Shown: piece after piece, positions 1 through 64,000 of the stretch
Numbering within the stretch: the first letter of the stretch is position 1
Layout of the letters: each line of letters starts with the position of its first letter
NCBI RefSeq assembly: GCF_029023725.1
Contig: NZ_CP119075.1
Coordinates: 5,265,501 to 5,329,500, forward strand
DNA: 64,000 nucleotides
DNA from: Synoicihabitans lomoniglobus
GTDB lineage: Bacteria; Verrucomicrobiota; Verrucomicrobiia; Opitutales; Opitutaceae
Direction of reading: 5' to 3'
Translations under genes and position numbers: made by a program
Notes under the pieces: model-generated
The model's database searches: none
What the model was told of the DNA's origin: nothing
The model's input: the letters and a program-made list of their open reading frames with translations, nothing else

Positions 1-1616
1 GCCGTGACGGCATCGTGGCGGCCGAGATGAGTCAGGGCGAGACGCCGCAGGTCCGCCGGTCGGAACGGCGCGGGCCCCGTCGGGAGTCGGACATGTCCGG
101 GCAGCAGGAGAAACGGATGGGTTTCTTGGGGGGAGCAGCCGGCATGGGACCCGTTTTCGTCGGCAAAGGTGTAGGACGTGCCGTCACAATCCCAGCCCAG
201 CGCGATCAAGTCGCCCGCGTGCTCATTGTGGGCGAGGCGGGTGAGATCCTCCGCGATGGTGGCGCGACGGGATTCCGCGTGGGGCAACTGGTCCGTGTGA
301 TCGGGCAGCACGAACTCGCCGGTCGAGGTGATCCAGTCCACCTTGCCGTCGTCTCGTCGGAGCAGCACGCCCGGCACGCCGTCGGCGATGAGATTGGTCG
401 CCAAATGGCGGATACGTTCGGGCGGCAGCGGTTCGGCCAGGTAGATGTTTCCGACCGGTCCCATGGCGGCGAGAGCAAAGGGTTCGTCGCCGAAGGCGGA
501 AGTCACCTTGTCGTCCGGACCTTCGGCGCGATCACGCCAGCGCGGGGCGTGGGAGGAAGACCAGGACGGGGCGGCGGCGGATTTCTGGGGCGAGGAGGAG
601 CCCGTGGCGTGGGGCATATGGCGACCCACCACGCCTTCCAGCCCGCCGTCGACCACGCGGCCGAAGGGGGTGGCGCGAATCTGACCGTGATCGGAAAAGA
701 TCCAAACCTCGTAGTCGCGCCGACGCGAACGACGGGCGGAGCGGTGCAGGATGCCAATGGCGCGGTCGATGCCTTTGAGCGTCCAGTGGGCGAACAACGA
801 GGACGGGCCCCGGCGATGGGACTGTTCATCGTAGCCGAGAAAGTTGACGTGGATGATCGGCAGGCCGCGAGCGAGGTCGATTTTGGTGCCCAAGGTGATC
901 AACTCCCGCAGTCCGACGCAGACGAGCACCCGGGCGAAAACGAAGATGATTTCGCGCATCCACGACTGGCGTCGAGCGACGATGCCACGCCCGGCGTCGA
1001 CCAGCGCCAGCACGAGCTCCACCGGCAGCAAAGCCAGCAGACGCAGGATCGATCCGACGTGCAGCAGGGCGAACAGCAGCAGCTTCCGCCATTGCGTGCT
1101 GCGCAAGGTGTCGCCGATGCCGATGCTGGCACCGCAGAAGTGACTCTCCTTTTGGTCGGCACCGCCGGTGTAGACGTTGGACCATGAACTGCCGCCTTTG
1201 AGCAACCCCTCGGCCTGCTCGGCGAGGTCGGCTTCGATGCGTTTGGCCGCACTCGGCTGCATCATCATGTCGATGCGACCGGAGCGCCGATCCAGAAAAC
1301 TGAACGTGGGCACGGCGGTGCGCACGCCGTAGTGCAATTCCCCCTGCACCGCCGGGGTGCTGGCGGGCAGACCCGAATAGAAGTCGTGCACGCGATAACC
1401 TTGCTTGCGCAACAGCCGACGCAGCCAGGGCAGGCGTTGGTGATTGAGGGCGCGCTCCAGCTCCTGCCGGGAAAGGCCGTCGATTTGAATCATCAACAAA
1501 CCGGGCGCATGATCGGAGCCGGTATCGGCTTCGAGATTGAACCAGCGGACAAACCATTCGGAACGGCTGAGGCGCCGCCGCCAATGGCGGAAGCGGGCGT
1601 GGAGACGAAAGAGCAT
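1..1616 (-). CDS. Alkaline phosphatase superfamily protein (type I phosphodiesterase/pyrophosphatase-like), 3' end cut by window edge
   Basis: I translated this frame by hand from the ATG at 1616; it stays open for 538 codons to the window edge. The N-terminal half has the metal-site signature LLMIQIDGLSR (Asp46, with Ser49 in the nucleophile position). Further on come GYDEQSHRRGP, FSDHGQ and GSHAG, which are the other metal-ligand segments of the alkaline phosphatase/nucleotide pyrophosphatase superfamily. Two hydrophobic stretches lie between the first motif and GYDEQSH (around KLLLFALLHVGS and EIIFVFARVLVCVG), so the protein is probably membrane-anchored. It follows the GT4 glycosyltransferase gene by 15 bases on the same strand, which suggests a role in envelope lipid or glycan metabolism. 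The substrate cannot be read from the sequence. Confidence 0.8.
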   Translation of the reverse strand, partial: MLFRLHARFRHWRRRLSRSEWFVRWFNLEADTGSDHAPGLLMIQIDGLSRQELERALNHQRLPWLRRLLRKQGYRVHDFYSGLPASTPAVQGELHYGVRTAVPTFSFLDRRSGRIDMMMQPSAAKRIEADLAEQAEGLLKGGSSWSNVYTGGADQKESHFCGASIGIGDTLRSTQWRKLLLFALLHVGSILRLLALLPVELVLALVDAGRGIVARRQSWMREIIFVFARVLVCVGLRELITLGTKIDLARGLPIIHVNFLGYDEQSHRRGPSSLFAHWTLKGIDRAIGILHRSARRSRRRDYEVWIFSDHGQIRATPFGRVVDGGLEGVVGRHMPHATGSSSPQKSAAAPSWSSSHAPRWRDRAEGPDDKVTSAFGDEPFALAAMGPVGNIYLAEPLPPERIRHLATNLIADGVPGVLLRRDDGKVDWITSTGEFVLPDHTDQLPHAESRRATIAEDLTRLAHNEHAGDLIALGWDCDGTSYTFADENGSHAGCSPQETHPFLLLPGHVRLPTGPAPFRPADLRRLALTHLGRHDAVT

Positions 1617-1631
1617 GGCGGCGGTTTCCGG

Positions 1632-2942
1632 TTAGCTGGTCGCGGCGGAGGACGGCGCGCCGAGAAAGGAGTGGCTGAGGGCGCCGGCGGCGGCGCCGAC
1701 CTTGTCGGCCACGAGTTGAGTTTCGATGCTGATGCGGTCGACCAACCGCGCCCACCGATCGGCGAATGAGTCGGATGGCGCGTGATCATGCGCCGCGATC
1801 ATTTCTTCATAGAAGGCGAGGGCGTCGCGGGCACTGACCTTGCGGTCGAACGCGGCGGCGTCCTGCCGGGCCTGGGCGGTCCAGCGCTGGCGGGCGTCGT
1901 GATTGCGCACGAGTTGACTCAACGCGCGGGCGCAGGCTTCCGGCGTGGCGTCGCCGTGGAGCAAGCGACCGTTGGCGTTGTCGCGCACCACCTCGCGCAC
2001 GCCGGGGGCGTCCAGCGCGATCACCGGGTTGGAGGCGGCCATGGCTTCGGCGAGCACCATGCCCTGCGTCTCACTGTGCGAGGCAAACGCAAACCCGTCC
2101 ATGGCGGCGTAGGCATCGTGCAGGGCGCGTCCGGTGCGTTGACCGAGAAAATGCACGCGGTGCAGCACGCGGGCATCGCCGAAGATGCGATCCATTTCCG
2201 CGCGGGACGGGCCATCGCCCACGATCATGGCATGGGCGTTTTCATGGCGGCGCAGACAACGGGCGAGCGCGTCGGCGAGGAAGGGTAAATTTTTCTCCGG
2301 CGCGAGTCGTCCGACATGGCCGATAACGACATCGTCGTCGCGGAGATTAAAGTGACGGCGCCACCGATCGCGGCGACCGGACTCGAACATTTTTGTATCG
2401 ATGCCGGTCGGGATAACGCGGATCGGCCGTTCGACGCCGCGCGCGGTGATCAGCTCCGCGATGCTTTCACTCGGTGCGATCACGCCGCTGCAGCAGTTGG
2501 CGAAGCGGGTGGAAAGATCGGAGACGAAGTTCTTCAGCGCCGGCGAATCGAGCGGGACGTAGTGCGTGTATTGTTCGTAAAGGGTGTGATGGGTGAAGAC
2601 GACGGGCACGCCCCGTTCGGCACCGACCCGCAGCGCGGTGTCGCCGAGTAAAAAGGGATGATGAGCGTGGATGATGTCGGCTTTGAATTTGCCCAAACGA
2701 TCGCTCAGGGCGGCGCCGAGCGGCAGTCGCACGGAGAAGTCGCTGCCGTTGAAATTCTGCAGGGCGGGCACGCGCTCGACCGAGCGCTCGATGCGACGGG
2801 GGGCGGAGCCCTCGGCAAATTCCGGCGCGACCACGAGCGTGCGGTGACGCATCCGGCGGTAGTCTTCGAGAAACGTCTGGGTCGAGCGGGCGACGCCGCC
2901 GACGTGAGGCAGAAACGTGTTGGTGAAGAAGCAGATTTTCAT
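1632..2942 (-). CDS. GT4 family glycosyltransferase
   Basis: Predicted 436-residue retaining glycosyltransferase of GT-B fold. It starts MKICFFTNTFLPHVGGVARS, with the glycine-rich N-terminal loop. The middle has IIHAHHPFLLGD and VGRLAPEKNLPFL, and the nucleotide-sugar part has SHSETQGMVLAEAMAA, the E-x7-E motif of GT4 enzymes. The frame extends upstream of 2942, but this ATG gives the standard N-terminus and overlaps the stop of the DedA gene by 4 bases (ATGA), implying translational coupling. Homologues of this type often transfer mannose or glucose to membrane lipids; the acceptor here is not determined. Confidence 0.88.
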   Translation of the reverse strand: MKICFFTNTFLPHVGGVARSTQTFLEDYRRMRHRTLVVAPEFAEGSAPRRIERSVERVPALQNFNGSDFSVRLPLGAALSDRLGKFKADIIHAHHPFLLGDTALRVGAERGVPVVFTHHTLYEQYTHYVPLDSPALKNFVSDLSTRFANCCSGVIAPSESIAELITARGVERPIRVIPTGIDTKMFESGRRDRWRRHFNLRDDDVVIGHVGRLAPEKNLPFLADALARCLRRHENAHAMIVGDGPSRAEMDRIFGDARVLHRVHFLGQRTGRALHDAYAAMDGFAFASHSETQGMVLAEAMAASNPVIALDAPGVREVVRDNANGRLLHGDATPEACARALSQLVRNHDARQRWTAQARQDAAAFDRKVSARDALAFYEEMIAAHDHAPSDSFADRWARLVDRISIETQLVADKVGAAAGALSHSFLGAPSSAATS

Positions 2943-3574
2943 GATAGCGCGGAAATAGGAGAGGGCTTGCGGTGGAGGCGGCGCCAGCGGTGGAGCAGGT
3001 GCCAGACGATGCCGCCGACCAGCAGTGACGCGGAGGCGATGAGCGTGTAGCCCAAGTAGCGCTCGGCGTGGCGGTAGTTTTCCCCGAGTTGGAAACCGAA
3101 GGTCGCGAGCAAGGTGTTCCAGATCGCGGCGCCCACGAATGAACCGGCGAGGAAACGACCGGCACTCATGCCGGCGGCGCCGGCGGGCAGGGAAATCAAT
3201 GTGCAGACGCCGGGTAGCGGACGCGCCATGGCGATGGCCAGCGCGCCCCGGCGCTTGGCAATCCAGTCGAAACCACGGTCGAGTTGTTCGGGTTCGAGCA
3301 GCAACCACGCGCTGTGGCGATTGAACCAGGAACGCACCCGGCGGCGCCCAATGTGCCGACCCCACAGGTAGAGGGGCAGGTTGCCGACGACCGACCCGGC
3401 GGTCCCGGCCGCCACCACTCCGATGAAGGACAGATCACCGCGCGAAGCGACGAAGCCGGCCAACAACATCACGGTTTCGGCCGGGATCGGCACGATGATG
3501 TTTTCCAGCAACATCAGGACGGCGACCCCCGAATAGGAAGCCGTGTCGATGAGCTCGTGAATCCAGTCGGTCAT
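2939..3574 (-). CDS. DedA family (SNARE-associated/VTT domain) membrane protein
   Basis: Integral membrane protein of 211 residues, typical for DedA. It has the N-terminal re-entrant segment with LLENIIVPIPAETVMLLAG (acidic residues near PIP), GSVVGNLPLYLWGRHIGRRRV, and the RPLPGVCTLISLPAGAAGM segment, followed by two C-terminal hydrophobic helices. DedA-family proteins are undecaprenyl phosphate or phospholipid flippases in several bacteria. The gene heads a coupled set with the GT4 and alkaline-phosphatase-superfamily genes downstream, so lipid-carrier recycling for a glycan is plausible but inferred. Confidence 0.88.
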   Translation of the reverse strand: MTDWIHELIDTASYSGVAVLMLLENIIVPIPAETVMLLAGFVASRGDLSFIGVVAAGTAGSVVGNLPLYLWGRHIGRRRVRSWFNRHSAWLLLEPEQLDRGFDWIAKRRGALAIAMARPLPGVCTLISLPAGAAGMSAGRFLAGSFVGAAIWNTLLATFGFQLGENYRHAERYLGYTLIASASLLVGGIVWHLLHRWRRLHRKPSPISALS

Positions 3575-3608
3575 GCGGAGGGGGCGGGCCGGGGGTGGAT
3601 CCAGGCGA

Positions 3609-4292
3609 TCAGTTCAATTCGGCGGCGAGAAAGCCGTTGATGGACACGCCTTCGGCGAGTTCCGGCACGGTGGCGACCAACAGGTCACGCAGCTCGCGGC
3701 GAGCGCGGGCGATACGACTCTTTACGGTGCCGACCGGCACGCCGGTGATTTCGGCGATTTCCGCGTAAGGCAGGTCCTTGCCGACCCGCAGCGTGAGGGC
3801 CTCACGGTAGCGGGGCTCGATCTGATCCATGCAGTCGCGGATGGACTGCATGAACTCCTCGTTGGTCGATTGCTGGGACGGATCGGGCGACTCGCAAGCG
3901 ATCGAATCCATGACCGGGCGGTCATTGGTGGGATCGGCCACGAAATCGAGCGACACGGTGTCCTGGCGACGGCGGCGGAAGAAATACCAGTAGCGATTGC
4001 GGGCGAGGTTCGTCGCGATGCGGTGCAACCAGGTGGAGAGCGAGGAATCGCCGCGGAAACGTTCGAGGCCGCGGTAAGCGCGCACGAATGTGTCCTGGGT
4101 GACCTCCTCGGCGTCGGTGCTGTCGCGGAGCATGCCGCGCACATAGCCGTGGATGCGGGTGCGGTAGGCTTCGACGATCTGGGCGAAGGCATCTTCGTCA
4201 CCGCGTTGGAAGCGAGCCACCAGCGTGGCATCGTCTTGCTTGCGGCGGCGGTTGGATTTGAGAAGCGGAGTATCGAGGGCGAGTGTGTTCAT
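3609..4292 (-). CDS. ECF RNA polymerase sigma factor (RpoE-like)
   Basis: 227 residues. Region 2 is clear (DAEEVTQDTFVRAYRGLERF then STWLHRIATNLARNRYWYF) and so is the region 4 helix-turn-helix (LTLRVGKDLPYAEIAEITGV followed by PVGTVKSRIARARREL). The linker between them contains an acidic DPTNDRP stretch. No anti-sigma factor with a zinc-binding fold is adjacent in this window; the gene downstream on the same strand is dedA, 34 bases away. The extra 30-residue basic N-terminus (LLKSNRRRKQDD) is slightly longer than typical. The regulon is not deducible. Confidence 0.92.
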   Translation of the reverse strand: MNTLALDTPLLKSNRRRKQDDATLVARFQRGDEDAFAQIVEAYRTRIHGYVRGMLRDSTDAEEVTQDTFVRAYRGLERFRGDSSLSTWLHRIATNLARNRYWYFFRRRRQDTVSLDFVADPTNDRPVMDSIACESPDPSQQSTNEEFMQSIRDCMDQIEPRYREALTLRVGKDLPYAEIAEITGVPVGTVKSRIARARRELRDLLVATVPELAEGVSINGFLAAELN

Positions 4293-4493
4293 AAGAAGAA
4301 GTGGGTGTGCCTACTCCTTCATCACGTTGTGTGCCGTGGTTGGCGTAATTTCGTAACCATATGGTAATAATGTAATTAAAAAACTTAACATATTCTCACA
4401 CTCACGGCATCATGCGTTCTGCATGCCGGTGGTTTGCGAAAACCGGTCATTTTGCATGATCCCGGGGCGGGTTGGCGTGCAGGTGACGGGTCC

Positions 4494-4524
4494 CAAAAAA
4501 AGCGCCTCCGGTGGGGGAGGCGCT
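4494..4524 (-). terminator. Rho-independent terminator after the SYLF gene
   Basis: On the minus strand a perfect 9-bp GC-rich stem (arms at 4516-4524 and 4501-4509, loop of 6) is followed directly by a run of T residues (plus-strand A run 4494-4501). It lies 54 bases past the stop of the SYLF-domain gene. Confidence 0.85.
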
Positions 4525-4577
4525 GGAGAGGCGACGTGGGCCGCCCTCAGAGAGGAGCAACGTGGGTGGCGCGGGCG

Positions 4578-5147
4578 TTAGTTGAGCGCCGCGTCGCGCC
4601 AATACTTCGTGCCCTGCAGGGTGGCTTGGAGGGCGAGGCCGTTTTTGGTGAATTGGTAAACCTCGACGTTGTTGCCGATATTGCCGACGGCGGCGGCTTG
4701 ACCGCCCTTCTCGGAGGACTTGGCGGCGGCATCGGCCTGGGCGGAGAAGTCCCAGCCGTATTCGATGAAGTCATCGAGGGCTTTGCGGTCGTAGAAGACG
4801 AAGACGCCGCGGAAGTCTTTCACGCCGAGACCGAGACCCAGACCGGCCGCGCCCATTTTCATGAAGGTCTCATGGCCGGCGTCGTCGACCACGAGACCGT
4901 GGCCGCCGGCGAAGGAAGCGAAGATGATGTTCACGCCGACATTGGAAAACACGGCGTAGCCTTCGGCTTTGGCGATGCGGCCTTCGGCTTCGGGTTTGAT
5001 TTCGTAGAGGTCGGCAAGGACTTCGTTGCGCATCTCGCGAACGGCGTCGCGTTCCTCTTCAATGGAAGCGGCGGAAACGGTGGCGGCAGTGGCCAACGTC
5101 GCGAGGGCGACGAGGCACGACCGGAATGAGGTGGTGTTGGTTTTCAT
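4578..5147 (-). CDS. Secreted SYLF (Ysc84) domain lipid-binding protein
   Basis: 189 residues. Residues 1-26 form a signal peptide ending TVSAA. The rest matches the SYLF/Ysc84 fold: AEGYAVFSNVGVNIIFASFAGG, VDDAGHETFMKMGAAGLGLGLG and VKDFRGVFVFYDRKALDDFI, then the ALQATLQGTKYW end. Such proteins bind phosphoinositides in eukaryotes; bacterial versions are exported and of unknown function. The gene is monocistronic, with a strong terminator downstream. Confidence 0.87.
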   Translation of the reverse strand: MKTNTTSFRSCLVALATLATAATVSAASIEEERDAVREMRNEVLADLYEIKPEAEGRIAKAEGYAVFSNVGVNIIFASFAGGHGLVVDDAGHETFMKMGAAGLGLGLGVKDFRGVFVFYDRKALDDFIEYGWDFSAQADAAAKSSEKGGQAAAVGNIGNNVEVYQFTKNGLALQATLQGTKYWRDAALN

Positions 5148-5202
5148 AGCAGTGGTGAGAAAAGGATTGAGGGAAGGAAGAGTGTTCAGCGGGTTCTGAG
5201 CA

Positions 5203-5667
5203 TTAGTTGGTCGACTCGATTTCGGTGACCCGGCCGTCGGAGAACGTGATGCGGAAACGTTCGTCGACGCGTTCGCTGTAGACCGATTCCGAAACCGGCA
5301 CGTAGCTCACGCGGTAGCGGCCGAGAAGTCCCGGTTCGCGGGTGACCACGCGGTGATAGCCGACGGTGGTTTCACCTTCGTAGCGGCGATCGAAAGACGC
5401 ATAGACCCAAACCGTCTCGCGGTTTCGGTCCGTCAACTTGTCGCGCTTTTCCGTGGGAGCACCGAGGGCGATGTAGACCATGTCGAAGGTGTCGCCGATG
5501 CGGATCTCGCCGTCCTTCAGGCGTTGTTTGGTTTCGGCCGGAAGAGCATCGAAGACGTAGGATTTTTCTTCCGAGCGGGACTCAAAGGAGGCGCAACCGG
5601 AGCCCAGCAACAGGGCAATCATTGCGAGTCCAGAGAATGCGGGGAGGAGGATGCGTTTGGTGTTCAT
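5203..5667 (-). CDS. Small lipoprotein, BamE/SmpA-like fold possible
   Basis: 154 residues with a lipoprotein signal peptide and lipobox LLLGSGC, so the mature protein starts at the cysteine and is membrane-anchored. The segment DGEIRIGDTFDMVYIALGAPTEK resembles the start of the SmpA/BamE/OmlA fold (helix, then GxP turn), and the C-terminus FRITFSDGRVTEIES matches its last strands. It sits 55 bases upstream of the SYLF gene on the same strand and may share its transcript. The family call is tentative; exported-lipoprotein status is well supported. Confidence 0.72.
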   Translation of the reverse strand: MNTKRILLPAFSGLAMIALLLGSGCASFESRSEEKSYVFDALPAETKQRLKDGEIRIGDTFDMVYIALGAPTEKRDKLTDRNRETVWVYASFDRRYEGETTVGYHRVVTREPGLLGRYRVSYVPVSESVYSERVDERFRITFSDGRVTEIESTN

Positions 5668-6178
5668 AACAACTGCATCGACCGATGCGGCGCGGCGCGG
5701 TTCGACGCAGGGGTTTCCGTGACGCGTTCCGGTCCATCGCGCTCATGCGAATTGCAAAGCGAGAAGATTTCTCGCGCTGCGAAACGCCTGAAATCGTCCC
5801 TCCGCGGACAAAGTTTTTCCGGCGGGTAATCTACTTAAAGCACTGTATGACAATGGGATCAGTTAGGCTGGTGGGGTGGACGGAAACAGGCGGGGCAACA
5901 TTTTCGGAAATTTTTCCAAAGCGCAGCGGTCGGCGGGGTGACTCCGGCCGTGAACCCGCCGAAGTGGATCGGCGATCGATGGACTGCAAAGTGCCGGTTC
6001 GGGGGTTCGGTGATCGGGCAAATTGTCGCGATCGGAGGGCCCTGGCGGCGAGGTCGTCTTTTGGTAAATGCTGGAGAAGAGCGACTAAGATTTCACCGAC
6101 GGCAGATGGCACGCGATGGGCGCAGGCGGAGCAGCCCGGACGACTCCCGACCGGCGCGCCCAAACCCTAATTCCCCCC
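5668..6178. other. Intergenic region between divergent genes, no gene seen
   Basis: About 510 bases separate the lipoprotein gene (leftward) from the first DUF2383-type gene (rightward). No open frame here has recognisable protein character. The segment must hold the two divergent promoters. I see no convincing consensus promoter or RNA structure beyond a short A/T-rich palindrome GGAAATTTTTCC near 5908. Confidence 0.5.
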
Positions 6179-6640
6179 ATGACCACCATCACGGATGATA
6201 CGATTGATACACTGAATCACTTGATTGAGCTCTGCCGCGACAGCGCCGCCTGCTTTGCCACGGCGGCGAAGGAAGTGACCTATCCGGAGCTCGCGCCGGT
6301 TTTCCGCACACTGGCGCTTCAGCGGCAAGGATTCGTCGAAAAGCTCACCGCCTGTGTGCATCAATTGGGCGGAGAACCCGAAGGCCGGGGCACCTGGACG
6401 GGCACGGCGCGGCTGGGTTGGATGCAATTGCGGGAGGCGTTGGCGGTGCGCAACGCGCGGGCGCTGCTGCTCGAGTGCGAACGCACGGAGGAGCGAGTCG
6501 TCGCTGGTTATCGGGATGCGCTCGCCAAGTTGGTCGACCCGGCGTGTGTGGCGGTGGTGCGCCACCAGTCCTTCGGCGCGCACGGCGGATACGATTCGAT
6601 CCGCGGGTTGCGCGAGTGTGTCGCCTATCGCGGGCTGTGA
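6179..6640 (+). CDS. PA2169/DUF2383-type four-helix-bundle protein, copy 1
   Basis: 153 residues, start chosen at the ATG at 6179 because it aligns exactly with the paralogue at 6883. Helical, with TIDTLNHLIELCRDSAACFATAA, ELAPVFRTLALQRQGFVEKL, a GW-LREAL turn and ECERTEERVVAGYRDAL. The E/H-rich helices resemble the ferritin-like DUF2383 (PA2169) family, often stress-associated. It is one of two equal-length tandem copies about 240 bases apart. Its C-terminus (FGAHGGYDSIRGLREC) has diverged from the more canonical copy 2. Confidence 0.8.
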   Translation: MTTITDDTIDTLNHLIELCRDSAACFATAAKEVTYPELAPVFRTLALQRQGFVEKLTACVHQLGGEPEGRGTWTGTARLGWMQLREALAVRNARALLLECERTEERVVAGYRDALAKLVDPACVAVVRHQSFGAHGGYDSIRGLRECVAYRGL

Positions 6641-6882
6641 CCGATTTTGCTGACCGCGCAAAATGCCCTGGGGCTTACCCGAGCGTCGGGCGATTTGCCT
6701 GCTGAACGGATTTCGGGCGCTGGTTTAAAAATCGATAATATTTTTTAAACCGATGTAAACCAATGACTAGGGTTTCGTTAGCGTGCGGCCCGGCACACCG
6801 GCTGCGATTGGCCCGGGCACGGCCCCGATCTCGATTCGGTATCGCCGACTCCCTTGAACCCTCAAACCCAAACCCAATCATC

Positions 6883-7344
6883 ATGAATACCACCACTGAA
6901 GAAACCATCCACGTCCTCAACAACCTCATCGAAGTCTGCTGCGATGGAGCCGACGGCTTCGGCCACGCGGCGGAAGAGGTCGAACTGCCGGAACTGCAGG
7001 CCGTCTTTCGTCGCCTGAGCGAGCAGTGTCGCGATTTCGCGGCGGCTTTGCGCACCAGCGTGAACCAGCTCGGCGAGAAGGCCGAGGATTCCGGCTCGAT
7101 CGCCGCCAAGGCCCACCGTGGCTGGATGAAGCTGCGCGAGGTGGTGACGACCAAGGATAACCACGCGATTCTCGCCGAGTGCGAGCGCGGCGAAGACCAC
7201 GCGGTGGCGGCCTACCGGGACGCCCTCTCGGCCACGCTCGATCCGACCGCGGCCGCTCTCGTGCAGCGTCAGTATGCCGAGGTGCAGCAGAGCCACGACA
7301 AGGTGCGCGACCTGCGTGATTCCGAGGTCTACCAAAACGTCTGA
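6883..7344 (+). CDS. PA2169/DUF2383-type four-helix-bundle protein, copy 2
   Basis: 153 residues, same length as copy 1 and co-linear without gaps. It retains the canonical family end, LVQRQYAEVQQSHDKVRDLRD, which copy 1 has partly lost. The helices carry ECERGEDHAVAAYRDAL and GWMKLREVV. The 240-base gap upstream contains an A/T-rich stretch (around 6725-6755) that could hold its own promoter. No membrane segment or signal peptide is visible, so it is probably cytoplasmic. Confidence 0.82.
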   Translation: MNTTTEETIHVLNNLIEVCCDGADGFGHAAEEVELPELQAVFRRLSEQCRDFAAALRTSVNQLGEKAEDSGSIAAKAHRGWMKLREVVTTKDNHAILAECERGEDHAVAAYRDALSATLDPTAAALVQRQYAEVQQSHDKVRDLRDSEVYQNV

Positions 7345-7361
7345 TCTCGTCGTGGATCGAT

Positions 7362-7385
7362 CCGGCCCCGCGGGGACGGGGCCGG
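7362..7385 (+). terminator. Strong GC hairpin after DUF2383 copy 2
   Basis: Perfect 9-bp inverted repeat (CCGGCCCCG at 7362-7370 and CGGGGCCGG at 7377-7385) with a 6-base loop, 17 bases after the stop codon. It lacks a T run, so it may be an attenuating hairpin rather than a full intrinsic terminator. Confidence 0.5.
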
Positions 7386-7423
7386 GCGATCCCATTTCAA
7401 ATTGCGTCCTGCTTTTCCGACCA

Positions 7424-8644
7424 ATGGATCTCATATCCGGCACCCCTTTCTGGCCGTTGCGCGACGGCCTGCTCGCCACCTATTCACCCCTGCCGGGCGA
7501 TCGCACCGCCGACGTGGCGGTGATCGGCGCCGGCATCACCGGGGCGCTGGCGGCGGACCGCCTGGCCCGGGCTGGTCACGACGTGGTGGTATTGGACCGC
7601 CGGGAGGCGGCTCGCGGCAGCACCGCGGCGAGCACGGCCTTGTTGCAATACGAGATCGACACGCCGTTGGCCGATCTGGCCGAGCGCCATGGTTGGGAGG
7701 AGGCGGCGGCGGCGTATCAGGATTGTCGTGACGCCGTGCAGGCGTTGCGGGAGTTGGCGGGAGAAGTCGGGCGGGAGACCGATTTTAAAGACAAGGCCAG
7801 CCTGTTGCTCGCGAGCAATCAGGATCACGTGCCGCGGCTGCGCCGGGAGTTTGAGGCGCGGCAGCGAGCCGGATTTCGTGTGCATTGGCTGGAGGAGGGC
7901 GACCTGCGGGAACGTTCGTCCCTGCCACATCCGGCGGGGTTGCTGACCTCGCGGCGGGACGCGGCGCAGGTCGACGCGCACGCGTTGGCCCACGGCCTGT
8001 TGCGGCGGGCGCAGGCGGCGGGCGCGGGCGTGCACGATCGCACGGCGGTGACGAGTTGGCGCAGGACGGGCGGACGCATCGTGTTGCACACCGACCGCGA
8101 GGCGGTGGTGCGGGCCAAGTGCGTGGTGGTGGCGACGGGCTTCGAGGCCGGTCCCTTTCTGCCACGCCAAGTGATGGAACTGAATTCGACCTACGCCATG
8201 GTCACCGAGCCACTGCCGGAGCGACCGGGGTTGCCCACGGGTGAACCGTTGATCTGGGAGACGCGTCAGCCTTACTGCTACATGCGCACGACCGCGGACG
8301 GTCGGCTGTTGGCGGGCGGCTATGATGATCCGTTTCGCGATCCGGCGGAGCGGGATCGGCGGGTGCCGGAGAAGACCCGGTTGTTGGAGCGCAAGCTGCG
8401 ACGCTGGTTTCCGGAGATCCCGCGCATCGAGGCCGATTGGACGTGGGCGGGAACGTTTGCGGAGACCAAGGACGGACTGCCCTACATCGGCGAACACGTG
8501 TCGCGGTCGGGTTTTTGGTTTGCGCTCGGTTACGGTGGCAACGGCATCACCTACAGCCAGATTGCCGCCCGCCTGCTCGACCAGCGTCTCCGCGGCGAAC
8601 CGGATGAAGCCGATGAACGGCGTTACCGGTTTAAGCGGAAGTGA
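7424..8644 (+). CDS. FAD-dependent oxidoreductase (DAO family)
   Basis: 406 residues. The start at 7424 was chosen because the Rossmann dinucleotide motif ADVAVIGAGITGALAADRLA then begins about residue 28. It continues with VVVLDRREAARGSTAASTALLQ, as in D-amino-acid/glycine oxidase-like enzymes, and ends with the FAD-binding GLPYIGEHVSRSGFWFALGYGGNGI. The substrate is unknown. The stop codon region overlaps by 14 bases the end of the convergent kinase gene. It may be co-transcribed with the DUF2383-type genes, separated by a hairpin. Confidence 0.88.
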   Translation: MDLISGTPFWPLRDGLLATYSPLPGDRTADVAVIGAGITGALAADRLARAGHDVVVLDRREAARGSTAASTALLQYEIDTPLADLAERHGWEEAAAAYQDCRDAVQALRELAGEVGRETDFKDKASLLLASNQDHVPRLRREFEARQRAGFRVHWLEEGDLRERSSLPHPAGLLTSRRDAAQVDAHALAHGLLRRAQAAGAGVHDRTAVTSWRRTGGRIVLHTDREAVVRAKCVVVATGFEAGPFLPRQVMELNSTYAMVTEPLPERPGLPTGEPLIWETRQPYCYMRTTADGRLLAGGYDDPFRDPAERDRRVPEKTRLLERKLRRWFPEIPRIEADWTWAGTFAETKDGLPYIGEHVSRSGFWFALGYGGNGITYSQIAARLLDQRLRGEPDEADERRYRFKRK

Positions 8645-9647
8645 GCGGCGCGGCGCGCGGTAGTTCCAAATAAAACCCGTGGCGGCCCTCGGTCGGCGGC
8701 AGGGAGCCCAGGGTGCCGTGTTGGAGTTCGGCCAGACGTTGCACAATGGTCAGCCCCCAGCCGTGGTGGTCGCTGCTGGTGCGCCGGTGAAACGGCACGA
8801 TGAGTGCGGCGGCATCGGTGGCGGGACCGCGACCATTATCCACGATCGCGAAGCGGATGACGTCGGTGTGGGCTTCGACTTCGACACTGATTTCGACGCC
8901 GGGCGGGTTGTGTCGAAACGCGTTGATCAGGAGCTCCTCAAACATTTGGAGAATCCAGGCGGTGACGCCGCGGACATGGCCGCCGTCGTCGGGCCACTCG
9001 ACATGGGCCTGAGCGCGGATGACCCGGGATTGCAGCAAGTCGCGCAGTTGCCAGAAGACATCGGTCATGTCGACGACGGTGAAGGCGGGCGGTTTAAGAC
9101 TGGCCTGAAGCACGTAGCGGATGCGTAGCAACAATTGCTTGAGCTCCTCGCCGGACGTGGCGATCGCCTCCACGAGTTCACGGTCCTCCGGTTCGAGTGT
9201 AATGCTGGGATCCCGCAGGGTGGCGGCGGTGGTGATGACGGCGCCCAACGGGCTCATGTAGTCGTGCGTGAGGCGATGACTGATGGTGCGGAGCTCGCCG
9301 TGGTGCCGCCGATTCAGATGGGCGAGGCGGAGGATCTCGGCGGCCGCCGGAGGGGGAGTCGACCCGGACAGGTGGAAATGCACGGCGGTGGGTGTTTCCG
9401 TCGACAGATCCCATCCCCCCACCAGCAGGTGGTGCTCCAGCAAAGTGGTCACGTCGCCGGGGTCGGTGGCGAGCGTGGCGAGATGTTCGTCCGAGGGCAG
9501 CGGCGCAGGCAGCTCGGCGGGGGTCTCGACGACGAGTCGTTGATCGGTGGATACGCCTGCCTGCTCCAGCCAGGCGACGACTGGAGCGGTCGTCGCAGGC
9601 GGGCCGACGATTTGGAAGCGAAAGGAGTCAAGGGCGGCGGCGGGCAT
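8631..9647 (-). CDS. Sensor histidine kinase, last gene of the phytochrome operon
   Basis: 338 residues. The N-terminal 110 residues match no domain I recognise. A divergent H-box follows (LTHDYMSPLGAV instead of SHELRTPL), then the ATPase domain with FEELLINAFRHNPPG (N box), IVDNGRGP (G1) and HHGWGLTIVQRLAELQHG (G2). No membrane segment, so it is cytoplasmic. Its ATG overlaps the stop of the hybrid kinase by one base (TGATG), so translation is coupled and it belongs to the phytochrome signalling chain. The unusual H-box raises the possibility of a phosphotransfer-type rather than a standard kinase role. Confidence 0.85.
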   Translation of the reverse strand: MPAAALDSFRFQIVGPPATTAPVVAWLEQAGVSTDQRLVVETPAELPAPLPSDEHLATLATDPGDVTTLLEHHLLVGGWDLSTETPTAVHFHLSGSTPPPAAAEILRLAHLNRRHHGELRTISHRLTHDYMSPLGAVITTAATLRDPSITLEPEDRELVEAIATSGEELKQLLLRIRYVLQASLKPPAFTVVDMTDVFWQLRDLLQSRVIRAQAHVEWPDDGGHVRGVTAWILQMFEELLINAFRHNPPGVEISVEVEAHTDVIRFAIVDNGRGPATDAAALIVPFHRRTSSDHHGWGLTIVQRLAELQHGTLGSLPPTEGRHGFYLELPRAAPLTSA

Positions 9648-11764
9648 CAGGTAGTCGAGTTGGGAGGGGCGCCGAGATGCTCGGCCAGTTGAGCGAGGGC
9701 TTGATCGAGTTGGTCGATTTCGAGGGGCTTGGTGAGGTGGAGAACGAAGCCGTGGCGTTGGGAACGTTTGAGGTCCTCTTCCATGCCGTAGCCGCTGAGA
9801 GCGATGCCCTCCAGGCGCGGCCAGTGTTGGCGGAGTTCGTTGAGGAGGGTGCAGCCGTCGCCGTCGGGCAGTCCGATGTCGGAAAGCAGGGCGTCGATGT
9901 GGCCGTGGCGGCGCACATCCAGCGCTTCGGCCCGGGTCGCGGCGGTGGACACCTCGAAGCCGCGTTGCCGCAGCAGGCGCGTCATGGTGGTGCGGGTGGG
10001 AGCGTGATCCTCGACCAGCAGGACCCGGCGGGCGGTGGTGCCGGGATGGGGCGAGCGCGTGGTGGCGCGCGACCGTGGCGCGGCGGTCGGCGCGACGTAG
10101 GTCTCATCGCCGGGGCGGGCGGCGGTCGGCAGGGTGATCACAAACGTGGCACCGCGGCAGGGGCCCTCGCTGCAGGCCTGAATGGTGCCGTGATGGAGCT
10201 CCACCAGACTGCGCGAAATGGCGAGACCGAGGCCGAGGCCGCCGAAGCGGTGGGAGCTTTTGGTGCTGTGGTCGCCTTGGGAGAAGGCGTCGAAGATGCG
10301 GCTCAGTTCCTCCGAAGAGAGACCGATGCCGGAATCGGACACCGTGAGGGTGGCCCGGGCGTCGGCGGGGACGGCAGCGGCATCGAAGCTGAGGTCGATG
10401 ACGATTTCACCTTTTTCGGGGCTGAATTTGGCGGCGTTTTTGAGCACGTTCCAAAAGACTTGGCGCAGGCGGACGGCGTCACCGTGCAGCGGAATCGGGG
10501 CGTCGGGACGCGTGACATTCCATTGCAGTTTTTTCTCGGCGAACTCGGCCTGCACGATGGCGAGGGCGTCGTCGAGGACCTCCAGCAGTTCAAGCGGCGC
10601 TTGTCGCAGGGTGAGCTTGCCGCGGGTGATGCGGGTGAGGTCGAGCAAGTCGTCGATGAGTCGGGCTTCGAGGGAGATGTTTTTACGGATCGATCCGAAG
10701 TCGTGGCGGATTTCGGCGGGCAGGTTCGGATCGCGGGCCCGTTCGCTGGCGGTGAGCAGCACGGGATTGAGCGGGGTGCGCAGCTCATGAGACAGCGCGG
10801 CGAGAAAGTCGTCCTTGGCGCGGGAGGCGGCGAGCGCCTGGTCGCGGGCGGATTTGAGGGCGTCCTCAATTTCGAGTTGATGCGTGATGTCGGTGTTGGT
10901 GCCAAACCAGCCCTGGACCTTGCCGGCGTTGTCGTGGATGGGCACGGCGCGGGAGAGAAACCAGCGATAGGAGCCGTTGCGGGCGCGCAGCGGAAAGGTG
11001 TCCTCCCAGGAGGATCCGCTTTCGAAGCACTCGGAGATCTTGCGCACGACGCGTTCCTCGTGGTCGGGGTGATGCACCTTGCGCCAACCCCAACCGCGCA
11101 TCTCGTCGAGCGTGGTGCCGGTGTAGTCGAACCAGCGTTTGTTATACCAGAAAATGTAGCCGGTCTCGTCGGTCATCCAGGCGAGTTGGGAAATGTTGTC
11201 GGCGAGGTTGCGAAAGCGGCGTTCGCTTTTGCGGAGGGCGTCCTCGGCGCGTTCGCGTTGGTTGGACTCGCGGGTGAGATCGGCGACGGCCTCGCTGAGG
11301 GCGGTGTTTTTGTTTTGAAGTTCGGCGCGACTGGCGGAGATCTCGCGACGGATGGTCGCCTTTTCGACGGCGTTGCGCACGGCTTTGCGCAGTTGGACGG
11401 CGGTGACTTTGCCTTTTTGCAGGTAGTCGTGAGCGCCGGACTTCAAGAGCTCGACCGCAATGCTGGTGCTGTCGGAGGCGGTGAGCATGACCATGCCGCA
11501 GGCGTGGGGGCCGTAGGTTTCGATGACGTGGTCGAGCAGCTGTTTGCCGCTCATGCGCACGAGATCGAGGTCCATGAGCAAGCAGTGGGGCAGCTGCCGG
11601 GCTATTACGTCGATGGCGGATTCGGCTGCGTTGACCGTGGTGATATCCCAGTCGTTTTCCTGGCCGCGCGAAAGCAGTCGGCGGATCTCGACACAGTCCT
11701 CCGGCACATCGTCGACGATGAGCACGCGCAGTGGATGCGGCAGAGGAATGGGCGAGAGAGGCAT
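9647..11764 (-). CDS. Hybrid histidine kinase, REC-PAS-HisKA-HATPase-REC
   Basis: 705 residues in order: N-terminal receiver (LRVLIVDDVPED, phospho-acceptor Asp in LLMDLDLVRMSG, conserved Lys in YLQKGK), a connecting coiled coil, a PAS domain (WMTDETGYIFWYNKRWFDYTG to GWFGTNTDITH), HisKA (FLAALSHELRTPLNPV), the ATPase domain (VFWNVLKNAAKFSPEKG, DSGIGLSSEELSRIFDAF, GGLGLGLAISRSLVELHHG) and a C-terminal receiver (VLLVEDHAPTRTTM, LLSDIGLPDGDG). It is cytoplasmic. It is coupled by one-base overlaps to the phytochrome upstream and to a second kinase downstream; the N-terminal receiver is a natural target for phosphate from the phytochrome. Confidence 0.93.
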   Translation of the reverse strand: MPLSPIPLPHPLRVLIVDDVPEDCVEIRRLLSRGQENDWDITTVNAAESAIDVIARQLPHCLLMDLDLVRMSGKQLLDHVIETYGPHACGMVMLTASDSTSIAVELLKSGAHDYLQKGKVTAVQLRKAVRNAVEKATIRREISASRAELQNKNTALSEAVADLTRESNQRERAEDALRKSERRFRNLADNISQLAWMTDETGYIFWYNKRWFDYTGTTLDEMRGWGWRKVHHPDHEERVVRKISECFESGSSWEDTFPLRARNGSYRWFLSRAVPIHDNAGKVQGWFGTNTDITHQLEIEDALKSARDQALAASRAKDDFLAALSHELRTPLNPVLLTASERARDPNLPAEIRHDFGSIRKNISLEARLIDDLLDLTRITRGKLTLRQAPLELLEVLDDALAIVQAEFAEKKLQWNVTRPDAPIPLHGDAVRLRQVFWNVLKNAAKFSPEKGEIVIDLSFDAAAVPADARATLTVSDSGIGLSSEELSRIFDAFSQGDHSTKSSHRFGGLGLGLAISRSLVELHHGTIQACSEGPCRGATFVITLPTAARPGDETYVAPTAAPRSRATTRSPHPGTTARRVLLVEDHAPTRTTMTRLLRQRGFEVSTAATRAEALDVRRHGHIDALLSDIGLPDGDGCTLLNELRQHWPRLEGIALSGYGMEEDLKRSQRHGFVLHLTKPLEIDQLDQALAQLAEHLGAPPNSTT

Positions 11765-14055
11765 CAGGCCGAAGGGGCGTCGGCGGAGGGCGCCGGGGAG
11801 CCGATTCCGCCAGGGTCGGCGGGGGCGAGGGTGAAGTGGAACGTGGTGCCTTTGCCGGGAATGGAATCGAGCCAGATGTGGCCACCGAGGCGCGTGATGA
11901 TCGAGTGCACGATGGTGAGGCCGATGCCGACCCCACCGCCGAACTCATCGCGGCCGTGGAGTCGTTTGAAGATACGGAAGACGGCGTGCTGATTGGCGGG
12001 ATCGATGCCGATGCCGTTGTCCTGCACGCGGAAGCGAAGCGGGCCGTCGGGCGGGGCGATCCAACCGATCTCAATGCGGGGCTGCGATTTGTCGTTATAT
12101 TTAACCGCGTTGCTGATGAGGTTGGCGAAAACTTCGGTGAGCAGCACCGGATCGCCGGTCACATGGGGGAGGGGCCGAGGCACGTGAATGTCGGTGGGGC
12201 GTTCTTCGAGCCGGGCGGTGATCAGCTCGCGGCTTTGAGCGAGAATCTCATTGAGGTCGACGTCCTCGCGGCGGGGTTCCGTGCGGCCGACGCGCGAGTA
12301 GTGAAGCAGGGCGTCGATGAGTTGCTCCATGCGCAGGCCGAGCCGTTGCACGGTTTGAAGTTTTTGGCGGGCCTCGGGACTCAGTTCGGCGTCGTGATCC
12401 TCGTGGAGATAGCGCGCGTAGTTGCGTAGTCCGCGCAAGGGTTCCTTGAGATCGTGGGACGCAATGTAAGCGAAGGACTCGAGGTCCTGATTGCGATTCT
12501 CCAACTCGACTTGCAGGCGGATGAGGCGCTCGGTGTGGCGGGCCATGGCTTCGAGGACGACATGGCGGAGGGCGCGGGCGGCGTCGACTTCGACGGCGTG
12601 CCATGGCAAGGAGCGGTCGCGGACCTCTTCCTGCCACAGCGCGAAGGATTTGCGCGGGGTCAGTCGATCGCCGAGCGGGCCGGATTCGACGGGTTTGGTG
12701 GGATCGCCGGCCCAGTTGACGATCTGCACCTCGGGCACCCGAAACCAAAACAAATAGGCGGGTGGGTTGCGGCAGAGTCGGGCGGCGAGCACCCCGCTGT
12801 AGGGCGCGAAGGCGTCGGCGATTTCGGGCACCCAGGTGGTCAGGCTGGTGGTGGCGTTGACGCTCGTCGGCTGGTGTTCGCTGAGCCAGGCCCCGAGTTG
12901 GCGGATGGCGGTTTCGGAGGGGGCGGCTCCGATGGGGTGGACGGCATCGGCGAGCAGTAGTGCCGAGGCACCGGCGTGCAGTTCGCCGAGTATGGGTGCC
13001 GCTTCCTGCAGAGTGGTTGGCAAGTCGTTGGATTCTTCGAACAGGCCGGTGAGTTGCTCACGGGCGGTTTGCAGGGACGACGCGTAGTGCGCCTGGTCCA
13101 GACGTTCCTTTTCGGCGGTTTGGAGCGAGAGGGTCTGGGCGAGAAACTCGCAGGCGATGCGCGCACCGTGGGTGACGTAGCGCGGCCGGTAGTGATGGCA
13201 CGCGAAGAGTCCCCAGAGGCGGCCTTCGACGACGATGGACAACGACATGGAAGCGCCGACGCCCATGTTTTTAAGATACTCGACGTGGATGGGGGACATG
13301 GAGCGCGTCACGCAGTGGCTCATGTCGAGGGGCTTGTCGGTGCGCGGATGGAGCGGTGGATCGAGCGGGACCGGCTGGTAATAAATGTCGGGGTTGAGAC
13401 GCACGGGCGAGCGACGGAAGAGGTCGCGGGCCTGTTTGGGAATGTCCGACGCGGGGTAGTGCAGACCGAGGTAGCTCTCGAGATCGTCGCGGCGACTTTC
13501 GGCGATGACGTGACCGGAATCGTCGTCGGCGAAGCGATAAACCATGACCCGGTCGAAGCCGATGAATTCGCGCACGCTGGTGGCGGCGTGTTGGCAGAAA
13601 TCGGTGAGTGACTTCGCCTCGGAGAGCAACTTGAGCGTGCGTTGAAAACGGCCGAGGGAGGGGGCGTTCTTCAGGGCTTCACCATCTTTCCAACGTTCGA
13701 GCTCGAGGATGAGGACTGTATTGTGGCGGTGGAGGAGCGCCTCGAAAGGTGGCCCGCCGTCGGGCGCGGGGAGAGGCGGCAGGTAAAGAGGATTTTGATT
13801 GATGGGTTCGCGGGCGGATTCCTCACGCCATGCGGCCAGCACCTCGGCGGGGAGCAGGGCATCGAGCTTTTGCCCGAGGACAACGGGAGCTTCGGGCAGC
13901 ACGACGGAGACGTTCGACGAGACCTGTTCCACCAACCAATCGGGTTCACGGAGCGCGAACAGCACCGCGTGGGACTGGATGGAGCCCGGGATGTGGATCG
14001 GCTCGCGATCGCAGTTGGACAGGTCGATCGGACCGGTGGAATCGGGAGGGCTCAT
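11764..14055 (-). CDS. bphP: Bacteriophytochrome histidine kinase (PAS-GAF-PHY-HisKA-HATPase)
   Basis: 763 residues, start at 14055. The chromophore cysteine is Cys15 in NCDREPIHIPGSIQSH, upstream of the PAS domain as in biliverdin-binding phytochromes. GAF carries DIPKQARDLF and SPIHVEYLKNMGVGASMS followed by WGLFACHHYRP. PHY carries the tongue motif PRKSF. The output is HisKA (ASHDLKEPLRGLRNY) and HATPase (VFANLISNAVKYND, DNGIGIDPANQHAVFRIF, GVGIGLTIVHSIITRLGG). It lacks a receiver domain. A red/far-red light sensor with biliverdin supplied by the heme oxygenase gene overlapping its start by 4 bases (ATGA). Confidence 0.95.
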   Translation of the reverse strand: MSPPDSTGPIDLSNCDREPIHIPGSIQSHAVLFALREPDWLVEQVSSNVSVVLPEAPVVLGQKLDALLPAEVLAAWREESAREPINQNPLYLPPLPAPDGGPPFEALLHRHNTVLILELERWKDGEALKNAPSLGRFQRTLKLLSEAKSLTDFCQHAATSVREFIGFDRVMVYRFADDDSGHVIAESRRDDLESYLGLHYPASDIPKQARDLFRRSPVRLNPDIYYQPVPLDPPLHPRTDKPLDMSHCVTRSMSPIHVEYLKNMGVGASMSLSIVVEGRLWGLFACHHYRPRYVTHGARIACEFLAQTLSLQTAEKERLDQAHYASSLQTAREQLTGLFEESNDLPTTLQEAAPILGELHAGASALLLADAVHPIGAAPSETAIRQLGAWLSEHQPTSVNATTSLTTWVPEIADAFAPYSGVLAARLCRNPPAYLFWFRVPEVQIVNWAGDPTKPVESGPLGDRLTPRKSFALWQEEVRDRSLPWHAVEVDAARALRHVVLEAMARHTERLIRLQVELENRNQDLESFAYIASHDLKEPLRGLRNYARYLHEDHDAELSPEARQKLQTVQRLGLRMEQLIDALLHYSRVGRTEPRREDVDLNEILAQSRELITARLEERPTDIHVPRPLPHVTGDPVLLTEVFANLISNAVKYNDKSQPRIEIGWIAPPDGPLRFRVQDNGIGIDPANQHAVFRIFKRLHGRDEFGGGVGIGLTIVHSIITRLGGHIWLDSIPGKGTTFHFTLAPADPGGIGSPAPSADAPSA

Positions 14056-14639
14056 GCGCAGGCGGATTCGTTCGGCATCGCGGGGGACAGCCGGGCGGAA
14101 AAGTAGGCGAAAGTGGCGGTGGCGCAGTTGGTGGCGGCAGTGGTTTCCGGAGTGGTCCACTCACGGGATGCGAGCCAGGCCATGAACGCACGCCAGCGGC
14201 GAGAGGTGGCGGCGGGGCCGGCGCCCTGGAAAAAGTGCAGCGAGTCGTCGGTGAGCTCCGGGATGCGGGTGGCAAAGTCGCGGGCGAGCATGAGACCGCC
14301 GAGCGCCGAGCCTTCGACCACGTAGAGACAACCGGCGCGGAGCCCGACCGCATCGAGCCGGGGGAGCGAGAATGCCTCGTCGCCCGTGGGATGGGCCGGG
14401 ACGGAGGGGAGTTGGCTGAGATCGGTGTCCAAATCGGCGATGCGTTGATCGAGATTGGGCGACCAGTCCAGTGCGATGGGGTGGCGTTGCCACTCGGTGC
14501 GGAGATCACCGAAGAGCGCCCGGTAGCATCGCAACAGGGCGCGGTAACGGGCCACGGTGTTTACAGAAGTGAAGCCGCCGAGCTGGCTTTCCAAGGACTG
14601 GTGCAGCTGGGAGGTGGACTCTCGGAGGATGTCGATCAA
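14052..14639 (-). CDS. bphO: Biliverdin-producing heme oxygenase (BphO)
   Basis: Opens heme to biliverdin IXalpha, the chromophore of the adjacent phytochrome. Visible motifs are LRESTSQLHQSLE, with the proximal His in LHQ, and GCLYVVEGSALGG, the distal-helix signature of bacterial heme oxygenases. No ATG is available: the frame opens with TTG at 14753, but the first 38 residues do not look like the family and cover a palindrome (14673-14688). The TTG at 14639 puts LIDILREST at the N-terminus as in known enzymes, giving 195 residues. A GTG between the two is a further option. The stop overlaps bphP by 4 bases. Confidence 0.85.
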   Translation of the reverse strand: MIDILRESTSQLHQSLESQLGGFTSVNTVARYRALLRCYRALFGDLRTEWQRHPIALDWSPNLDQRIADLDTDLSQLPSVPAHPTGDEAFSLPRLDAVGLRAGCLYVVEGSALGGLMLARDFATRIPELTDDSLHFFQGAGPAATSRRWRAFMAWLASREWTTPETTAATNCATATFAYFSARLSPAMPNESACA

Positions 14640-14672
14640 AACGGAAGAATGGCGCAGGAGTTGCCCGTAGGC

Positions 14673-14688
14673 AGGCCCAAATGGGCCT
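14673..14688. promoter_or_regulatory. Palindrome just upstream of bphO
   Basis: AGGCCCAAATGGGCCT has 6-bp perfect arms and a 4-base centre, 34 bases before the preferred bphO start. It lies in what is probably the 5' leader of the phytochrome operon, so it could be an operator or a leader hairpin. No regulator is assigned. Confidence 0.4.
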
Positions 14689-14846
14689 ATTGGCACCAAG
14701 CTGAGTCTAAATATGCCGCTCTTGGCAACACCCTGACGGGTGATTCGATTCAATTTTTTGCCGGGGGACGAGCTTTGGGGAAAACGCGTCGGATCAACTA
14801 GCTAGAAATTGCCAGTCCCGATTGATCTGACGCAAACCGACGGCAA

Positions 14847-16118
14847 TCAAATCTGGCTGCGCACAACGGTGGCGAGTTGGCCGAGGAGCCGCTCGCGCCA
14901 CGGGCGATGGCGCCACGCGGTAAGGTCGATCCGTTCGCTGCGATCGAGGTCGGCTTGAAAATCGTTTTCCAGCTCGTCGGCGAGCTTCGGATCGAGGGTT
15001 TGGAGATTGGATTCGTCGTTGAGGCGGAAGGAGCGATCGTCGACGTTGGCGGAGCCGATCGAGACCCACGCGTCGTCCACCAGCAGCACCTTGGCGTGGA
15101 GCATGGTGGGTTGAAATTCGTGGATGTGCACTCCGGCTTCGAGCAAGGTCTTCCACAGCGCCCGACTGGCGAGACGGGAGAGACGGCTGTCGGTTTCGGG
15201 ACCGGTCACGAGCACCGTGACCTCCACCCCGCGACGGGCGGCGGCGGCGAGGGATTCGCGCGTGAAGCGATCAGGCGTGAAGTAGGGGGTGGTGAGGCGG
15301 ATGCGACGACGGGCGGCCCCGATGACGAGCAGGAAGGCGAGCCGGGCGTTTTCGCTGCCCTCGTCGGGTGAACTGACGAAGCAGTGTGCCGGGATGGTGT
15401 TGTCTTCGATCGGCGGCAGGGGCGGGAAATACTTGGCATCGCTCTCCACTTTGCCGGTGGTCCGAATCCAATTTACCATGAAGGCGGATTGGAGCTGCCC
15501 TACCACGGGGCCGGAGACTTGGAAATGGGTGTCGCGCCAATGGTCGGGGTTCCCGGCATCTCCGGTCCAATTGTCACTGATGCCGACGCCGCCCGTGAAT
15601 CCGACGCGGCCGTCGACGATCAGGAGTTTGCGGTGCGTGCGGTGGTTGAGGCGGGACGGGTGGCGCCAGTTGGGGCGATGAAACCGGCGCACCTCGCAGC
15701 CGGCGTCGCGGAGTCCGCCGACCAACTCGTCGTCCATGGGGATGGAGCCGACCCAATCGAGCAGGATGTTCACCTGCACGCCTGCGCGGGCGCGATCCCG
15801 GAGGGCGGCGGCCACGCGTTGGGCGATGTCGCCCGACCAGTAGACATAGGTTTCGAAGCAGATCGTGTCGCGGGCGCTCTCGATCGCGGCGATCATGGCG
15901 GGAAAAATCTCGTCGCCATTGCGCAGGCGCTGCACGCGATTGCCCGTGCAGAAGGGCGCCCGCATCACGGCGGCCATGACCCGAAGAAACTGCGGATCGG
16001 CGACGGCCGGCATGTCCTCGATGCGGTGATCGAGGTGTTTGTGATCGCGGGCCCGGGCCACCATCCACCCGAAGCCGACGGCGGCAATGAACCCCAGGGC
16101 AATGAATAGGGTATTCAT
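14847..16118 (-). CDS. Cardiolipin synthase-like phospholipase D family protein
   Basis: 423 residues, start at 16118. An N-terminal helix (MNTLFIALGFIAAVGFGWMV) anchors it in the membrane. Two HKD motifs are complete: HRKLLIVDGRVGFTGGVGISDNW in the first half and LHAKVLLVDDAWVSIGSANVDDRSF in the second. The order and spacing fit ClsB-type cardiolipin synthases, which join phosphatidylglycerol molecules. It is downstream of the NtrC-type regulator on the same strand with a 32-base gap, so it may be co-transcribed with it. Confidence 0.88.
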   Translation of the reverse strand: MNTLFIALGFIAAVGFGWMVARARDHKHLDHRIEDMPAVADPQFLRVMAAVMRAPFCTGNRVQRLRNGDEIFPAMIAAIESARDTICFETYVYWSGDIAQRVAAALRDRARAGVQVNILLDWVGSIPMDDELVGGLRDAGCEVRRFHRPNWRHPSRLNHRTHRKLLIVDGRVGFTGGVGISDNWTGDAGNPDHWRDTHFQVSGPVVGQLQSAFMVNWIRTTGKVESDAKYFPPLPPIEDNTIPAHCFVSSPDEGSENARLAFLLVIGAARRRIRLTTPYFTPDRFTRESLAAAARRGVEVTVLVTGPETDSRLSRLASRALWKTLLEAGVHIHEFQPTMLHAKVLLVDDAWVSIGSANVDDRSFRLNDESNLQTLDPKLADELENDFQADLDRSERIDLTAWRHRPWRERLLGQLATVVRSQI

Positions 16119-16150
16119 GTCGCGGATACTTTCTTTTGCAAACAGTGGGT

Positions 16151-17485
16151 TCAGCCCAGGCCCATGCGCTTGCGCTTGCGGTAGAGTGTGGCGGTATCGA
16201 TGCCGAGGGTGCGGGCGGCTTTTTCGAGACTCTCGGTTTTGGCGATGATGCGACGGATGTGTTCGTGTTCGAGGGCCTCGATCGTCACCATGTGGCCCGG
16301 TCGCAACGACGTCTCTTCGCTCTCGCGAAATTCGGCCGGCAGATCGGCGACGGTGATCTCGTTGTCCTGGGCCAGAATGACCGAGCGCTCGATGAGGTTG
16401 CGCAGTTCGCGCAGGTTGCCCGGCCAAGGGTAGTCGACGATGGCGGTGCGGGCTTCCTGGGAGAGTTGGAGCGAGGGTCGGCCCTGTTCGCGGGTGAAGT
16501 GCCGCATGTAGTTGTCGACCAGCGGGAGAAGATCCGTGGGGCGATCGGCGAGGGCGGGCATTTCGACGGCGATGACTTTGAGGCGGTAGTAAAGGTCTTC
16601 GCGGAAGCGGCCGGCGGCGACCTCGGCGGCGAGGTCACGATTGGTGGCGGCGATGAGGCGCACGTTGGCCTTGCGGGTGCGCGTGTCGCCCACGCGTTCG
16701 TATTCGCGATCCTGCAGCAAGCGCAGGAGCTTGGGTTGAATTTCGAGGGGCACTTCGCCGATTTCGTCGAGAAACAGCGTGCCCTCGTCGGCGGCGGCGA
16801 CCTTGCCCCAAGTGTCCTTGAGGGCGCCGGTGAACGCACCTTTGACGTGTCCGAACAGCTCGCTCTCCAACAGTTCGCGGGAGAGGCTGGGGCAGTTGAT
16901 CGTCACGAACGCCTTGTCGGCGCGGTTGCTGCGGTCGTGCACGGCGCGGGCGAGGACAGTCTTGCCGGTGCCGCTCGGGCCGAGAATGAGCACGGTGGCG
17001 TTGGAGGCGGCCGCGCGGAAGGCCGTTTCGTAGGCACTTTTCACGGCGGGCTCGTTGGATTCGAGCATCACGGTGGGATGGGCCTTGGCGACTTGGGTTT
17101 CGAGATCGGCCACCTTGGTTTGCATGCGGCGGTGCTCGTCGACTTTGGCCAATTTTTGCTTCAGATCCTCGGGAATAAACGGCTTGGGAATGTAGTCGTA
17201 AGCCCCGCGCTTCATGGCATCGACGGCGGACTCCACGGAGGTCTGGGCGGTGAAGACAATGACCGGCACGAGATTGCCTTCGGCGCGGATTTTGGAGAGA
17301 AAATCGAGGCCATTTTCAGTGCCGAGATTCACGTCGAGGAGGAGGGCATCGATCTTCTCGGTTTCGAGTTGGCGGGCCGCCTGGCGGGAGTTTTCCGCCG
17401 TCACCGGGGTATGCCCCATGGCAGTCAGGGCGTAGGCGGTGGTGCGTAGGACATTGGCTTGGTCGTCGACGATGAGGATATTCAT
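16151..17485 (-). CDS. Sigma-54-dependent response regulator, NtrC family
   Basis: 444 residues: receiver ([13 protein letters not shown], phospho-acceptor Asp51 in LLLDVNLG, Lys in [10 protein letters not shown]), AAA+ domain with Walker [12 protein letters not shown], the sigma-54 contact loop GAFTGA, Walker [13 protein letters not shown] and the arginine-finger region [11 protein letters not shown], and a C-terminal Fis-type helix-turn-helix ([23 protein letters not shown]). All sigma-54 activation features are intact. No cognate kinase is adjacent; the phytochrome operon kinases further downstream on the same strand are possible partners. Confidence 0.94.
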
Positions 17486-17504
17486 GGAACTGAGATTGCT
17501 GTTT

Positions 17505-17518
17505 GCACGGTGCGTGCC
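17505..17518 (-). promoter_or_regulatory. Possible sigma-54 (-24/-12) promoter of the NtrC-type gene
   Basis: On the minus strand GGCACG-N4-GTGC has the GG-N10-GC spacing and the GGCACG box of sigma-54 promoters. The start site it would give is only about 8 bases before the ATG at 17485, which is shorter than usual, so this is a weak call. Confidence 0.3.
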
Positions 17519-17637
17519 GGGAGGGGGCGAATGGGTGGGGCGAGGCGGCCCGAGAACGAGAGGGGAGTTATGTTAATACTTCAAAGTAAGTATTATAGGT
17601 AATGTGAATTCGAGAGTTACGCTCCGATGAAAAAAAT

Positions 17638-17661
17638 AAACGGGAGCGGACACTCCCGTTT
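17638..17661 (-). terminator. Terminator after the LpxR-VTT gene pair
   Basis: Perfect inverted repeat (AAACGGGAG at 17638-17646 and CTCCCGTTT at 17653-17661) with a 6-base loop. On the minus strand it is followed by an A/T-rich tract with a run of T (plus-strand A run 17630-17636). It is about 80 bases past the stop of the VTT protein gene. Confidence 0.8.
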
Positions 17662-17708
17662 GAACCTCACGAATAATGCATAATGCACGTATGAAAGCCG
17701 TGATATTA

Positions 17709-17721
17709 TTGCATAATGCAA
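17709..17721. promoter_or_regulatory. Odd palindrome TTGCATAATGCAA, candidate operator
   Basis: Perfect 6-bp arms around one central base. A shorter copy, TGCATAATGCA, is at 17677-17687, and a matching palindrome is at 19784-19796 ahead of the LpxR-like gene. The pair here lies 190-225 bases upstream of the NtrC-type gene, in the usual range for enhancer-like binding sites. Confidence 0.45.
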
Positions 17722-17743
17722 ATAAGGACTCGTTGCTTTTGGA

Positions 17744-18496
17744 TTACTCTGACGTCTTTGGTGCCTGGTTTTCTCCGTATTTGCGCTTCATTCGCCGACC
17801 GGCGAGGAAGCACGCTATGATCAAGCATATGCTGTAGACGACGAGGGCGATGGCCCAGCCCCACGATAGGTCGTCGCTCATGCGTCCTGCGATCACCGCC
17901 GTGATGGAGCGAATGATGTGGAGAGGCACCGAGACCAGAAGATATGTCGCGAACGGAATCCCCACGAGCGGGAGGACGTAGAGCTGCGCCCAGTAAGGAG
18001 CGCCGGGCAAAAGCGAAGCGAATACCGAGGCGTCGACGTGGGCGTGGCGGGGCAATCGACGCTGCAGGGGCTCCAGTCGGCGCTTGAGCATTTTGGGCAG
18101 GATGCGGGCACCGAGAAATGCGAGGGTGTGTTGGGCAATGATGGCTCCCGCGACCATGGCCAATCCACCTTCCAGGCCGAACCGGATGCCGGCGATGACG
18201 TTGAGCGGTGTCACCGGAAACGTGACCAAGGGTAGGAGCACCAGCGCTAAAAACAGCACCCGGGGATCAACATGTTCGGCCCAAGCGTGCACGCGCTCGA
18301 GATCCACCCGACCCCACGCCAACGCCAGACCGAGGAGCACCAACGCACCGATGATGATGGGGCGGTGGTGATCATCCCACGTGCGCCGCCACCAGGAAGA
18401 CTCGGTTGAGGAAGGCTTGGGCGGAGGGGGCGCGGGTGAAGCCATGGCGGCGGATCGACGGAGGAGGCGCAAGCGCGTGAGTTGAATCGCAGACAT
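17744..18496 (-). CDS. TVP38/TMEM64 (VTT domain) membrane protein
   Basis: 250 residues, or 233 if the ATG at 18445 is used. After a Pro/Ser-rich cytoplasmic N-terminus come hydrophobic helices (PIIIGALVLLGLALAWG, VLFLALVLLPLVTFPVTPLNV) and the VTT core: AGIRFGLEGGLAMVAGAIIA, SLLPGAPYWAQLYVLPLVGIPFATYLL, SWGWAIALVVYSICLIIACF, with a basic C-terminus. It follows the LpxR-like gene by 10 bases, so the two form an operon. The family is distantly related to DedA and is implicated in lipid scrambling; the exact role here is unknown. Confidence 0.83.
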   Translation of the reverse strand: MSAIQLTRLRLLRRSAAMASPAPPPPKPSSTESSWWRRTWDDHHRPIIIGALVLLGLALAWGRVDLERVHAWAEHVDPRVLFLALVLLPLVTFPVTPLNVIAGIRFGLEGGLAMVAGAIIAQHTLAFLGARILPKMLKRRLEPLQRRLPRHAHVDASVFASLLPGAPYWAQLYVLPLVGIPFATYLLVSVPLHIIRSITAVIAGRMSDDLSWGWAIALVVYSICLIIACFLAGRRMKRKYGENQAPKTSE

Positions 18497-18506
18497 GGTC
18501 GGGGCG

Positions 18507-19676
18507 TTAAAAAATCCAGGAAGTCGTCAGCGAACCGAACTTGTTGTTGTCCGCGATCTGTCCCTCGAACTCGCGGGAGCGGATGATCTTGGTGAAGGTC
18601 AATTGGAACGCGCCGCGGGCGACACCGAGGCCGTAGCTCAGGTCGTAGACGAGAGGTTCGCGTTCCACGTGGCGGCTGTCCTTGAAGGTATTGCCATCAA
18701 GGAAAATGTTACGGGCGACGGCGCGGCCGTCGGCCCCGCCAAAGAGAAAGACGCTCCAGCAGGCGCCGCGCACGCGGGGATCGAGGTCGTCGATCGGCGA
18801 GCTCGCGACCCCGGCGGGCCGAATCATGTTTACGCCGAAATCACTCGGCAGGTTGAACCCGAACCGGGTGGTCGCACCGACGTTGGCGTAGGTGCTGACA
18901 TTCCCCACGACCGCCCCCAAATGTGGCACGAAATCGATGCCCCAGTGCGGGCGGTCCTGCAGTGATTTTCCGGTAAATGGATTGGTGCGCAGTCCGAAAC
19001 GATCCGAGGCCGTTACGGTGCGGGCGTAGGTGCGCCACTTGCGCTCCCAGGCGATGTTGACCCCCAATTCATCGTGAAGCTGGTAGTCCCACCCCTGGGG
19101 AATTTCGCCGTCGATCAAACCATGAGCCCATTTCTGTATGTCCTCGGCGTAGCTGTGAGGACCGACCATGCCGATCTGGACGGCGACGGTATCGGCCTGG
19201 GCATCGTTTTTAGCCAGAAACGAAAACTCAAAATACGTCCATCCGGCGTAGGGGCGATCCGTGGGATCGGGATTGCTCCGGGAAATATCCTGCGGGGTGT
19301 AGATGTGCTGGGCGACGGCGAGTCCGAGATTCTTTTGGGTTTTCTCTTCGTTGACGAACGGGAGGCGTTCGAGAAACGACTGGCGCCAACCGGACTTGCC
19401 CCAGCCTGTGAGATCGGGGGAAAGCCAAGCGGCTTTAAAGCCGTTGGTATAGTGCTGGTCCGTGCCGCCGAAGTAGTCGTTTTCCATATACAGGATGAGG
19501 ACGGGACTCTCTCGCGCGAGTCGTGTGGGCACGCCATCTTCGGTGCGCAACAGGGTGGAGGAAACGGCTTCGCCTTGATCGGCGGCCGTGATTTGAGCGG
19601 GCAGAGAAACCGCCGAGGCGAGACAAAGCGCGGCGGTTAGGAGGCGGAAGTTAGGTGTTAGGCGGAAGCGTGACAT
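18507..19676 (-). CDS. LpxR-like outer-membrane lipid A deacylase (DUF2219)
   Basis: 389 residues with signal peptide (FRLLTAALCLASAVSLPAQ). The mature part begins with the family signature YMENDYFGGTDQHYTNGFKAAW and continues with DRPYAGWTYFEFSF and GPHSYAEDIQKWAH, typical of LpxR, a 12-strand barrel that removes the 3'-acyloxyacyl group of lipid A. It ends in an aromatic residue (TTSWIF), the outer-membrane sorting signal. A strong AGGGAGG ribosome site is 8 bases before the ATG. It is first gene of an operon with the VTT protein and has the palindrome at 19784-19796 about 110 bases upstream. Confidence 0.87.
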   Translation of the reverse strand: MSRFRLTPNFRLLTAALCLASAVSLPAQITAADQGEAVSSTLLRTEDGVPTRLARESPVLILYMENDYFGGTDQHYTNGFKAAWLSPDLTGWGKSGWRQSFLERLPFVNEEKTQKNLGLAVAQHIYTPQDISRSNPDPTDRPYAGWTYFEFSFLAKNDAQADTVAVQIGMVGPHSYAEDIQKWAHGLIDGEIPQGWDYQLHDELGVNIAWERKWRTYARTVTASDRFGLRTNPFTGKSLQDRPHWGIDFVPHLGAVVGNVSTYANVGATTRFGFNLPSDFGVNMIRPAGVASSPIDDLDPRVRGACWSVFLFGGADGRAVARNIFLDGNTFKDSRHVEREPLVYDLSYGLGVARGAFQLTFTKIIRSREFEGQIADNNKFGSLTTSWIF

Positions 19677-19783
19677 GATGAGCCTCCCTTTGCGAATTGC
19701 ATACCGTGGCCGAAGATAAAGTCATAAAATATTGAAATAGAGCACTATAAAATATTTAACATCGACGCAAAGATGTCAGAAAA

Positions 19784-19796
19784 TTGCATGATGCAA
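19784..19796. promoter_or_regulatory. Odd palindrome TTGCATGATGCAA upstream of the LpxR-like gene
   Basis: Same arms (TTGCAT and ATGCAA around one base) as the site at 17709-17721. It lies 108 bases before the start of the LpxR-VTT operon. Candidate binding site for a shared regulator. Confidence 0.45.
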
Positions 19797-19923
19797 CGGC
19801 GCTAATAGGTGATAATTGCGAAATGCCCGATTTGAGAATCCGTTGAGCGAAGGCCCTCGCGCGTGGTCCTCGGGTCTTGATTAACGCGCTGAAGCGTTCA
19901 CAAAAGGGCCCTTCCTCAATCCT

Positions 19924-20007
19924 GCTCGGGTGGTGGAATGGTAGACACGGGGGTCTTAGAAGCCCTTGCCGAAAGGCGTGAAGGTTCGAGTCCTTTCCCG
20001 AGCACCA
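19924..20007 (+). tRNA. tRNA-Leu (anticodon TAG)
   Basis: 84 bases. The acceptor arms GCTCGGG (19924-19930) and CCCGAGC (19997-20003) pair perfectly, followed by A and an encoded CCA. The D loop has TGGTGGAATGGTAGACAC and the T arm GGTTCGAGTCC. A long variable arm (TTGCCGAAAGGCGTGA) marks a class II tRNA. The anticodon loop CTTAGAA reads TAG, leucine. It stands alone; the genes on both sides face or leave it. Confidence 0.93.
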
Positions 20008-20074
20008 GCCTACGCCAAGGCTTCTGCTGGCTAGCCAAAATTACGGGTCTACACGAAAAGATGGGGGCACTGAA

Positions 20075-20965
20075 TCAGCGGGAAAAAGCGGCCGGTGGCG
20101 GCATTTTATTCTCGGCGAACGCTTTGCGATATGCACTCGGGCTGCAGCCCATACGTTCCCTGAACCGGCGGTGAAAACTCGAGAGGGTGGCGAAGCCGGA
20201 TGCGAGGGCGATCTCACTGATCTGTCCGGTGGTTTCTTGCAGTGATCGTGCGGCCTGATCGATGCGCAATTCGTTAAGGAACACCGAAACATTGCGCCCG
20301 GTTGCGCGCTTGAAATAGCGGCTGAAGGCTTCCGGGTTCATCGACGCGACGCGGGCGATTTCAGCCAGCGTGGGTTGCTCACGAAAATTGCGCATGAGGA
20401 AAGCGTAGACGCGGGCGAGTCGCTGTTCGGCGTGGCGGTCCAGGCTCGGCTCATAGGCGGCACTCGCGAGCGGACGCGCGTTACGAGTTTGCGCGAGTTG
20501 GTGCAGGATCGCGAGGAGTTCAAGCAGGGCGGGGAGGCCGGTTTGATTCGCGAGCGAGCGCAGGCTATCGGAGATTCGGCGGGCGCTCCGACCGGAGAAA
20601 CTCAAACCGCGTCCGGCTCGTCGGAAGAGCTGCTGCACACTCGCGAACTCAGGGGTGGATAAAATTTCCGAACCGAGGAAATCCGGGCGAAACTGCGTCA
20701 CCACGGAGTGCGCCGGCCCGTGGGAGGACTGGTTCCCTTCGTTGTGCCAGAAATGGGGCAGATTGGGACCGAGCAGGACGAGGTCGCCTTCGGCAAATGG
20801 TTCGATGCAGTCACCGACGAATCGTTTGCCCCGGCTCGCGACGATCGATGTCAGTTCGATCTCGGGATGGAAATGCCATGGCGCGTCGAATCGGTCGAGG
20901 TGGCGTTCCTCAATGTAAAAAGAGCGGGTGGGTTCGACCCGGACTTTTTCAAATCGAGCGCGCAT
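20075..20965 (-). CDS. AraC family transcriptional regulator
   Basis: 296 residues. The N-terminal half is a cupin sensor domain (FDAPWHFHPEIELTSIV, FAEGDLVLLGPNLPHFWHN). The C-terminal half has the two helix-turn-helix motifs of AraC: LAEIARVASMNPEAFSRYFKRATG and ISEIALASGFATLSSFHRRFRERMG, then the P-x-YR end. It diverges from the corrinoid methyl-transfer cluster with a 99-base shared promoter region and is the obvious candidate to control it. Cupin-AraC proteins commonly sense small sugars or organic acids; the ligand is unknown. Confidence 0.92.
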   Translation of the reverse strand: MRARFEKVRVEPTRSFYIEERHLDRFDAPWHFHPEIELTSIVASRGKRFVGDCIEPFAEGDLVLLGPNLPHFWHNEGNQSSHGPAHSVVTQFRPDFLGSEILSTPEFASVQQLFRRAGRGLSFSGRSARRISDSLRSLANQTGLPALLELLAILHQLAQTRNARPLASAAYEPSLDRHAEQRLARVYAFLMRNFREQPTLAEIARVASMNPEAFSRYFKRATGRNVSVFLNELRIDQAARSLQETTGQISEIALASGFATLSSFHRRFRERMGCSPSAYRKAFAENKMPPPAAFSR

Positions 20966-20975
20966 TTAATCGGCA

Positions 20976-21021
20976 TTAATTGACCAAAACATCCGTAAAA
21001 TCCAATTGAAATATCAATTAA
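20976..21021. promoter_or_regulatory. Inverted repeat in the AraC/ferritin-like divergent promoter
   Basis: TTAATTGA (20976-20983) and TCAATTAA (21014-21021) are exact inverted copies separated by 30 bases in the 99-base divergent intergenic region. A second small inverted repeat (ATTGA-AATA-TCAAT) overlaps the right arm. Possible AraC-type binding site. Confidence 0.4.
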
Positions 21022-21064
21022 AGCTCAGAACAGGCTAAGCACGGCGGAGACAAACAGAGGCATC

Positions 21065-22540
21065 GTGAGCTATACTCCGGCGTTCCGTGATCCAACTACT
21101 GTCCGCCCCATGATCCCACTATCCTACCATTCCTATCGCGATCTCCCCTTGTTGGCCGGCATCGCATCACTCCCCGACGCGATGCGAATCGGGCTCTCAA
21201 TCGATGACTGTGTAGGTCGCTTGAAGAGGCACCATTGGGCGTTTCGTCGATTGCATCAGATTTTCGTCGATCGGCTTACCGCCGAGCCGGTTTACGAACT
21301 CAAAATGGGCTTCAGCCTTCATGCCCATTACTGCGCGGAGCACGCGGCCGTTTGGCGGAAGCGGGTGGCGGAAATGCGCGAGCCGCCGCTGGGTTTGGAC
21401 GTTGTTCCGGACGCCGCCTTGGACGCATTTTTTGACGAGATCCTTTGTGCGCCGGATACGGAAACGCTCTTGATCGGTCTCTATGAGCACACTTTGCCCG
21501 CGTTGGGCGAGGCCATCCGGCGACACATGGCGGAAACCAATCGGCTCGTGGATCATCCAAGCTTTCGTATTTGCCGATTCGCTGTGATCGAGATCGAGGA
21601 GATGGTGGAGTATGGCACGCAGTGCGTTGCTAGGTTGCTCACGGAGGAAAAACGGGCCGAGCTGGCGTCGTGGGGTGAGCTTCTCGCCCAGCTCTTGCGA
21701 GCGGCGGGCGGGCTGGACGGTGCCGTCACTCCGGAGGCGACCGCCTGGGAGCGTCACTTTTCGAAGACGCCGCATGTTTATGACGGCGTCCCGCAGCGCG
21801 ACGAGCGTTTCCCCGACCCCTACAATATGGGGGTGCATGCAGAGGCGTTCCTCTACGACGACAACTTCCCGGCGCCGCCCAAGCCGCTCATGATGTATTT
21901 CAAACGTCTGCGTGAGATCGATGTGCCGGAAATGATGGCGAGCATCATCACGGAAACGACCGGCAAGCCATGGAGCTACCAAGTCGATATGACGCGACAA
22001 CTTTGGGATGAAGCACGGCACGCGATGATGGGCGAAGTCGGGTTCGTGCGCGCCGGAATCGATTGGCAACAATTCGTGCGAGTGAATTTCACCTGGTCGC
22101 TGGCGTTGAACGCCCAGCTTACACCTCTCGAACGCCACGGTGTCCTGTATTTCATCGAGCAGGGACTAATGCCCAAGACGGGCAAACGGTTCGAGTGGGA
22201 GGTAGGCCTGGCCTCGGGAGATCCGTTTTCGGCCATGATCCAAGACTACGACTGGGCAGACGAGGTGTTACACGCGCGGATCGGCCGGGATTGGTATGTG
22301 CCGCAACTCGGCGGGGTGAAGGAAGCAATCGCGTATGGAGACCAGTGTTGGTCGAAGGTGTTGATCGATTGGAACAGCTACCGGGAGCAGGGCCTTACCC
22401 AGCACGAAAACTGGTGGCCGGCGCTCTACCGCGAGTGGTGCCGAGTTCAAGGCCGCGAACCGGATGCAGCAGTCCTGGCCTACGATACGAGCTACGCGGC
22501 GGTGCGAGCTGATTTACGGGAACTAAGCGTGTCCGGTTGA
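21065..22540 (+). CDS. Ferritin-like di-iron domain protein, first gene of corrinoid cluster
   Basis: 491 residues from a GTG start at 21065 (AGAGG 4 bases upstream); an ATG at 21110 would give 476. The sequence is helical with ferritin-like metal motifs: acidic/His pairs in LHAHYCAEHAAVW, IEIEEMVEYG, then two ExxH motifs, Glu316-x-x-His319 (WDEARHAMMGE) and Glu400-x-x-His403 (ADEVLHARIGRDW). It has no signal peptide or membrane segment. I do not recognise a named enzyme. It heads a gene set of corrinoid and methyltransferase-like proteins, so an oxidative or hydroxylating step on the methyl donor, or oxygen/metal handling for the corrinoid, are both possible. Confidence 0.7.
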   Translation: MSYTPAFRDPTTVRPMIPLSYHSYRDLPLLAGIASLPDAMRIGLSIDDCVGRLKRHHWAFRRLHQIFVDRLTAEPVYELKMGFSLHAHYCAEHAAVWRKRVAEMREPPLGLDVVPDAALDAFFDEILCAPDTETLLIGLYEHTLPALGEAIRRHMAETNRLVDHPSFRICRFAVIEIEEMVEYGTQCVARLLTEEKRAELASWGELLAQLLRAAGGLDGAVTPEATAWERHFSKTPHVYDGVPQRDERFPDPYNMGVHAEAFLYDDNFPAPPKPLMMYFKRLREIDVPEMMASIITETTGKPWSYQVDMTRQLWDEARHAMMGEVGFVRAGIDWQQFVRVNFTWSLALNAQLTPLERHGVLYFIEQGLMPKTGKRFEWEVGLASGDPFSAMIQDYDWADEVLHARIGRDWYVPQLGGVKEAIAYGDQCWSKVLIDWNSYREQGLTQHENWWPALYREWCRVQGREPDAAVLAYDTSYAAVRADLRELSVSG

Positions 22541-22678
22541 CCCACTCGCACCTGATGCCCGCACCGGATTAGGCCTGCCAAGAGGCGACGCCGTCCGGAG
22601 GGAGGAGATAGTCGAACTCAATTTGAAACCTGATTTTGAAGATACATTTCTCACCGAATTCTTCGCTCCCCGAAACCC

Positions 22679-23314
22679 ATGAACACACTTGAACAACTCT
22701 CCCAAGCGGTCGCCTCCGGCAAAGGCAATGACGCGAAGACCCTCTCCCAACGCGCGCTCGACGAAGAGATATGCCCTAGCGACATCATTGATCGAGCGCT
22801 TACGCCGGCGATGGCTTCCGTGGGAGAGCGGTTTAGAAAAAACCTCATTTTCGTTCCTGAAATGCTGATCGCCGCCCGCGCAATGAAAGAGGCCATGAGT
22901 CTGCTCGAACCGCATTTTGTCTCGGCCGGAATCGTTCCCAAATACACCGCCGTGATCGGTTCGGTGCAGGGGGACCTTCACGACATCGGCAAGAACCTCG
23001 TGGCGATCATGTGGAAGGGGGCGGATTTCCGCATCATCGATCTGGGCGTGAACGTGCCGCCCGCCAAATTCGCCGCCGCAGTGCGGGAGCATCGTCCGCA
23101 GCTTGTCGGCCTCTCCGCCCTGCTCACGACCACATTGCCGGCAATGGTTGAGACCGTGCGAATCCTTCGCGCCGAGATCGATCGGCCGGTGCGCATCATG
23201 ATCGGAGGTGCCCCCGTCACCCAGCAGTTTGCCGACGAGATCGGCGCAGACGGCTACGCTCCCAATGCCGGCGTCGCGGTCGAGCGTGCCCATGCCTTGG
23301 TTGGTGCCACTTGA
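22679..23314 (+). CDS. Corrinoid (B12-binding) methyltransferase protein, MtbC/MtaC-like
   Basis: 211 residues, standard length. Residues 1-85 form the helical cap domain (PAMASVGERFRKNLIFVPEM is the family signature). The B12 domain follows, with the lower-ligand motif GDLHDIG (His101), then DLGVNVPPAKF, GLSALLTTTLPAM and the GGAPVT loop near the end. Such proteins shuttle a methyl group between a substrate-specific methyltransferase and a second one that passes it on to tetrahydrofolate or a thiol. It lies 18 bases before the first UroD-type gene. No B12 riboswitch is visible in the 138 bases upstream. Confidence 0.93.
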   Translation: MNTLEQLSQAVASGKGNDAKTLSQRALDEEICPSDIIDRALTPAMASVGERFRKNLIFVPEMLIAARAMKEAMSLLEPHFVSAGIVPKYTAVIGSVQGDLHDIGKNLVAIMWKGADFRIIDLGVNVPPAKFAAAVREHRPQLVGLSALLTTTLPAMVETVRILRAEIDRPVRIMIGGAPVTQQFADEIGADGYAPNAGVAVERAHALVGAT

Positions 23315-23332
23315 ATTCAACTCCATCACTCT

Positions 23333-24370
23333 ATGAGCCGAGATCTATACCTGAAGCTGGCGCGGGAAGGACTGCGTATGCCGATCGGCACACATCTAGT
23401 CCTCCATGAGCAAACCGACCCTGACGCGGTCGTGCTTGACGGTGATCGCCTGGGCTCGGTGATCGTGGAAACCGCGAAACGTTTTTCCACACCTTTGGCG
23501 GTGCCGTTGATGGATCTCGCTTTGGAAAAAGCCGCGCTGCTGCACGCCTATGATGTGCCCGAAGTTGAGATGGAAAGTTATCATTTCGCCGCTCCGCCGG
23601 AATCACCTGCGGCCATCGATCTCACTCCTCGCATGCGTGCGGCCTGCGAAGCCATTGCACACGTCGCCGCCCAGCCTGGACTCGTCCCCATGGGCATGAG
23701 CATCGGCCCGTTCTCGCTCATGAGTAAACTCGTGGCCGATCCGATCACGCCGGTGTATCTCGCGGGGACGGGCCTGACCGGCGACGATGAACCTGAAGTG
23801 GAGTTGATGGAACGTGCGCTGGCGCTCGGTGAACGAGTCATTCTCCGCTACCTCGAGGCCCAGATCGAAGCCGGAGCCACGGCGATGATCATCTGCGAAC
23901 CGGCTGCGAATCTCGTCTACTTTTCTCCCAACCAACTCGCGGCGGATGCGACCGTCTTCGAACGCTACGTCATGGAGCCGATGCAGCGCATCGCGCATGT
24001 TCTCGCCGAGCACGATGTCGATCTCGTGTTTCATAACTGCGGTGAGCTGACCGACGCCATGGTCCGCCGCTTCACCACGCTCGGAGCGGTCATGCTCAGT
24101 CTCGGCAGCTCCCGTAAGCTGTGGGAGGACGCTGCCTTCGTGCCGAAAGATACCGTTCTCTACGGCAACTTGCCGTCGAAGCGATTCTATGCCGCTCAAT
24201 TCACTGCGACCGACGTCGAGGAGCAATCGCGGGAGCTGCTGGAAAAGATGCAGGCCGCCGGTCATCCGTTCATTCTTGGCACCGAATGCGACGTGCTCAG
24301 CGTGCCCGGCTTTGAGCGGGAAATTTTCGCCAAGGTCGATGCATTGATGAGCTGCGCTCGTCGACCGTGA
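23333..24370 (+). CDS. UroD/MtaA-MtbA-type corrinoid methyltransferase, first copy
   Basis: 345 residues of the uroporphyrinogen decarboxylase superfamily. It has the zinc-site pattern of the methyltransferase branch rather than true decarboxylases: His234-x-Cys236 in VFHNCGELTD and Cys319 in LGTECDVLS. GMSIGPFSLMSKLVADP and EPAANLVYFSP also match that branch. It probably moves the methyl group to or from the adjacent corrinoid protein. It differs strongly from the second UroD-type protein at 24918, so the two likely serve opposite half-reactions. Confidence 0.85.
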   Translation: MSRDLYLKLAREGLRMPIGTHLVLHEQTDPDAVVLDGDRLGSVIVETAKRFSTPLAVPLMDLALEKAALLHAYDVPEVEMESYHFAAPPESPAAIDLTPRMRAACEAIAHVAAQPGLVPMGMSIGPFSLMSKLVADPITPVYLAGTGLTGDDEPEVELMERALALGERVILRYLEAQIEAGATAMIICEPAANLVYFSPNQLAADATVFERYVMEPMQRIAHVLAEHDVDLVFHNCGELTDAMVRRFTTLGAVMLSLGSSRKLWEDAAFVPKDTVLYGNLPSKRFYAAQFTATDVEEQSRELLEKMQAAGHPFILGTECDVLSVPGFEREIFAKVDALMSCARRP

Positions 24371-24382
24371 ATCCGGTTCTCC

Positions 24383-24931
24383 ATGGTCATGGCTACTTCT
24401 CCGATTCCGAATTTGGTCCGCGATCCGCCCCGATGCATGATGGTCACCGGCCCGCGAGGCGCTGGGAAGACGCACTGGATCCAGCAACGCATCCTCGCCC
24501 TCACCGGAGCCACGAAAACGAGAGTGAGCTTTGGCGTGTTACTGCAGGAAGAGGGGCGCACGCGGATGGAAAATTTCACCGCAGCTCGGCCGAACCTCGT
24601 CCTGCGGAAACTCGCACTGCCCTGTCCCTGCTGTCCGGGGCTGGCTGGTTTACCATTGGAGGCGCGCGCGTTCGTCGAAGCGACTTCGATGGATTGGCTC
24701 TTTGTGGAAATGCCCATGGACGCTGCATTCGGCCTCCTGGCGGATTTCGACCGAGAGCTGGGCTGGCCTCGCTCGTTAACGATCTGCCTGAATCCAGCGT
24801 GGTCGAGAGCTTGGCGACGCCGGGCGCTCTCGCCGTTTCAGCTCCAGTTGCTTACTCAAGCGGACAACGTGATCGAATCCGTCTCGGCATCGCCGGTGCC
24901 GTCTTCGCTTTCCCTTTATGACTCCTCGTGA
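24383..24931 (+). CDS. Small CobW-like P-loop protein with CxCC motif
   Basis: 182 residues. P-loop GPRGAGKT at 23-30 and a Cys-Pro-Cys-Cys motif at 81-84, the spacing and CxCC type seen in CobW/G3E GTPases that load metals or cofactors. It is about half the usual CobW length and lacks a clear C-terminal domain; the DxxG and NKxD GTPase motifs are not evident (LCLNPAW sits where NKxD might be). It sits 12 bases after the first UroD-type gene and overlaps the next gene by 14 bases, so it is a fixed member of this operon. A role in cobalamin or metal delivery is inferred. Confidence 0.65.
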   Translation: MVMATSPIPNLVRDPPRCMMVTGPRGAGKTHWIQQRILALTGATKTRVSFGVLLQEEGRTRMENFTAARPNLVLRKLALPCPCCPGLAGLPLEARAFVEATSMDWLFVEMPMDAAFGLLADFDRELGWPRSLTICLNPAWSRAWRRRALSPFQLQLLTQADNVIESVSASPVPSSLSLYDSS

Positions 24932-25919
24932 ACGCTATTTGGCCGTGCTGCACGGCCGCCGACCTGACGTGCTGCCACGTTTGCCCATTCTCATGCAGTT
25001 CGCCGCCGAGCACATTGGCTCGAACTACGCCGCATTCGCCTCGGATTACCGCGTGTTGGTGGAGGCCAACCTTCGCTGTGCGGAGGAATACGGTATTGAT
25101 CAGTTGAATACAATGTCCGACCCCTATCGCGAAACCGCCGGCTTCGGCGCATCGATTGAGTTCCCGCGTGACAGTGGGCCGATTTGTGTAAAACCACCTT
25201 TGGAAGACGATCGCGATTTTGCGAAACTGCCGCGACCCGATCCGTTGGTCACGCCGCGTATGCACGACCGCATCGACGCCGTGCGGGCCTACAAAACACA
25301 GGCGGGCGATCGCTATTCCATCATGGGCTGGGTGGAAGGCCCGGCGGCCGAGGCGGCCGACCTGCGCGGGGTGTCCAATTTCTTCATGGATCTACTGGAT
25401 GATCCAGACTACGCGCGGAACCTGATGGCACATTGCGTCGAGACTGCGATCGACTTTGCTCGCCCTCAAGTCGAGGCGGGAGCGGACACGATTGGCATTG
25501 GCGATGCGGTCGCGAGCCAGGTGTCTGCTGAGATTTATGAGTCGCTCATTCTTCCTCTGGAGAAGCAACTCGTGATGGCGATCCGCGCGATGGGGGCTCA
25601 CGTGCGTCTGCATATCTGCGGCGATATCACCCATCTCCTACCGGGCATTGCCACCCTTGATCTCGATCTCATCGATATCGACCACATGGTCGATCTAGCG
25701 GTTGCGCGCCGTATACTTGGCCCGCGCATTGTGCTCACGGGCAACATCGATCCGGTCTCATGCGTCATGCGAGGAGACCGTGCTTCAATCTGCGCGGCCG
25801 TTGCCCGGTGCTACGCCATCGCCGGCGATCCTTTCATGGTAAATGCGGGCTGTGAGATCCCGGCGGGCACTCCGTGCGAAAATCTCGAAGCCATGTGCAC
25901 GCCGATTGCACCAACATGA
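24918..25919 (+). CDS. UroD/MtbA-type corrinoid methyltransferase, second copy
   Basis: 333 residues of the uroporphyrinogen decarboxylase superfamily. The start MTPRERYLAVLHGRRPDVLP is classic for the branch. Zinc ligands are His232-x-Cys234 (HICGDITH) and Cys312 (NAGCEIPAGTP). GNIDPV and DIDHMVDL are further family landmarks. It overlaps the CobW-like gene by 14 bases. With the corrinoid protein it could form the second methyl transfer, or be the substrate-specific enzyme. It is the last gene of the operon. Confidence 0.88.
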   Translation: MTPRERYLAVLHGRRPDVLPRLPILMQFAAEHIGSNYAAFASDYRVLVEANLRCAEEYGIDQLNTMSDPYRETAGFGASIEFPRDSGPICVKPPLEDDRDFAKLPRPDPLVTPRMHDRIDAVRAYKTQAGDRYSIMGWVEGPAAEAADLRGVSNFFMDLLDDPDYARNLMAHCVETAIDFARPQVEAGADTIGIGDAVASQVSAEIYESLILPLEKQLVMAIRAMGAHVRLHICGDITHLLPGIATLDLDLIDIDHMVDLAVARRILGPRIVLTGNIDPVSCVMRGDRASICAAVARCYAIAGDPFMVNAGCEIPAGTPCENLEAMCTPIAPT

Positions 25920-26000
25920 TTGGCGCTAGGCCGGGTTCAAAACGAGGTCTGATGCTACCGGGGGAAATGGGAGGAGAACGTCGGGAAGGCAGGGCAGGGA

Positions 26001-26018
26001 GGCGCAACGACTTGCGCT
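26001..26018. promoter_or_regulatory. Pectin-regulon operator upstream of the PL9-like gene
   Basis: GGCGCAACGACTTGCGCT fits the palindrome TGCGCAA-N4-TTGCGCA found ahead of several genes in this region (15 of 18 match the TonB-receptor site). It ends 150 bases before the start codon. Confidence 0.65.
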
Positions 26019-26168
26019 TGGGGTGACTTGCTCGGTGCGTGTTTGCCTACGAGCTATCGATCAGCCCTGAGGGTGCTCCGGATGTGCGAAAACCCGGTGG
26101 TCTCTCGTTTCCTACCTCTCCCCCATCACCGCTGGCTGCACGTTGCCCGGTGAAAATCCCCAACCCCG

Positions 26169-29100
26169 ATGAATATTCCCTTCCAATCGCTTTACCGCGC
26201 GTTGCTCTGTGCTTGCGGTATTTTTTGCTCCGCGCTCTCCGTCTCGGCCGCCACCTATTACCTGACGCCGGCCGGATCCGGATCGCAGAATGGATCGAGC
26301 TGGTCCAACGCCTACGCGCTCGGCCAACTCCAAACCACGATCAATGCGCTCGCGGCCGGTGACACGCTCAACCTGGGCAGTGGCACCTATAACAGCACTG
26401 CGGTCATCGATATCAAAGGAGCCGGATCCTCCGGTAATCTGCGCACGATCACCGGGGTCGACACCGGTGGCGGACTGCCGCTGTTCCAAGGCAACTACGA
26501 CGTCAACGTCAGCGGTAGTTCGAGCAAGATCTGCTTTCGCTTCCCCGGATCCCAAACTGCGAGCTACTGGCTGATCAAGGACATCAAGTTCACGAGCTAC
26601 AGTTGGGTGGTGAGCATGCCGCTCTCGGGCTCCACCTACACGCTCCGGTCGAACATCACGTTCGAAAATCTCGACGCCGACGGGATCGAAGAATTGTTCC
26701 AAATTCGCAACGCGACCCAGATTCTCATCAAAGATTGCGACGCGATCCGCTACTGCAAAAAGGCGTTCCGTTACGACGACTACACGAGTTTCCTGACGAT
26801 TCAAAATTGCACCGCCGATGCCACCGGCGGCGACGACGACTTTCCGACCCGGGCGATTCCCGCCGGTTTCTGCGGCATGAATACGCCCGGCGACGCGCCG
26901 ATCATTCACGACATCGCGTTGATCGACTGCACGGCACGCAACAATCGCTATCAGCCGCAATCCTCCTACTGGAACGGCGACGGTTTTTCCACCGAGGCGG
27001 GCACCTACAACGTCACCTACACGCGCTGCAAATCCTTCGACAATCACGACGGCGGTTTTGACGACAAGGCCGACGATGTCACCTACGACGGCTGCATTTC
27101 GATCGGCAATCAAAAGGGGTTTCGCTACTGGGGCGACAACGGCAACTACGTGAATTGTCTCGCGGCCTACAACCAACAGTATGGCGGCACCGGCAACTCC
27201 GACGGCCTCTGGGTGGGCAAGCAGTCGAGCCGCTCCCACTCCGCTTACGTGCACGTTTCCCTCTCCACGTTTCACAACAACGCCGAGTGGGCGCTGGAAT
27301 CCTACGAAGGCGGGCAGATCACGGCGACCGATTGCATTGTCTCGGTTGATGGCGACTGGACGAATGCCTACCTCGTGAGCAGCGGCCCCATCACGCTCAG
27401 TGGCACTGCGCAGTGGCGCACCAGTTCCAGCCTGGGTCCCGATCCGCAATACGTCGCGCCTTCCCGAACCTGGACCGGGTCCCCGGCCGACGCCTTCAAC
27501 AGTGAGCTCTACGAGGACGCCAAAGGCTATTTTGGCCAAGGCGGCGCGCCGACGGGACCCGTGGTGTCAGTCACCGCCACGGATGGCAGCGCCGCCGAAC
27601 CGTCAAATAACGGCACCTTCACGCTGACCGCGTCGCCCGCGCCGGAGGCTCCTCTTACGGTCAACCTCACCCTCGCCGGCACGGCCACCAACGGCACCGA
27701 TTATTCCACCATCGCCAGCACCGTCACGATCGGGACGAGCGGCACCGCCACCATTGATGTGGCGGTGATTGACGACTCCGTGAGCGAGGTCAGCGAAACC
27801 GTGTTGCTCTCGGTCGCGTCGGGCACGGGATACAGTGTGGGCAGCCCATCCGGAGCGACCGTCACGATCGCCGACAACGAGCCGCCCCCGCCGCCGAATG
27901 TGACCATTGTGGCCACCGACAGCTCGGCGGGCGAGCCGTCGAACAACGGCACCTTCACGCTCACGGCGTCACCGGCGCCGACCAGTGCCATCACGGTCAA
28001 TCTGAGTGTCGCCGGCACCGCCACGAACGGCACCGACTACAGCACCATCGGCTCCTCCGTCACCATTGGCACAAGTGGCACCGCCACGGTGGGGGTCGCC
28101 GTGATTGACGATGCCGCGACCGAAGGCAGCGAAACCGTCATTCTCACAGTCGGTTCCGGCACCGGCTACACCGTCGGCAGCCCCGCCACCGCCACGGTCA
28201 CGATCAGCGCCAGCGATACGCCTCCCTCGGTCAATATCAGCACGTCTTCCAGCAGCGCCGCCGAAGGCGGAGGTTCGGGACGTTTTGCGATCACCGCCAT
28301 TCCTTCACCGGCCAGCCCCATCTCGGTAACTCTCACCATCACCGGCACCGCCATCAACGGCACGGACTACACCACGATCCCGACCTCTGTGACGCTCTAT
28401 CCAGGACCGGGCACTGCCGAGGTCGATATTGACGCGATCGACGACGCCCTGTTCGAGGGAACCGAAACCGTGGTGCTCACCGTCGCCTCCGGATCGGGTT
28501 ACGCCGTGGGCAGCCCCAGCAGCGCCACCGTGACGATTAACGACAACGATTCCGGTGGCGGGGGCGGCTCCACGCCGGTCGTTACGATCAGTGCGACCGA
28601 CAGCTCGGCGGGCGAGCCGTCGAACAATGGGACCTTCACGCTCACCGCGTCGCCGGCCCCGTCCAGTCCGATCACCGTCAACCTGGGCCTCGCGGGCACG
28701 GCGACCAACGGCTCCGACTACAGCACGATTGCCAGCACCGTGACGATCGGCACCGGCGGCACGGCCACGGTCAACGTGGCCGTGACCGATGACGCTGCGG
28801 TCGAAGGCAGCGAGACCGTGGTCCTTGCGGTGAATTCGGGTTCCGGATACACGATAGGCGGAGCAAATTCCGCCACCGTGACCATCGCCGATGACGATAC
28901 TTCAGGCACGCCGGTGGTGACGATCAGCGCGACCGACAGTTCGGCCGGAGAACCGTCGAACAACGGGACCTTCACGCTCACCGCGTCGCCCGCCCCGTCC
29001 AGTTCGATAACCGTCAACCTGAGCCTCGCGGGCACGGCGACCAATGGCGCCGACTACAGCACGATCGCATCCACCGTGACGATCGGCACCGGCGGCACGG

Positions 29101-29579
29101 CCACCGTTACGGTGGCGGTGATAAACGATTCGTCGGTCGAAGGCACGGAAACCGTGGTGCTCACGGTGAATTCAGGTTCCGGATACGACGTGGGCGGCGC
29201 AGACAACGCGACGGTGAACATCGCCGATGACGACTCCGGTTCGTTGCCGCAGATCAACATCAGCACGTCGTCCAGCAGTGCCTCGGAAGGCGGCGGCACC
29301 GGCCGGTTTGCCATCACCGCCATGCCGTCGCCGTCTAGCGCGATCACGGTGAACCTGAGCATTGCGGGCACCGCGACCAACGGAGTCGACTACGACACCG
29401 TGGCCACCACCGTGACGATAAACCCGGGACTCGGGACGGCGGAAATCGATATCGATGCCATTGACGACTCCGTGACCGAAGGCACCGAATCGGTCGTGCT
29501 GACGATAGCCGCCGGTTCGGGATACACGGTCTCCAGTCAACACACAGCGACGGTTACGATCAACGACAACGACTCCTGA
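26169..29579 (+). CDS. Secreted PL9-like pectate lyase with six Calx-beta repeats
   Basis: 1136 residues with a signal peptide (CGIFCSALSVSA, mature from about residue 29). Residues 30-460 form a right-handed parallel beta-helix. NGDGFSTEAGTYNVTYTRC and KSFDNHDGGFDDKADD resemble the calcium and catalytic segments of PL9 pectate lyases. From about residue 464 six Calx-beta modules of about 112 residues follow, ending in acidic DDN/DDS calcium-binding turns. The protein has no visible C-terminal sorting domain, stopping in INDNDS. Preceded by the regulon operator and followed by kduI, it should start extracellular polygalacturonate degradation. PL9 assignment is by motif similarity only; a related beta-helix polysaccharide lyase remains possible. 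Confidence 0.82.
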   Translation: MNIPFQSLYRALLCACGIFCSALSVSAATYYLTPAGSGSQNGSSWSNAYALGQLQTTINALAAGDTLNLGSGTYNSTAVIDIKGAGSSGNLRTITGVDTGGGLPLFQGNYDVNVSGSSSKICFRFPGSQTASYWLIKDIKFTSYSWVVSMPLSGSTYTLRSNITFENLDADGIEELFQIRNATQILIKDCDAIRYCKKAFRYDDYTSFLTIQNCTADATGGDDDFPTRAIPAGFCGMNTPGDAPIIHDIALIDCTARNNRYQPQSSYWNGDGFSTEAGTYNVTYTRCKSFDNHDGGFDDKADDVTYDGCISIGNQKGFRYWGDNGNYVNCLAAYNQQYGGTGNSDGLWVGKQSSRSHSAYVHVSLSTFHNNAEWALESYEGGQITATDCIVSVDGDWTNAYLVSSGPITLSGTAQWRTSSSLGPDPQYVAPSRTWTGSPADAFNSELYEDAKGYFGQGGAPTGPVVSVTATDGSAAEPSNNGTFTLTASPAPEAPLTVNLTLAGTATNGTDYSTIASTVTIGTSGTATIDVAVIDDSVSEVSETVLLSVASGTGYSVGSPSGATVTIADNEPPPPPNVTIVATDSSAGEPSNNGTFTLTASPAPTSAITVNLSVAGTATNGTDYSTIGSSVTIGTSGTATVGVAVIDDAATEGSETVILTVGSGTGYTVGSPATATVTISASDTPPSVNISTSSSSAAEGGGSGRFAITAIPSPASPISVTLTITGTAINGTDYTTIPTSVTLYPGPGTAEVDIDAIDDALFEGTETVVLTVASGSGYAVGSPSSATVTINDNDSGGGGGSTPVVTISATDSSAGEPSNNGTFTLTASPAPSSPITVNLGLAGTATNGSDYSTIASTVTIGTGGTATVNVAVTDDAAVEGSETVVLAVNSGSGYTIGGANSATVTIADDDTSGTPVVTISATDSSAGEPSNNGTFTLTASPAPSSSITVNLSLAGTATNGADYSTIASTVTIGTGGTATVTVAVINDSSVEGTETVVLTVNSGSGYDVGGADNATVNIADDDSGSLPQINISTSSSSASEGGGTGRFAITAMPSPSSAITVNLSIAGTATNGVDYDTVATTVTINPGLGTAEIDIDAIDDSVTEGTESVVLTIAAGSGYTVSSQHTATVTINDNDS
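27558..29576 (+). repeat. Six Calx-beta coding repeats in an AAB-AAB order
   Basis: Modules start near 27558, 27894, 28224, 28575, 28911 and 29247 (residues 464, 576, 686, 803, 915, 1027). Modules 1, 2, 4 and 5 are type A (ATDSSAGEPSNNGTFTLTAS), modules 3 and 6 are type B (NISTSSSSAAEGGGSGRF). The DNA is also near-identical in type A modules, for example around 27914, 28599 and 28929. Confidence 0.9.
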
Positions 29580-29606
29580 AGTCGGTTGGTCGCGCATTAC
29601 GTTACG

Positions 29607-29634
29607 ACGGCGGCTCCTTTCCCGGGGCCGCCGT
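29607..29634 (+). terminator. Hairpin after the PL9-like gene
   Basis: ACGGCGGC (29607-29614) and GCCGCCGT (29627-29634) form an 8-bp stem with a 12-base loop, 27 bases after the stop, followed by TTCGTT. Probable terminator with a weak T tract. Confidence 0.55.
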
Positions 29635-29664
29635 TTCGTTGGTCCGGACTCGGCTCGGCCCTCG

Positions 29665-29682
29665 CGTGCAACGACTTGTCAA
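29665..29682. promoter_or_regulatory. Weak regulon operator upstream of kduI
   Basis: CGTGCAACGACTTGTCAA keeps the left half GCAA, the spacing and the TTG of the shared palindrome, but the right arm is degenerate. About 95 bases before kduI. Confidence 0.3.
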
Positions 29683-29774
29683 CCGCGGTCCTTTCGAGCC
29701 CGGCGAGTGCCCGTTTGGATGTCCGTCCGCGGTGTTCCGATTCCCCGAAACCCGTTTCCACCCCACACCATACC

Positions 29775-30605
29775 ATGAATCTCCACACCATGACGGACCT
29801 CGGGCGCATGCGCACGATGACCTCCGCCGAACTCCGACAAACGTTCCTCGTCGAAGCGCTGTTCCAGCCGGGTGCGATCACCCTGGTTCGCACGGATCTC
29901 GACCGGGCGATTGTCGGCTCCGCCGTTCCCGGCGCGCGGGCGTTGACCTTGGAGCCGCCGCCGGAACTGCGGGCGTCGTCGTTCACCGAGCGCCGCGAGT
30001 TGGGCGTGCTGAATCTCGGCGGGGCGGGCTCGATCCTGGTCGATGGCGAACGCCATGCGATGGCCGCGCGGGATGCGCTATACGTTGGCCGCGGCGACCA
30101 TAAGATCGTGTTTGAGTCGGACCGTCCGGATGCAGCGGCTCGCTTTTATTTTGTGAGCTACCCGGCGCATGCGGTCTATCCGACGACGCATGCGAGTTTT
30201 GCGGACGCGGCACCGCTCCGCCTCGGGACGTCGGCCGACGCCAACGAGCGCACGATCTACAAATATATCCACGAGGACGGCATCCAAAGCTGCCAACTCA
30301 TGATGGGCTTCACGTGGCTCGAGGAAGGCAGCGTGTGGAACACCATGCCACCACACTGGCACCTTAGCCGTTCGGAGATTTACCTCTACTTCGATCTCCC
30401 GGCCGAGGCCTGCGTGATACACCTGATGGGAGCGCCCGACGAAACCCGGCACCTGATCGTGCGCAACGAACAAGCCGTGCTGTCGCCCCCATGGTCGATC
30501 CATTCCGGCGCAGGAACACAGCGCTACGGGTTTGCCTGGGCGATGGGCGGGGAGAACCGGGAATTCGCCGACATGGAAGCCGTGTCCCCCAAAATCCTGC
30601 GTTGA
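29775..30605 (+). CDS. kduI: 5-dehydro-4-deoxy-D-glucuronate isomerase
   Basis: 276 residues, the usual KduI length, from the ATG at 29775. It isomerises 5-keto-4-deoxyuronate, the product of pectate lyase and unsaturated galacturonyl hydrolase, to 2,5-diketo-3-deoxygluconate. The zinc site is visible as PPHWHLSRSEIYLYFDL (two His and one Glu) with the last His in PPWSIHSG. The family ends GFAWAMGGENREFADME are present. It begins an operon with the transporter gene 10 bases downstream. An upstream in-frame extension is ignored because it shows no homology and covers the intergenic hairpin. Confidence 0.94.
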   Translation: MNLHTMTDLGRMRTMTSAELRQTFLVEALFQPGAITLVRTDLDRAIVGSAVPGARALTLEPPPELRASSFTERRELGVLNLGGAGSILVDGERHAMAARDALYVGRGDHKIVFESDRPDAAARFYFVSYPAHAVYPTTHASFADAAPLRLGTSADANERTIYKYIHEDGIQSCQLMMGFTWLEEGSVWNTMPPHWHLSRSEIYLYFDLPAEACVIHLMGAPDETRHLIVRNEQAVLSPPWSIHSGAGTQRYGFAWAMGGENREFADMEAVSPKILR

Positions 30606-30615
30606 AGGATGCCGC

Positions 30616-31929
30616 ATGAAATTACCCCGCCCCGTTCCGGATCAAACTTCACCCGACGTCTCGCATGGCTCTCCGAAAGGTAAACCCAGTCGGGTGCGCT
30701 GGCGCATTTGTGCGATGTTGTTTTTCGCGACGACGATCAACTATATCGACCGCCAGATCCTCGGGATACTGAAGCCGGAACTGACACGCGATCTGGGTTG
30801 GAGCGAGATCGACTACAGCAACGTCATCTTCGCGTTCCAACTCGCGTATGCCGGTGGCTACCTCTTTGGCGGCCGTCTCATCGACCGGATTGGCGTGCGC
30901 CTGGGTTACGCGGCGGCGGTGGCCGGTTGGAGCCTCGCGGCGATGGCCCACGCGGCGGTGCGTTCGGTGGCGGGATTCGGCGTAGTGCGATTTGCGCTCG
31001 GTCTGACCGAGGGGGGGAATTTCCCGGCGGCGGTGAAAGCGGTGAGCGAGTGGTTTCCCCGTCGGGAACGCGCCTTGGCCACCGGCATTTTTAATTCCGG
31101 CAGCAGTGTTGGTGCGCTGGTGACGCCGTTGGTGGTCCCATGGATTACGGTCCGCTACGGCTGGTCTGTCGCCTTTCTCGCGACCGGGGCGTTGGGCCTT
31201 GTTTGGCTGATAGCTTGGTGGTGGATCTATGCTGCCCCCGAGGAGCACCCGAAGGTTTCAGCGGCGGAATTGGCTCTGATCCGGAGCGAACCCAGTGAGC
31301 CGACCGCGCGTGTGCCGTGGGGGGAGTTGCTGCGGCACCGGCAAACGTGGGCGTTCATTGCCGGCATGTTCATTGCCGCGCCGGTCTGGTGGTTCTGGTT
31401 GTTTTGGGTGCCGGATTTTCTGCACAAGAGCCATGGCCTGAATCTGCTGCAGCTGGGACCGCCGTTGGTGGTGATCTACCTCATGACTGACTTCGGCAGC
31501 ATCGGGGGCGGCTGGCTGTCCTCGCATTTGATCGGGCGCGGTTGGACGGTGAACGCGGCGCGCAAGACGGCCATGCTGGCGTGCGCGTTGTGTGTCGTGC
31601 CGGTGATCATTGCGCCGGTAGTTTCTGACCTTTGGGCCGCTACGTTGCTGATCGGTCTCGCCGCTTCGGCGCATCAAGGCTTTGCCGCGAATCTCTTCAC
31701 GCTGGTGTCGGACACGGCGCCCCGTCACGCGGTGAGTTCGATCGTGGGCTTAGGCGGTGCGGCGGGGGCGATCGGCGGCATGCTGGTGGCCAAGGTCACC
31801 GGCTACGTGTTGGAATGGACGGGCGATTTCCGGCCGTTGTTCGCTGCTGCTGCGGGAGCGTATCTAGTCGCCCTGCTCGTCATCCATCTGCTGAGCCCAC
31901 GGCTCACGCCGATGAAACTTTCCTCATGA
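30616..31929 (+). CDS. MFS transporter, hexuronate (ExuT-like) type
   Basis: 437 residues, 12 predicted transmembrane helices. [21 protein letters not shown] is the typical first helix of the anion:cation symporter branch containing ExuT and Gud[14 protein letters not shown] is the MFS loop 2-3 motif. [20 protein letters not shown] and [13 protein letters not shown] are further family landmarks. Placed between kduI and the RraA-like gene (4-base ATGA overlap), it most likely imports galacturonate or unsaturated uronates across the inner membrane. Confidence 0.9.
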
Positions 31930-32597
31930 CAAACCCTGAATGGCAGACGGATTTGGAACTGTTCGCGTTGGTGCAACGCGAACTCTACACGCCGGTGGTG
32001 GGCGACATCTTGGATGCGCTGGGCCGCTACCACCAGTTTCTCCCCCAACCAGTGCAGCCGATGGTCGAGAGCATGACAGTGGTCGGACGGGCGATGCCGG
32101 CGTTGATGATCGACGTGCACGGACCGCAGGAAAAGCCGTTCGGCTTGCTCACGGAAGCACTCGACGATCTACGTCCCGGCGAAGTCTATCTCGGGGCTGG
32201 CGGAGCGATGCGATGCGCCTATTGGGGCGAGCTACTCACCGCTGCCGCTCGGACACGAGGGGCCGTGGGCGCGGTCGTTGACGGCTTCCATCGGGACACG
32301 CCGCAGGTGCGGGAGCAACAGTGGCCCGTGTTCAGTCGGGGACGTTTCGCACAGGATTCCTCGGTTCGCACGGCGGTGACCGCCTTTCGTTGCCCGATCG
32401 AAATCGGCGGGGTGTGGGTGGAACCGGGCGATCTGGTTTTCGGCGATCTCGACGGCGTCGTCATCGTGCCCCGCGCCTGCGAAGCCGAGGTGGTGACTCG
32501 TGCGTTGGAAAAGGCGCGCGGAGAAAAGGCCGTGCGCCAGGCCATCGAAGGCGGGCTCAGCGCGACCGCGGCATTCCAGAAATTTGGTATCCTCTGA
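31926..32597 (+). CDS. RraA/HMG-CHA aldolase family protein
   Basis: 223 residues, start ATG at 31926 overlapping the transporter stop by 4 bases. The fold landmarks are [31 protein letters not shown] and [14 protein letters not shown]. The Arg-Asp pair in GFHRD is the pyruvate- and metal-binding pair of the class II aldolase branch (4-hydroxy-4-methyl-2-oxoglutarate aldolase). True RraA RNase inhibitors lack it. That makes an aldolase or oxaloacetate-decarboxylase-type activity more likely than RNase E control. In this operon it could cleave a 2-keto-3-deoxy acid; that is an inference. Confidence 0.82.
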
Positions 32598-32612
32598 TTT
32601 CATTCCCTGCTC

Positions 32613-33434
32613 ATGATCAATCCTCCTGCTGAAACTCCGCCCAAATCCCTGCCGTCAAATGGCTCCGCTTCGCTGAAGGGGACGGCGTTCGATCTCACCG
32701 GCCAGACCGCGCTCATCACCGGCGGCGGCACCGGACTGGGTTTGGCGATGGCGCAGTGTCTGGCCACGGCGGGTGCTCGTGTGGTGCTGGTGGGACGCCG
32801 ACCTGAAGAACTAGCCAAGGCGTGTGCGCAGATCGGACCGACCGCCTTTGCTCTGCCAGGAGATGTCACGCGTTTGGAGGATGCTCCTAGTCTGGTGGAG
32901 CGCGCCGAGGCGCAGGCCGGCCCGATCACGCTTCTCATCAACAATGCCGGTGTGCACTTGAAGAAAGCGGCGACCGAAACGACGGACGTGGAATTTGCCG
33001 CCGTGCTGCAGACCCACGTTTTCGGGGCGTTCGCGATCACGCGGGAGGCGGGGAAACGCATGGTCGCACGCGGAGCGGGTTCGGTGCTGTTCACGGCGTC
33101 GATGACTTCACTTATCGGGCTGTCTGCGGTGGTCGCTTATTCCGCCGCCAAGAGCGCCTACGTCGGTCTCGTTCGCTCCCTGGCGACGGAGTGGGGTCCC
33201 CACGGCATTCGCGTCAATGCATTGGCGCCGGGATGGATCGCCTCCGACATGCTGGCCAAGGTGTTGGACGGAGATCCGGCTCGGCGGGAGAAGATCCTTT
33301 CACGGACGCCGCTCGGGCGTCTTGGTGATCCTACTGACATCGGTTGGGCCGCCGTTTATCTGGCCTCGCCCGCCGCGCGATTCGTGACCGGCGTGGTGCT
33401 CCCGGTCGACGGTGGCGCGGCGGGAGGGTTCTGA
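32613..33434 (+). CDS. Short-chain dehydrogenase, probable KduD-type
   Basis: 273 residues of the classical SDR family: TGGGTGLGLAMA cofactor loop, NNAG, Ser in FTASMTSLIG, YSAAKSAY catalytic Tyr and Lys, and the VDGGAAGGF end. About 25 residues precede the fold. KduD reduces 2,5-diketo-3-deoxygluconate from KduI to 2-keto-3-deoxygluconate; position after kduI and the transporter supports this. Gluconate 5-dehydrogenase is the main alternative, because the two subfamilies are similar. Confidence 0.85.
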   Translation: MINPPAETPPKSLPSNGSASLKGTAFDLTGQTALITGGGTGLGLAMAQCLATAGARVVLVGRRPEELAKACAQIGPTAFALPGDVTRLEDAPSLVERAEAQAGPITLLINNAGVHLKKAATETTDVEFAAVLQTHVFGAFAITREAGKRMVARGAGSVLFTASMTSLIGLSAVVAYSAAKSAYVGLVRSLATEWGPHGIRVNALAPGWIASDMLAKVLDGDPARREKILSRTPLGRLGDPTDIGWAAVYLASPAARFVTGVVLPVDGGAAGGF

Positions 33435-33466
33435 CCTGTAGCCGGTCCCATTGCGAGCGGTCGGAA

Positions 33467-33484
33467 CGTGCAAGGGCTTGCGCA
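33467..33484. promoter_or_regulatory. Regulon operator upstream of the GH105 gene
   Basis: CGTGCAAGGGCTTGCGCA has the full right arm and the GCAA-N4-TTGC core; the left arm is altered at two positions. It ends 36 bases before the start codon. Confidence 0.55.
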
Positions 33485-33520
33485 ACGGGGGCGTCGAGTT
33501 CGCGTTCCGGTGGGAGTTCG

Positions 33521-34846
33521 ATGGTCGCGTTCCTTTCTGTTTTTGGTGCTGCGGAATTTCTTCCGCCGGGCCTCATGACCCAACCTTCCCCTTACCCCTT
33601 TATCCTCCATGCGCGAGTCGCCACCCGATCCCAAACCCGTCTTGCCGGCGGTGCCCCTGAGGCGGATATCATCACGGCCGTGAGTGGTTTGAAGAGGGGG
33701 GCGGAGTTGGGTCGTCGTTCGGGGAAATCAGGCGCCAGTGCCGGTGCCCGGGGAGACCGGTCGGAGACTTCCAACGTGGTCACTTGTGCGGACCGGATGT
33801 GGGCGATCTTCGACAAGTTACGTCTTATCAAATCCCGGGCGTGGAATCTCGATATCAACCGCTGGGACTGGTCGAGTGGCGTGGGATTGTGGGGCGTGAT
33901 GCGTTGCCACGAAGTGCTCGGTGATGCCCGCTGCCTGGATTTTCTCGTCAGCTGGGTGGAGCAAAATATGGCGGGTAGGGTCAAGGGCTCCGTCAATCAC
34001 GTGCTGCCTGCCTACATCGTCGAATACCTCTGGCGCGTGCAGGGCGATGAGCGTTATCGGAAGATTTGCGATGAATACGCTGAGTGGTGTTTGGATCAGG
34101 CGACTCGCACCGACAACGGTGGTTTGGCGCATGTATGGCCGGGGGGGCAGGATGACTATCGGCATCAATTGTGGGTCAACAGCACGTTCATGGCGGGCAT
34201 GTTTATGCTGCGTTACGGCGCGGAGTTGCCGAATGAAGCACTTTTTGATGATGGCTGCCGCCAATATCAGATCCATCTGGAGTCGCTCTACGATGCGAAG
34301 ATCGGGCTGTTCTTTCACGGGTATCACTGCCAACTGCGTGGCCCGATCGGTGACTACTGGGGCCGGGGTAATGGATGGATGGTGGCCAGTTTGACCGAGG
34401 GCCTGTCGTGGTTGCCGCCCGACCATAGCTTGCGCGAATCAGCAGAGAGGATCTTCCAAGCGACGATGCAACGGGCGTTGAGTTTGAAAACCGCAGACGG
34501 TCGGCTCCGCGTAATGCCGCTGGTCGACGATGCCTACCCCGAGAGCACCTGTTCCGCGCTGTTTGGTTTTGCGGCGTTGCGGGGTTTCCGCCGTGGTTTG
34601 CTCCCGCGCGCGTTTCTTGATTGGGGCCTGCAACTTTCGAAGACGATGGGCGATCTGATTAGCGAAGACGGCCGCGTCGCCAATTGCTCCCATAGTGCGA
34701 ATCCGGATTCGATGGAGGCTTACCTGCAACGACCCTGCGAGCAGTCCTTGTATGCCGATGGGATCATGCTGGCGTTTCTGGCGGAGGCGATCATCGCGAT
34801 CCAATCGTCGGGAAAGTCTGCTCCAGTTTCCGCTGTATCTGACTAG
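33521..34846 (+). CDS. GH105-type unsaturated uronyl hydrolase with changed catalytic Asp
   Basis: 441 residues from the ATG at 33521 (GGGAG 6 bases before it); 33575 is an alternative. The (alpha/alpha)6 barrel family GH88/GH105 (YteR, YesR) is recognised by NRWDWSSGVGLWGVMRC, HQLWVNSTFMAGMFML, KIGLFFHGYH and WGRGNGWMVASLTEGLSWLP. In YteR-type enzymes the second segment reads HQ-x-WVDGLYM with the catalytic acid/base Asp; here it is Asn (codon AAC). Without that Asp the enzyme might be inactive, use another residue, or belong to a divergent subgroup. It should act on unsaturated galacturonyl or rhamnogalacturonan fragments after the lyases. No signal peptide, so cytoplasmic. Confidence 0.85.
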   Translation: MVAFLSVFGAAEFLPPGLMTQPSPYPFILHARVATRSQTRLAGGAPEADIITAVSGLKRGAELGRRSGKSGASAGARGDRSETSNVVTCADRMWAIFDKLRLIKSRAWNLDINRWDWSSGVGLWGVMRCHEVLGDARCLDFLVSWVEQNMAGRVKGSVNHVLPAYIVEYLWRVQGDERYRKICDEYAEWCLDQATRTDNGGLAHVWPGGQDDYRHQLWVNSTFMAGMFMLRYGAELPNEALFDDGCRQYQIHLESLYDAKIGLFFHGYHCQLRGPIGDYWGRGNGWMVASLTEGLSWLPPDHSLRESAERIFQATMQRALSLKTADGRLRVMPLVDDAYPESTCSALFGFAALRGFRRGLLPRAFLDWGLQLSKTMGDLISEDGRVANCSHSANPDSMEAYLQRPCEQSLYADGIMLAFLAEAIIAIQSSGKSAPVSAVSD

Positions 34847-35103
34847 ACGATTTTATTTTTTCAAGCCGTCGAACTCTTCAGCCAATCCCTTACCATTCTC
34901 ACCCTGAGACAACCCATGCTATAACCCCCCTCCGTGCCCCTCACCTGACTCAATCAGGCGCTCGAGTCGGACCGACGGCCTTGACCACGTATTCCCGCCA
35001 TTCATGCTTCGTCCACGAATGGCATCGGTGCCTCCCGTAACGCCCATTCCGGTTTCGCTCAGCGCAACCCTGCTTTCGCAACGTTCGACCAACCCCTCTC
35101 GAA

Positions 35104-36228
35104 ATGGCCACTGCCCCACGTTCCGTTTCCATACCGCTCCCGGAATCCTCGGATGTCCCGTCGGAAGGTTCCAGCACCACCATGCAGGACATTGCCGAAC
35201 AAGCGGGTGTTTCGCTGAGCACCGTGTCGCGGGCGTTGCATGATAATCCCCGGATCGGAGTCCGCACGCGCGACCGTATCCATCGGATCGCGGCGGATCT
35301 CGGCTACCGACCGAACCCGATGGTGGCGGCATTGATGAAACAATTGCGGACGAATCGGCCGGTCGCGCCCGTTTGCAACTTGGCTTGGCTGGACTTCTAC
35401 GAGGACCCCGAGGCGTGGAAGCAGTCCGCCGTGCAGCGGGGGTTCTACGCCGGCGCGCTGGCCCGCGCCCGAGCGCGCAATTATTCGCTGGAACGCATTC
35501 AGGTCTGCGCCCCCGGGATGACACCATCCCGCCTGAATCACATCCTCGAAAGCCGCGGTATTCGGGCGGTGCTTATGTCGTGGATGCGTGACTCCGACGG
35601 GATTAGCAGTTGCCTCCCGTTTGATTTGAATCGGTTTGCCGTGATCTCCGTGGGCACGCGCTATCAACGTCCGGACCTGTCGTATGCCAGTGACGACCAA
35701 TACATCAGCAGCTGCTTGGCCATCCGCCGGCTTTGGGAGCTCGGATACCGTCGGATCGGTTATGTCGGAGAACCTGGGATTGAGCGGATCGTGGAAAACC
35801 GTTTCAGCGCGGGCTATCTCACGACGCTGACCATCGAGTTGGGGGGCACCACCCTCCCGCCTTTGTTCACCTTCGACGATGTTGACGTGGTGGAGTGGTG
35901 GCACCGGTTTCGTCCGGATGCGATTCTGACCTCCAATCGGCTCGTGCTGCGCAATTTGCGGCAGCATGGCATCCGAGTCCCGGAAGATGTGGGATTGGCT
36001 CATCTCAACATCGAAGATTGTGCGGATTACGCGCCGGCCGAATTGGCCGGGATCAAGCAGGACAACGAGCGGGTGGGAGAGGGGGCGGTCGATTTTTTGA
36101 TCAGCCAGATATCCACCAACGCCGTCGGTCCGCCCGAGATCCCGCGCGGTGTGTTGACTCCGAGTCTTTGGGTGGAGGGACCAACGGTGAGGCAGGTGAC
36201 TGTCGCCGCGAGCGATCAATCCCCGTAG
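35104..36228 (+). CDS. LacI family transcriptional regulator
   Basis: 374 residues. Helix-turn-helix TMQDIAEQAGVSLSTVSRALHDNPRIGVRTRD followed by the hinge RIAADLGYRPNP. Then comes a periplasmic-binding-protein-like sensor domain (MSWMRDSDGISSCLPFD, RRIGYVGEPGIERIVENRF, PEDVGLAHLNIED). A 35-residue extension precedes the DNA-binding domain. The gene sits in the middle of the pectin genes and is the best candidate to bind the 18-bp palindromes in front of them. LacI-type repressors often sense a sugar intermediate such as 2-keto-3-deoxygluconate; the ligand here is unknown. Confidence 0.92.
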   Translation: MATAPRSVSIPLPESSDVPSEGSSTTMQDIAEQAGVSLSTVSRALHDNPRIGVRTRDRIHRIAADLGYRPNPMVAALMKQLRTNRPVAPVCNLAWLDFYEDPEAWKQSAVQRGFYAGALARARARNYSLERIQVCAPGMTPSRLNHILESRGIRAVLMSWMRDSDGISSCLPFDLNRFAVISVGTRYQRPDLSYASDDQYISSCLAIRRLWELGYRRIGYVGEPGIERIVENRFSAGYLTTLTIELGGTTLPPLFTFDDVDVVEWWHRFRPDAILTSNRLVLRNLRQHGIRVPEDVGLAHLNIEDCADYAPAELAGIKQDNERVGEGAVDFLISQISTNAVGPPEIPRGVLTPSLWVEGPTVRQVTVAASDQSP

Positions 36229-36345
36229 ATGATCCCGCACGAATGTCGCGGGGCCTCGCTGGAAATCCACCGCCGCGAATGCCTGCCATGCAACGAATCG
36301 CACAGCGGTTCCCTTGCCGTGAGTCGGTTTTAACCCCGCCCTGAA

Positions 36346-37929
36346 ATGGTTCCCATGGCATTTTCAAACCTTTCGGCCGACGGCATTGCGCTTGGTGGGT
36401 GGGATTCCTGGTCCAGCCGATTGGCGGGCTGGGTCCGACCGGTCCGATTCATATCGTTGATGGTTTTAGTCTCGCTTCGAGGGATCGCGGCCGGGGAGCC
36501 ACCGGCGGCGGATGAGGTCAGAGCCGCACTCGACCGGGCGGTGACCTATTTTAACTCGATCTCCACCGCAGGCGGATATTTGTGGGAATACTCCAGCGAC
36601 CTGACGGAGCGTTTCGGCGAAGAACCCGCCACCTCTTCGCAGATTTGGGTGCAGCCGCCGGGAACACCGTCGGTTGGGCAGGCCTTGCTCCTCGCCTACG
36701 CCGCGACCGGGAATCAGTCGCATCTCGAGGCGGCGCGTGCGGCCGCTCTGGCCCTGACTCACGGCCAGCTCGAATCCGGGGGGTGGGATTACTTGATCGA
36801 GTTCGACCCCGCGAAACGCTCGCAATGGTGCTACCGTGATGAGGTGGGGACGGCCGCGTTTTCGGACGATGAGCGGACGAATGTTTCGAATTACGACGAC
36901 GATAATACGCAGAGTGTGCTGCGCTTCTTTCTGGCATTTGTTGATGCCGCCCGATCCGCGCCCAGTCCGCGCGACGAAGCGATTCGTGACGCGCTGGAAT
37001 ATGGGCTGAAAAAATTGCAGGAGGCCCAATTTGCGAATGGCGCATGGTCGCAGCGTTGGGACGGTCGTCCCCACGATCCCGCCCGCTACCCGATCCTGCC
37101 GGCAAGCCTGCCCGAAAACTATCCTCGCGAGTTTCCTTCTCCCGACTACTTCGATTTCTACACCTTCAACGATAACACCATTCGCGACGCCCTCATGCTC
37201 ATGTTGGATGCCCGGCGTAGAACGGGTCGGGTGGAATTTCGTGAATCCGCCAGGCGGGCGGCGGATTTTATAGTGCTGGCGCAGCTGCCGGAGCCGCAGC
37301 CGGGCTGGGCGCAGCAATATGACGCGGCCATGCACCCCGCGTGGGCGCGGGCGTTCGAACCGCCGGCCGTCAGTTCCTTCGAGAGCGCGGGGGTGGTGCG
37401 CTTGTTGTTGGATCTGCATCGCGAGTTTTCCGACCCGCGCTTTATGGAGGCGGCGGGTCGCGCCGTCGCGTGGTTCCGGCGATCGGCGATCAGGGAGAAT
37501 CGCTGGGCGCGCTATTACGAACTGCACACCAACCGCCCCATCTATGGGGATTGGGACGGTCGGATTCACTACACGTTGGCCGAGTTGAGCGCGGAGCGGC
37601 AGACGGGTTATTATTGGGAGGAAGCATTCGGTATCGCCGACACGATCGCCGCATATGAAGCGGCGGTGGCCGCCTCGAGCGACGCCGCCGGGGCGGAGCC
37701 ATGGACGCCAAAGGATCGGCCGAAAACGGAGCACGGAATCGAGTCGATCGATGAGGATCAGCTGGCCGCCCGTGCTCGCGATGCGCTGGACGCAATGGAT
37801 TCCGCTGGTCGTTGGCTGGAACCCGACGGCGGGCGGTTCACGACTGAGCGCTTCATCGCGAACGTGCAACTGTTGTCGGAATTTCTGATTCGCACTCAGA
37901 ACCCCCGTCCGAAGCCGTCGACTGAATGA
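36346..37929 (+). CDS. Secreted PL10 family pectate lyase
   Basis: 527 residues. A signal-anchor-like N-terminus (VRFISLMVLVSLRGIAAG) ends near residue 50. The toroid (alpha/alpha) repeats of PL10 follow: GGYLWEYSSDLTERFGE, QPPGTPSVGQALLLAY, SGGWDYLIEFDP, YDDDNTQSVLRF, NGAWSQRWDG, FNDNTIRDALMLML, PGWAQQYDAAMHPAWARAFEPPAV. These match the PL10 core including the Arg/Asp/Lys-rich cleft. It follows the LacI gene with a gap of 118 bases and lacks a recognisable palindrome upstream. Function: endo-cleavage of polygalacturonate outside the cytoplasm. A later start near residue 40 is possible. Confidence 0.9.
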   Translation: MVPMAFSNLSADGIALGGWDSWSSRLAGWVRPVRFISLMVLVSLRGIAAGEPPAADEVRAALDRAVTYFNSISTAGGYLWEYSSDLTERFGEEPATSSQIWVQPPGTPSVGQALLLAYAATGNQSHLEAARAAALALTHGQLESGGWDYLIEFDPAKRSQWCYRDEVGTAAFSDDERTNVSNYDDDNTQSVLRFFLAFVDAARSAPSPRDEAIRDALEYGLKKLQEAQFANGAWSQRWDGRPHDPARYPILPASLPENYPREFPSPDYFDFYTFNDNTIRDALMLMLDARRRTGRVEFRESARRAADFIVLAQLPEPQPGWAQQYDAAMHPAWARAFEPPAVSSFESAGVVRLLLDLHREFSDPRFMEAAGRAVAWFRRSAIRENRWARYYELHTNRPIYGDWDGRIHYTLAELSAERQTGYYWEEAFGIADTIAAYEAAVAASSDAAGAEPWTPKDRPKTEHGIESIDEDQLAARARDALDAMDSAGRWLEPDGGRFTTERFIANVQLLSEFLIRTQNPRPKPSTE

Positions 37930-37969
37930 TGCGACGGCCGCCGCAATTTTTCCAACGCCTCTCTCAACT

Positions 37970-38350
37970 ATGATATTCGAACATTTTGCACTCAACGTGC
38001 CCGAACCGCGCGGGATGGCGCAGTGGTATGTTACTCATTTCGGTTGGCAGGTCGTGCGCGACCTCGGGGGGCCGACTCATACCCTTTTCCTCGCCGACAG
38101 CACGGGGCGATGCGTGGCGGAATTGTATCACAACAAGTCAGTCTCAATTCCGGCCTACGCCGAAACGCATCCACTGTGTTTTCATTTCGCGGTGATCACC
38201 GCCGACGCTCGGGCCGATCGGACTCGGCTCGATGCGGCTGGTGCGACAATGGTCGAGGAAGTCACGCCCGCCGATGGATCAGTGTTGATCATGATGCGTG
38301 ATCCTTGGGGTGTGCCGGTGCAGTTGTGTCAACGAGCCCAGTCCCTTTGA
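37970..38350 (+). CDS. VOC (glyoxalase-fold) protein
   Basis: 126 residues, a full single-domain VOC protein made of two beta-alpha-beta-beta-beta modules (MIFEHFALNVPEPRGMAQWYV, then CFHFAVITADARADRTRL). It keeps His and Glu residues at plausible metal positions (EHFAL, AELYHN, CFHFAV) and ends in a DPWGVPVQLCQR strand. It is 40 bases after the PL10 lyase and may share its transcript. The substrate is not identifiable; in this context a uronic-acid degradation intermediate could be imagined, with little support. Confidence 0.72.
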   Translation: MIFEHFALNVPEPRGMAQWYVTHFGWQVVRDLGGPTHTLFLADSTGRCVAELYHNKSVSIPAYAETHPLCFHFAVITADARADRTRLDAAGATMVEEVTPADGSVLIMMRDPWGVPVQLCQRAQSL

Positions 38351-38426
38351 GTGCGCTTTGTGAATCGCGTTCGCCGCGTGGGGGAATCGGAGGACTTTGG
38401 TTTCCGCGTTCAGACCCAATCAATGC

Positions 38427-38444
38427 TGCGCAAGGGATTGCGCA
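38427..38444. promoter_or_regulatory. Perfect regulon operator upstream of the Gfo/Idh gene
   Basis: TGCGCAAGGGATTGCGCA has perfect 7-bp arms around GGGA. It ends 96 bases before the ATG of the oxidoreductase gene. Confidence 0.75.
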
Positions 38445-38540
38445 TCCTGAGCAGACTCCAGGCCTACCACGCTCCCGATCGCGCTTTGCGAAGGCGCGAA
38501 GGCAAGGTTTCATCCAGAGGCATACATTCCCGAATTAGTC

Positions 38541-39893
38541 ATGGCGCCACCGATCACCCCACCCGTCCCCTCAGACTCTCCTGGAGAGGCGGCCGTTTGC
38601 GGATTCCCGTCGGCAGAAACTGCTGCGCGGAAGTTCCCTGGATCTTGCGTGCGAGTCGCCATTGTCGGACTTTCCGGATATGCTCGATGGCACCTGATGA
38701 TGTTGGCGGAACAAGCATTGTTCGGCCGAGCCCAGTTGGTGGGCGCGACGGTCATCAACCAGGAGGAGGAAGCAGAATTGTGCCGCCGACTGCGCGCCCA
38801 TGGCGTTCCCCTGTTTGACGACTACCAGAGCATGTTGACGGCGTTGGTCGGCCGGATCGACCTGGTGCTGCTGCCCACCGCCATTCATTGGCACACGCCG
38901 ATGGTGTTGGCGGCGTTGGAGGCGGGCCTGCACGTGATGGTGGAGAAGCCTGTGGCGGCGACGCTGCAGGATATCGATCGGATGAGAGCGGCGCAGTCGC
39001 TCAGCAAACGACTCCTCGCCGTCGGGTTCCAGGACCTTTACGTGCCCACAACGCATCACATCAAGCAGCGCCTGTTGGATGGCGAGATCGGGGCCCTGCG
39101 CCGCATCACGGTGACCGTGCATTGGCCGCGGGCGGAAAGTTATTACAAACGAAATAATTGGGCCGGACGGTTGACGTCCGACGATGCCTGGGTGCTCGAT
39201 TCTCCGACGAACAACGCCGGCGCGCACTTCCTCATGCTTGCCTTGTTTTGGGCTGGGAGTGAGGCGGGGAGCGCTGCTGAGGCGACCACCATTCAGGCGG
39301 AACTTTATCGCACGCAGTTGATTGAGAGTTTTGATACGGTGAACGCGCGGATCGGCACCGAATCGGGCGTGCAGATCGATTTCTACGCGACGCACTGTGG
39401 GGAAGCGAACCGGTCGCCGGAGATCACGCTGACCGGCGACCGGGGTCGCATTACTTGGTGCTACGAATCTGAATACACGGTTGATCGTGCGGACGCCCCG
39501 ACGGAGGTCCATGCCTTGCCCGATCCGCTCGTGACCAAGCTCCATGTTTTGGAGAACGTTATCGGGTGTCTACGAGGAGAATCCCAATTTGTGGTCGGTC
39601 CCGACTTGGCTCGGGAGCACACCCGGGTCGTTAATGCCTTGCACGAGTTTTTCCCCATTAGAGAGATTGACGCGCCCTGGCGTTTGACCGCCGGGGAACC
39701 CGGAAGCGGTTTCGTCCGATTGGTCGACATCGACAAAGCGATCGATGAGGCGATCGTGCACGGCAGAATGCTCAGTGAAACGAATCTGCCGTGGGCCGTT
39801 CCTGCCCCGGTGGTCGCGCTAGATAATTACCAGTGCTTTTCCGGATCCTACACGGATGTCCGGCGAGCAGCGGGAATTCGCGCGAGCCGGTAG
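38541..39893 (+). CDS. Gfo/Idh/MocA family oxidoreductase
   Basis: 450 residues. The dinucleotide-binding motif VRVAIVGLSGYARWHL starts about residue 37, after a non-conserved leader. LVLLPTAIHWHTPMVLAAL and the signature VMVEKPVAATLQDIDRM follow. The C-terminal substrate domain carries the HWPRAESYYKRNNWAGRL and DSPTNNAGAHFLM segments, where an active-site His is expected. Proteins of this family reduce or oxidise sugars and sugar acids with NAD(P). The perfect palindrome 114 bases upstream ties it to the pectin regulon. Confidence 0.87.
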   Translation: MAPPITPPVPSDSPGEAAVCGFPSAETAARKFPGSCVRVAIVGLSGYARWHLMMLAEQALFGRAQLVGATVINQEEEAELCRRLRAHGVPLFDDYQSMLTALVGRIDLVLLPTAIHWHTPMVLAALEAGLHVMVEKPVAATLQDIDRMRAAQSLSKRLLAVGFQDLYVPTTHHIKQRLLDGEIGALRRITVTVHWPRAESYYKRNNWAGRLTSDDAWVLDSPTNNAGAHFLMLALFWAGSEAGSAAEATTIQAELYRTQLIESFDTVNARIGTESGVQIDFYATHCGEANRSPEITLTGDRGRITWCYESEYTVDRADAPTEVHALPDPLVTKLHVLENVIGCLRGESQFVVGPDLAREHTRVVNALHEFFPIREIDAPWRLTAGEPGSGFVRLVDIDKAIDEAIVHGRMLSETNLPWAVPAPVVALDNYQCFSGSYTDVRRAAGIRASR

Positions 39894-40044
39894 ACGTTTG
39901 ACGGAGGTTCCCTCGTTGGGCGGGGTTTCGCTCGTCCCGCGTCATCACGCGGCGGGGTGGATTTGGTGAAGCGTATCCCGCGGTATTCGTCTCTCGCTGG
40001 TCGCGGCCGGACGGGTGAAGGCAATGAATCAATCGAAACAAAAA

Positions 40045-40092
40045 CCGCCGCCCCTCCCCAGCGCTGGTGACGGCGACAGGGTGGAGCGGCGG
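40045..40092 (-). terminator. Long stem terminator after the TonB-dependent receptor gene
   Basis: On the minus strand a 7-bp GC stem (arms 40086-40092 and 40045-40051) with a long internal loop is followed by a T run (plus-strand A run 40040-40044). It is 85 bases past the receptor stop. It may also end the convergent oxidoreductase transcript. Confidence 0.5.
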
Positions 40093-40176
40093 GAGATCAG
40101 CCAGCGGACGCCGGCACCGATTTGATGGTGCTGACGCCGATGGCGCGCCGGTGTCCAGAGTGGGCGACCGGCTGGC

Positions 40177-43095
40177 TCAGAAGCTGAACGTATTGGTGAT
40201 GGTGAAAACGCGGCCATCCTGAGGCCGGTAGCGGTAGGGCACCCAGTTGAAGTTGGCTGTATCGTCGTCGTTGATGGCCGCGACTGGAATCGGGTCGTCG
40301 TTGTCGAAGATGTTTTTGATGTTCAACTGCACCTTCCACATGATGTCGCGCGGGAGTTTGTGCTGATAAGTCAGGAAGACATCCGTGATCATCGTGTCGT
40401 CCCCCTTGTAGCTCCGGTTGACATCAAAAACGCCGTCGACCGTCTTGAAGTATCCGATAACGGGGGCGCTGTTCCAGCGGAGGTTTGAGCCGAGGCTGAG
40501 GCCCTTGAACTTACTGTCGCTATCGAAATTATATTTAGCGGTGAGGCGGGCGTTGTATTCACTGGCGGGAAAGACGCGGACGCGCTCGCGAGTTTCCAAC
40601 AGGGCGAACTGGGTTTGGGCCTGCTCAATGCGGACGGCCAGGTTCGAGTTTTCGCCGATGGCCGTCAGCGACTGATCTTGAGACTGATAATATGGAATGC
40701 GTTCCGCGAAATAGGCCCGGATGTCCGGTGCGATGTTGCGCTGTTCGTTGATCAAACGCGACGCGGAGAGGCGGAAGGACCAGTTGCGGGTCGGGTTGCC
40801 GATCAGCAACAATTCCTCGCCCGTGGCGGTGCGATCAGCCGTGGTGAAGTTGCCGTCAAGATCCAGGGGGTTCGTCGCCTGAATGCCGTTGTCCACGAGG
40901 ATCTGCTCGGCCTGCTTCATGATCTTCATCGGCGTATTGATCGCACTGCCATTGGTGACCGAATTGAGCTCACTTGTTTCGTAGTGGATCAATGAAAGGC
41001 TCAACCGGTTATCCAGTAAACTGAGCCGAATGCCGTAATCGTTTGATTCCCCCGTGGAGGCTTTCACGTATTCGCCATACAGGTCGCGCGTCTCGGTGCG
41101 CGGGGAGAAGTTGGTCGCGTGATTGTAGGTGAAGCTGAGCCAGTCGGTGGCGTGAAAAACCGCTCCATAGTTTCGGGAGATTCCTTGAACGTAGGTGGGA
41201 GGATTGATGAAGGACGCATACTTCGGGTCGTCACGTCCGTCGGGTGTGCCGCGGTCGACCTCGACGGGTATGCGCATTCCCGTGACCGGGTCGGCGGTGA
41301 AGGGGGCGTCGTAGGCCACGCGTTTGTCCTGTCGCCAGCCCGCAGTGGTGATGAGACGATTCTGCAGCCACCGGCTTTGCAACACTGCCAAAACGGAGTC
41401 TTGTTTGGTCAGGGTGTGCAGCGCGGCCCAGGATTCCCGTCGCAGGAATTTGGCGACATAGCCGTCCTGTGAAATCCCATCCGAATAGTAGATGTTGCGG
41501 TAGTCATACATGGCGTTCTTGCCACTCGCGAGATTGAGATAGTCGCGCAGATAAAACGCCACCTGCCCGCCCGTCAGGCTGCCGGTGATCGGGCCGTCCG
41601 GCGTTTGCACGAGGGTTAGCCGTCCGTTGTCCATCCACTCCTCGCGATCATTGTATTCATACATTGCCGCCAACTGGTGGTCGCCCAGCCATTTGTTGGT
41701 TTCGGTCAGGCGCAGATTGTAGGACGCGGTCGCACGGATGTCGTCAATGTCGATGCCGCGGTCGATGCGGAACGGGCGGGATTCGGCGTAAAGTTCACCG
41801 GGGTGGGTATTGGCGCCGAAGTCGTTGGTGTCGACGAAGAGGTAGGAGCTGACGCTGTTACCCTGACGTATGTCGTTGTCGGTATGACCGTAGGACAGGT
41901 CGATGTAGAAATCGTCGGAAATGCGCTGGGTGACGTTGAACTCGGTGATGTTCCATTTGCTGTCGTTGATTCCGTTGGGACCTCCGACCCAGACGTCGGT
42001 GGGAAAATCAAAACCAGTGGCGACCGTATCGAGCCGGATGGCATTGGCGAAGGTGTCGGTGCCCCGCGCCGTGCGTCGCGTGTTGCGCAAAACGCCGTCG
42101 GAATCGAGAATCCAGTTATCGGAGTTCATCGTGACCATGCCGTTGTCGGCGGCGGATTGAGGGCTCTCGCTGCCACCAATGACGACCCGATTATTGCTCG
42201 GAACCGCAGTCACGATCGGCGAGCCGGCATCGAGCCAGGCGGAGACGCGATCCGCGGCGAAAATACCGCGCGGACTTGCGCGCTCGGAGTCTCGCATTTC
42301 GTGGCCGATCGTGACCGTGGTGTCGGGGGTCGGTTTCCATTTGCCCGTCAAATTCCAGGCATGTTGCGTCTCGTAGGCGGGGTGCCGATAGAAGTTTTGG
42401 TCCTCCCACAAGGCGTTCAGGCGCAGGCCCAGGGTGTCTGGTGCGATGACTTGATTGAGGTCAACGCTCACGCGTTGGCTGCCGAGGTCGTCGGTGCGAT
42501 GTTGAATGGAGTAGGCGTTGCGCTGAAGACCAGCGACCTTGGTCGCATAGTTAGTGGTGCCGCCGGGGCTGCCGGCACCGAAGAGGATGGAGTTTGGTCC
42601 TTTGGAAAACTCGACTCGTTCCGAGTTGTAGGCCTCGAACTGGGCGTTGAGATCCATGAAGTTGCGGGTGGCGGAGCCGACTTTGAATCCGCGAATCTCC
42701 ATGTAGTTATAGTTCCAGACTTCGCGCTCCTGACCGTCGGAGTTGTAGTCGCCAGCCGCATTGGGGGAGACGCCGTTGGCGAAGAGCGTGAGGTCCTGGA
42801 TGTCCTCAACGGCCATGTCGGCAATCAATTCCTTGGTGATGATGTCGAGCGGGTTGGCGATGTCCTTTAGCTCGGTGTTGGTGCGACTTCCGGCTAGGGT
42901 CGAGTTGGCCATGTAGCCGTGGTCGTTGGACGTGGTGACCGTGAAGGGGCTCAATTCCACCACGTCTTCTTCGCCTGCCGGCGGAGTGGTTTGCGCCAGG
43001 GCGGGAAGAGCGAGGATGCATATGCTCAAAAGCGAGGTGATGGCGTGGGATACGCCGCGTTGCCGCCGGAAGCGCGGCGCATGGAGGTAGTTCAT
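40177..43095 (-). CDS. TonB-dependent outer membrane receptor
   Basis: 972 residues. The signal peptide ends about residue 34 (ICILALPALAQ). The plug begins with VVELSPFTVTTSNDHGY, the arrangement seen in Opitutaceae receptors, and continues with GSRTNTELKDIANPLDIIT, VEFSKGPNSILFGAGSPGG (a PNSILFG plug signature) and EIRGF. The long 22-strand barrel ends in aromatic TITNTFSF, the outer-membrane sorting signal. Placed in the pectin region with a regulon operator 123 bases upstream, it probably imports oligogalacturonides. It needs energy from a TonB system; the ExbB/ExbD set at 56.4-58.2 kb lacks a classical TonB. Confidence 0.93.
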   Translation of the reverse strand: MNYLHAPRFRRQRGVSHAITSLLSICILALPALAQTTPPAGEEDVVELSPFTVTTSNDHGYMANSTLAGSRTNTELKDIANPLDIITKELIADMAVEDIQDLTLFANGVSPNAAGDYNSDGQEREVWNYNYMEIRGFKVGSATRNFMDLNAQFEAYNSERVEFSKGPNSILFGAGSPGGTTNYATKVAGLQRNAYSIQHRTDDLGSQRVSVDLNQVIAPDTLGLRLNALWEDQNFYRHPAYETQHAWNLTGKWKPTPDTTVTIGHEMRDSERASPRGIFAADRVSAWLDAGSPIVTAVPSNNRVVIGGSESPQSAADNGMVTMNSDNWILDSDGVLRNTRRTARGTDTFANAIRLDTVATGFDFPTDVWVGGPNGINDSKWNITEFNVTQRISDDFYIDLSYGHTDNDIRQGNSVSSYLFVDTNDFGANTHPGELYAESRPFRIDRGIDIDDIRATASYNLRLTETNKWLGDHQLAAMYEYNDREEWMDNGRLTLVQTPDGPITGSLTGGQVAFYLRDYLNLASGKNAMYDYRNIYYSDGISQDGYVAKFLRRESWAALHTLTKQDSVLAVLQSRWLQNRLITTAGWRQDKRVAYDAPFTADPVTGMRIPVEVDRGTPDGRDDPKYASFINPPTYVQGISRNYGAVFHATDWLSFTYNHATNFSPRTETRDLYGEYVKASTGESNDYGIRLSLLDNRLSLSLIHYETSELNSVTNGSAINTPMKIMKQAEQILVDNGIQATNPLDLDGNFTTADRTATGEELLLIGNPTRNWSFRLSASRLINEQRNIAPDIRAYFAERIPYYQSQDQSLTAIGENSNLAVRIEQAQTQFALLETRERVRVFPASEYNARLTAKYNFDSDSKFKGLSLGSNLRWNSAPVIGYFKTVDGVFDVNRSYKGDDTMITDVFLTYQHKLPRDIMWKVQLNIKNIFDNDDPIPVAAINDDDTANFNWVPYRYRPQDGRVFTITNTFSF

Positions 43096-43217
43096 TACAT
43101 TCTTGGGTTAGGGTGACAATGGAGACGCGAATGGCGTCCGGCACGCGACACGTCGAATTCGACGTTCGCGTGCTCGCCCTAAGAGTGAAATTTACGATAG
43201 AGAAACAACTCCGCCAA

Positions 43218-43235
43218 TGCGCAACGCCTTGCGCG
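43218..43235. promoter_or_regulatory. Regulon operator upstream of the TonB-dependent receptor
   Basis: TGCGCAACGCCTTGCGCG: full left arm and 6 of 7 bases of the right arm. It lies 123-140 bases before the receptor start codon. Confidence 0.72.
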
Positions 43236-43297
43236 AAGGGGACCCGGGGATGCGCTTGGCCGGGGCGGGCGGGAGAGGCCGAGCGGCGAACCGCGGG

Positions 43298-45343
43298 TCA
43301 AGGGGCGGCCCAGCGGAGCAGTCCCCAAAACAGGAGAATGATGTTGCCGGAAAGGGCGCAACAAATCAGGAACCCAACGAGGTCTTCCCGATTCCACTTG
43401 GTAAATTCCCACGATGAACGGGGAAACAGTTTGAGGTGGTCAAAGCGGTGCGGATTGCGCACCGAAGCCTCGATCGCGGCTGCTTCAGTCGAAGGATCCG
43501 TGCCGACCGGCGTTTTCATCTTGGCAAAGAAGCGATCAAGCCGACGAGGGTCCGGGGCATGAGTGAGGAAGCTGATCGTTAGTAGAAAAACAAAGGGAGT
43601 GATCGCGGCAATCAGGAGCCGGGCCGCGAACCGATTGCTCGGAGACATTTCCGGCACCGCGACCCCGAACAGTCGAAGCAGACAGAGTTCGGTGTGCAGG
43701 CGTCCACTCCCGATGAGCGGACTGGATTCGTCGGACGGTTGGCTCCGGACCACCGATTCGAAATAGACGGGAGAGAAGCGACCGGCGTCGTCCACCGTTC
43801 GCTCCACCAGGTCGGGATGAGTGCGGATGGCATCGAGCTGTGGCAGCACGACCGGGGCAATGGTGTTGAAGAGCACGGCCGTGACGACCGCGATCCAGAC
43901 AGCGGGCACGCTCAGGCGTCGCCAGAAAAACATCAGCATGACAGCGGCCCCGAACGGCACGTTGATCGTGAGCATGAACTGAAGCATCGCGAACACGTCG
44001 TTCATATTGACGGCGGCCAGCACCCCCAGGGTCAACGCGGCCGTGATCGCCAGGCGTCCCGCCACCACGCATTCACGTTCAGAGGCGTGAGGTCGCCAAG
44101 GCAGGTAGACATTGCGCACGAACAGGGCGGAGACGGCCATCGATTGGGCGGCGAGCGTCGACATATTGGCGGCCAGCACGCCGACCACCATCAATCCCAG
44201 TAACCCCGGGCCGAGCAGTTGTCGCGACATCGTGCCCCACGCCATGTCGGGATCCGCGAGTGCGTCCGTGCCTTGATAGAGAGCCACGGCGACGAGACCG
44301 GAAAAGGCCCACAGGATTATCATCAGGCGTTTGGCGAAAGTGCCGCTGACCGCACCGAAGCGAGCGGCAAATTCGTTTCGCGCGGAACCGCCGATGGCCA
44401 TGTTGCCGGAGATGCCGTTGATCATGACGAGCGTGTTGGCGAGTATCCCGACCAGCACAAACGCCGTGATGTGGCGGGAGGGTCCGTCTTCTCGAAGCAG
44501 TTCAAACATCGCAGCGGGGACTTTGCTGCTGAAGGCGGCGACACCTCCGGCCGCCTGCATGCCCAGCGGGATGAGAATCACCGAAAAAGCGACAATGAGG
44601 AGGCTTTGAAAAACTTCGTTCGCCGCTGTAGCCGCCATGCCACCGAGCACCACATACGCGCCGACGATCACCGTATAGACGATGTAGAAAGCGAGCGGAT
44701 CAACCGGAGAGATCGAGTTGTGCAACTCTCCCCGAGCCATGCGTTCGCGGAGCCTCGCGATCTTCTCCTGATCGGACGCGGCGAAGTCCGCCAAATCCCG
44801 GGTCGTCAACGCCTGCTCGTAGTGTCGCAGTTCACGGTAGTCTTCGACCGAAGCACGTTCTTCGATGCTCCATCGCGCTTCGGGAGTCACAACCAAAGCG
44901 GTGAATATTTTGTAGGTCACCAAGTTGCCGAATCCAATGACGATGACCACGGCGCTCAGACATTGGAAGAGGGCGTAGAAGCGCGCGAGCCCCCGGCTGC
45001 CGAGACGATCTTCGAAGAGATCGGCGGTGGTAATCAGTCGCACGCGCCGGAACCAGACATTCATGAACCAATAATAGGGGTTCAGAAAAATCATCTGGAA
45101 AGCGAGCCAGACACCGGAAACGCCCTGCTGATAGACGAGGCTGGTGGTCGAGACGGCTCCGTTGGCGTCGGTCGAGTTCCCGAAGTTGAGGAAAAACTGA
45201 TAGACCTTACCCAGCTTTCGGTTCGCGAGGAAAAATCCTTCCTGGTTAGGCGTCGACTGGCGGGATCCGCGAAGGCCCAGATAAAACACGACAACAATGT
45301 AGAGAACGGCGACCGCTAGGTCGGCAGGATGGAATCCGGACAT
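43298..45343 (-). CDS. Sodium:solute symporter (SSS family)
   Basis: 681 residues, start at 45343 where the first helix begins (HPADLAVAVLYIVVVFYLG). The frame extends further upstream, but there it runs through an operator (45453-45470) and looks non-coding. About 13 or more hydrophobic helices; RKLGKVYQFFLNFGNSTDANG and LITTADLFEDRLGSRGLARFYAL are SSS-family landmarks. The C-terminus has extra helices (KWNREDLVGFLICCALSGN then ILLFWGLLRWAA). It lies upstream of the receptor gene on the same strand; both carry the same operator, and it probably imports monomers or small oligomers across the inner membrane. Confidence 0.9.
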   Translation of the reverse strand: MSGFHPADLAVAVLYIVVVFYLGLRGSRQSTPNQEGFFLANRKLGKVYQFFLNFGNSTDANGAVSTTSLVYQQGVSGVWLAFQMIFLNPYYWFMNVWFRRVRLITTADLFEDRLGSRGLARFYALFQCLSAVVIVIGFGNLVTYKIFTALVVTPEARWSIEERASVEDYRELRHYEQALTTRDLADFAASDQEKIARLRERMARGELHNSISPVDPLAFYIVYTVIVGAYVVLGGMAATAANEVFQSLLIVAFSVILIPLGMQAAGGVAAFSSKVPAAMFELLREDGPSRHITAFVLVGILANTLVMINGISGNMAIGGSARNEFAARFGAVSGTFAKRLMIILWAFSGLVAVALYQGTDALADPDMAWGTMSRQLLGPGLLGLMVVGVLAANMSTLAAQSMAVSALFVRNVYLPWRPHASERECVVAGRLAITAALTLGVLAAVNMNDVFAMLQFMLTINVPFGAAVMLMFFWRRLSVPAVWIAVVTAVLFNTIAPVVLPQLDAIRTHPDLVERTVDDAGRFSPVYFESVVRSQPSDESSPLIGSGRLHTELCLLRLFGVAVPEMSPSNRFAARLLIAAITPFVFLLTISFLTHAPDPRRLDRFFAKMKTPVGTDPSTEAAAIEASVRNPHRFDHLKLFPRSSWEFTKWNREDLVGFLICCALSGNIILLFWGLLRWAAP

Positions 45344-45452
45344 AAAAGGGGTTGGGCTGAGATGGGTGGGACGAAAACAAAAACCGCGCAGCGAGTGATG
45401 TGAGTTCGCACACTCAAAGTCTAACCATCTGGAGGCCGAATGGCACTCAGTC

Positions 45453-45470
45453 TGCGCAATGCCTTGCACA
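45453..45470. promoter_or_regulatory. Regulon operator 1 of the symporter/TPR divergent promoter
   Basis: TGCGCAATGCCTTGCACA: full left arm and right arm with one change. It starts 110 bases before the symporter start codon. Confidence 0.7.
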
Positions 45471-45527
45471 CCTACGCTCCAGAATGAGTTCGGGCGTCGC
45501 AGGTCCTATCCGCGGAGAGAGTGCATT

Positions 45528-45545
45528 TGCGCAAGGCATTGCGCA
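45528..45545. promoter_or_regulatory. Regulon operator 2 of the symporter/TPR divergent promoter
   Basis: TGCGCAAGGCATTGCGCA: perfect 7-bp arms around GGCA. It starts 75 bases to the right of operator 1 and ends about 200 bases before the TPR lipoprotein start. Confidence 0.75.
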
Positions 45546-45745
45546 GCGCGGCACTGGTTCCTGCTTCGAGGTGCGCCACGTTGGATAGAACTCCCCTGCG
45601 AACGTGACCGAATGGTTCAGATCGGGTCACTGCTTTCGTTTGGGGAAATTCCCTTTGTTATGATCTGTCGCCGATCTTGGTCCGTTCGGGCGTCCCCCGT
45701 CCTGTCTTCCCGCCCCGGACACCAGTGCCCGGTTCCAGAAAATCC

Positions 45746-47548
45746 ATGAAACACGATCGAAAATCCTCTTCACGACTTGGTGGACTATTTCATCGTCGGT
45801 TCGTGCCGATGCGCTGGGCCGTGGGTGGTCTCTTGATCGGCCTATTCGTGGTGGGCTGTGACCGGGCGCCCTCGGATTTCTCGGCGAAAACGTTCCGTTT
45901 GGACGCGGCTCTCGTCGCAGGCGCTCGGGCCACCGTTCGCGATGAATACGGCCGGAGGATCGCACGGTTGGAGCGCCAGCCTGGGGACCCAGATCTCCTC
46001 GCATCACTGGCGACGTTTTACCACGCCAACGACTTTGTGGCGGCGGCGATTTCCGCTTACGACGAGTTGCGCCGTCGGGACCCCAAGAATCCCGACTGGC
46101 CTTATCGGTCGGCTCTCATTTATGCTCAGGGTAGTGAGTCGCAGGAGGCCTTGCGCGAGCTCGCGGTCGCTACGGCTTTGCGGCCCGACTTCGCGCTGGC
46201 GTGGTGGCGCACGGGCGCGCTGCTTTCCTATACCGCAGATAAAACGGCGGCGGCGGCTGCGTTTCAAAAGGCACTTCACGCCGATCCGCAACTGGCCCAT
46301 GCCCACGTCGGATTGGCCCGTTTGGATCTGGCGATAGGGAATACGGAAGCCGCGTGCGGCGAGCTTTTGCGAGCCATCGAAATCGATCCCGAATTTTCCA
46401 CGAGCTACAATCTGCTGGCGCAGGCCTATCGCTCACTGGGTCGGGAAAATGAGGCCCGGGAGATTGAACGCCTGCCCGTGAGTCGGCATCGGCATCGCGA
46501 CCCGATTGATCCGGTTGTGGATACGTTGCGCGAAGCCTGTTTTGATGTGGCCCAGCTGCGGGTCGCCGCAGATATGGAGTTTACCTCGCTGCATTTGGAA
46601 CGGGCCATCCCTCTGCTTGAGCGCGCGTCGCGCTTGGAGCCGGACAATGCCGGAGTCGCGCTGGCTCTTGCCAAGGTTTATCTGGCCGACGAACAGGCGG
46701 AGCAGGCTTTTCCGTGGCTTGAAAAGGCGATTGCGAAGGCGCCCCTTTTCCCCGAAGCGCACTACGTGCTCGCCTATGAACGGCGTCGGCTCGGACAAGG
46801 CCCCGCCGCGATCAAAGCGGTTACGCGCGGAATCGATCTGAATCCCGACGATGCCTCACTGCGCCACCTCCGTGGTCTGTGTCACGTGGATACGGACGAG
46901 GTTGCCGCGGCGGCGGCGGACTTTGCCTACGCGATCGAATTGAGTCCGCGAAATCTTACGTATCTGCTCGCACTGGCCGACATCCGTTGGGCGGCAGGGT
47001 TACAAGATGATGCCGCCACGCTTTACGCACGAGCTGCCGATGTCGCGCCCTTGGCCGTCCGACCCCGGCTGGCGCTGGCGCAGCTTCATCTTGAAAAAGG
47101 GGAGTTGGAAAAAGCCCATTCGTGGATCGTTGAGGCCGCTCGCGTGGATCCATCTTCGCCGGAGCCGAACCGGATGCAGGCGAAGTATCTCGTGCGTCTC
47201 GGCATGAAGCAGTTGCACGAAAGTCAGACTGCCGGAGCCGTGGACGCCTTCGAAATGGCCCTCCAGTTACGTCCGGACTATCTGCCCGCGCTCGAATCTC
47301 TCTGTCTTGCCTGCTTGCAGGCGGACCGGTCCGACGAGGCGATAAGCGTGTTACAAAGATTCATCGAGGCCAACCCCAAGCTGGCGAAACCTCACTACCT
47401 CCTCGCCGTTTTGCGGCTTGAGCAAGGCGGCAGCCAGGACGCCCGCGATCACTTAACCGCAGGAGTCGATCTGGCTCGTGAATCCGGGGACACCGCCACC
47501 CTCAGCAAAATCCAGAACCTGCAGGATTCACTCGCCGTTGCGCCCTGA
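45746..47548 (+). CDS. TPR-repeat lipoprotein
   Basis: 600 residues from the ATG at 45746. A hydrophobic segment ends in the lipobox FVVGC (Cys38); the Met at residue 22 (45809) would give a more standard lipoprotein signal. The rest is TPR: YRSALIYAQGSESQEAL, ALAWWRTGALLSYTADKTAAAAAFQKAL, HAHVGLARLDLAIGNTEAAC, and further units to the C-terminus. Such proteins scaffold complexes at the periplasmic face. It diverges from the symporter and carries the perfect operator about 200 bases upstream, suggesting pectin-linked expression. Confidence 0.85.
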   Translation: MKHDRKSSSRLGGLFHRRFVPMRWAVGGLLIGLFVVGCDRAPSDFSAKTFRLDAALVAGARATVRDEYGRRIARLERQPGDPDLLASLATFYHANDFVAAAISAYDELRRRDPKNPDWPYRSALIYAQGSESQEALRELAVATALRPDFALAWWRTGALLSYTADKTAAAAAFQKALHADPQLAHAHVGLARLDLAIGNTEAACGELLRAIEIDPEFSTSYNLLAQAYRSLGRENEAREIERLPVSRHRHRDPIDPVVDTLREACFDVAQLRVAADMEFTSLHLERAIPLLERASRLEPDNAGVALALAKVYLADEQAEQAFPWLEKAIAKAPLFPEAHYVLAYERRRLGQGPAAIKAVTRGIDLNPDDASLRHLRGLCHVDTDEVAAAAADFAYAIELSPRNLTYLLALADIRWAAGLQDDAATLYARAADVAPLAVRPRLALAQLHLEKGELEKAHSWIVEAARVDPSSPEPNRMQAKYLVRLGMKQLHESQTAGAVDAFEMALQLRPDYLPALESLCLACLQADRSDEAISVLQRFIEANPKLAKPHYLLAVLRLEQGGSQDARDHLTAGVDLARESGDTATLSKIQNLQDSLAVAP

Positions 47549-47686
47549 TGCGCCGCACCGCTTTTGCCCTGCTCGCGAGTCGATCGGTTCAGGGCGCTGA
47601 ATTTATGCCTTCATTCACCACTATTAAAGTGCCGACGTTGAAACGCCTTCCTCACTCGAAACCGAGAATTTCCGGGGCTTGCCATC

Positions 47687-49831
47687 ATGACTGAGCCCGA
47701 TGATTCGGGGCCGGTTTCTGCGACGGAAATCGACGAAGCGACGGTAAATCCCTCGCCCTCTCGTCATTTCACCGGGTTAACCAAGGGAGCCTTGTTCATT
47801 GCCGACTCACTGGTCGTCACCGACATGCCGGGCACCGGTTGGGCAGCGCGGTCCGACGAGATCGAGTCCGGCGTTTTCCTGCATGCTACTGTGGCTCGGC
47901 CGGCCCCGTTGGTTGAAATTCCTCTTGGCCGCATCGACGGACTTAAGCGCTTCACCAGTTCTGCCCGGCGGGGACCATTCTGGGTCCATCCGGTCAACGG
48001 AACATCCACTGCGGAAGTAAAAGCATCCACATTGTGGATACTCGCGGAGCGTGGTGACGGATCGTTTGTTGTGCTGGTGCCGCTGCTGGATCGTCGCGCA
48101 AGTTTTACGCTTCGCAGCCACGAGGGAGGTTTGGTGGTCGTAGGCGAAAGCGGCGATCCTGCCGTCGCGATCTCGCACGGTGCCGCGCTGTTTGCGGCGA
48201 CGGGTGACGATCCTTTCGCGTTGCTTGCTGTTGCGGCGGAAGCCGTGAAGCAGTCGCACGGTCAACGTCCTCGTCCCAGCGCAGAAAATTTGCCCGATTT
48301 CATGGATCTGTTTGGATGGTGCACGTGGGACGCATTTTATCGTGAGGTGACTCCCGCGAAGATTCGGGCGGGTTTGGCGGCCTTTGCCGCTATCGGCGTC
48401 GAGCCTCGTCTCCTGGTGTTGGACGATGGCTGGCAATCCATCCGTCAAACCGCGACCGGAGAAGAACGCCTCATCAGCTTCGAAGCCAACGAGCAGTTTG
48501 ACCATGATCTCAGCGCTGTGGTCACGACCGCTAAAACTGAGTTCAAAGTGCAGCAGTTTTTTGTGTGGCATGCGTTGCTGGGATACTGGGGTGGCGTTTG
48601 CGACGATGCTTTGCCGGGTTATGCCACGCGCACTGTGACGCGCGCCTTTGGGCCCGGTGTGCTCGCCGAAACCCCCGATGCGAATGACGGGCAGTTCGGA
48701 GCATTGGTGGGAGTGCCATCGGCCGAGGCGGTCGGTCGTTTTTATGACGACTTTCATCGCTGTCTTCGCGCCCAGGGAATTGATGGAGTTAAGGTCGACA
48801 ACCAGGCGGCGTTGGAAGCCGTCTCCGCCGGACAAGGCGGACGTGTGGCGCTGGCCCAAGCCTGTCGCACCGCTCTGGAGTCGGCGGTGGCGCGAAACTT
48901 TGATGGTCGCATGATTAACTGCATGTCGTGCACGCCCGAGGGACTGTATCTTAGTCGTTCCGGCACGATGCGCACCTCCGATGATTTCTGGCCGCTGCGC
49001 CCCGAAACGCACGGTGCTCATGTTTATAACAACGCGCAGACCGCACTCTGGTTTGGCGAGTTCATGCCGGTGGATTGGGACATGTTTCAATCGAAACACT
49101 CTTTCGGCTCCTTCCATGCGGCGGCGCGCGCGATTTCCGGCGGACCCGTTTATGTCTCCGATCAACCAGGTCAACATGACGCCACGTTGCTGCGAAAACT
49201 GGTGCTGTCCGACGGCACGGTTCTGCGGGCGGATGGCCCGGGGCGGGTTACGCGCGACGGCTTGTTTGTCGACCCCACGGTCGCGCCAGCGTTGCTCAAA
49301 ATATTTAACACCAGTCGCGATTGCGGTGTGGTGGGTATCTTCAACGCCCATGCTCCGGTTAGTTCGCTGGAGTCGACGAACACTGACGACACGATGGCTC
49401 CGTTTTCCTTCTCAGGTAATGTGAGTCCTGAAGACGTGGAGGGCCTTTCGGGAGACGAGTTTGTGGAATATACGCACCGTGTTGGAACGATTCGACGCGT
49501 GATGCGAAACTCATCCGCTGCGATTACGCTGGCACCGGGGGAGTGGGAAATCGTTTCCTTTGCTCCCGTCAAAAACGGATTCGCCGCAATCGGTCTGAGC
49601 GACAAGCTGAACAGCACCGGCGCGCTGGTGCGAGTTGATCGCCACACGCCCAAAGCCTGTGCCGTCACCCTCCGCGATGGCGGAGCATTTGTCGCGTGGT
49701 CCAGCCGCTCGCCGGTTGAAGTTTCATATGACGGCAGGACTCTCGCCTACACCTATGACGTCAAATCCGGTAGGATCGAGGTTGCAGTGCCCACAGGCGG
49801 CGTTCGAACCGTGCAGTTTTCTTGGACTTGA
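47687..49831 (+). CDS. GH36 Sip1-related alpha-galactosidase (raffinose synthase-like)
   Basis: 714 residues. The catalytic (beta/alpha)8 part starts with DLFGWCTWDAFYREVTPAKI and VEPRLLVLDDGWQSI, continues with GVKVDNQAALEAV (nucleophile Asp in KVDNQ), NCMSCTPEGLYLSRSGTMRTSDDFWP (acid/base Asp in the SDD segment), and VYVSDQPGQHD. The N-terminal 200 residues are the beta-sandwich of GH36. Sip1/raffinose-synthase-like enzymes act on alpha-galactosides. No signal peptide is visible. It follows the TPR gene with a 138-base gap and could act on galactose side chains of pectin; that link is by context only. Confidence 0.9.
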   Translation: MTEPDDSGPVSATEIDEATVNPSPSRHFTGLTKGALFIADSLVVTDMPGTGWAARSDEIESGVFLHATVARPAPLVEIPLGRIDGLKRFTSSARRGPFWVHPVNGTSTAEVKASTLWILAERGDGSFVVLVPLLDRRASFTLRSHEGGLVVVGESGDPAVAISHGAALFAATGDDPFALLAVAAEAVKQSHGQRPRPSAENLPDFMDLFGWCTWDAFYREVTPAKIRAGLAAFAAIGVEPRLLVLDDGWQSIRQTATGEERLISFEANEQFDHDLSAVVTTAKTEFKVQQFFVWHALLGYWGGVCDDALPGYATRTVTRAFGPGVLAETPDANDGQFGALVGVPSAEAVGRFYDDFHRCLRAQGIDGVKVDNQAALEAVSAGQGGRVALAQACRTALESAVARNFDGRMINCMSCTPEGLYLSRSGTMRTSDDFWPLRPETHGAHVYNNAQTALWFGEFMPVDWDMFQSKHSFGSFHAAARAISGGPVYVSDQPGQHDATLLRKLVLSDGTVLRADGPGRVTRDGLFVDPTVAPALLKIFNTSRDCGVVGIFNAHAPVSSLESTNTDDTMAPFSFSGNVSPEDVEGLSGDEFVEYTHRVGTIRRVMRNSSAAITLAPGEWEIVSFAPVKNGFAAIGLSDKLNSTGALVRVDRHTPKACAVTLRDGGAFVAWSSRSPVEVSYDGRTLAYTYDVKSGRIEVAVPTGGVRTVQFSWT

Positions 49832-50076
49832 AGTCGGTATCGGAACCACTGCGATTGAGCTGAATGTCAGCGTTCCTCACGCTCCGCCTGTCAGCTAAGG
49901 AAATACCAAGATTGTTTCCTAGTCCGAGTTCCGCGCCCAGTTGCGGCGAGCACCAGCTTACCTCCCACGGAAGCGGAACCACGGCTCGGCGAGCCAACCG
50001 GGGGGGAACGCCAACGGAGGGCTGATCTGTGTGATTTTCCCCTGATGCTCGCGGCCGCAGGCGTTGCGCTTTGGCC

Positions 50077-52242
50077 TCAGGGTAGTGGGCGCGGGTCGCG
50101 GGGGTCGCGGTGGATGATCTGCACGCGGTCAGGTTGGCCGAGGTTGGTGTCGGTGGCGAGGACGGCGGAGAGCTCGGCGGCGGCGTCCGCGTTACTCATG
50201 CGTTGGCCCATGGGGTTGGCCGGGTTGATGATGGTCACGGGCCGGGGGCTGATGGATAGAAGGATATCCGGCGTGTCGTAGCGGTTGAGGACACCGGGAA
50301 TGACGACTTCCGAAAGGTTCCGGTGCAGGCCCGCGGCGACTGCGGCGCGATAGGATACGAGGGTGTCTTCGATGACGACGGCAGTGATACGGTCGTCGAG
50401 GGCGGCGGCGTGCAGTGCGACGAGGCCTTGGGCTCCCGGGCCGAAGAGCGTCAGTTGGTCAGGTGAGACGTCGGGTTGTTGGCGCAACCAGTCGATGGCA
50501 CGCAGGGTGTCGTCGGTGCGCATGCCGATGAGCGTCTTACCCACGGCGTGCGCGCGCAGATGCACCGGCATGTATTGGCCGAGGGCGAGACGATCGGCTT
50601 GCGGATCGGGTTCACCCAGCACGCCCCGGGGGTGCAGGGCGAGCACGAGGTGGCCGGAGGCCGCGAGGCGTTGGAAATCGGGCTCGTTGGCGATGCGATC
50701 CAGCGGCAAGGCGTCGAGCCACAGCACGACCGGATGCGGTCCGCGTTGGTGCGGTCGCGCTAACAGCCCGGGCAGGGTGATGCCGGGTTCGCTGGCGAAC
50801 GTGAGGTGTTCTAGAAGATAGGTATCGAGCGATGCAGTTGAGTCGGTCGTGACGACGGGAGCAGGCGCGCCCGGTCGGGCAACGACGCCGGCGAGGGCGC
50901 GAAGGTTGTCGCGCAATTCATCGCGGTGGTGGGCCGTAGCCTCGACGGAGCGAAAGGGCTGCAGGCGAGGGATCGCGGCGGCGGCGGCGCGGGTGAAATC
51001 TTCGGCGATGGCACTGCCGATTGAGGTCGAAAGCTGGCCGGTCGGTGTGACGTTCAAGACGTCCGTATCGGTCGGCCGTCGCGGCTCCAGGGCAGGAATG
51101 GGGGCGTGGGGGCCGACGAGGTGGGTGATGAGAAAACGCAGCAGTTCGGGCGAGACTGCGCCGAGGTTGCAGTGGCCGCCGGGACCGCGGATGAACTTCA
51201 GTTGATCCGTCGCGTTGAACAATCCGTAGAAGCGCTCGGCCTCGGCGTGGGCTTGCTGGGCGCCGACGAGGGGAAAGAAATCCTCTTCAAACGCGATGAT
51301 CGCGTAGGGTCGTGGCGCAGCGAGCTCCACCCAGTCGGCGAAATCCAAGTCGGCGGCAATGAAACCGGGCAGCGTTTGCTCGGCATCCTGAGGGCCGTGG
51401 CCGGGGAGCAGGGCGGTGAATGAGGTGATGAAAGAAGACACGGCGGCGACGGCGATGCGTTCGTCCATCGCGGCGAGGTAGGCGGCGGCGGTGCCACCAC
51501 CGGAGCAGCCAAAGGTGCCAATGCGGGCGGGGTCGATGTCGCCGCGCTGGACGAGGTAATCGATGCCGCGAATGCCGTCGGCGAACCAATAGCGGGCGAT
51601 ATGTTGACTCACGAGCAAGGCGCTCTGGTTGGCATGTTCGTGTTCGCCGACGGGTTCGACCTTGGACGTGCCGAGCTCGGGGTCGAAGTGTTGCAGGCGC
51701 TCGCCCTGTCCCATCGGGTCGATGGCGAGCACGAGAATACCGGCGCGGGCGAAGTTGACGCCCCAGGAATATTGGCTGGATTTGCCGGCGCCGTGACCGG
51801 GAGCGATGATGAGCGCGGGAAATGGTCCCGGGCCATCGGGCACGAAAACGTTGGCGGTCACCCAGTAGTCGGGCGCGCTTTCATAGACGATGTTTTCAAT
51901 GCGAAAGCCCTCGTCGTCGAAGCCGGGAAATGTCTGAACGGCCACCGGGCCGGAAAGGGCGGGAATGCCGCCCACAAGGTCCTTTATTTTTTGACGAACC
52001 TCGACTTGGCGCCGTTCGGCATCGGTGCGGGTGCGCAGAGCTGCCACACGCTCGGCGCGTCGGGTGAGTTGGGCGTAGCCGATGGCGTTGAGGTAGGGAT
52101 TGAGCTGGCCAATCGCTCTATCGGTCTGGGCGCGCGCCTCTGCCGGCGTAGCCACATTACCTCGCCACCACGGTTGGGCGGGAGAGGGGATGGAGCTGAG
52201 CAGGGCAAGTCCGAGTGCGACATGAAAGCGGGGCAATATCAT
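50077..52242 (-). CDS. Secreted esterase with active and degenerate alpha/beta-hydrolase domains
   Basis: 721 residues with a signal peptide (FHVALGLALLSSIPSPAQ). The first domain has APGHGAGK, DPMGQGERL and the nucleophile elbow GTFGCSGGGTAAAYLAAMDER, with the late His in GPGGHCNLG. This matches acetylxylan-esterase/CE15-type hydrolases of Verrucomicrobia and Planctomycetes. The second domain repeats the fold (VVLWLDALPLD, LALHPRGVLGEP) but its elbow reads LFGPGAQG, so the Ser is absent. A monocistronic gene beside the TPR/ExbB operon, divergent from it. Carbohydrate deacetylation or demethylation is likely but the substrate is unknown. Confidence 0.82.
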   Translation of the reverse strand: MILPRFHVALGLALLSSIPSPAQPWWRGNVATPAEARAQTDRAIGQLNPYLNAIGYAQLTRRAERVAALRTRTDAERRQVEVRQKIKDLVGGIPALSGPVAVQTFPGFDDEGFRIENIVYESAPDYWVTANVFVPDGPGPFPALIIAPGHGAGKSSQYSWGVNFARAGILVLAIDPMGQGERLQHFDPELGTSKVEPVGEHEHANQSALLVSQHIARYWFADGIRGIDYLVQRGDIDPARIGTFGCSGGGTAAAYLAAMDERIAVAAVSSFITSFTALLPGHGPQDAEQTLPGFIAADLDFADWVELAAPRPYAIIAFEEDFFPLVGAQQAHAEAERFYGLFNATDQLKFIRGPGGHCNLGAVSPELLRFLITHLVGPHAPIPALEPRRPTDTDVLNVTPTGQLSTSIGSAIAEDFTRAAAAAIPRLQPFRSVEATAHHRDELRDNLRALAGVVARPGAPAPVVTTDSTASLDTYLLEHLTFASEPGITLPGLLARPHQRGPHPVVLWLDALPLDRIANEPDFQRLAASGHLVLALHPRGVLGEPDPQADRLALGQYMPVHLRAHAVGKTLIGMRTDDTLRAIDWLRQQPDVSPDQLTLFGPGAQGLVALHAAALDDRITAVVIEDTLVSYRAAVAAGLHRNLSEVVIPGVLNRYDTPDILLSISPRPVTIINPANPMGQRMSNADAAAELSAVLATDTNLGQPDRVQIIHRDPRDPRPLP

Positions 52243-52449
52243 GGGGTGAGAGTGATCAAAGAACGATGATCACCGCGCCGCCAGTGGCGAATCGGTAGGT
52301 GTTGAGCACGCGATGGGATGAGTCTGAAGGCGATCGCCCGGCCAGACGCGTTACGCCGATGCGACGATGAGGCGGGATATGGCTTTGCGATTGCGAGCGG
52401 TTCGGGCCGGCCGTTGAGTCGGGGCGTGTTTGCCAAGCTGTCTGCGCGC

Positions 52450-55305
52450 ATGGGACTCGCCTCATTATCGGGGGTAGTCTGGTTGTCGCTGATGAATGCG
52501 ACGTCGGCCGCGGCGCAAAACGCCACCCAGCTGGGCACCACGGCGCTGCAGGAGATGGCGCAGGACCGGATCGAGCGGGCGGCGTTTGCCGAGGCGGTGC
52601 CGTTTCTGAGCGAGCTCGATCGGAGGTTGCGGGAGTCGACTGACAGCACGGCGGTGCGGGCGCGCGAGGGCATTCTCTTTTACTTGGGGCTGGGCAAATT
52701 GCAGCAGGCGAACTTACCCGGGGCGGCGCACACGTTGGGTGAGTTTGTCACCGCTTATCCCGATGCGCCCAATGCCGTGATCGCGCAGATGTATCGTGGC
52801 GATGCGTTTTATTACCAGGGGAGGCTGGCCGACGCGCGGGCGTTGTATGAGGAACTGCGCGCGCGCTACGACCCGACTCGGCTCGATGTCGCGCCACGGG
52901 CCGCCTATTGGGAGCATTACGCGGATTGCGTATATGCGGAGCGCGACTGGGACGCCGGAGTCGAGGTATTCACGGCGATGAAAGCCGCCGCTACTCAGCT
53001 CTTTGATCGCAACACTGCTGACGAAAAACGAGCCAAGGCCGGATCCTATTTGTTGCAGGCGGCAATGGCGCAAAATGACTTCGAGGCGGCCTTGGCCGCG
53101 CTGCCCGATCTGAGTGGGCAATCCGGCCAGGCGCGTTACGATCTCGCGCTCAACCTCGCGCTGATGCGCGGCGGCGACGAGCTCTACGCGGCGGCCCGAC
53201 ATGGTGAAGCGCTTTACTTCTACGAACTGGTGCTGCCGCCCGCGACCTTGCAGGACTTTTGGACGGCGGAGATCGAGCGCGGCGAGGCCGAGAAGGCTCG
53301 GATTGCGGGCATCGATTGGTTCGCGGAACGAACGAATCAAGTGGAGAGCGACCTGGCTCAAGCGAAGGCGCGCTTGGAGCAACTTGGGGTGGTCGGGGCA
53401 TCGAGTGAACCGGTGGAGGAAGAGCACCGGGCGGTGTCCGATTACACCGGCGCGCTGCACTTCCGGATTGCTCGTTGCTACCTTGCTCGCGGACGCACGC
53501 ACGAGGCGTATTGGGCGTTTGCGCGACTGGAAAACACGTCGCGGAAGGAGGTTTCCAGTGCGTCCGATAGTTTCCTGGAAGAAGCCGTTTATGGACAGGT
53601 CAAGATGGCGGCGGCGTGCGGCCGCGATGATCGCGTGCGGTCGGCGGCACGGCGCTATCTGCGCACGGAAACGTTCACCCGTTTCATTGGTGACGTCGGT
53701 TACGAACTGCTGCAGACGGAGGTGCGCGAGGGCAATTTGTTGGCGGTGCGCGAATTGGCGGAGGCGTTCATGGCGCGGGTGCGGCTCGATCCCAATCTGC
53801 AGGAGGCGCCCAAGCTGATCTACCTCGTGGGTTCGACCTTGATGGAGCAGGAGGATCGCATCGGACTGCGCGAACGGTTCGAGCCCATGTTGGCGGAGTA
53901 TCCGGATCGTGGATTCAGCGACGGTCTGGCTTACTGGTTGGGCTTGGTCGAAGTGCTTGACGGAAACTACCCGTCCGCGCTCGCCCATTTTGAAACGATC
54001 ATGCGGGATTACCCCAACGGCGGTTACACGGAGGATGCGCACTACCGGGAGGGGGTCTGCTGGTATGGTCTGTTGAAGTATGGCCGGGCCCGGCAAAAGC
54101 TGGATGGCTTTTTGCAGGACTATCCGGAAAGTCGTTTGGCCAGCGAAGCGTATGCGCTGCTGGGAGATCTGGCTGCGGCAGAAGGGCGCACGGAGGCCGC
54201 CATCAATGCCTACGCGGCGGCGCAGGATGCGGGGGCCCTGTTGAACCCGCCCAACATGGGCTACATCAATCACGCCGTGTTTCAGGCCGGGGAACTGTTC
54301 GCGGCCGCCGCACGTTGGCCCGAAATGGCCGAGTGGTTTGAATCGTATTTGCGGCGCTGGGGCAGCGAAGGTCGGGCGGGCGACGCGATTTATCAGCTCG
54401 GACGCGCGCAAGTGCAGCTCGACCGCAGCGACGCGATGCTCGACGTGTGGATCGAGGCAATTCTGCGCTTTGGCAACGACCCGGCGGACACCGGACCGGA
54501 TCTGATGCTGGCGGAGTTTCCCGAACATTACACGGCCGTGCGCGGCACCTCGCCGGAGGAAGTGTTGCGCAATGCGTTGGCCATCGCGACGTCACAGCGC
54601 CAAACGACGCTGATGCTGCGACTCGGGGCCGCGTTGCGAAGTATTGGCGTGGCAGACGCGAAGCTGCCGCGGGTCACGATTAACAATCTGGATGACGCCA
54701 GCGGGGCGGTGTTGGTGCAGGCAGCTCACGCCGAGCGTGCCCGTGATCCGGCCCTGGCCCTGGCCGCGGCGGAGCGGGCGTTGGCGCGGTCGCCATTTGC
54801 CCCATTTGCTGCCGAGGCGTGGCGATTGGTGGCGGAGATGCGCACGACGGCCGGTGATCGCGTGGCGGCGATCGAAGCATGGCGCAGTTTGGTGGAGAAT
54901 TTTCCCACCTCGCCGCATGCGGTCGAGGCCCGGTTGCGCGAGGGCGACTTACAGCGGGAACGCGGTGCCTACGCCGACGCCATCGCGGCCTACCGGGAAG
55001 TGCTCAAGGTTCGGCAATGGCGGGGGTCGGCGTGGGCGGAGGCGAACTACAAGGTCGGACTCACGCACTTTGAGTCGGGTGACTTCCAAGCGGCGTTCGG
55101 CTTTTGCCAGCGCGTCTACGTGCTTTACGGAGGCGTCGCCCAATGGGCGGCTTCGGCCTACCTCACCAGTGGTCTCGCGTTGGAGCAGTTGAATCGTCCC
55201 GACGATGCGGTGGCGACCTATCGGGAGCTGATCGCGCAGGATCGCCTGCAAACGCAACCCGCCGTGGCCGAGGCCGCGCAACGTCTGGAGGCCTTGGGGA
55301 TATGA
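52450..55305 (+). CDS. Periplasmic TPR-repeat protein (951 residues), first gene of ExbB/ExbD/VWA operon
   Basis: The start at 52450 was chosen because it yields a signal peptide (MGLASLSGVVWLSLMNATSA, cleavage near AAAQ); the frame extends 44 codons further upstream without protein character. The protein consists of TPR/Sel1-like helical pairs throughout, for example FYLGLGKLQQANLPGAAHTL, RARQKLDGFLQDYPESRLAS, and VEARLREGDLQRERGAYADAI near the end. This architecture resembles BamD/YbgF-type scaffolds. It precedes a second periplasmic protein (ATGA overlap at 55302) and the proton-channel genes, so it probably supplies the scaffold of that machine. Confidence 0.82.
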   Translation: MGLASLSGVVWLSLMNATSAAAQNATQLGTTALQEMAQDRIERAAFAEAVPFLSELDRRLRESTDSTAVRAREGILFYLGLGKLQQANLPGAAHTLGEFVTAYPDAPNAVIAQMYRGDAFYYQGRLADARALYEELRARYDPTRLDVAPRAAYWEHYADCVYAERDWDAGVEVFTAMKAAATQLFDRNTADEKRAKAGSYLLQAAMAQNDFEAALAALPDLSGQSGQARYDLALNLALMRGGDELYAAARHGEALYFYELVLPPATLQDFWTAEIERGEAEKARIAGIDWFAERTNQVESDLAQAKARLEQLGVVGASSEPVEEEHRAVSDYTGALHFRIARCYLARGRTHEAYWAFARLENTSRKEVSSASDSFLEEAVYGQVKMAAACGRDDRVRSAARRYLRTETFTRFIGDVGYELLQTEVREGNLLAVRELAEAFMARVRLDPNLQEAPKLIYLVGSTLMEQEDRIGLRERFEPMLAEYPDRGFSDGLAYWLGLVEVLDGNYPSALAHFETIMRDYPNGGYTEDAHYREGVCWYGLLKYGRARQKLDGFLQDYPESRLASEAYALLGDLAAAEGRTEAAINAYAAAQDAGALLNPPNMGYINHAVFQAGELFAAAARWPEMAEWFESYLRRWGSEGRAGDAIYQLGRAQVQLDRSDAMLDVWIEAILRFGNDPADTGPDLMLAEFPEHYTAVRGTSPEEVLRNALAIATSQRQTTLMLRLGAALRSIGVADAKLPRVTINNLDDASGAVLVQAAHAERARDPALALAAAERALARSPFAPFAAEAWRLVAEMRTTAGDRVAAIEAWRSLVENFPTSPHAVEARLREGDLQRERGAYADAIAAYREVLKVRQWRGSAWAEANYKVGLTHFESGDFQAAFGFCQRVYVLYGGVAQWAASAYLTSGLALEQLNRPDDAVATYRELIAQDRLQTQPAVAEAAQRLEALGI

Positions 55306-55424
55306 GATGGCGCTCTTTAGCCGCGGAGGGACGACTTCCAGGTCTTCCGCACGTAGCCTCTCAGCATGCGACGTCGGGGCAGGGCGGACCGGGTGGAACC
55401 GGTCCCTCCGTCGGCGGCTTGCGC

Positions 55425-56441
55425 ATGGTTCGTTTCGTCACGGGTATCGTGCTGGTCATCGCCGGGGGTTCGGTGGCGTGGGCGGCGCCGCTGCGCGCCC
55501 GCATGGGAGACCAGAATCGCACGGTCATGCAGGTGATGGGAATCGATGCCGCGGGTCGCATTCGCCTGCGGCCGGAAGCGACCGATGCCGGTGAGGCGTT
55601 GCTGCCCTTGGACAAGGCACGCGATCTGCGATTCATCCTGCCCGACGATTACCGCGAGGCGCAGCAGCTCATCTTTGCGGGTCGCCATGGCGAGGCGCTG
55701 CTGCGTTTGCGCCGTATCGTGCCGGAGCTCGTGCCTTATGCCGGCATCGCCGGATCCAATGCGGTGCCCGTGGTGCGACGCTACTTTCGGTTGTTGGTCA
55801 GCGAAGGCGAGTGGGCCGATGCGCTCGCGGTGGCATCGAGTTTACCATTCGGGGAAGCGGAAACCGATTTCGTGCCGGAGATCGTGGGATTGGCCCGCGC
55901 TCTGCAGGCGCAAAAGCGAATGAAAGATGTCGCGTGGTTGCTGGAACGTTTGCCGTTGGATACGAGCGCAGGCGCCCACCGTGCGCTCGTGTGGGAACTC
56001 GCCGATGAAATGCGTCGCGAAGGTTTTTGGGCGGAGTCCCAAACCATCTATCAACGTCTGCGTGGCGCTGCGGCGGAGACGGAGCAGTTGTCACTGGATT
56101 TGTTGCTCGCTTACACGGATTGGCATCAAGGCAGCGACCTGCGGGCGAGTGCGCTTGTGACCATGGCGGAGATGCCGACGACGAATGCCGGCGACGGCGC
56201 TCTCTTCCGCCTGTTGGCCGGACGCGTGCGTTTGGCGCAGGATGATCCGGCGGGGGCATTGGACGTTCTGAGCGAGGGTTTGATCGGGATCGATGGCGCC
56301 AGCGAGTGGCGGGTCGAGCTCACCGCCGTGATGGCGTCGGCGTATCGAGAAACCGGCGACGATGATATCGCCGCCGGCATCGAACGCGATCTGCGTCGCC
56401 TTTATCCTGACTCCCGCTGGCTGCCACATTCCCCTGATTGA
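55425..56441 (+). CDS. Periplasmic TPR-like protein of the ExbB/ExbD/VWA operon
   Basis: 338 residues from the ATG at 55425, which gives a signal peptide (MVRFVTGIVLVIAGGSVAWA). An alternative ATG at 55302 overlaps the previous stop by 4 bases and would add 41 residues before the signal segment. The first mature residues (RMGDQNRTVMQVMGIDAAGRIRL) look like a small beta module, followed by helical pairs of TPR type (GRHGEALLRLRRIVPEL, FWAESQTIYQRLRGAA, AMLA-like repeats to the end). No known family is certain. It is 7 bases before the ExbB gene, so a structural partner in the same complex is likely. Confidence 0.72.
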   Translation: MVRFVTGIVLVIAGGSVAWAAPLRARMGDQNRTVMQVMGIDAAGRIRLRPEATDAGEALLPLDKARDLRFILPDDYREAQQLIFAGRHGEALLRLRRIVPELVPYAGIAGSNAVPVVRRYFRLLVSEGEWADALAVASSLPFGEAETDFVPEIVGLARALQAQKRMKDVAWLLERLPLDTSAGAHRALVWELADEMRREGFWAESQTIYQRLRGAAAETEQLSLDLLLAYTDWHQGSDLRASALVTMAEMPTTNAGDGALFRLLAGRVRLAQDDPAGALDVLSEGLIGIDGASEWRVELTAVMASAYRETGDDDIAAGIERDLRRLYPDSRWLPHSPD

Positions 56442-56448
56442 TGATGCC

Positions 56449-57210
56449 ATGAATACCTCCCCGCCTCCTTGGATGACTTATACGCGCTGGCTGCTGCTGC
56501 TCGGTCTCGTGCCAGTGTTTTTGCATGCGCAGGAAACCGCTACATCAGCGGCGACCGCGAGCGGTGGTGACGTGAGTCTCGGCCAACTCTGGGCGCAGGG
56601 TGGTTGGGCGATGTATCCGCTGGCGTTCTTCTCGGTGGCGGCGTTTGGCCTGATTCTTTACAACGCTCTCAGCGTGCGCGAAGGCCCGTTGTTGCGCCCG
56701 GACGTGTCGGACCAGTTGCACGAGCTTTTGGCTAAGGGCGATGTCTCGGCGGCCCAAACCGTCTGCGAGGAAAACCCTTGTTTGGTCGCCAATGTCACGC
56801 GGGCCGGCTTGGTGCGGGTGAAGCCCGGCGATTACGACGCCGAGGCGGTGGAGAAGGGCATGGAGGAAGCCTCGGTCGAGGAGATCGCCGGACCGTTTGG
56901 GGTGATCAGCTACCTGTCAATTTTGGCGACACTGGCACCGATGGTCGGCATGCTCGGCACGGTTTCGGGTATGATCAAAGCGTTCCGCAACATCGCACTC
57001 GGGGGCATGGGTAAACCGGAGCTGTTGGCCGACAATATATCGGAGGCGCTCATTACCACGGCGGTCGGATTGGTCGTGGGTATCCCGGCGATGTTCGCGT
57101 TCTTCTTTTTCAAGAATCGCTACGCGCGACTGACCTCGCGGCTGGCGCGAATTTGCGGCGATCTGCATCACGCGCTGACGCATGCGATGCGCCAGAAAGC
57201 CCAGCCCTGA
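56449..57210 (+). CDS. exbB: ExbB/TolQ/MotA-type proton channel subunit
   Basis: 253 residues from the ATG at 56449. It has an N-terminal signal-like helix (WLLLLGLVPVFLHA), then the first channel helix (WAMYPLAFFSVAAFGLILYNAL). The diagnostic channel pair follows: YLSILATLAPMVGMLGTVSGMIKAF (conserved LAPMLGLLGTVxGM pattern) and ITTAVGLVVGIPAMFAFFFFKNR. It makes the pentameric proton channel with ExbD/TolR. It is 7 bases after the periplasmic protein gene and 12 before the first ExbD. Confidence 0.93.
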   Translation: MNTSPPPWMTYTRWLLLLGLVPVFLHAQETATSAATASGGDVSLGQLWAQGGWAMYPLAFFSVAAFGLILYNALSVREGPLLRPDVSDQLHELLAKGDVSAAQTVCEENPCLVANVTRAGLVRVKPGDYDAEAVEKGMEEASVEEIAGPFGVISYLSILATLAPMVGMLGTVSGMIKAFRNIALGGMGKPELLADNISEALITTAVGLVVGIPAMFAFFFFKNRYARLTSRLARICGDLHHALTHAMRQKAQP

Positions 57211-57222
57211 GCGGTTACGACG

Positions 57223-57639
57223 ATGAAGCTCTCCACGATCGGCACCGACGACGCGCGTTTCGATATGACGCCGATGATGGACATCGTGTTTCAGTTGATC
57301 GCGTTCTTCATGATCGTCGCGACTTACGTGACGCGCGAAAAAGTGGAGGTGGATTTGCCCTTGGCCGTGAATGCGGCGATCGCGGAAAACCAGCAGGACC
57401 GGGCGCTCATTTCGATCTCGATTGATGGGCAAGTGTGGGCGGGTTCGCGGTCGGTTTCGCTCGACGAACTCGCGACCACGGTGAGCACGTGGATTGCGGA
57501 CAACGGCGAAACCAAGATCGTGATCCGCGCCGACCGCTCCAACAGCTACGGATTGGTCAAGCAGGTCATGAAGATCTGCCGCGATGCCGGTATCGCCGAC
57601 ATTATCTTCTCCTCCTTCCAAACGGAGGGCGGCGGATGA
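57223..57639 (+). CDS. exbD: ExbD/TolR family protein, first copy
   Basis: 138 residues. Short cytoplasmic N-terminus, one transmembrane helix MMDIVFQLIAFFMIVATYV whose Asp in the TPMMDIVF motif is the proton carrier, and the periplasmic domain with VDLPLAVNAA, ISIDGQVW and the KIVIRADRSNSYGLVKQVM segment typical of ExbD dimers. It works with ExbB to convert proton flow to motion of a partner protein. A repeat element separates it from the second ExbD gene. Confidence 0.92.
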   Translation: MKLSTIGTDDARFDMTPMMDIVFQLIAFFMIVATYVTREKVEVDLPLAVNAAIAENQQDRALISISIDGQVWAGSRSVSLDELATTVSTWIADNGETKIVIRADRSNSYGLVKQVMKICRDAGIADIIFSSFQTEGGG

Positions 57640-57669
57640 ACCTGAGGCTGAAGCGGAATCGGAGATTGC

Positions 57670-57766
57670 CCACGAAACACACGAAAACACACGAAACGGT
57701 CAGCCTGAATCCGAACCGAGATTATCCGCTTACGGGGCTTTCGTGTTATTTCGTGTATTTAGTGGG
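57670..57766. repeat. CACGAAA-type palindromic element inside the operon
   Basis: Left arm (about 57671-57697) has three CACGAAA units; right arm (about 57739-57764) has the inverted TTTCGTG units, ending in TAGTGG. It fills the gap between the two exbD genes. Related arms border the elements at 59579-59963. Confidence 0.7.
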
Positions 57767-57793
57767 GAAAAATTTCAGTGAGGAGTGGTCACG

Positions 57794-58228
57794 ATGAGGA
57801 CTAAGCGTGACCTGTTTGCGGAGGAGGAGGGGTTCTCTTTGGACTCGATGTTGGACATCGTTTTTCTGCTGTTGATCTACTTCATGGTGACGGCGGCGTT
57901 TGTGAAGGAAGAGGCCGATATCAGCATGTCGTTGCCCAGTCGGGTGGAGCAGGACGAGCCGCTCGATATGCCCGAAGAACAGGTCCTGGATATTCTGGGC
58001 GACGGCACGATCCTGCTCAACGGCCAACCTTTCGATACGCCCACCAGCCCGGACATGCCGCAACTGACGCGCACCTTGACGCGGTTTCGCCAGGCCGCCG
58101 CCGATGCGCAAGTTCCGGCTTTTATTGTGGTGCAACCGGAGGACGATGCGCGCCACCAACGCATCATCGATGTGCTCAACGCGTGTGCGGTCGCGAAGAT
58201 TTCTCTCGTGTCCTTCAACCTCGAATGA
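57794..58228 (+). CDS. exbD: ExbD/TolR family protein, second copy
   Basis: 144 residues from the ATG at 57794 (AGGAG 8 bases upstream). One transmembrane helix with the proton-carrier Asp (SMLDIVFLLLIYFMVTAAFV) and a periplasmic domain with SLPSRVEQDEPLDMPEEQVL and FIVVQPEDDARHQRIIDVLNAC. It is too different from the first ExbD to be a recent duplicate, which suggests a heterodimer. Eight bases separate it from the VWA gene. Confidence 0.9.
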   Translation: MRTKRDLFAEEEGFSLDSMLDIVFLLLIYFMVTAAFVKEEADISMSLPSRVEQDEPLDMPEEQVLDILGDGTILLNGQPFDTPTSPDMPQLTRTLTRFRQAAADAQVPAFIVVQPEDDARHQRIIDVLNACAVAKISLVSFNLE

Positions 58229-58235
58229 CGTCGCG

Positions 58236-59561
58236 ATGTCGACCGTAAGCAAACGTCCGCGCAGCACACTCTTTTGGGTGATCGTGATCAGTGCGGGCGC
58301 GCATCTGCTCGTGGGCGCGCTGGTCGCGTCGTGGAAAATCTATCGCTACACGTCGCCGCCGGAGGCGACCTTTTCGTCTCCGCCGCCGGCCGCGCGGGTC
58401 CCACCGGCCAATTTGGAATACCGCGTCGCGATGCAGCAGTTGCAGCAGCAAAGCCAGCGACCGCCGAGCCAGACCGCCGGGCAGGTCGATAGCTTGCTCA
58501 ACCAATCGTTGGACAGTTTGGACAGCCCGAGCGGCGGCGCGTTTGGCACGTCGGCGCTGGCGGGAACGCCCGTGGTCGTGAGCGCAGGAACAGGGCGACT
58601 TGGTCGCTTGAGCGGAGGTGGCGGGGGGATGAATTTCGGCGCCTCGGCCGTGGATTTTTTTGGGATCAAAAAGCAAGGCGAGCGCGTCGTCTTCATCGTC
58701 GATGCGGGCGCATCCATGGTGGAACCGGAGCGCGGTGATTTGCCCGGTTATGAGCGGGTCAAAGCGGAGCTCGTGAAGATGGTCGAAGGCCTGTCGCCCG
58801 GCACGTTTTTCAACATCATTGTATTCGAGCGCGACGTGGATCTCTACGCGCCGCGCATGGTGGTGGCGACGGCTGACAACACCTCGCAAGTCGCGGCGTG
58901 GATCGCGCCGTATTGGCGACTTTCCAACGGCAAGATCGTCGAGCGGGGCACCTATCGAAAAAACTACGCGCCGCAGCTCATTGATTGGAACGGCGCCGGT
59001 GGCAGTTCACGCATGGATCTGGCGCTGGCAGCGGCATTGGAGTTGCGGGCCGACTTGATCTTCATGATCACCGATGGCACCCCGTCGATTCGCCAAGGGC
59101 GCAAAGCGAGTGAGGACGAACGGTGGCGTCGGCGGGTGGACAAATACGACGAAGAGCGCGCCCGTTACGAAGCCAGCGACAAAGGGCAACGCGAGATGGT
59201 GGCCTACGAAAAGGAGCGCGCGGCATGGCAGGCGGCACGAGACAAAGTCCGGGCGGAGCGGGCGGCCCAAGGCCTGCCGCCGATCGTGCGCGAAGGCGGC
59301 TCGCGCGGAGCACCCTCGCGGCCGGGACCGTCGCGTCCGAGCCGCCCCACGTCGTATTACGATCTGGACGAATTGCAGCGTTGGGTGCGTCGGCGAGCGA
59401 GTGCGCTTTACGAGAGCAACGGGGGCGCGCCGCCCAGTCTGAGTGTCGTGGGTTACTCGCCCAACGCGAGGGGCACCGCCGTCATCGAGGCGTTGGCCAA
59501 AACCTTTCCCGACGGCACGAGTCGCGTGATGGGCGCCTTCGACGCGAGCCAGACCAACTGA
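58236..59561 (+). CDS. VWA protein with a TonB-like SxxxH membrane helix
   Basis: 441 residues from the ATG at 58236. One transmembrane helix (about 12-32, WVIVISAGAHLLVGALVAS) contains Ser19-x-x-x-His23, the motif by which TonB interacts with ExbB/ExbD. A Pro-rich and Gln-rich linker (PPPAARVPP, QLQQQSQRPPSQ) leads to a VWA domain. That domain has VVFIVDAGASMV (a DxGxS version of the MIDAS loop), SSRMDLALAAALEL and LIFMITDGTP. A charged helical insertion of about 110 residues (residues 283-395, KYDEERARYEASDKGQRE and so on) splits the VWA fold before the last strand PSLSVVGYSP. The usual TonB C-terminal domain is absent. It is the last gene of the operon. Confidence 0.85.
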   Translation: MSTVSKRPRSTLFWVIVISAGAHLLVGALVASWKIYRYTSPPEATFSSPPPAARVPPANLEYRVAMQQLQQQSQRPPSQTAGQVDSLLNQSLDSLDSPSGGAFGTSALAGTPVVVSAGTGRLGRLSGGGGGMNFGASAVDFFGIKKQGERVVFIVDAGASMVEPERGDLPGYERVKAELVKMVEGLSPGTFFNIIVFERDVDLYAPRMVVATADNTSQVAAWIAPYWRLSNGKIVERGTYRKNYAPQLIDWNGAGGSSRMDLALAAALELRADLIFMITDGTPSIRQGRKASEDERWRRRVDKYDEERARYEASDKGQREMVAYEKERAAWQAARDKVRAERAAQGLPPIVREGGSRGAPSRPGPSRPSRPTSYYDLDELQRWVRRRASALYESNGGAPPSLSVVGYSPNARGTAVIEALAKTFPDGTSRVMGAFDASQTN

Positions 59562-59578
59562 GGCGGGGTGGCCCACTA

Positions 59579-59963
59579 AATCACACGAAAAACACGAAAA
59601 CCGTCCGGAGTAAGCGCTCGCCGATTTTTCAACGTAAAGGCGCGAAGAACGCAAAGGATGATCCATCATGGCGCACTTGGTGGCTCGGAGTCTTTGCGTT
59701 AAAACGCTCTCTTCCGTGCGTATGTATTTCGTGTATTTCGTGGTTTGAAAACGAATACGGGGCAAACCGGCTGAAACGAGGTTGACCACGAAAAACACGA
59801 ATTACACGAAAGCCGTCCGAAGGCGGGGCGATGAATTTTGTTCACCGCAAAGGCGCAGAGGTCGCAGAGCTTGATCCCCCATCACGGCGCACCTGATGGC
59901 TCGGCATCATTGCGTTAAAATCCAATCACCAATGTTTGCTGGGTTCGTGTATTTTAGGGTGAT
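59579..59963. repeat. Tandem pair of composite intergenic elements with CACGAA arms
   Basis: The 456-base gene-free stretch 59562-60017 holds two copies (about 59579-59745 and 59785-59963). Both begin with CACGAAAAACACGAA-type units and CCGTCCG, contain a CGCAAAGG/GCGCAGAG-type stretch, a GATC-C-CATCA-GGCGCAC segment, TGGCTCGG and TTGCGTTAAAA, and end in inverted TTCGTGTATTT units. The copies are clearly related but diverged, with no coding potential. Confidence 0.75.
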
Positions 59964-60017
59964 TTATTGGACAAAAATCAGTGGCGACGGGGGCGTTGTT
60001 GCGTAGGGTATGCGTCT

Positions 60018-60407
60018 ATGCCCACTGTTACGAAACTCCTGCACACGCGGATGCGTGTGAACGATATTGAAGCCACGGTGAAGTTCTACACCGAGGCGCT
60101 CGGCCTGACCGAGTCACGTCGTCATACCTCGCCGCGCGGCGCGCAACTCGTGTTTTTGCAAACGCCCAACAGCGAAGAAGAAATCGAGATCTGCCAGATG
60201 CCCCCCGGCGCCGAGCCCGTGGTCGTGCAACCCGACCTCATGCACCTGGCCTTCCAAGTTGACGACCTGGAAGCCTTCGCCGCCGAGGCGAAAGCCAAAG
60301 GCTACGAACTGAGCGACGGCCCGACCAAAAGCGGCAGCGGCATGATCGCGTTTTTCGATGCGCCGGAAGGCTATGAAGTCGAATTGATCCAGCGCGACAA
60401 AGCCTGA
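60018..60407 (+). CDS. Glyoxalase I-like VOC protein
   Basis: 129 residues from the ATG at 60018. LLHTRMRVNDIEATVKFYTEALGLTES and DLMHLAFQVDDLEAFAAEAKAKG, ending FFDAPEGYEVELIQR, are characteristic of lactoylglutathione-lyase-type VOC proteins. Candidate metal ligands are the His of LLHTRM, Glu in EEEIEIC, His in LMHLAF and Glu in YEVELI, the standard four positions. True GloA proteins are of similar length. It stands alone between a repeat region and the CRISPR locus. Confidence 0.85.
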   Translation: MPTVTKLLHTRMRVNDIEATVKFYTEALGLTESRRHTSPRGAQLVFLQTPNSEEEIEICQMPPGAEPVVVQPDLMHLAFQVDDLEAFAAEAKAKGYELSDGPTKSGSGMIAFFDAPEGYEVELIQRDKA

Positions 60408-60477
60408 TCAAACCGACACTGCAACGGGCGCGCCTGTCACAGGCAGGCGCGTCGGCGTTGCGGGAAACGTGAGATGC

Positions 60478-60696
60478 TTAGTGGTGACGGAGATGCCGAT
60501 TCTCGAAATTGTCCTCCCACCGTTGGGTATCGATGTGCAGGAGGTCGTAGAGCAGGGAGTGACCGATGATACCGCTGACAATGGGAATCATCCCCAGGAG
60601 GCCCCACCAGCCGAGGCCGTGGAGGGAGAGGTCGAGGATGAGCAAGCCGAGTAAGAACCGGGCACCGGCGTCGTAGGATCCGATATTGGTTTTCAT
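60478..60696 (-). CDS. DUF2892/YgaP-type small membrane protein
   Basis: 72 residues from the ATG at 60696. Two hydrophobic helices (ARFLLGLLILDLSLHGLGWWGLLGMIPIVSGIIG then SLLYDLLHIDTQ), starting MKTNIGSYDAGARF, the usual start of this inner-membrane family (MKxNIGxxDRxxR). The C-terminus is His-rich. Function unknown. A longer upstream frame lacks similarity and is ignored. Confidence 0.8.
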   Translation of the reverse strand: MKTNIGSYDAGARFLLGLLILDLSLHGLGWWGLLGMIPIVSGIIGHSLLYDLLHIDTQRWEDNFENRHLRHH

Positions 60697-60808
60697 GTTC
60701 GTGTGGGGTTGAGGCCAATAATCTACCACCAACCGCCCCCTCCCGCTGCGCATGATTTGCCCAAGCCTGCGCATGGGTTTGGGTCAGAAATTAGTTCGAG
60801 ACAGGGAG

Positions 60809-62207
60809 GTTTGCAATCCGCGCCCCCGCGAAGGGGGCGACGACGAGGAGCGCGCCGGCCTGGGTGGCGGCATTGGGTTTCAATCCGCGCGCCCGTGAAG
60901 GGCGCGACCGCAGACCTCCATGGGGTCCGAGGCCATGGTGATTGTTTCAATCCGCGCGCCCGTGAAGGGCGCGACGCGCCACCGCCGCCGGTCGCATGGC
61001 CTTTTACGTTTCAATCCGCGCGCCCGTGAAGGGCGCGACATGAAGTGTGCCGGTATCACGTCGAATCATGGGGTTTCAATCCGCGCGCCCGTGAAGGGCG
61101 CGACACGCATCGACGCAGAGCGCGAAAAGCTCGTTGCAGTTTCAATCCGCGCGCCCGTGAAGGGCGCGACGCCCAGAACGCGGAGAAAGAGTTGGCGTTT
61201 CGGGAGTTTCAATCCGCGCGCCCGTGAAGGGCGCGACGGTTTCCCGTTCCTTGATGCGGCGGCACTCATTGTTTCAATCCGCGCGCCCGTGAAGGGCGCG
61301 ACCAACCCGGGCGGTTCAACCGGCGGGGTTCGACAGTTTCAATCCGCGCGCCCGTGAAGGGCGCGACGATTCCAACGCGGGCGGCAGCGGCGATTGCTGT
61401 TTCAATCCGCGCGCCCGTGAAGGGCGCGACGGGCGAGGGATTCAATTTCCCTTCCCGCTTCCAGTTTCAATCCGCGCGCCCGTGAAGGGCGCGACCGCCA
61501 TATTATTGTTTCCGGGTCCAGTTGCGGTTTCAATCCGCGCGCCCGTGAAGGGCGCGACCCCTCCACGGCCGCGACCTCGCCCCCTGGGACGTTTCAATCC
61601 GCGCGCCCGTGAAGGGCGCGACGCATCGCGCCTCGGGGGTAAGTGGCTTTAGGCATGTTTCAATCCGCGCGCCCGTGAAGGGCGCGACCACCCTCCACGG
61701 CCGCGACCTCGCCCCCTGGGACGTTTCAATCCGCGCGCCCGTGAAGGGCGCGACGCGAGATCGGCTCGTATAAGCTGTTGTATATGTTTCAATCCGCGCG
61801 CCCGTGAAGGGCGCGACATTTGACACCCCCTCTCCTGTAGGATGACAGGAGTTTCAATCCGCGCGCCCGTGAAGGGCGCGACTGTTCATCGCCGCCGGCC
61901 AGGACAATGGCCGTAAGTTTCAATCCGCGCGCCCGTGAAGGGCGCGACTCACTCGTTCCAACTTCATCGGCGTCTACGTCGTTTCAATCCGCGCGCCCGT
62001 GAAGGGCGCGACCAGTGGGGGCGATCTACGGGTCCATGCGGGCAACGTTTCAATCCGCGCGCCCGTGAAGGGCGCGACTTAAGTAATTCGTTCAGCGACG
62101 TTACGTCGTAGTTTCAATCCGCGCGCCCGTGAAGGGCGCGACTTCGAGCGCGGCCCGGCTGCAGGTGATCGATTTGTTTCAATCCGCGCGCCCGTGAAGG
62201 GCGCGAC
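60809..62207 (-). CRISPR. CRISPR array, type I-C-like repeats (22 repeats, 21 spacers)
   Basis: 21 identical 32-base repeats start at 60877, 60944, 61008, 61073, 61139, 61206, 61271, 61336, 61399, 61464, 61527, 61591, 61657, 61723, 61786, 61851, 61917, 61981, 62047, 62111 and 62176. A 22nd degenerate 33-base repeat is at 60809-60841. The plus-strand repeat begins GTTTCAATCCGCG and ends GAAGGGCGCGAC; in the minus (crRNA) sense it ends ATTGAAAC, the 3' handle of type I-C, and has a CGCGCCC/GGGCGCG hairpin with loop TTCAC. Spacers are 31-35 bases. The degenerate repeat at the left marks the old end; the leader side is at 62207, towards cas2. Spacers 61559-61590 and 61689-61722 share 32 bases. 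Confidence 0.97.
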
Positions 62208-62392
62208 TCGGGATTTCGAACTTATTGACTGTCAAAGAGCAAGGTTCGGGTTTGCGCGAACCTTCAAAATTAGGACTAGCGGGGACGCTGTGCGCGCAAA
62301 TGGGACAACGAAAGATCCTACATCCGCGTCGTTTATGCGAATCGCGAACCGGCGGCGGATGGCGTGGCCGCTGGGGGTTCGCGGTTAGTTTC
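62208..62392 (-). promoter_or_regulatory. CRISPR leader
   Basis: 185 bases between cas2 and the youngest repeat. It contains an 8-bp palindrome (AAGGTTCG 62241-62248 and CGAACCTT 62257-62264) and, on the minus strand, a TTGACA box at 62230-62235, about 25 bases before the first repeat. The palindrome could bind a leader protein or act as a small transcript hairpin. Confidence 0.6.
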
Positions 62393-62683
62393 TTATACCA
62401 GCAGGGGGCCGTCGATGTCGTAGCCGGCTTTGGCTCCGTGGTGATCGACTTTGCGCTGCCAGTTGGACCCGAGGTGGTAAAATCGCAGGCTGTCGTGACG
62501 AGGGTCAATCAGGTCGATGAGCTTTTGTTTCAACAGCACGAATTGGGCGGGGTCGAGTTGACATTCGAAGACGGAGTTTTGCACGCGTTGGCCACGATCC
62601 TTGCAGGCTTTCGCTACCCGGCGCAGGCGTTTGGTGCCGGATGGGGTGCTGGTGGCGACGTCGTAGGTGATGAGCACATACAT
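62393..62683 (-). CDS. cas2: CRISPR-associated endoribonuclease Cas2 (type I-C)
   Basis: 96 residues, normal for type [22 protein letters not shown] has the conserved metal Asp in [22 protein letters not shown] and RFYHLGSNW are typical for this subtype. Cas2 is the structural centre of the Cas1-Cas2 spacer integrase. It lies 27 bases after cas1 and ends directly before the leader. Confidence 0.96.
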
Positions 62684-62710
62684 AACAGTAGGGGCGGTGG
62701 GGAAATTAAA

Positions 62711-63751
62711 TTATTTCAAAAGGAAGGCGGGATAGGCGTCGAGGTCGCCGCGGAGATGCCGGGCCAGGAGGCGGGCTTGCAGATGCGGGAGCAGCCCCCA
62801 GGTGGTTTTCTCGTCCAGAAACGGATGGCGCAGTTCGGCGGCTTTGCGTTCCTGCCACGAGACGAGCACAGTTTTGCGCGAGTCTTCTTTAAGCGTGACC
62901 GCCCCGGTTTCCTGAGTGACGAAATCCGCGCTGGTCAATTGGCGTCGGTTGATAAGCGTGAGCGCAAGGCGGTCAGCGATGACGGCGCGAAACTCTTCCA
63001 TGAGGTCGAGGGCGAGCCCGGCCCGACCGGGGCGGTCGCGATGAAGGAAGCCCACGGCGGCATCGAGCCCGGACGCTTCACAGGCTGAGCGCAGGTCGTG
63101 AGCGAGCAGGCTGTAGAGAAAGGAGAGGAGGGCGTTTATGGGATCGAGCGGGGGGCGGCGCGAGCGGGTGGTGAACCGAAAGGTGGGCCCGTCGATCGTG
63201 AGCAAGTGGTTGAACGCTTGGAAATAGGTGTCGGCCCCATCGCCCTCGACGCCGCGCAGAGCGTCAAGATCGGTGGCGGTGAGTGCGGCCTCGATCCGGT
63301 GGGCGAGGTGGGCGGCCGCGGTGGTGAGGGCGGCGTGCCGGTCGGGTTTTTCGGTGCCATGGTCGCGGGCTCCGCGGAGGAGGACTTGGCGGGAGTTGGC
63401 GAGTTTGGCCGCGACGCAATGGCGGGCGATGGCCAGGGAGGAGTCCGGGTCGTCTGCGGCGCGGTATTGGGTGCGGCGGAGGAGCACGTTGCCGGGGGAA
63501 AAGCCTTGGGCAGTGGCTTGGAAACGGCCGTGACCATCGCAGAATGACAAGGTGACGCCTTGGCGGGAGCAGGTTGCCATGAGTTGCGGGGAGCAGCCGA
63601 TGGACCAGCCGAACGTGACGATGCCATCGAGGTTGTGCAGGGGCACGCGCAGCTTGGTTTCCTTGGCATGGCGCACGGCGACGCTCTCGCCGTCCTGCTG
63701 AAGGTAGCTGTCGTCGAGGGTGACGTAGAGCGTGTTCAAATGCTTACGCAT
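62711..63751 (-). CDS. cas1: CRISPR-associated endonuclease Cas1 (type I-C)
   Basis: 346 residues. The N-terminal beta domain (MRKHLNTLYVTLDDSYLQQ, HNLDGIVTFGWSIGCSPQLM) is followed by the all-alpha catalytic domain. The metal ligands are visible: Glu in LRGVEGDGADTYFQAFN, His in GFLHRDRPGRAGLALDLMEEF, and the acidic residues in that same segment. SFLYSLLAHDLRSACEASGLD is also typical. The order cas1-cas2-leader-array on one strand is standard for I-C. Confidence 0.97.
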   Translation of the reverse strand: MRKHLNTLYVTLDDSYLQQDGESVAVRHAKETKLRVPLHNLDGIVTFGWSIGCSPQLMATCSRQGVTLSFCDGHGRFQATAQGFSPGNVLLRRTQYRAADDPDSSLAIARHCVAAKLANSRQVLLRGARDHGTEKPDRHAALTTAAAHLAHRIEAALTATDLDALRGVEGDGADTYFQAFNHLLTIDGPTFRFTTRSRRPPLDPINALLSFLYSLLAHDLRSACEASGLDAAVGFLHRDRPGRAGLALDLMEEFRAVIADRLALTLINRRQLTSADFVTQETGAVTLKEDSRKTVLVSWQERKAAELRHPFLDEKTTWGLLPHLQARLLARHLRGDLDAYPAFLLK

Positions 63752-63908
63752 TTGGATTTGAGATGGGGGATTTCAAATTTGAGAGAGGGGACGGCTGGGG
63801 GAGATTTGGGATTTCATATTTGAGATTTCAGAGGGGGAGGAGGCGGCGGCGGTGTGTGTGATCTTGGATCTGAGATTTCAAATATCAGCGGGGGATTGAG
63901 AGTGGTGA
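63752..63908. repeat. Degenerate short-repeat tract between cas genes
   Basis: The gap between cas1 and the next upstream gene contains three imperfect copies of a motif like GAGATTTCAAAT or GGATTTCATATTTGAG (near 63756-63783, 63808-63831, 63866-63889) and G-rich stretches. No gene is visible. Confidence 0.55.
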
Positions 63909-64000
63909 TTACGTCGGACGATTGTCGGGGTGCTGGGGGTGATCGGGTGGAAGGTGTTGTGCGAGGAGGGTTTGGAAGTCGGCGGCTCCGTCGCGGTGCT
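63909..64000 (-). CDS. C-terminal fragment of a cas gene, probably cas4
   Basis: The minus strand is open from the right edge to a TAA at 63909-63911 and ends DFQTLLAQHLPPDHPQ then HPDNRPT. Only 29 residues are visible. In type I-C loci the gene before cas1 is normally cas4, so that is the most likely identity by position; the fragment itself has no diagnostic motif. Confidence 0.4.
   Translation of the reverse strand, partial: HRDGAADFQTLLAQHLPPDHPQHPDNRPT

Follow-up and report, generated by a model that had tools for sequence, protein, structure and literature searches.

The window, a 64,000 nt stretch of a closed genome of 5.93 Mb (its nearest named relatives being Opitutaceae, according to a single-protein scan that returned four named Opitutaceae/Verrucomicrobia loci), carries six co-directional genes at 52450-59561, encoding two TPR proteins (TPR1 and TPR2), an ExbB/TolQ-family protein, two ExbD/TolR-family proteins (ExbD1 and ExbD2) and a VWA protein (Table 1). 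The two TPR proteins upstream of the motor genes were originally predicted to be periplasmic; in agreement, both have signal-like N-termini by eye, with strong TPR matches for TPR1 and weak ones for TPR2. TPR1 additionally matches the NCBIfam family tol_pal_ybgF (8.2e-34), and its open reading frame extends upstream to 52318; the start at 52450 places the signal-like sequence at the N-terminus. Similarly, ExbD2 may start at a GTG codon at 57785, which would shorten the gap between exbD1 and exbD2 from 154 to 145 bases. This gap contains a short repeat element (CACGAAAAACACGAA), found at 57671-57764 and again downstream of the operon at 59584-59810, with six near-matches versus 0.16 expected. 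Further downstream are a glyoxalase (VOC) gene at 60018-60407 (PF00903, 3.4e-21) and a CRISPR array at 60810-62210 with about 22 repeats (GTTTCAATCCGCGCGCCCGTGAAGGGCGCGAC), accompanied by a Cas2-like open reading frame on the minus strand (62393-62683, named by eye); two spacers of the array, near 61567 and 61699, look alike.

Table 1. Features of the six-gene operon, with positions numbered from the first nucleotide of the window.
Feature	Position	Strand	Evidence or remark
TPR1, large TPR protein, predicted periplasmic	52450..55305	+	TPR_16 1e-19, TPR_6 1.2e-19
TPR2, second TPR-like protein	55425..56441	+	Weak TPR matches (E about 0.01); signal-like N-terminus (by eye)
ExbB/TolQ-family protein	56449..57210	+	PF01618, E 1.3e-26
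ExbB Ser62, in TM1	codon 56632-56634	+	Column co-varying with VWA His23
ExbD1, first ExbD/TolR-family protein	57223..57639	+	PF02472 6.8e-25; channel Asp kept
ExbD2, second ExbD/TolR-family protein	57794..58228	+	PF02472 1.8e-17; channel Asp kept
VWA protein, 441 aa	58236..59561	+	VWA_3 5.2e-5, below Pfam cut-off
Ser19-Ala-Gly-Ala-His23, TonB/TolA-type SxxxH	58290..58304	+	Ser19 codon 58290-58292, His23 codon 58302-58304
Helical hairpin within VWA domain, residues 291-344	59106..59267	+	Model

VWA homologues and their surroundings were collected within the order, across the phylum and in one class, and in the loci sampled in this way the six-gene operon is kept throughout the phylum. Several comparisons below use a motor-adjacent set, made up of 59 operons in which 62 VWA copies adjoin one ExbB and a pair of ExbDs. 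Within this set, TPR1 is present upstream of 59 of the 62 copies, and a TPR2 homologue occupies the corresponding place in 58 of 62.

The AlphaFold2 model of the VWA protein (mean pLDDT of 78.6) consists of a single N-terminal helix (residues 10-39), a low-pLDDT linker rich in Pro/Gln and Gly (residues 74-132), and VWA elements starting from about residue 137. The fold is also backed by Foldseek, which matches the model to VWA domains of solved structure. These results agree with the expected Pro/Gln-rich linker after the helix and with a VWA domain standing in place of the TonB C-terminal domain; in particular, Pfam finds only VWA_3 in the window protein, and no TonB/TolA C-terminal domain was found there. 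The model also contains a helical hairpin inside the VWA domain, whose two helices (291-313 and 315-344) exceed a pLDDT of 80 over most of their length. In 54 of the 62 copies, 89-149 aa lie between the positions of window residues 284 and 397; the remaining 8 have at most 30 aa there, and among these L068 10950-11798 is a truncated open reading frame. The MIDAS motif DxSxS is absent from the window VWA protein, which has D156-A-G-A-S instead; it is canonical in 30 of 62 family members.

The N-terminal helix carries the predicted Ser19-x-x-x-His23 motif, whose His is strongly kept among motor-adjacent homologues (59/62) and whose Ser is kept less so (52/62). The original prediction would have been refuted by a lack of SxxxH conservation among homologues, and these counts do not show such a lack. 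Across an alignment of 24 homologues with 17-78% identity, His23, Asp156 and Phe192 are the sole invariant columns. Moreover, among 295 N-terminal hydrophobic helices from the fetched loci, a rough background count made on open reading frame proxies, nearly all occurrences of SxxxH belong to the VWA family, with one clearly unrelated protein, an alpha-amylase. The invariance of His23, the retention of His and Ser in motor-adjacent copies, and the rarity of the motif outside the family together indicate that SxxxH did not arise by chance. The Leu and second Ser of the longer SHLS motif are absent from the window protein, which has Val30 and Lys34 at these positions; across the family, the Leu column contains Leu in 12 of 62 copies and Ser is not among the common residues at the second Ser column. 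Both positions are less conserved in Ton as well (Celia et al. 2025, PMC12215075).

Two sets of related proteins were encountered during this survey. Adjoining a VWA transducer gene, two open frames of 635 and 672 aa without a Pfam match (L181 149-2164, minus strand; L186 6600-8504, plus strand) have SxxxH in a hydrophobic helix and are possible further transducers. In addition, loci L083-L090, L093-L095 and L098 encode related shorter VWA proteins with Ala/Gln replacing Ser/His, and in most of these loci no motor gene was detected nearby.

The two ExbDs were expected to be distinct proteins, and both their PF02472 matches and their phylogeny bear this out: ExbD1 and ExbD2 form reciprocally separate clades with a support of 98, their order is always ExbD1 followed by ExbD2 in the 59 operons, and the channel Asp is found in both ExbDs of 59/59 operons. 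One old duplication followed by joint retention is therefore supported, and the sequences suggest that ExbD1 and ExbD2 pair as a heterodimer. The heterologous nature of the two tolR genes has already been noted (Williams-Jones et al. 2025, PMC12204202).

Williams-Jones et al. (2025, PMC12204202) described proteins of the PVC group that consist of a transmembrane helix, a linker and a vWA domain, that carry an SHLS motif, and whose genes lie downstream of TPR, tolQ and a heterologous pair of tolR genes; their AF3 models place these vWA transducers at the TonB/TolA docking site, via the conserved His, and according to the same study no phenotype of vWA force transducers is known. The original prediction mentioned ExbB/ExbD/VWA neighbourhoods as annotated genes without a described function. 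Its central idea had already been published, with AF3 models; literature searches beyond that study found no described function. The window operon belongs to the first class of vWA force transducers in this work. It shares with that class a single N-terminal transmembrane helix with the Ser and His of the motor-binding motif (Ser19/His23), a Pro-rich low-pLDDT linker followed by a globular vWA C-terminal domain, and the synteny of TPR, tolQ-like and two heterologous tolR-like genes, and it differs from the class in nothing of kind. The present analysis adds to the published description a second conserved TPR-like gene, the counts of Ser and His, the two clades of ExbDs, the covariation of the ExbB Ser with the VWA His, and the hairpin inside the VWA domain.

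The second class in the same study consists of transpore vWA proteins, and by analogy the window helix might enter the ExbB/TolQ pore instead of ExbD and rotate there. Such a class does exist for other vWA proteins (PMC12204202), but its members have no neighbouring ExbD/TolR and carry a pore Asp in the helix, whereas the present operons contain two Asp-bearing ExbDs in 59/59 cases and the window helix (residues 10-39) has no Asp, making a pore-entering helix highly improbable here.

Compared to the TonB and TolA systems, the window operon shares the ExbB/TolQ and ExbD/TolR homologues, the SxxxH helix, the disordered linker and an aligned ExbB/TolQ Ser; in contrast, a VWA domain replaces the TonB/TolA C-terminal domain, the two ExbDs are different from each other, the ExbB has no Trp at the Trp38 position, and there are TPR partners. 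A closer comparison is available inside the same genome, where an ExbB-ExbD-ExbD-TonB-TPR operon (L202) likewise combines one ExbB, two ExbDs, an SxxxH protein and a TPR protein, but there the SxxxH protein has a TonB_C domain at its end (PF03544, 7.9e-22). The presence of this canonical operon, together with 28 TonB_C matches, indicates that the window operon is not its genome's TonB, and the idea that the operon substitutes for TonB was rejected for this genome. As to a replacement of Tol-Pal, a search of the window genome for TolB_N found none; this check says little because only 3 of 41 family members have TolB_N, with the operon present or absent.

The Agl-Glt system of Myxococcus is a force-generating gliding machinery whose VWA protein is CglB. 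It has in common with the window operon one TolQ-like protein, two TolR-like proteins, TPR proteins and a VWA protein; however, CglB acts as an adhesin in the outer membrane and does not dock on the motor as a transducer (see also PMC12204202).

Cryo-EM structures have located the contacts between transducers and their motors. In particular, TonB Ser16/His20 are reported to contact ExbB Ser34/Trp38, and TolA His22 to contact TolQ Ser28/Trp32 (Celia et al. 2025, PMC12215075). The original prediction held that models placing the VWA helix away from ExbD would speak against coupling. Since TonB and TolA dock on TM1 of ExbB/TolQ in the membrane, and not on ExbD (PMC12215075), a helix lying away from ExbD would not refute the coupling. 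According to an alignment of the family profile with the solved TolQ, Ser62 of the window ExbB corresponds to the Ser of SxxxW, equivalent to E. coli ExbB Ser34 and TolQ Ser28, and the canonical ExbB of the window genome (L001) aligns likewise at this column. At the position of the second TonB contact, ExbB Trp38, the family has Val, Phe, Ile or Leu and not Trp. The Ser62 column was selected from the published contacts (PMC12215075), ahead of knowing which operons were without Ser.

Across 95 operons with a readable ExbB/VWA pair, 91 have both Ser and His, one has Asn with the His kept (L189), and the three adjacent operons without His are also without the ExbB Ser, having Asn with Tyr (L187), Ala with Leu (L190) and Phe with Thr (L183). 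The association is strong when relatedness is ignored (Fisher p 2.9e-5). The three losses of His are separate on the VWA tree, where L189 is the sister of L187, fitting a stepwise change.

Two other lineages, f16 and f2, lack the His and have the VWA gene apart from the motor. In f16 genomes, TPR1-TPR2-VWA and ExbB-ExbD-ExbD are found at different loci, the ExbB residue is Ala or Gly in 11/11, and the VWA residue is Gln or Met in 12/12; the possibility that these genomes had lost the motor was rejected, as the ExbB-ExbD-ExbD operon is present at another locus. In f2, whose VWA proteins are distant, the ExbB residue is non-Ser in 8/8 and the VWA residue is Asn in 7/7 readable sequences. In both lineages VWA and motor are paired by their occurrence in one genome, with no shared operon, so that the pairing is assumed. 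When joint loss was predicted for them, the sequences already known were those of G121 (f2) and of three f16 VWA proteins; the prediction was borne out in all later sequences, comprising seven f2 motors, six f2 VWA proteins and nine f16 VWA proteins. Several f2 VWA proteins (L096 and L286-L292) have a long stretch before the helix that appears DNA-binding- or transposase-like by eye, with no Pfam match in L096. A VOC gene similar to that downstream of the window operon lies after ExbD2 of an f2 motor operon that has no VWA gene (L108 5217-5627, minus strand).

Among well-conserved columns, the joint change is specific to the two residues. Nineteen of 251 ExbB columns reach at least 95% conservation in operons with the His, and of these Ser62 alone is changed in all His-less lineages (the three adjacent operons, f16 and f2). 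In the VWA protein, 17 of 250 columns reach at least 75% conservation, and His23 alone is changed in every one of these lineages. The conservation thresholds were chosen by us; the ExbB result also held at 85%, and the VWA result held at 75, 85 and 95%. On the best ExbB tree, Ser and His each change five times, while the branches with strong support require no more than two to three changes for the joint label; an independent-pairs test had no power to reach significance with so few events. Overall, the covariation of the His with the ExbB Ser supports a docking of the VWA protein through its His.

Joint loss could also arise if coupling were decaying in the His-less lineages, with selection relaxed on both partners and no direct contact between the residues; in two of the lineages with joint loss, the VWA gene has moved away from the motor. 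However, L183, L187 and L190 keep all six genes, their order and both channel Asp residues; no other well-conserved column of ExbB or VWA is lost in all of them, whereas a general decay would spread wider; and L189 beside L187 fits a stepwise change. We consider decay unlikely. A relaxation limited to the docking site and a re-wiring of the interface look alike in covariation data.

Separation from the motor does not by itself remove the His. Many orphan VWA copies without an adjacent motor keep it, so the proposal that departure of the VWA gene from the motor operon always costs the His was rejected, and a pair test of motor adjacency against the His found nothing. This retention would also be expected if the conserved His served another role, for example in metal binding or VWA folding, with the operon neighbours never touching it. 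Against such a role, the loss of the His goes along with change at a single well-conserved ExbB column, the one that aligns with the docking site known from TonB and TolA, and the genomes of nine sets of orphan copies contain a close motor elsewhere; a role of the His apart from the motor is accordingly quite improbable. In those nine genomes, where the orphan copies bear the His, the ExbB Ser of the close motor is kept in 9/9, so that sharing of a motor in trans is possible.

Taken together, it is likely, judging from sequence comparisons, that the VWA protein is a force transducer that docks on an ExbB/ExbD proton motor as TonB docks on ExbB, and that would transmit the motor's motion. The inner-membrane motor would consist of an ExbB pentamer, by homology, and probably a heterodimer of ExbD1 and ExbD2, a stoichiometry that we infer. 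The monotopic VWA protein would place its N-terminal helix on the rim of the pentamer at TM1, with His23 against Ser62. By analogy with Ton and Tol, ExbD would be set in motion as protons pass the aspartates of ExbD1 and ExbD2, and through the flexible linker this motion would reach the hairpin-bearing VWA domain in the periplasm. The VWA domain may then act on a partner in the periplasm or at the outer membrane, the simplest candidates being TPR1/TPR2 through a putative VWA-TPR contact. The original prediction that proton flow moves the VWA domain is thereby supported with regard to the coupling of helix and motor, through the covariation of the His and the ExbB Ser; the movement of the VWA domain itself is what we infer.

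A bolder proposal, to which we give an even chance, is that this interface was abandoned or rebuilt on several occasions without damage to the motor (in lineages such as f16, f2 and the operons of L183, L187 and L190, which keep the ExbD aspartates), and that the two ExbDs form an obligate heterodimer. If true, such lineages would be a natural series of a force transducer gaining and losing its motor.

The published case for vWA transducers rests on synteny, the motif and AF3 models, without a phenotype. Several lineages have lost the His and the ExbB Ser together, and this gives the coupling a separate line of support from sequence. It also singles out two residues, and a number of natural mutants, through which the coupling becomes directly testable. 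Ton, Tol, Mot and Agl would then be joined by another, widespread system that does work at the envelope driven by the proton motive force.
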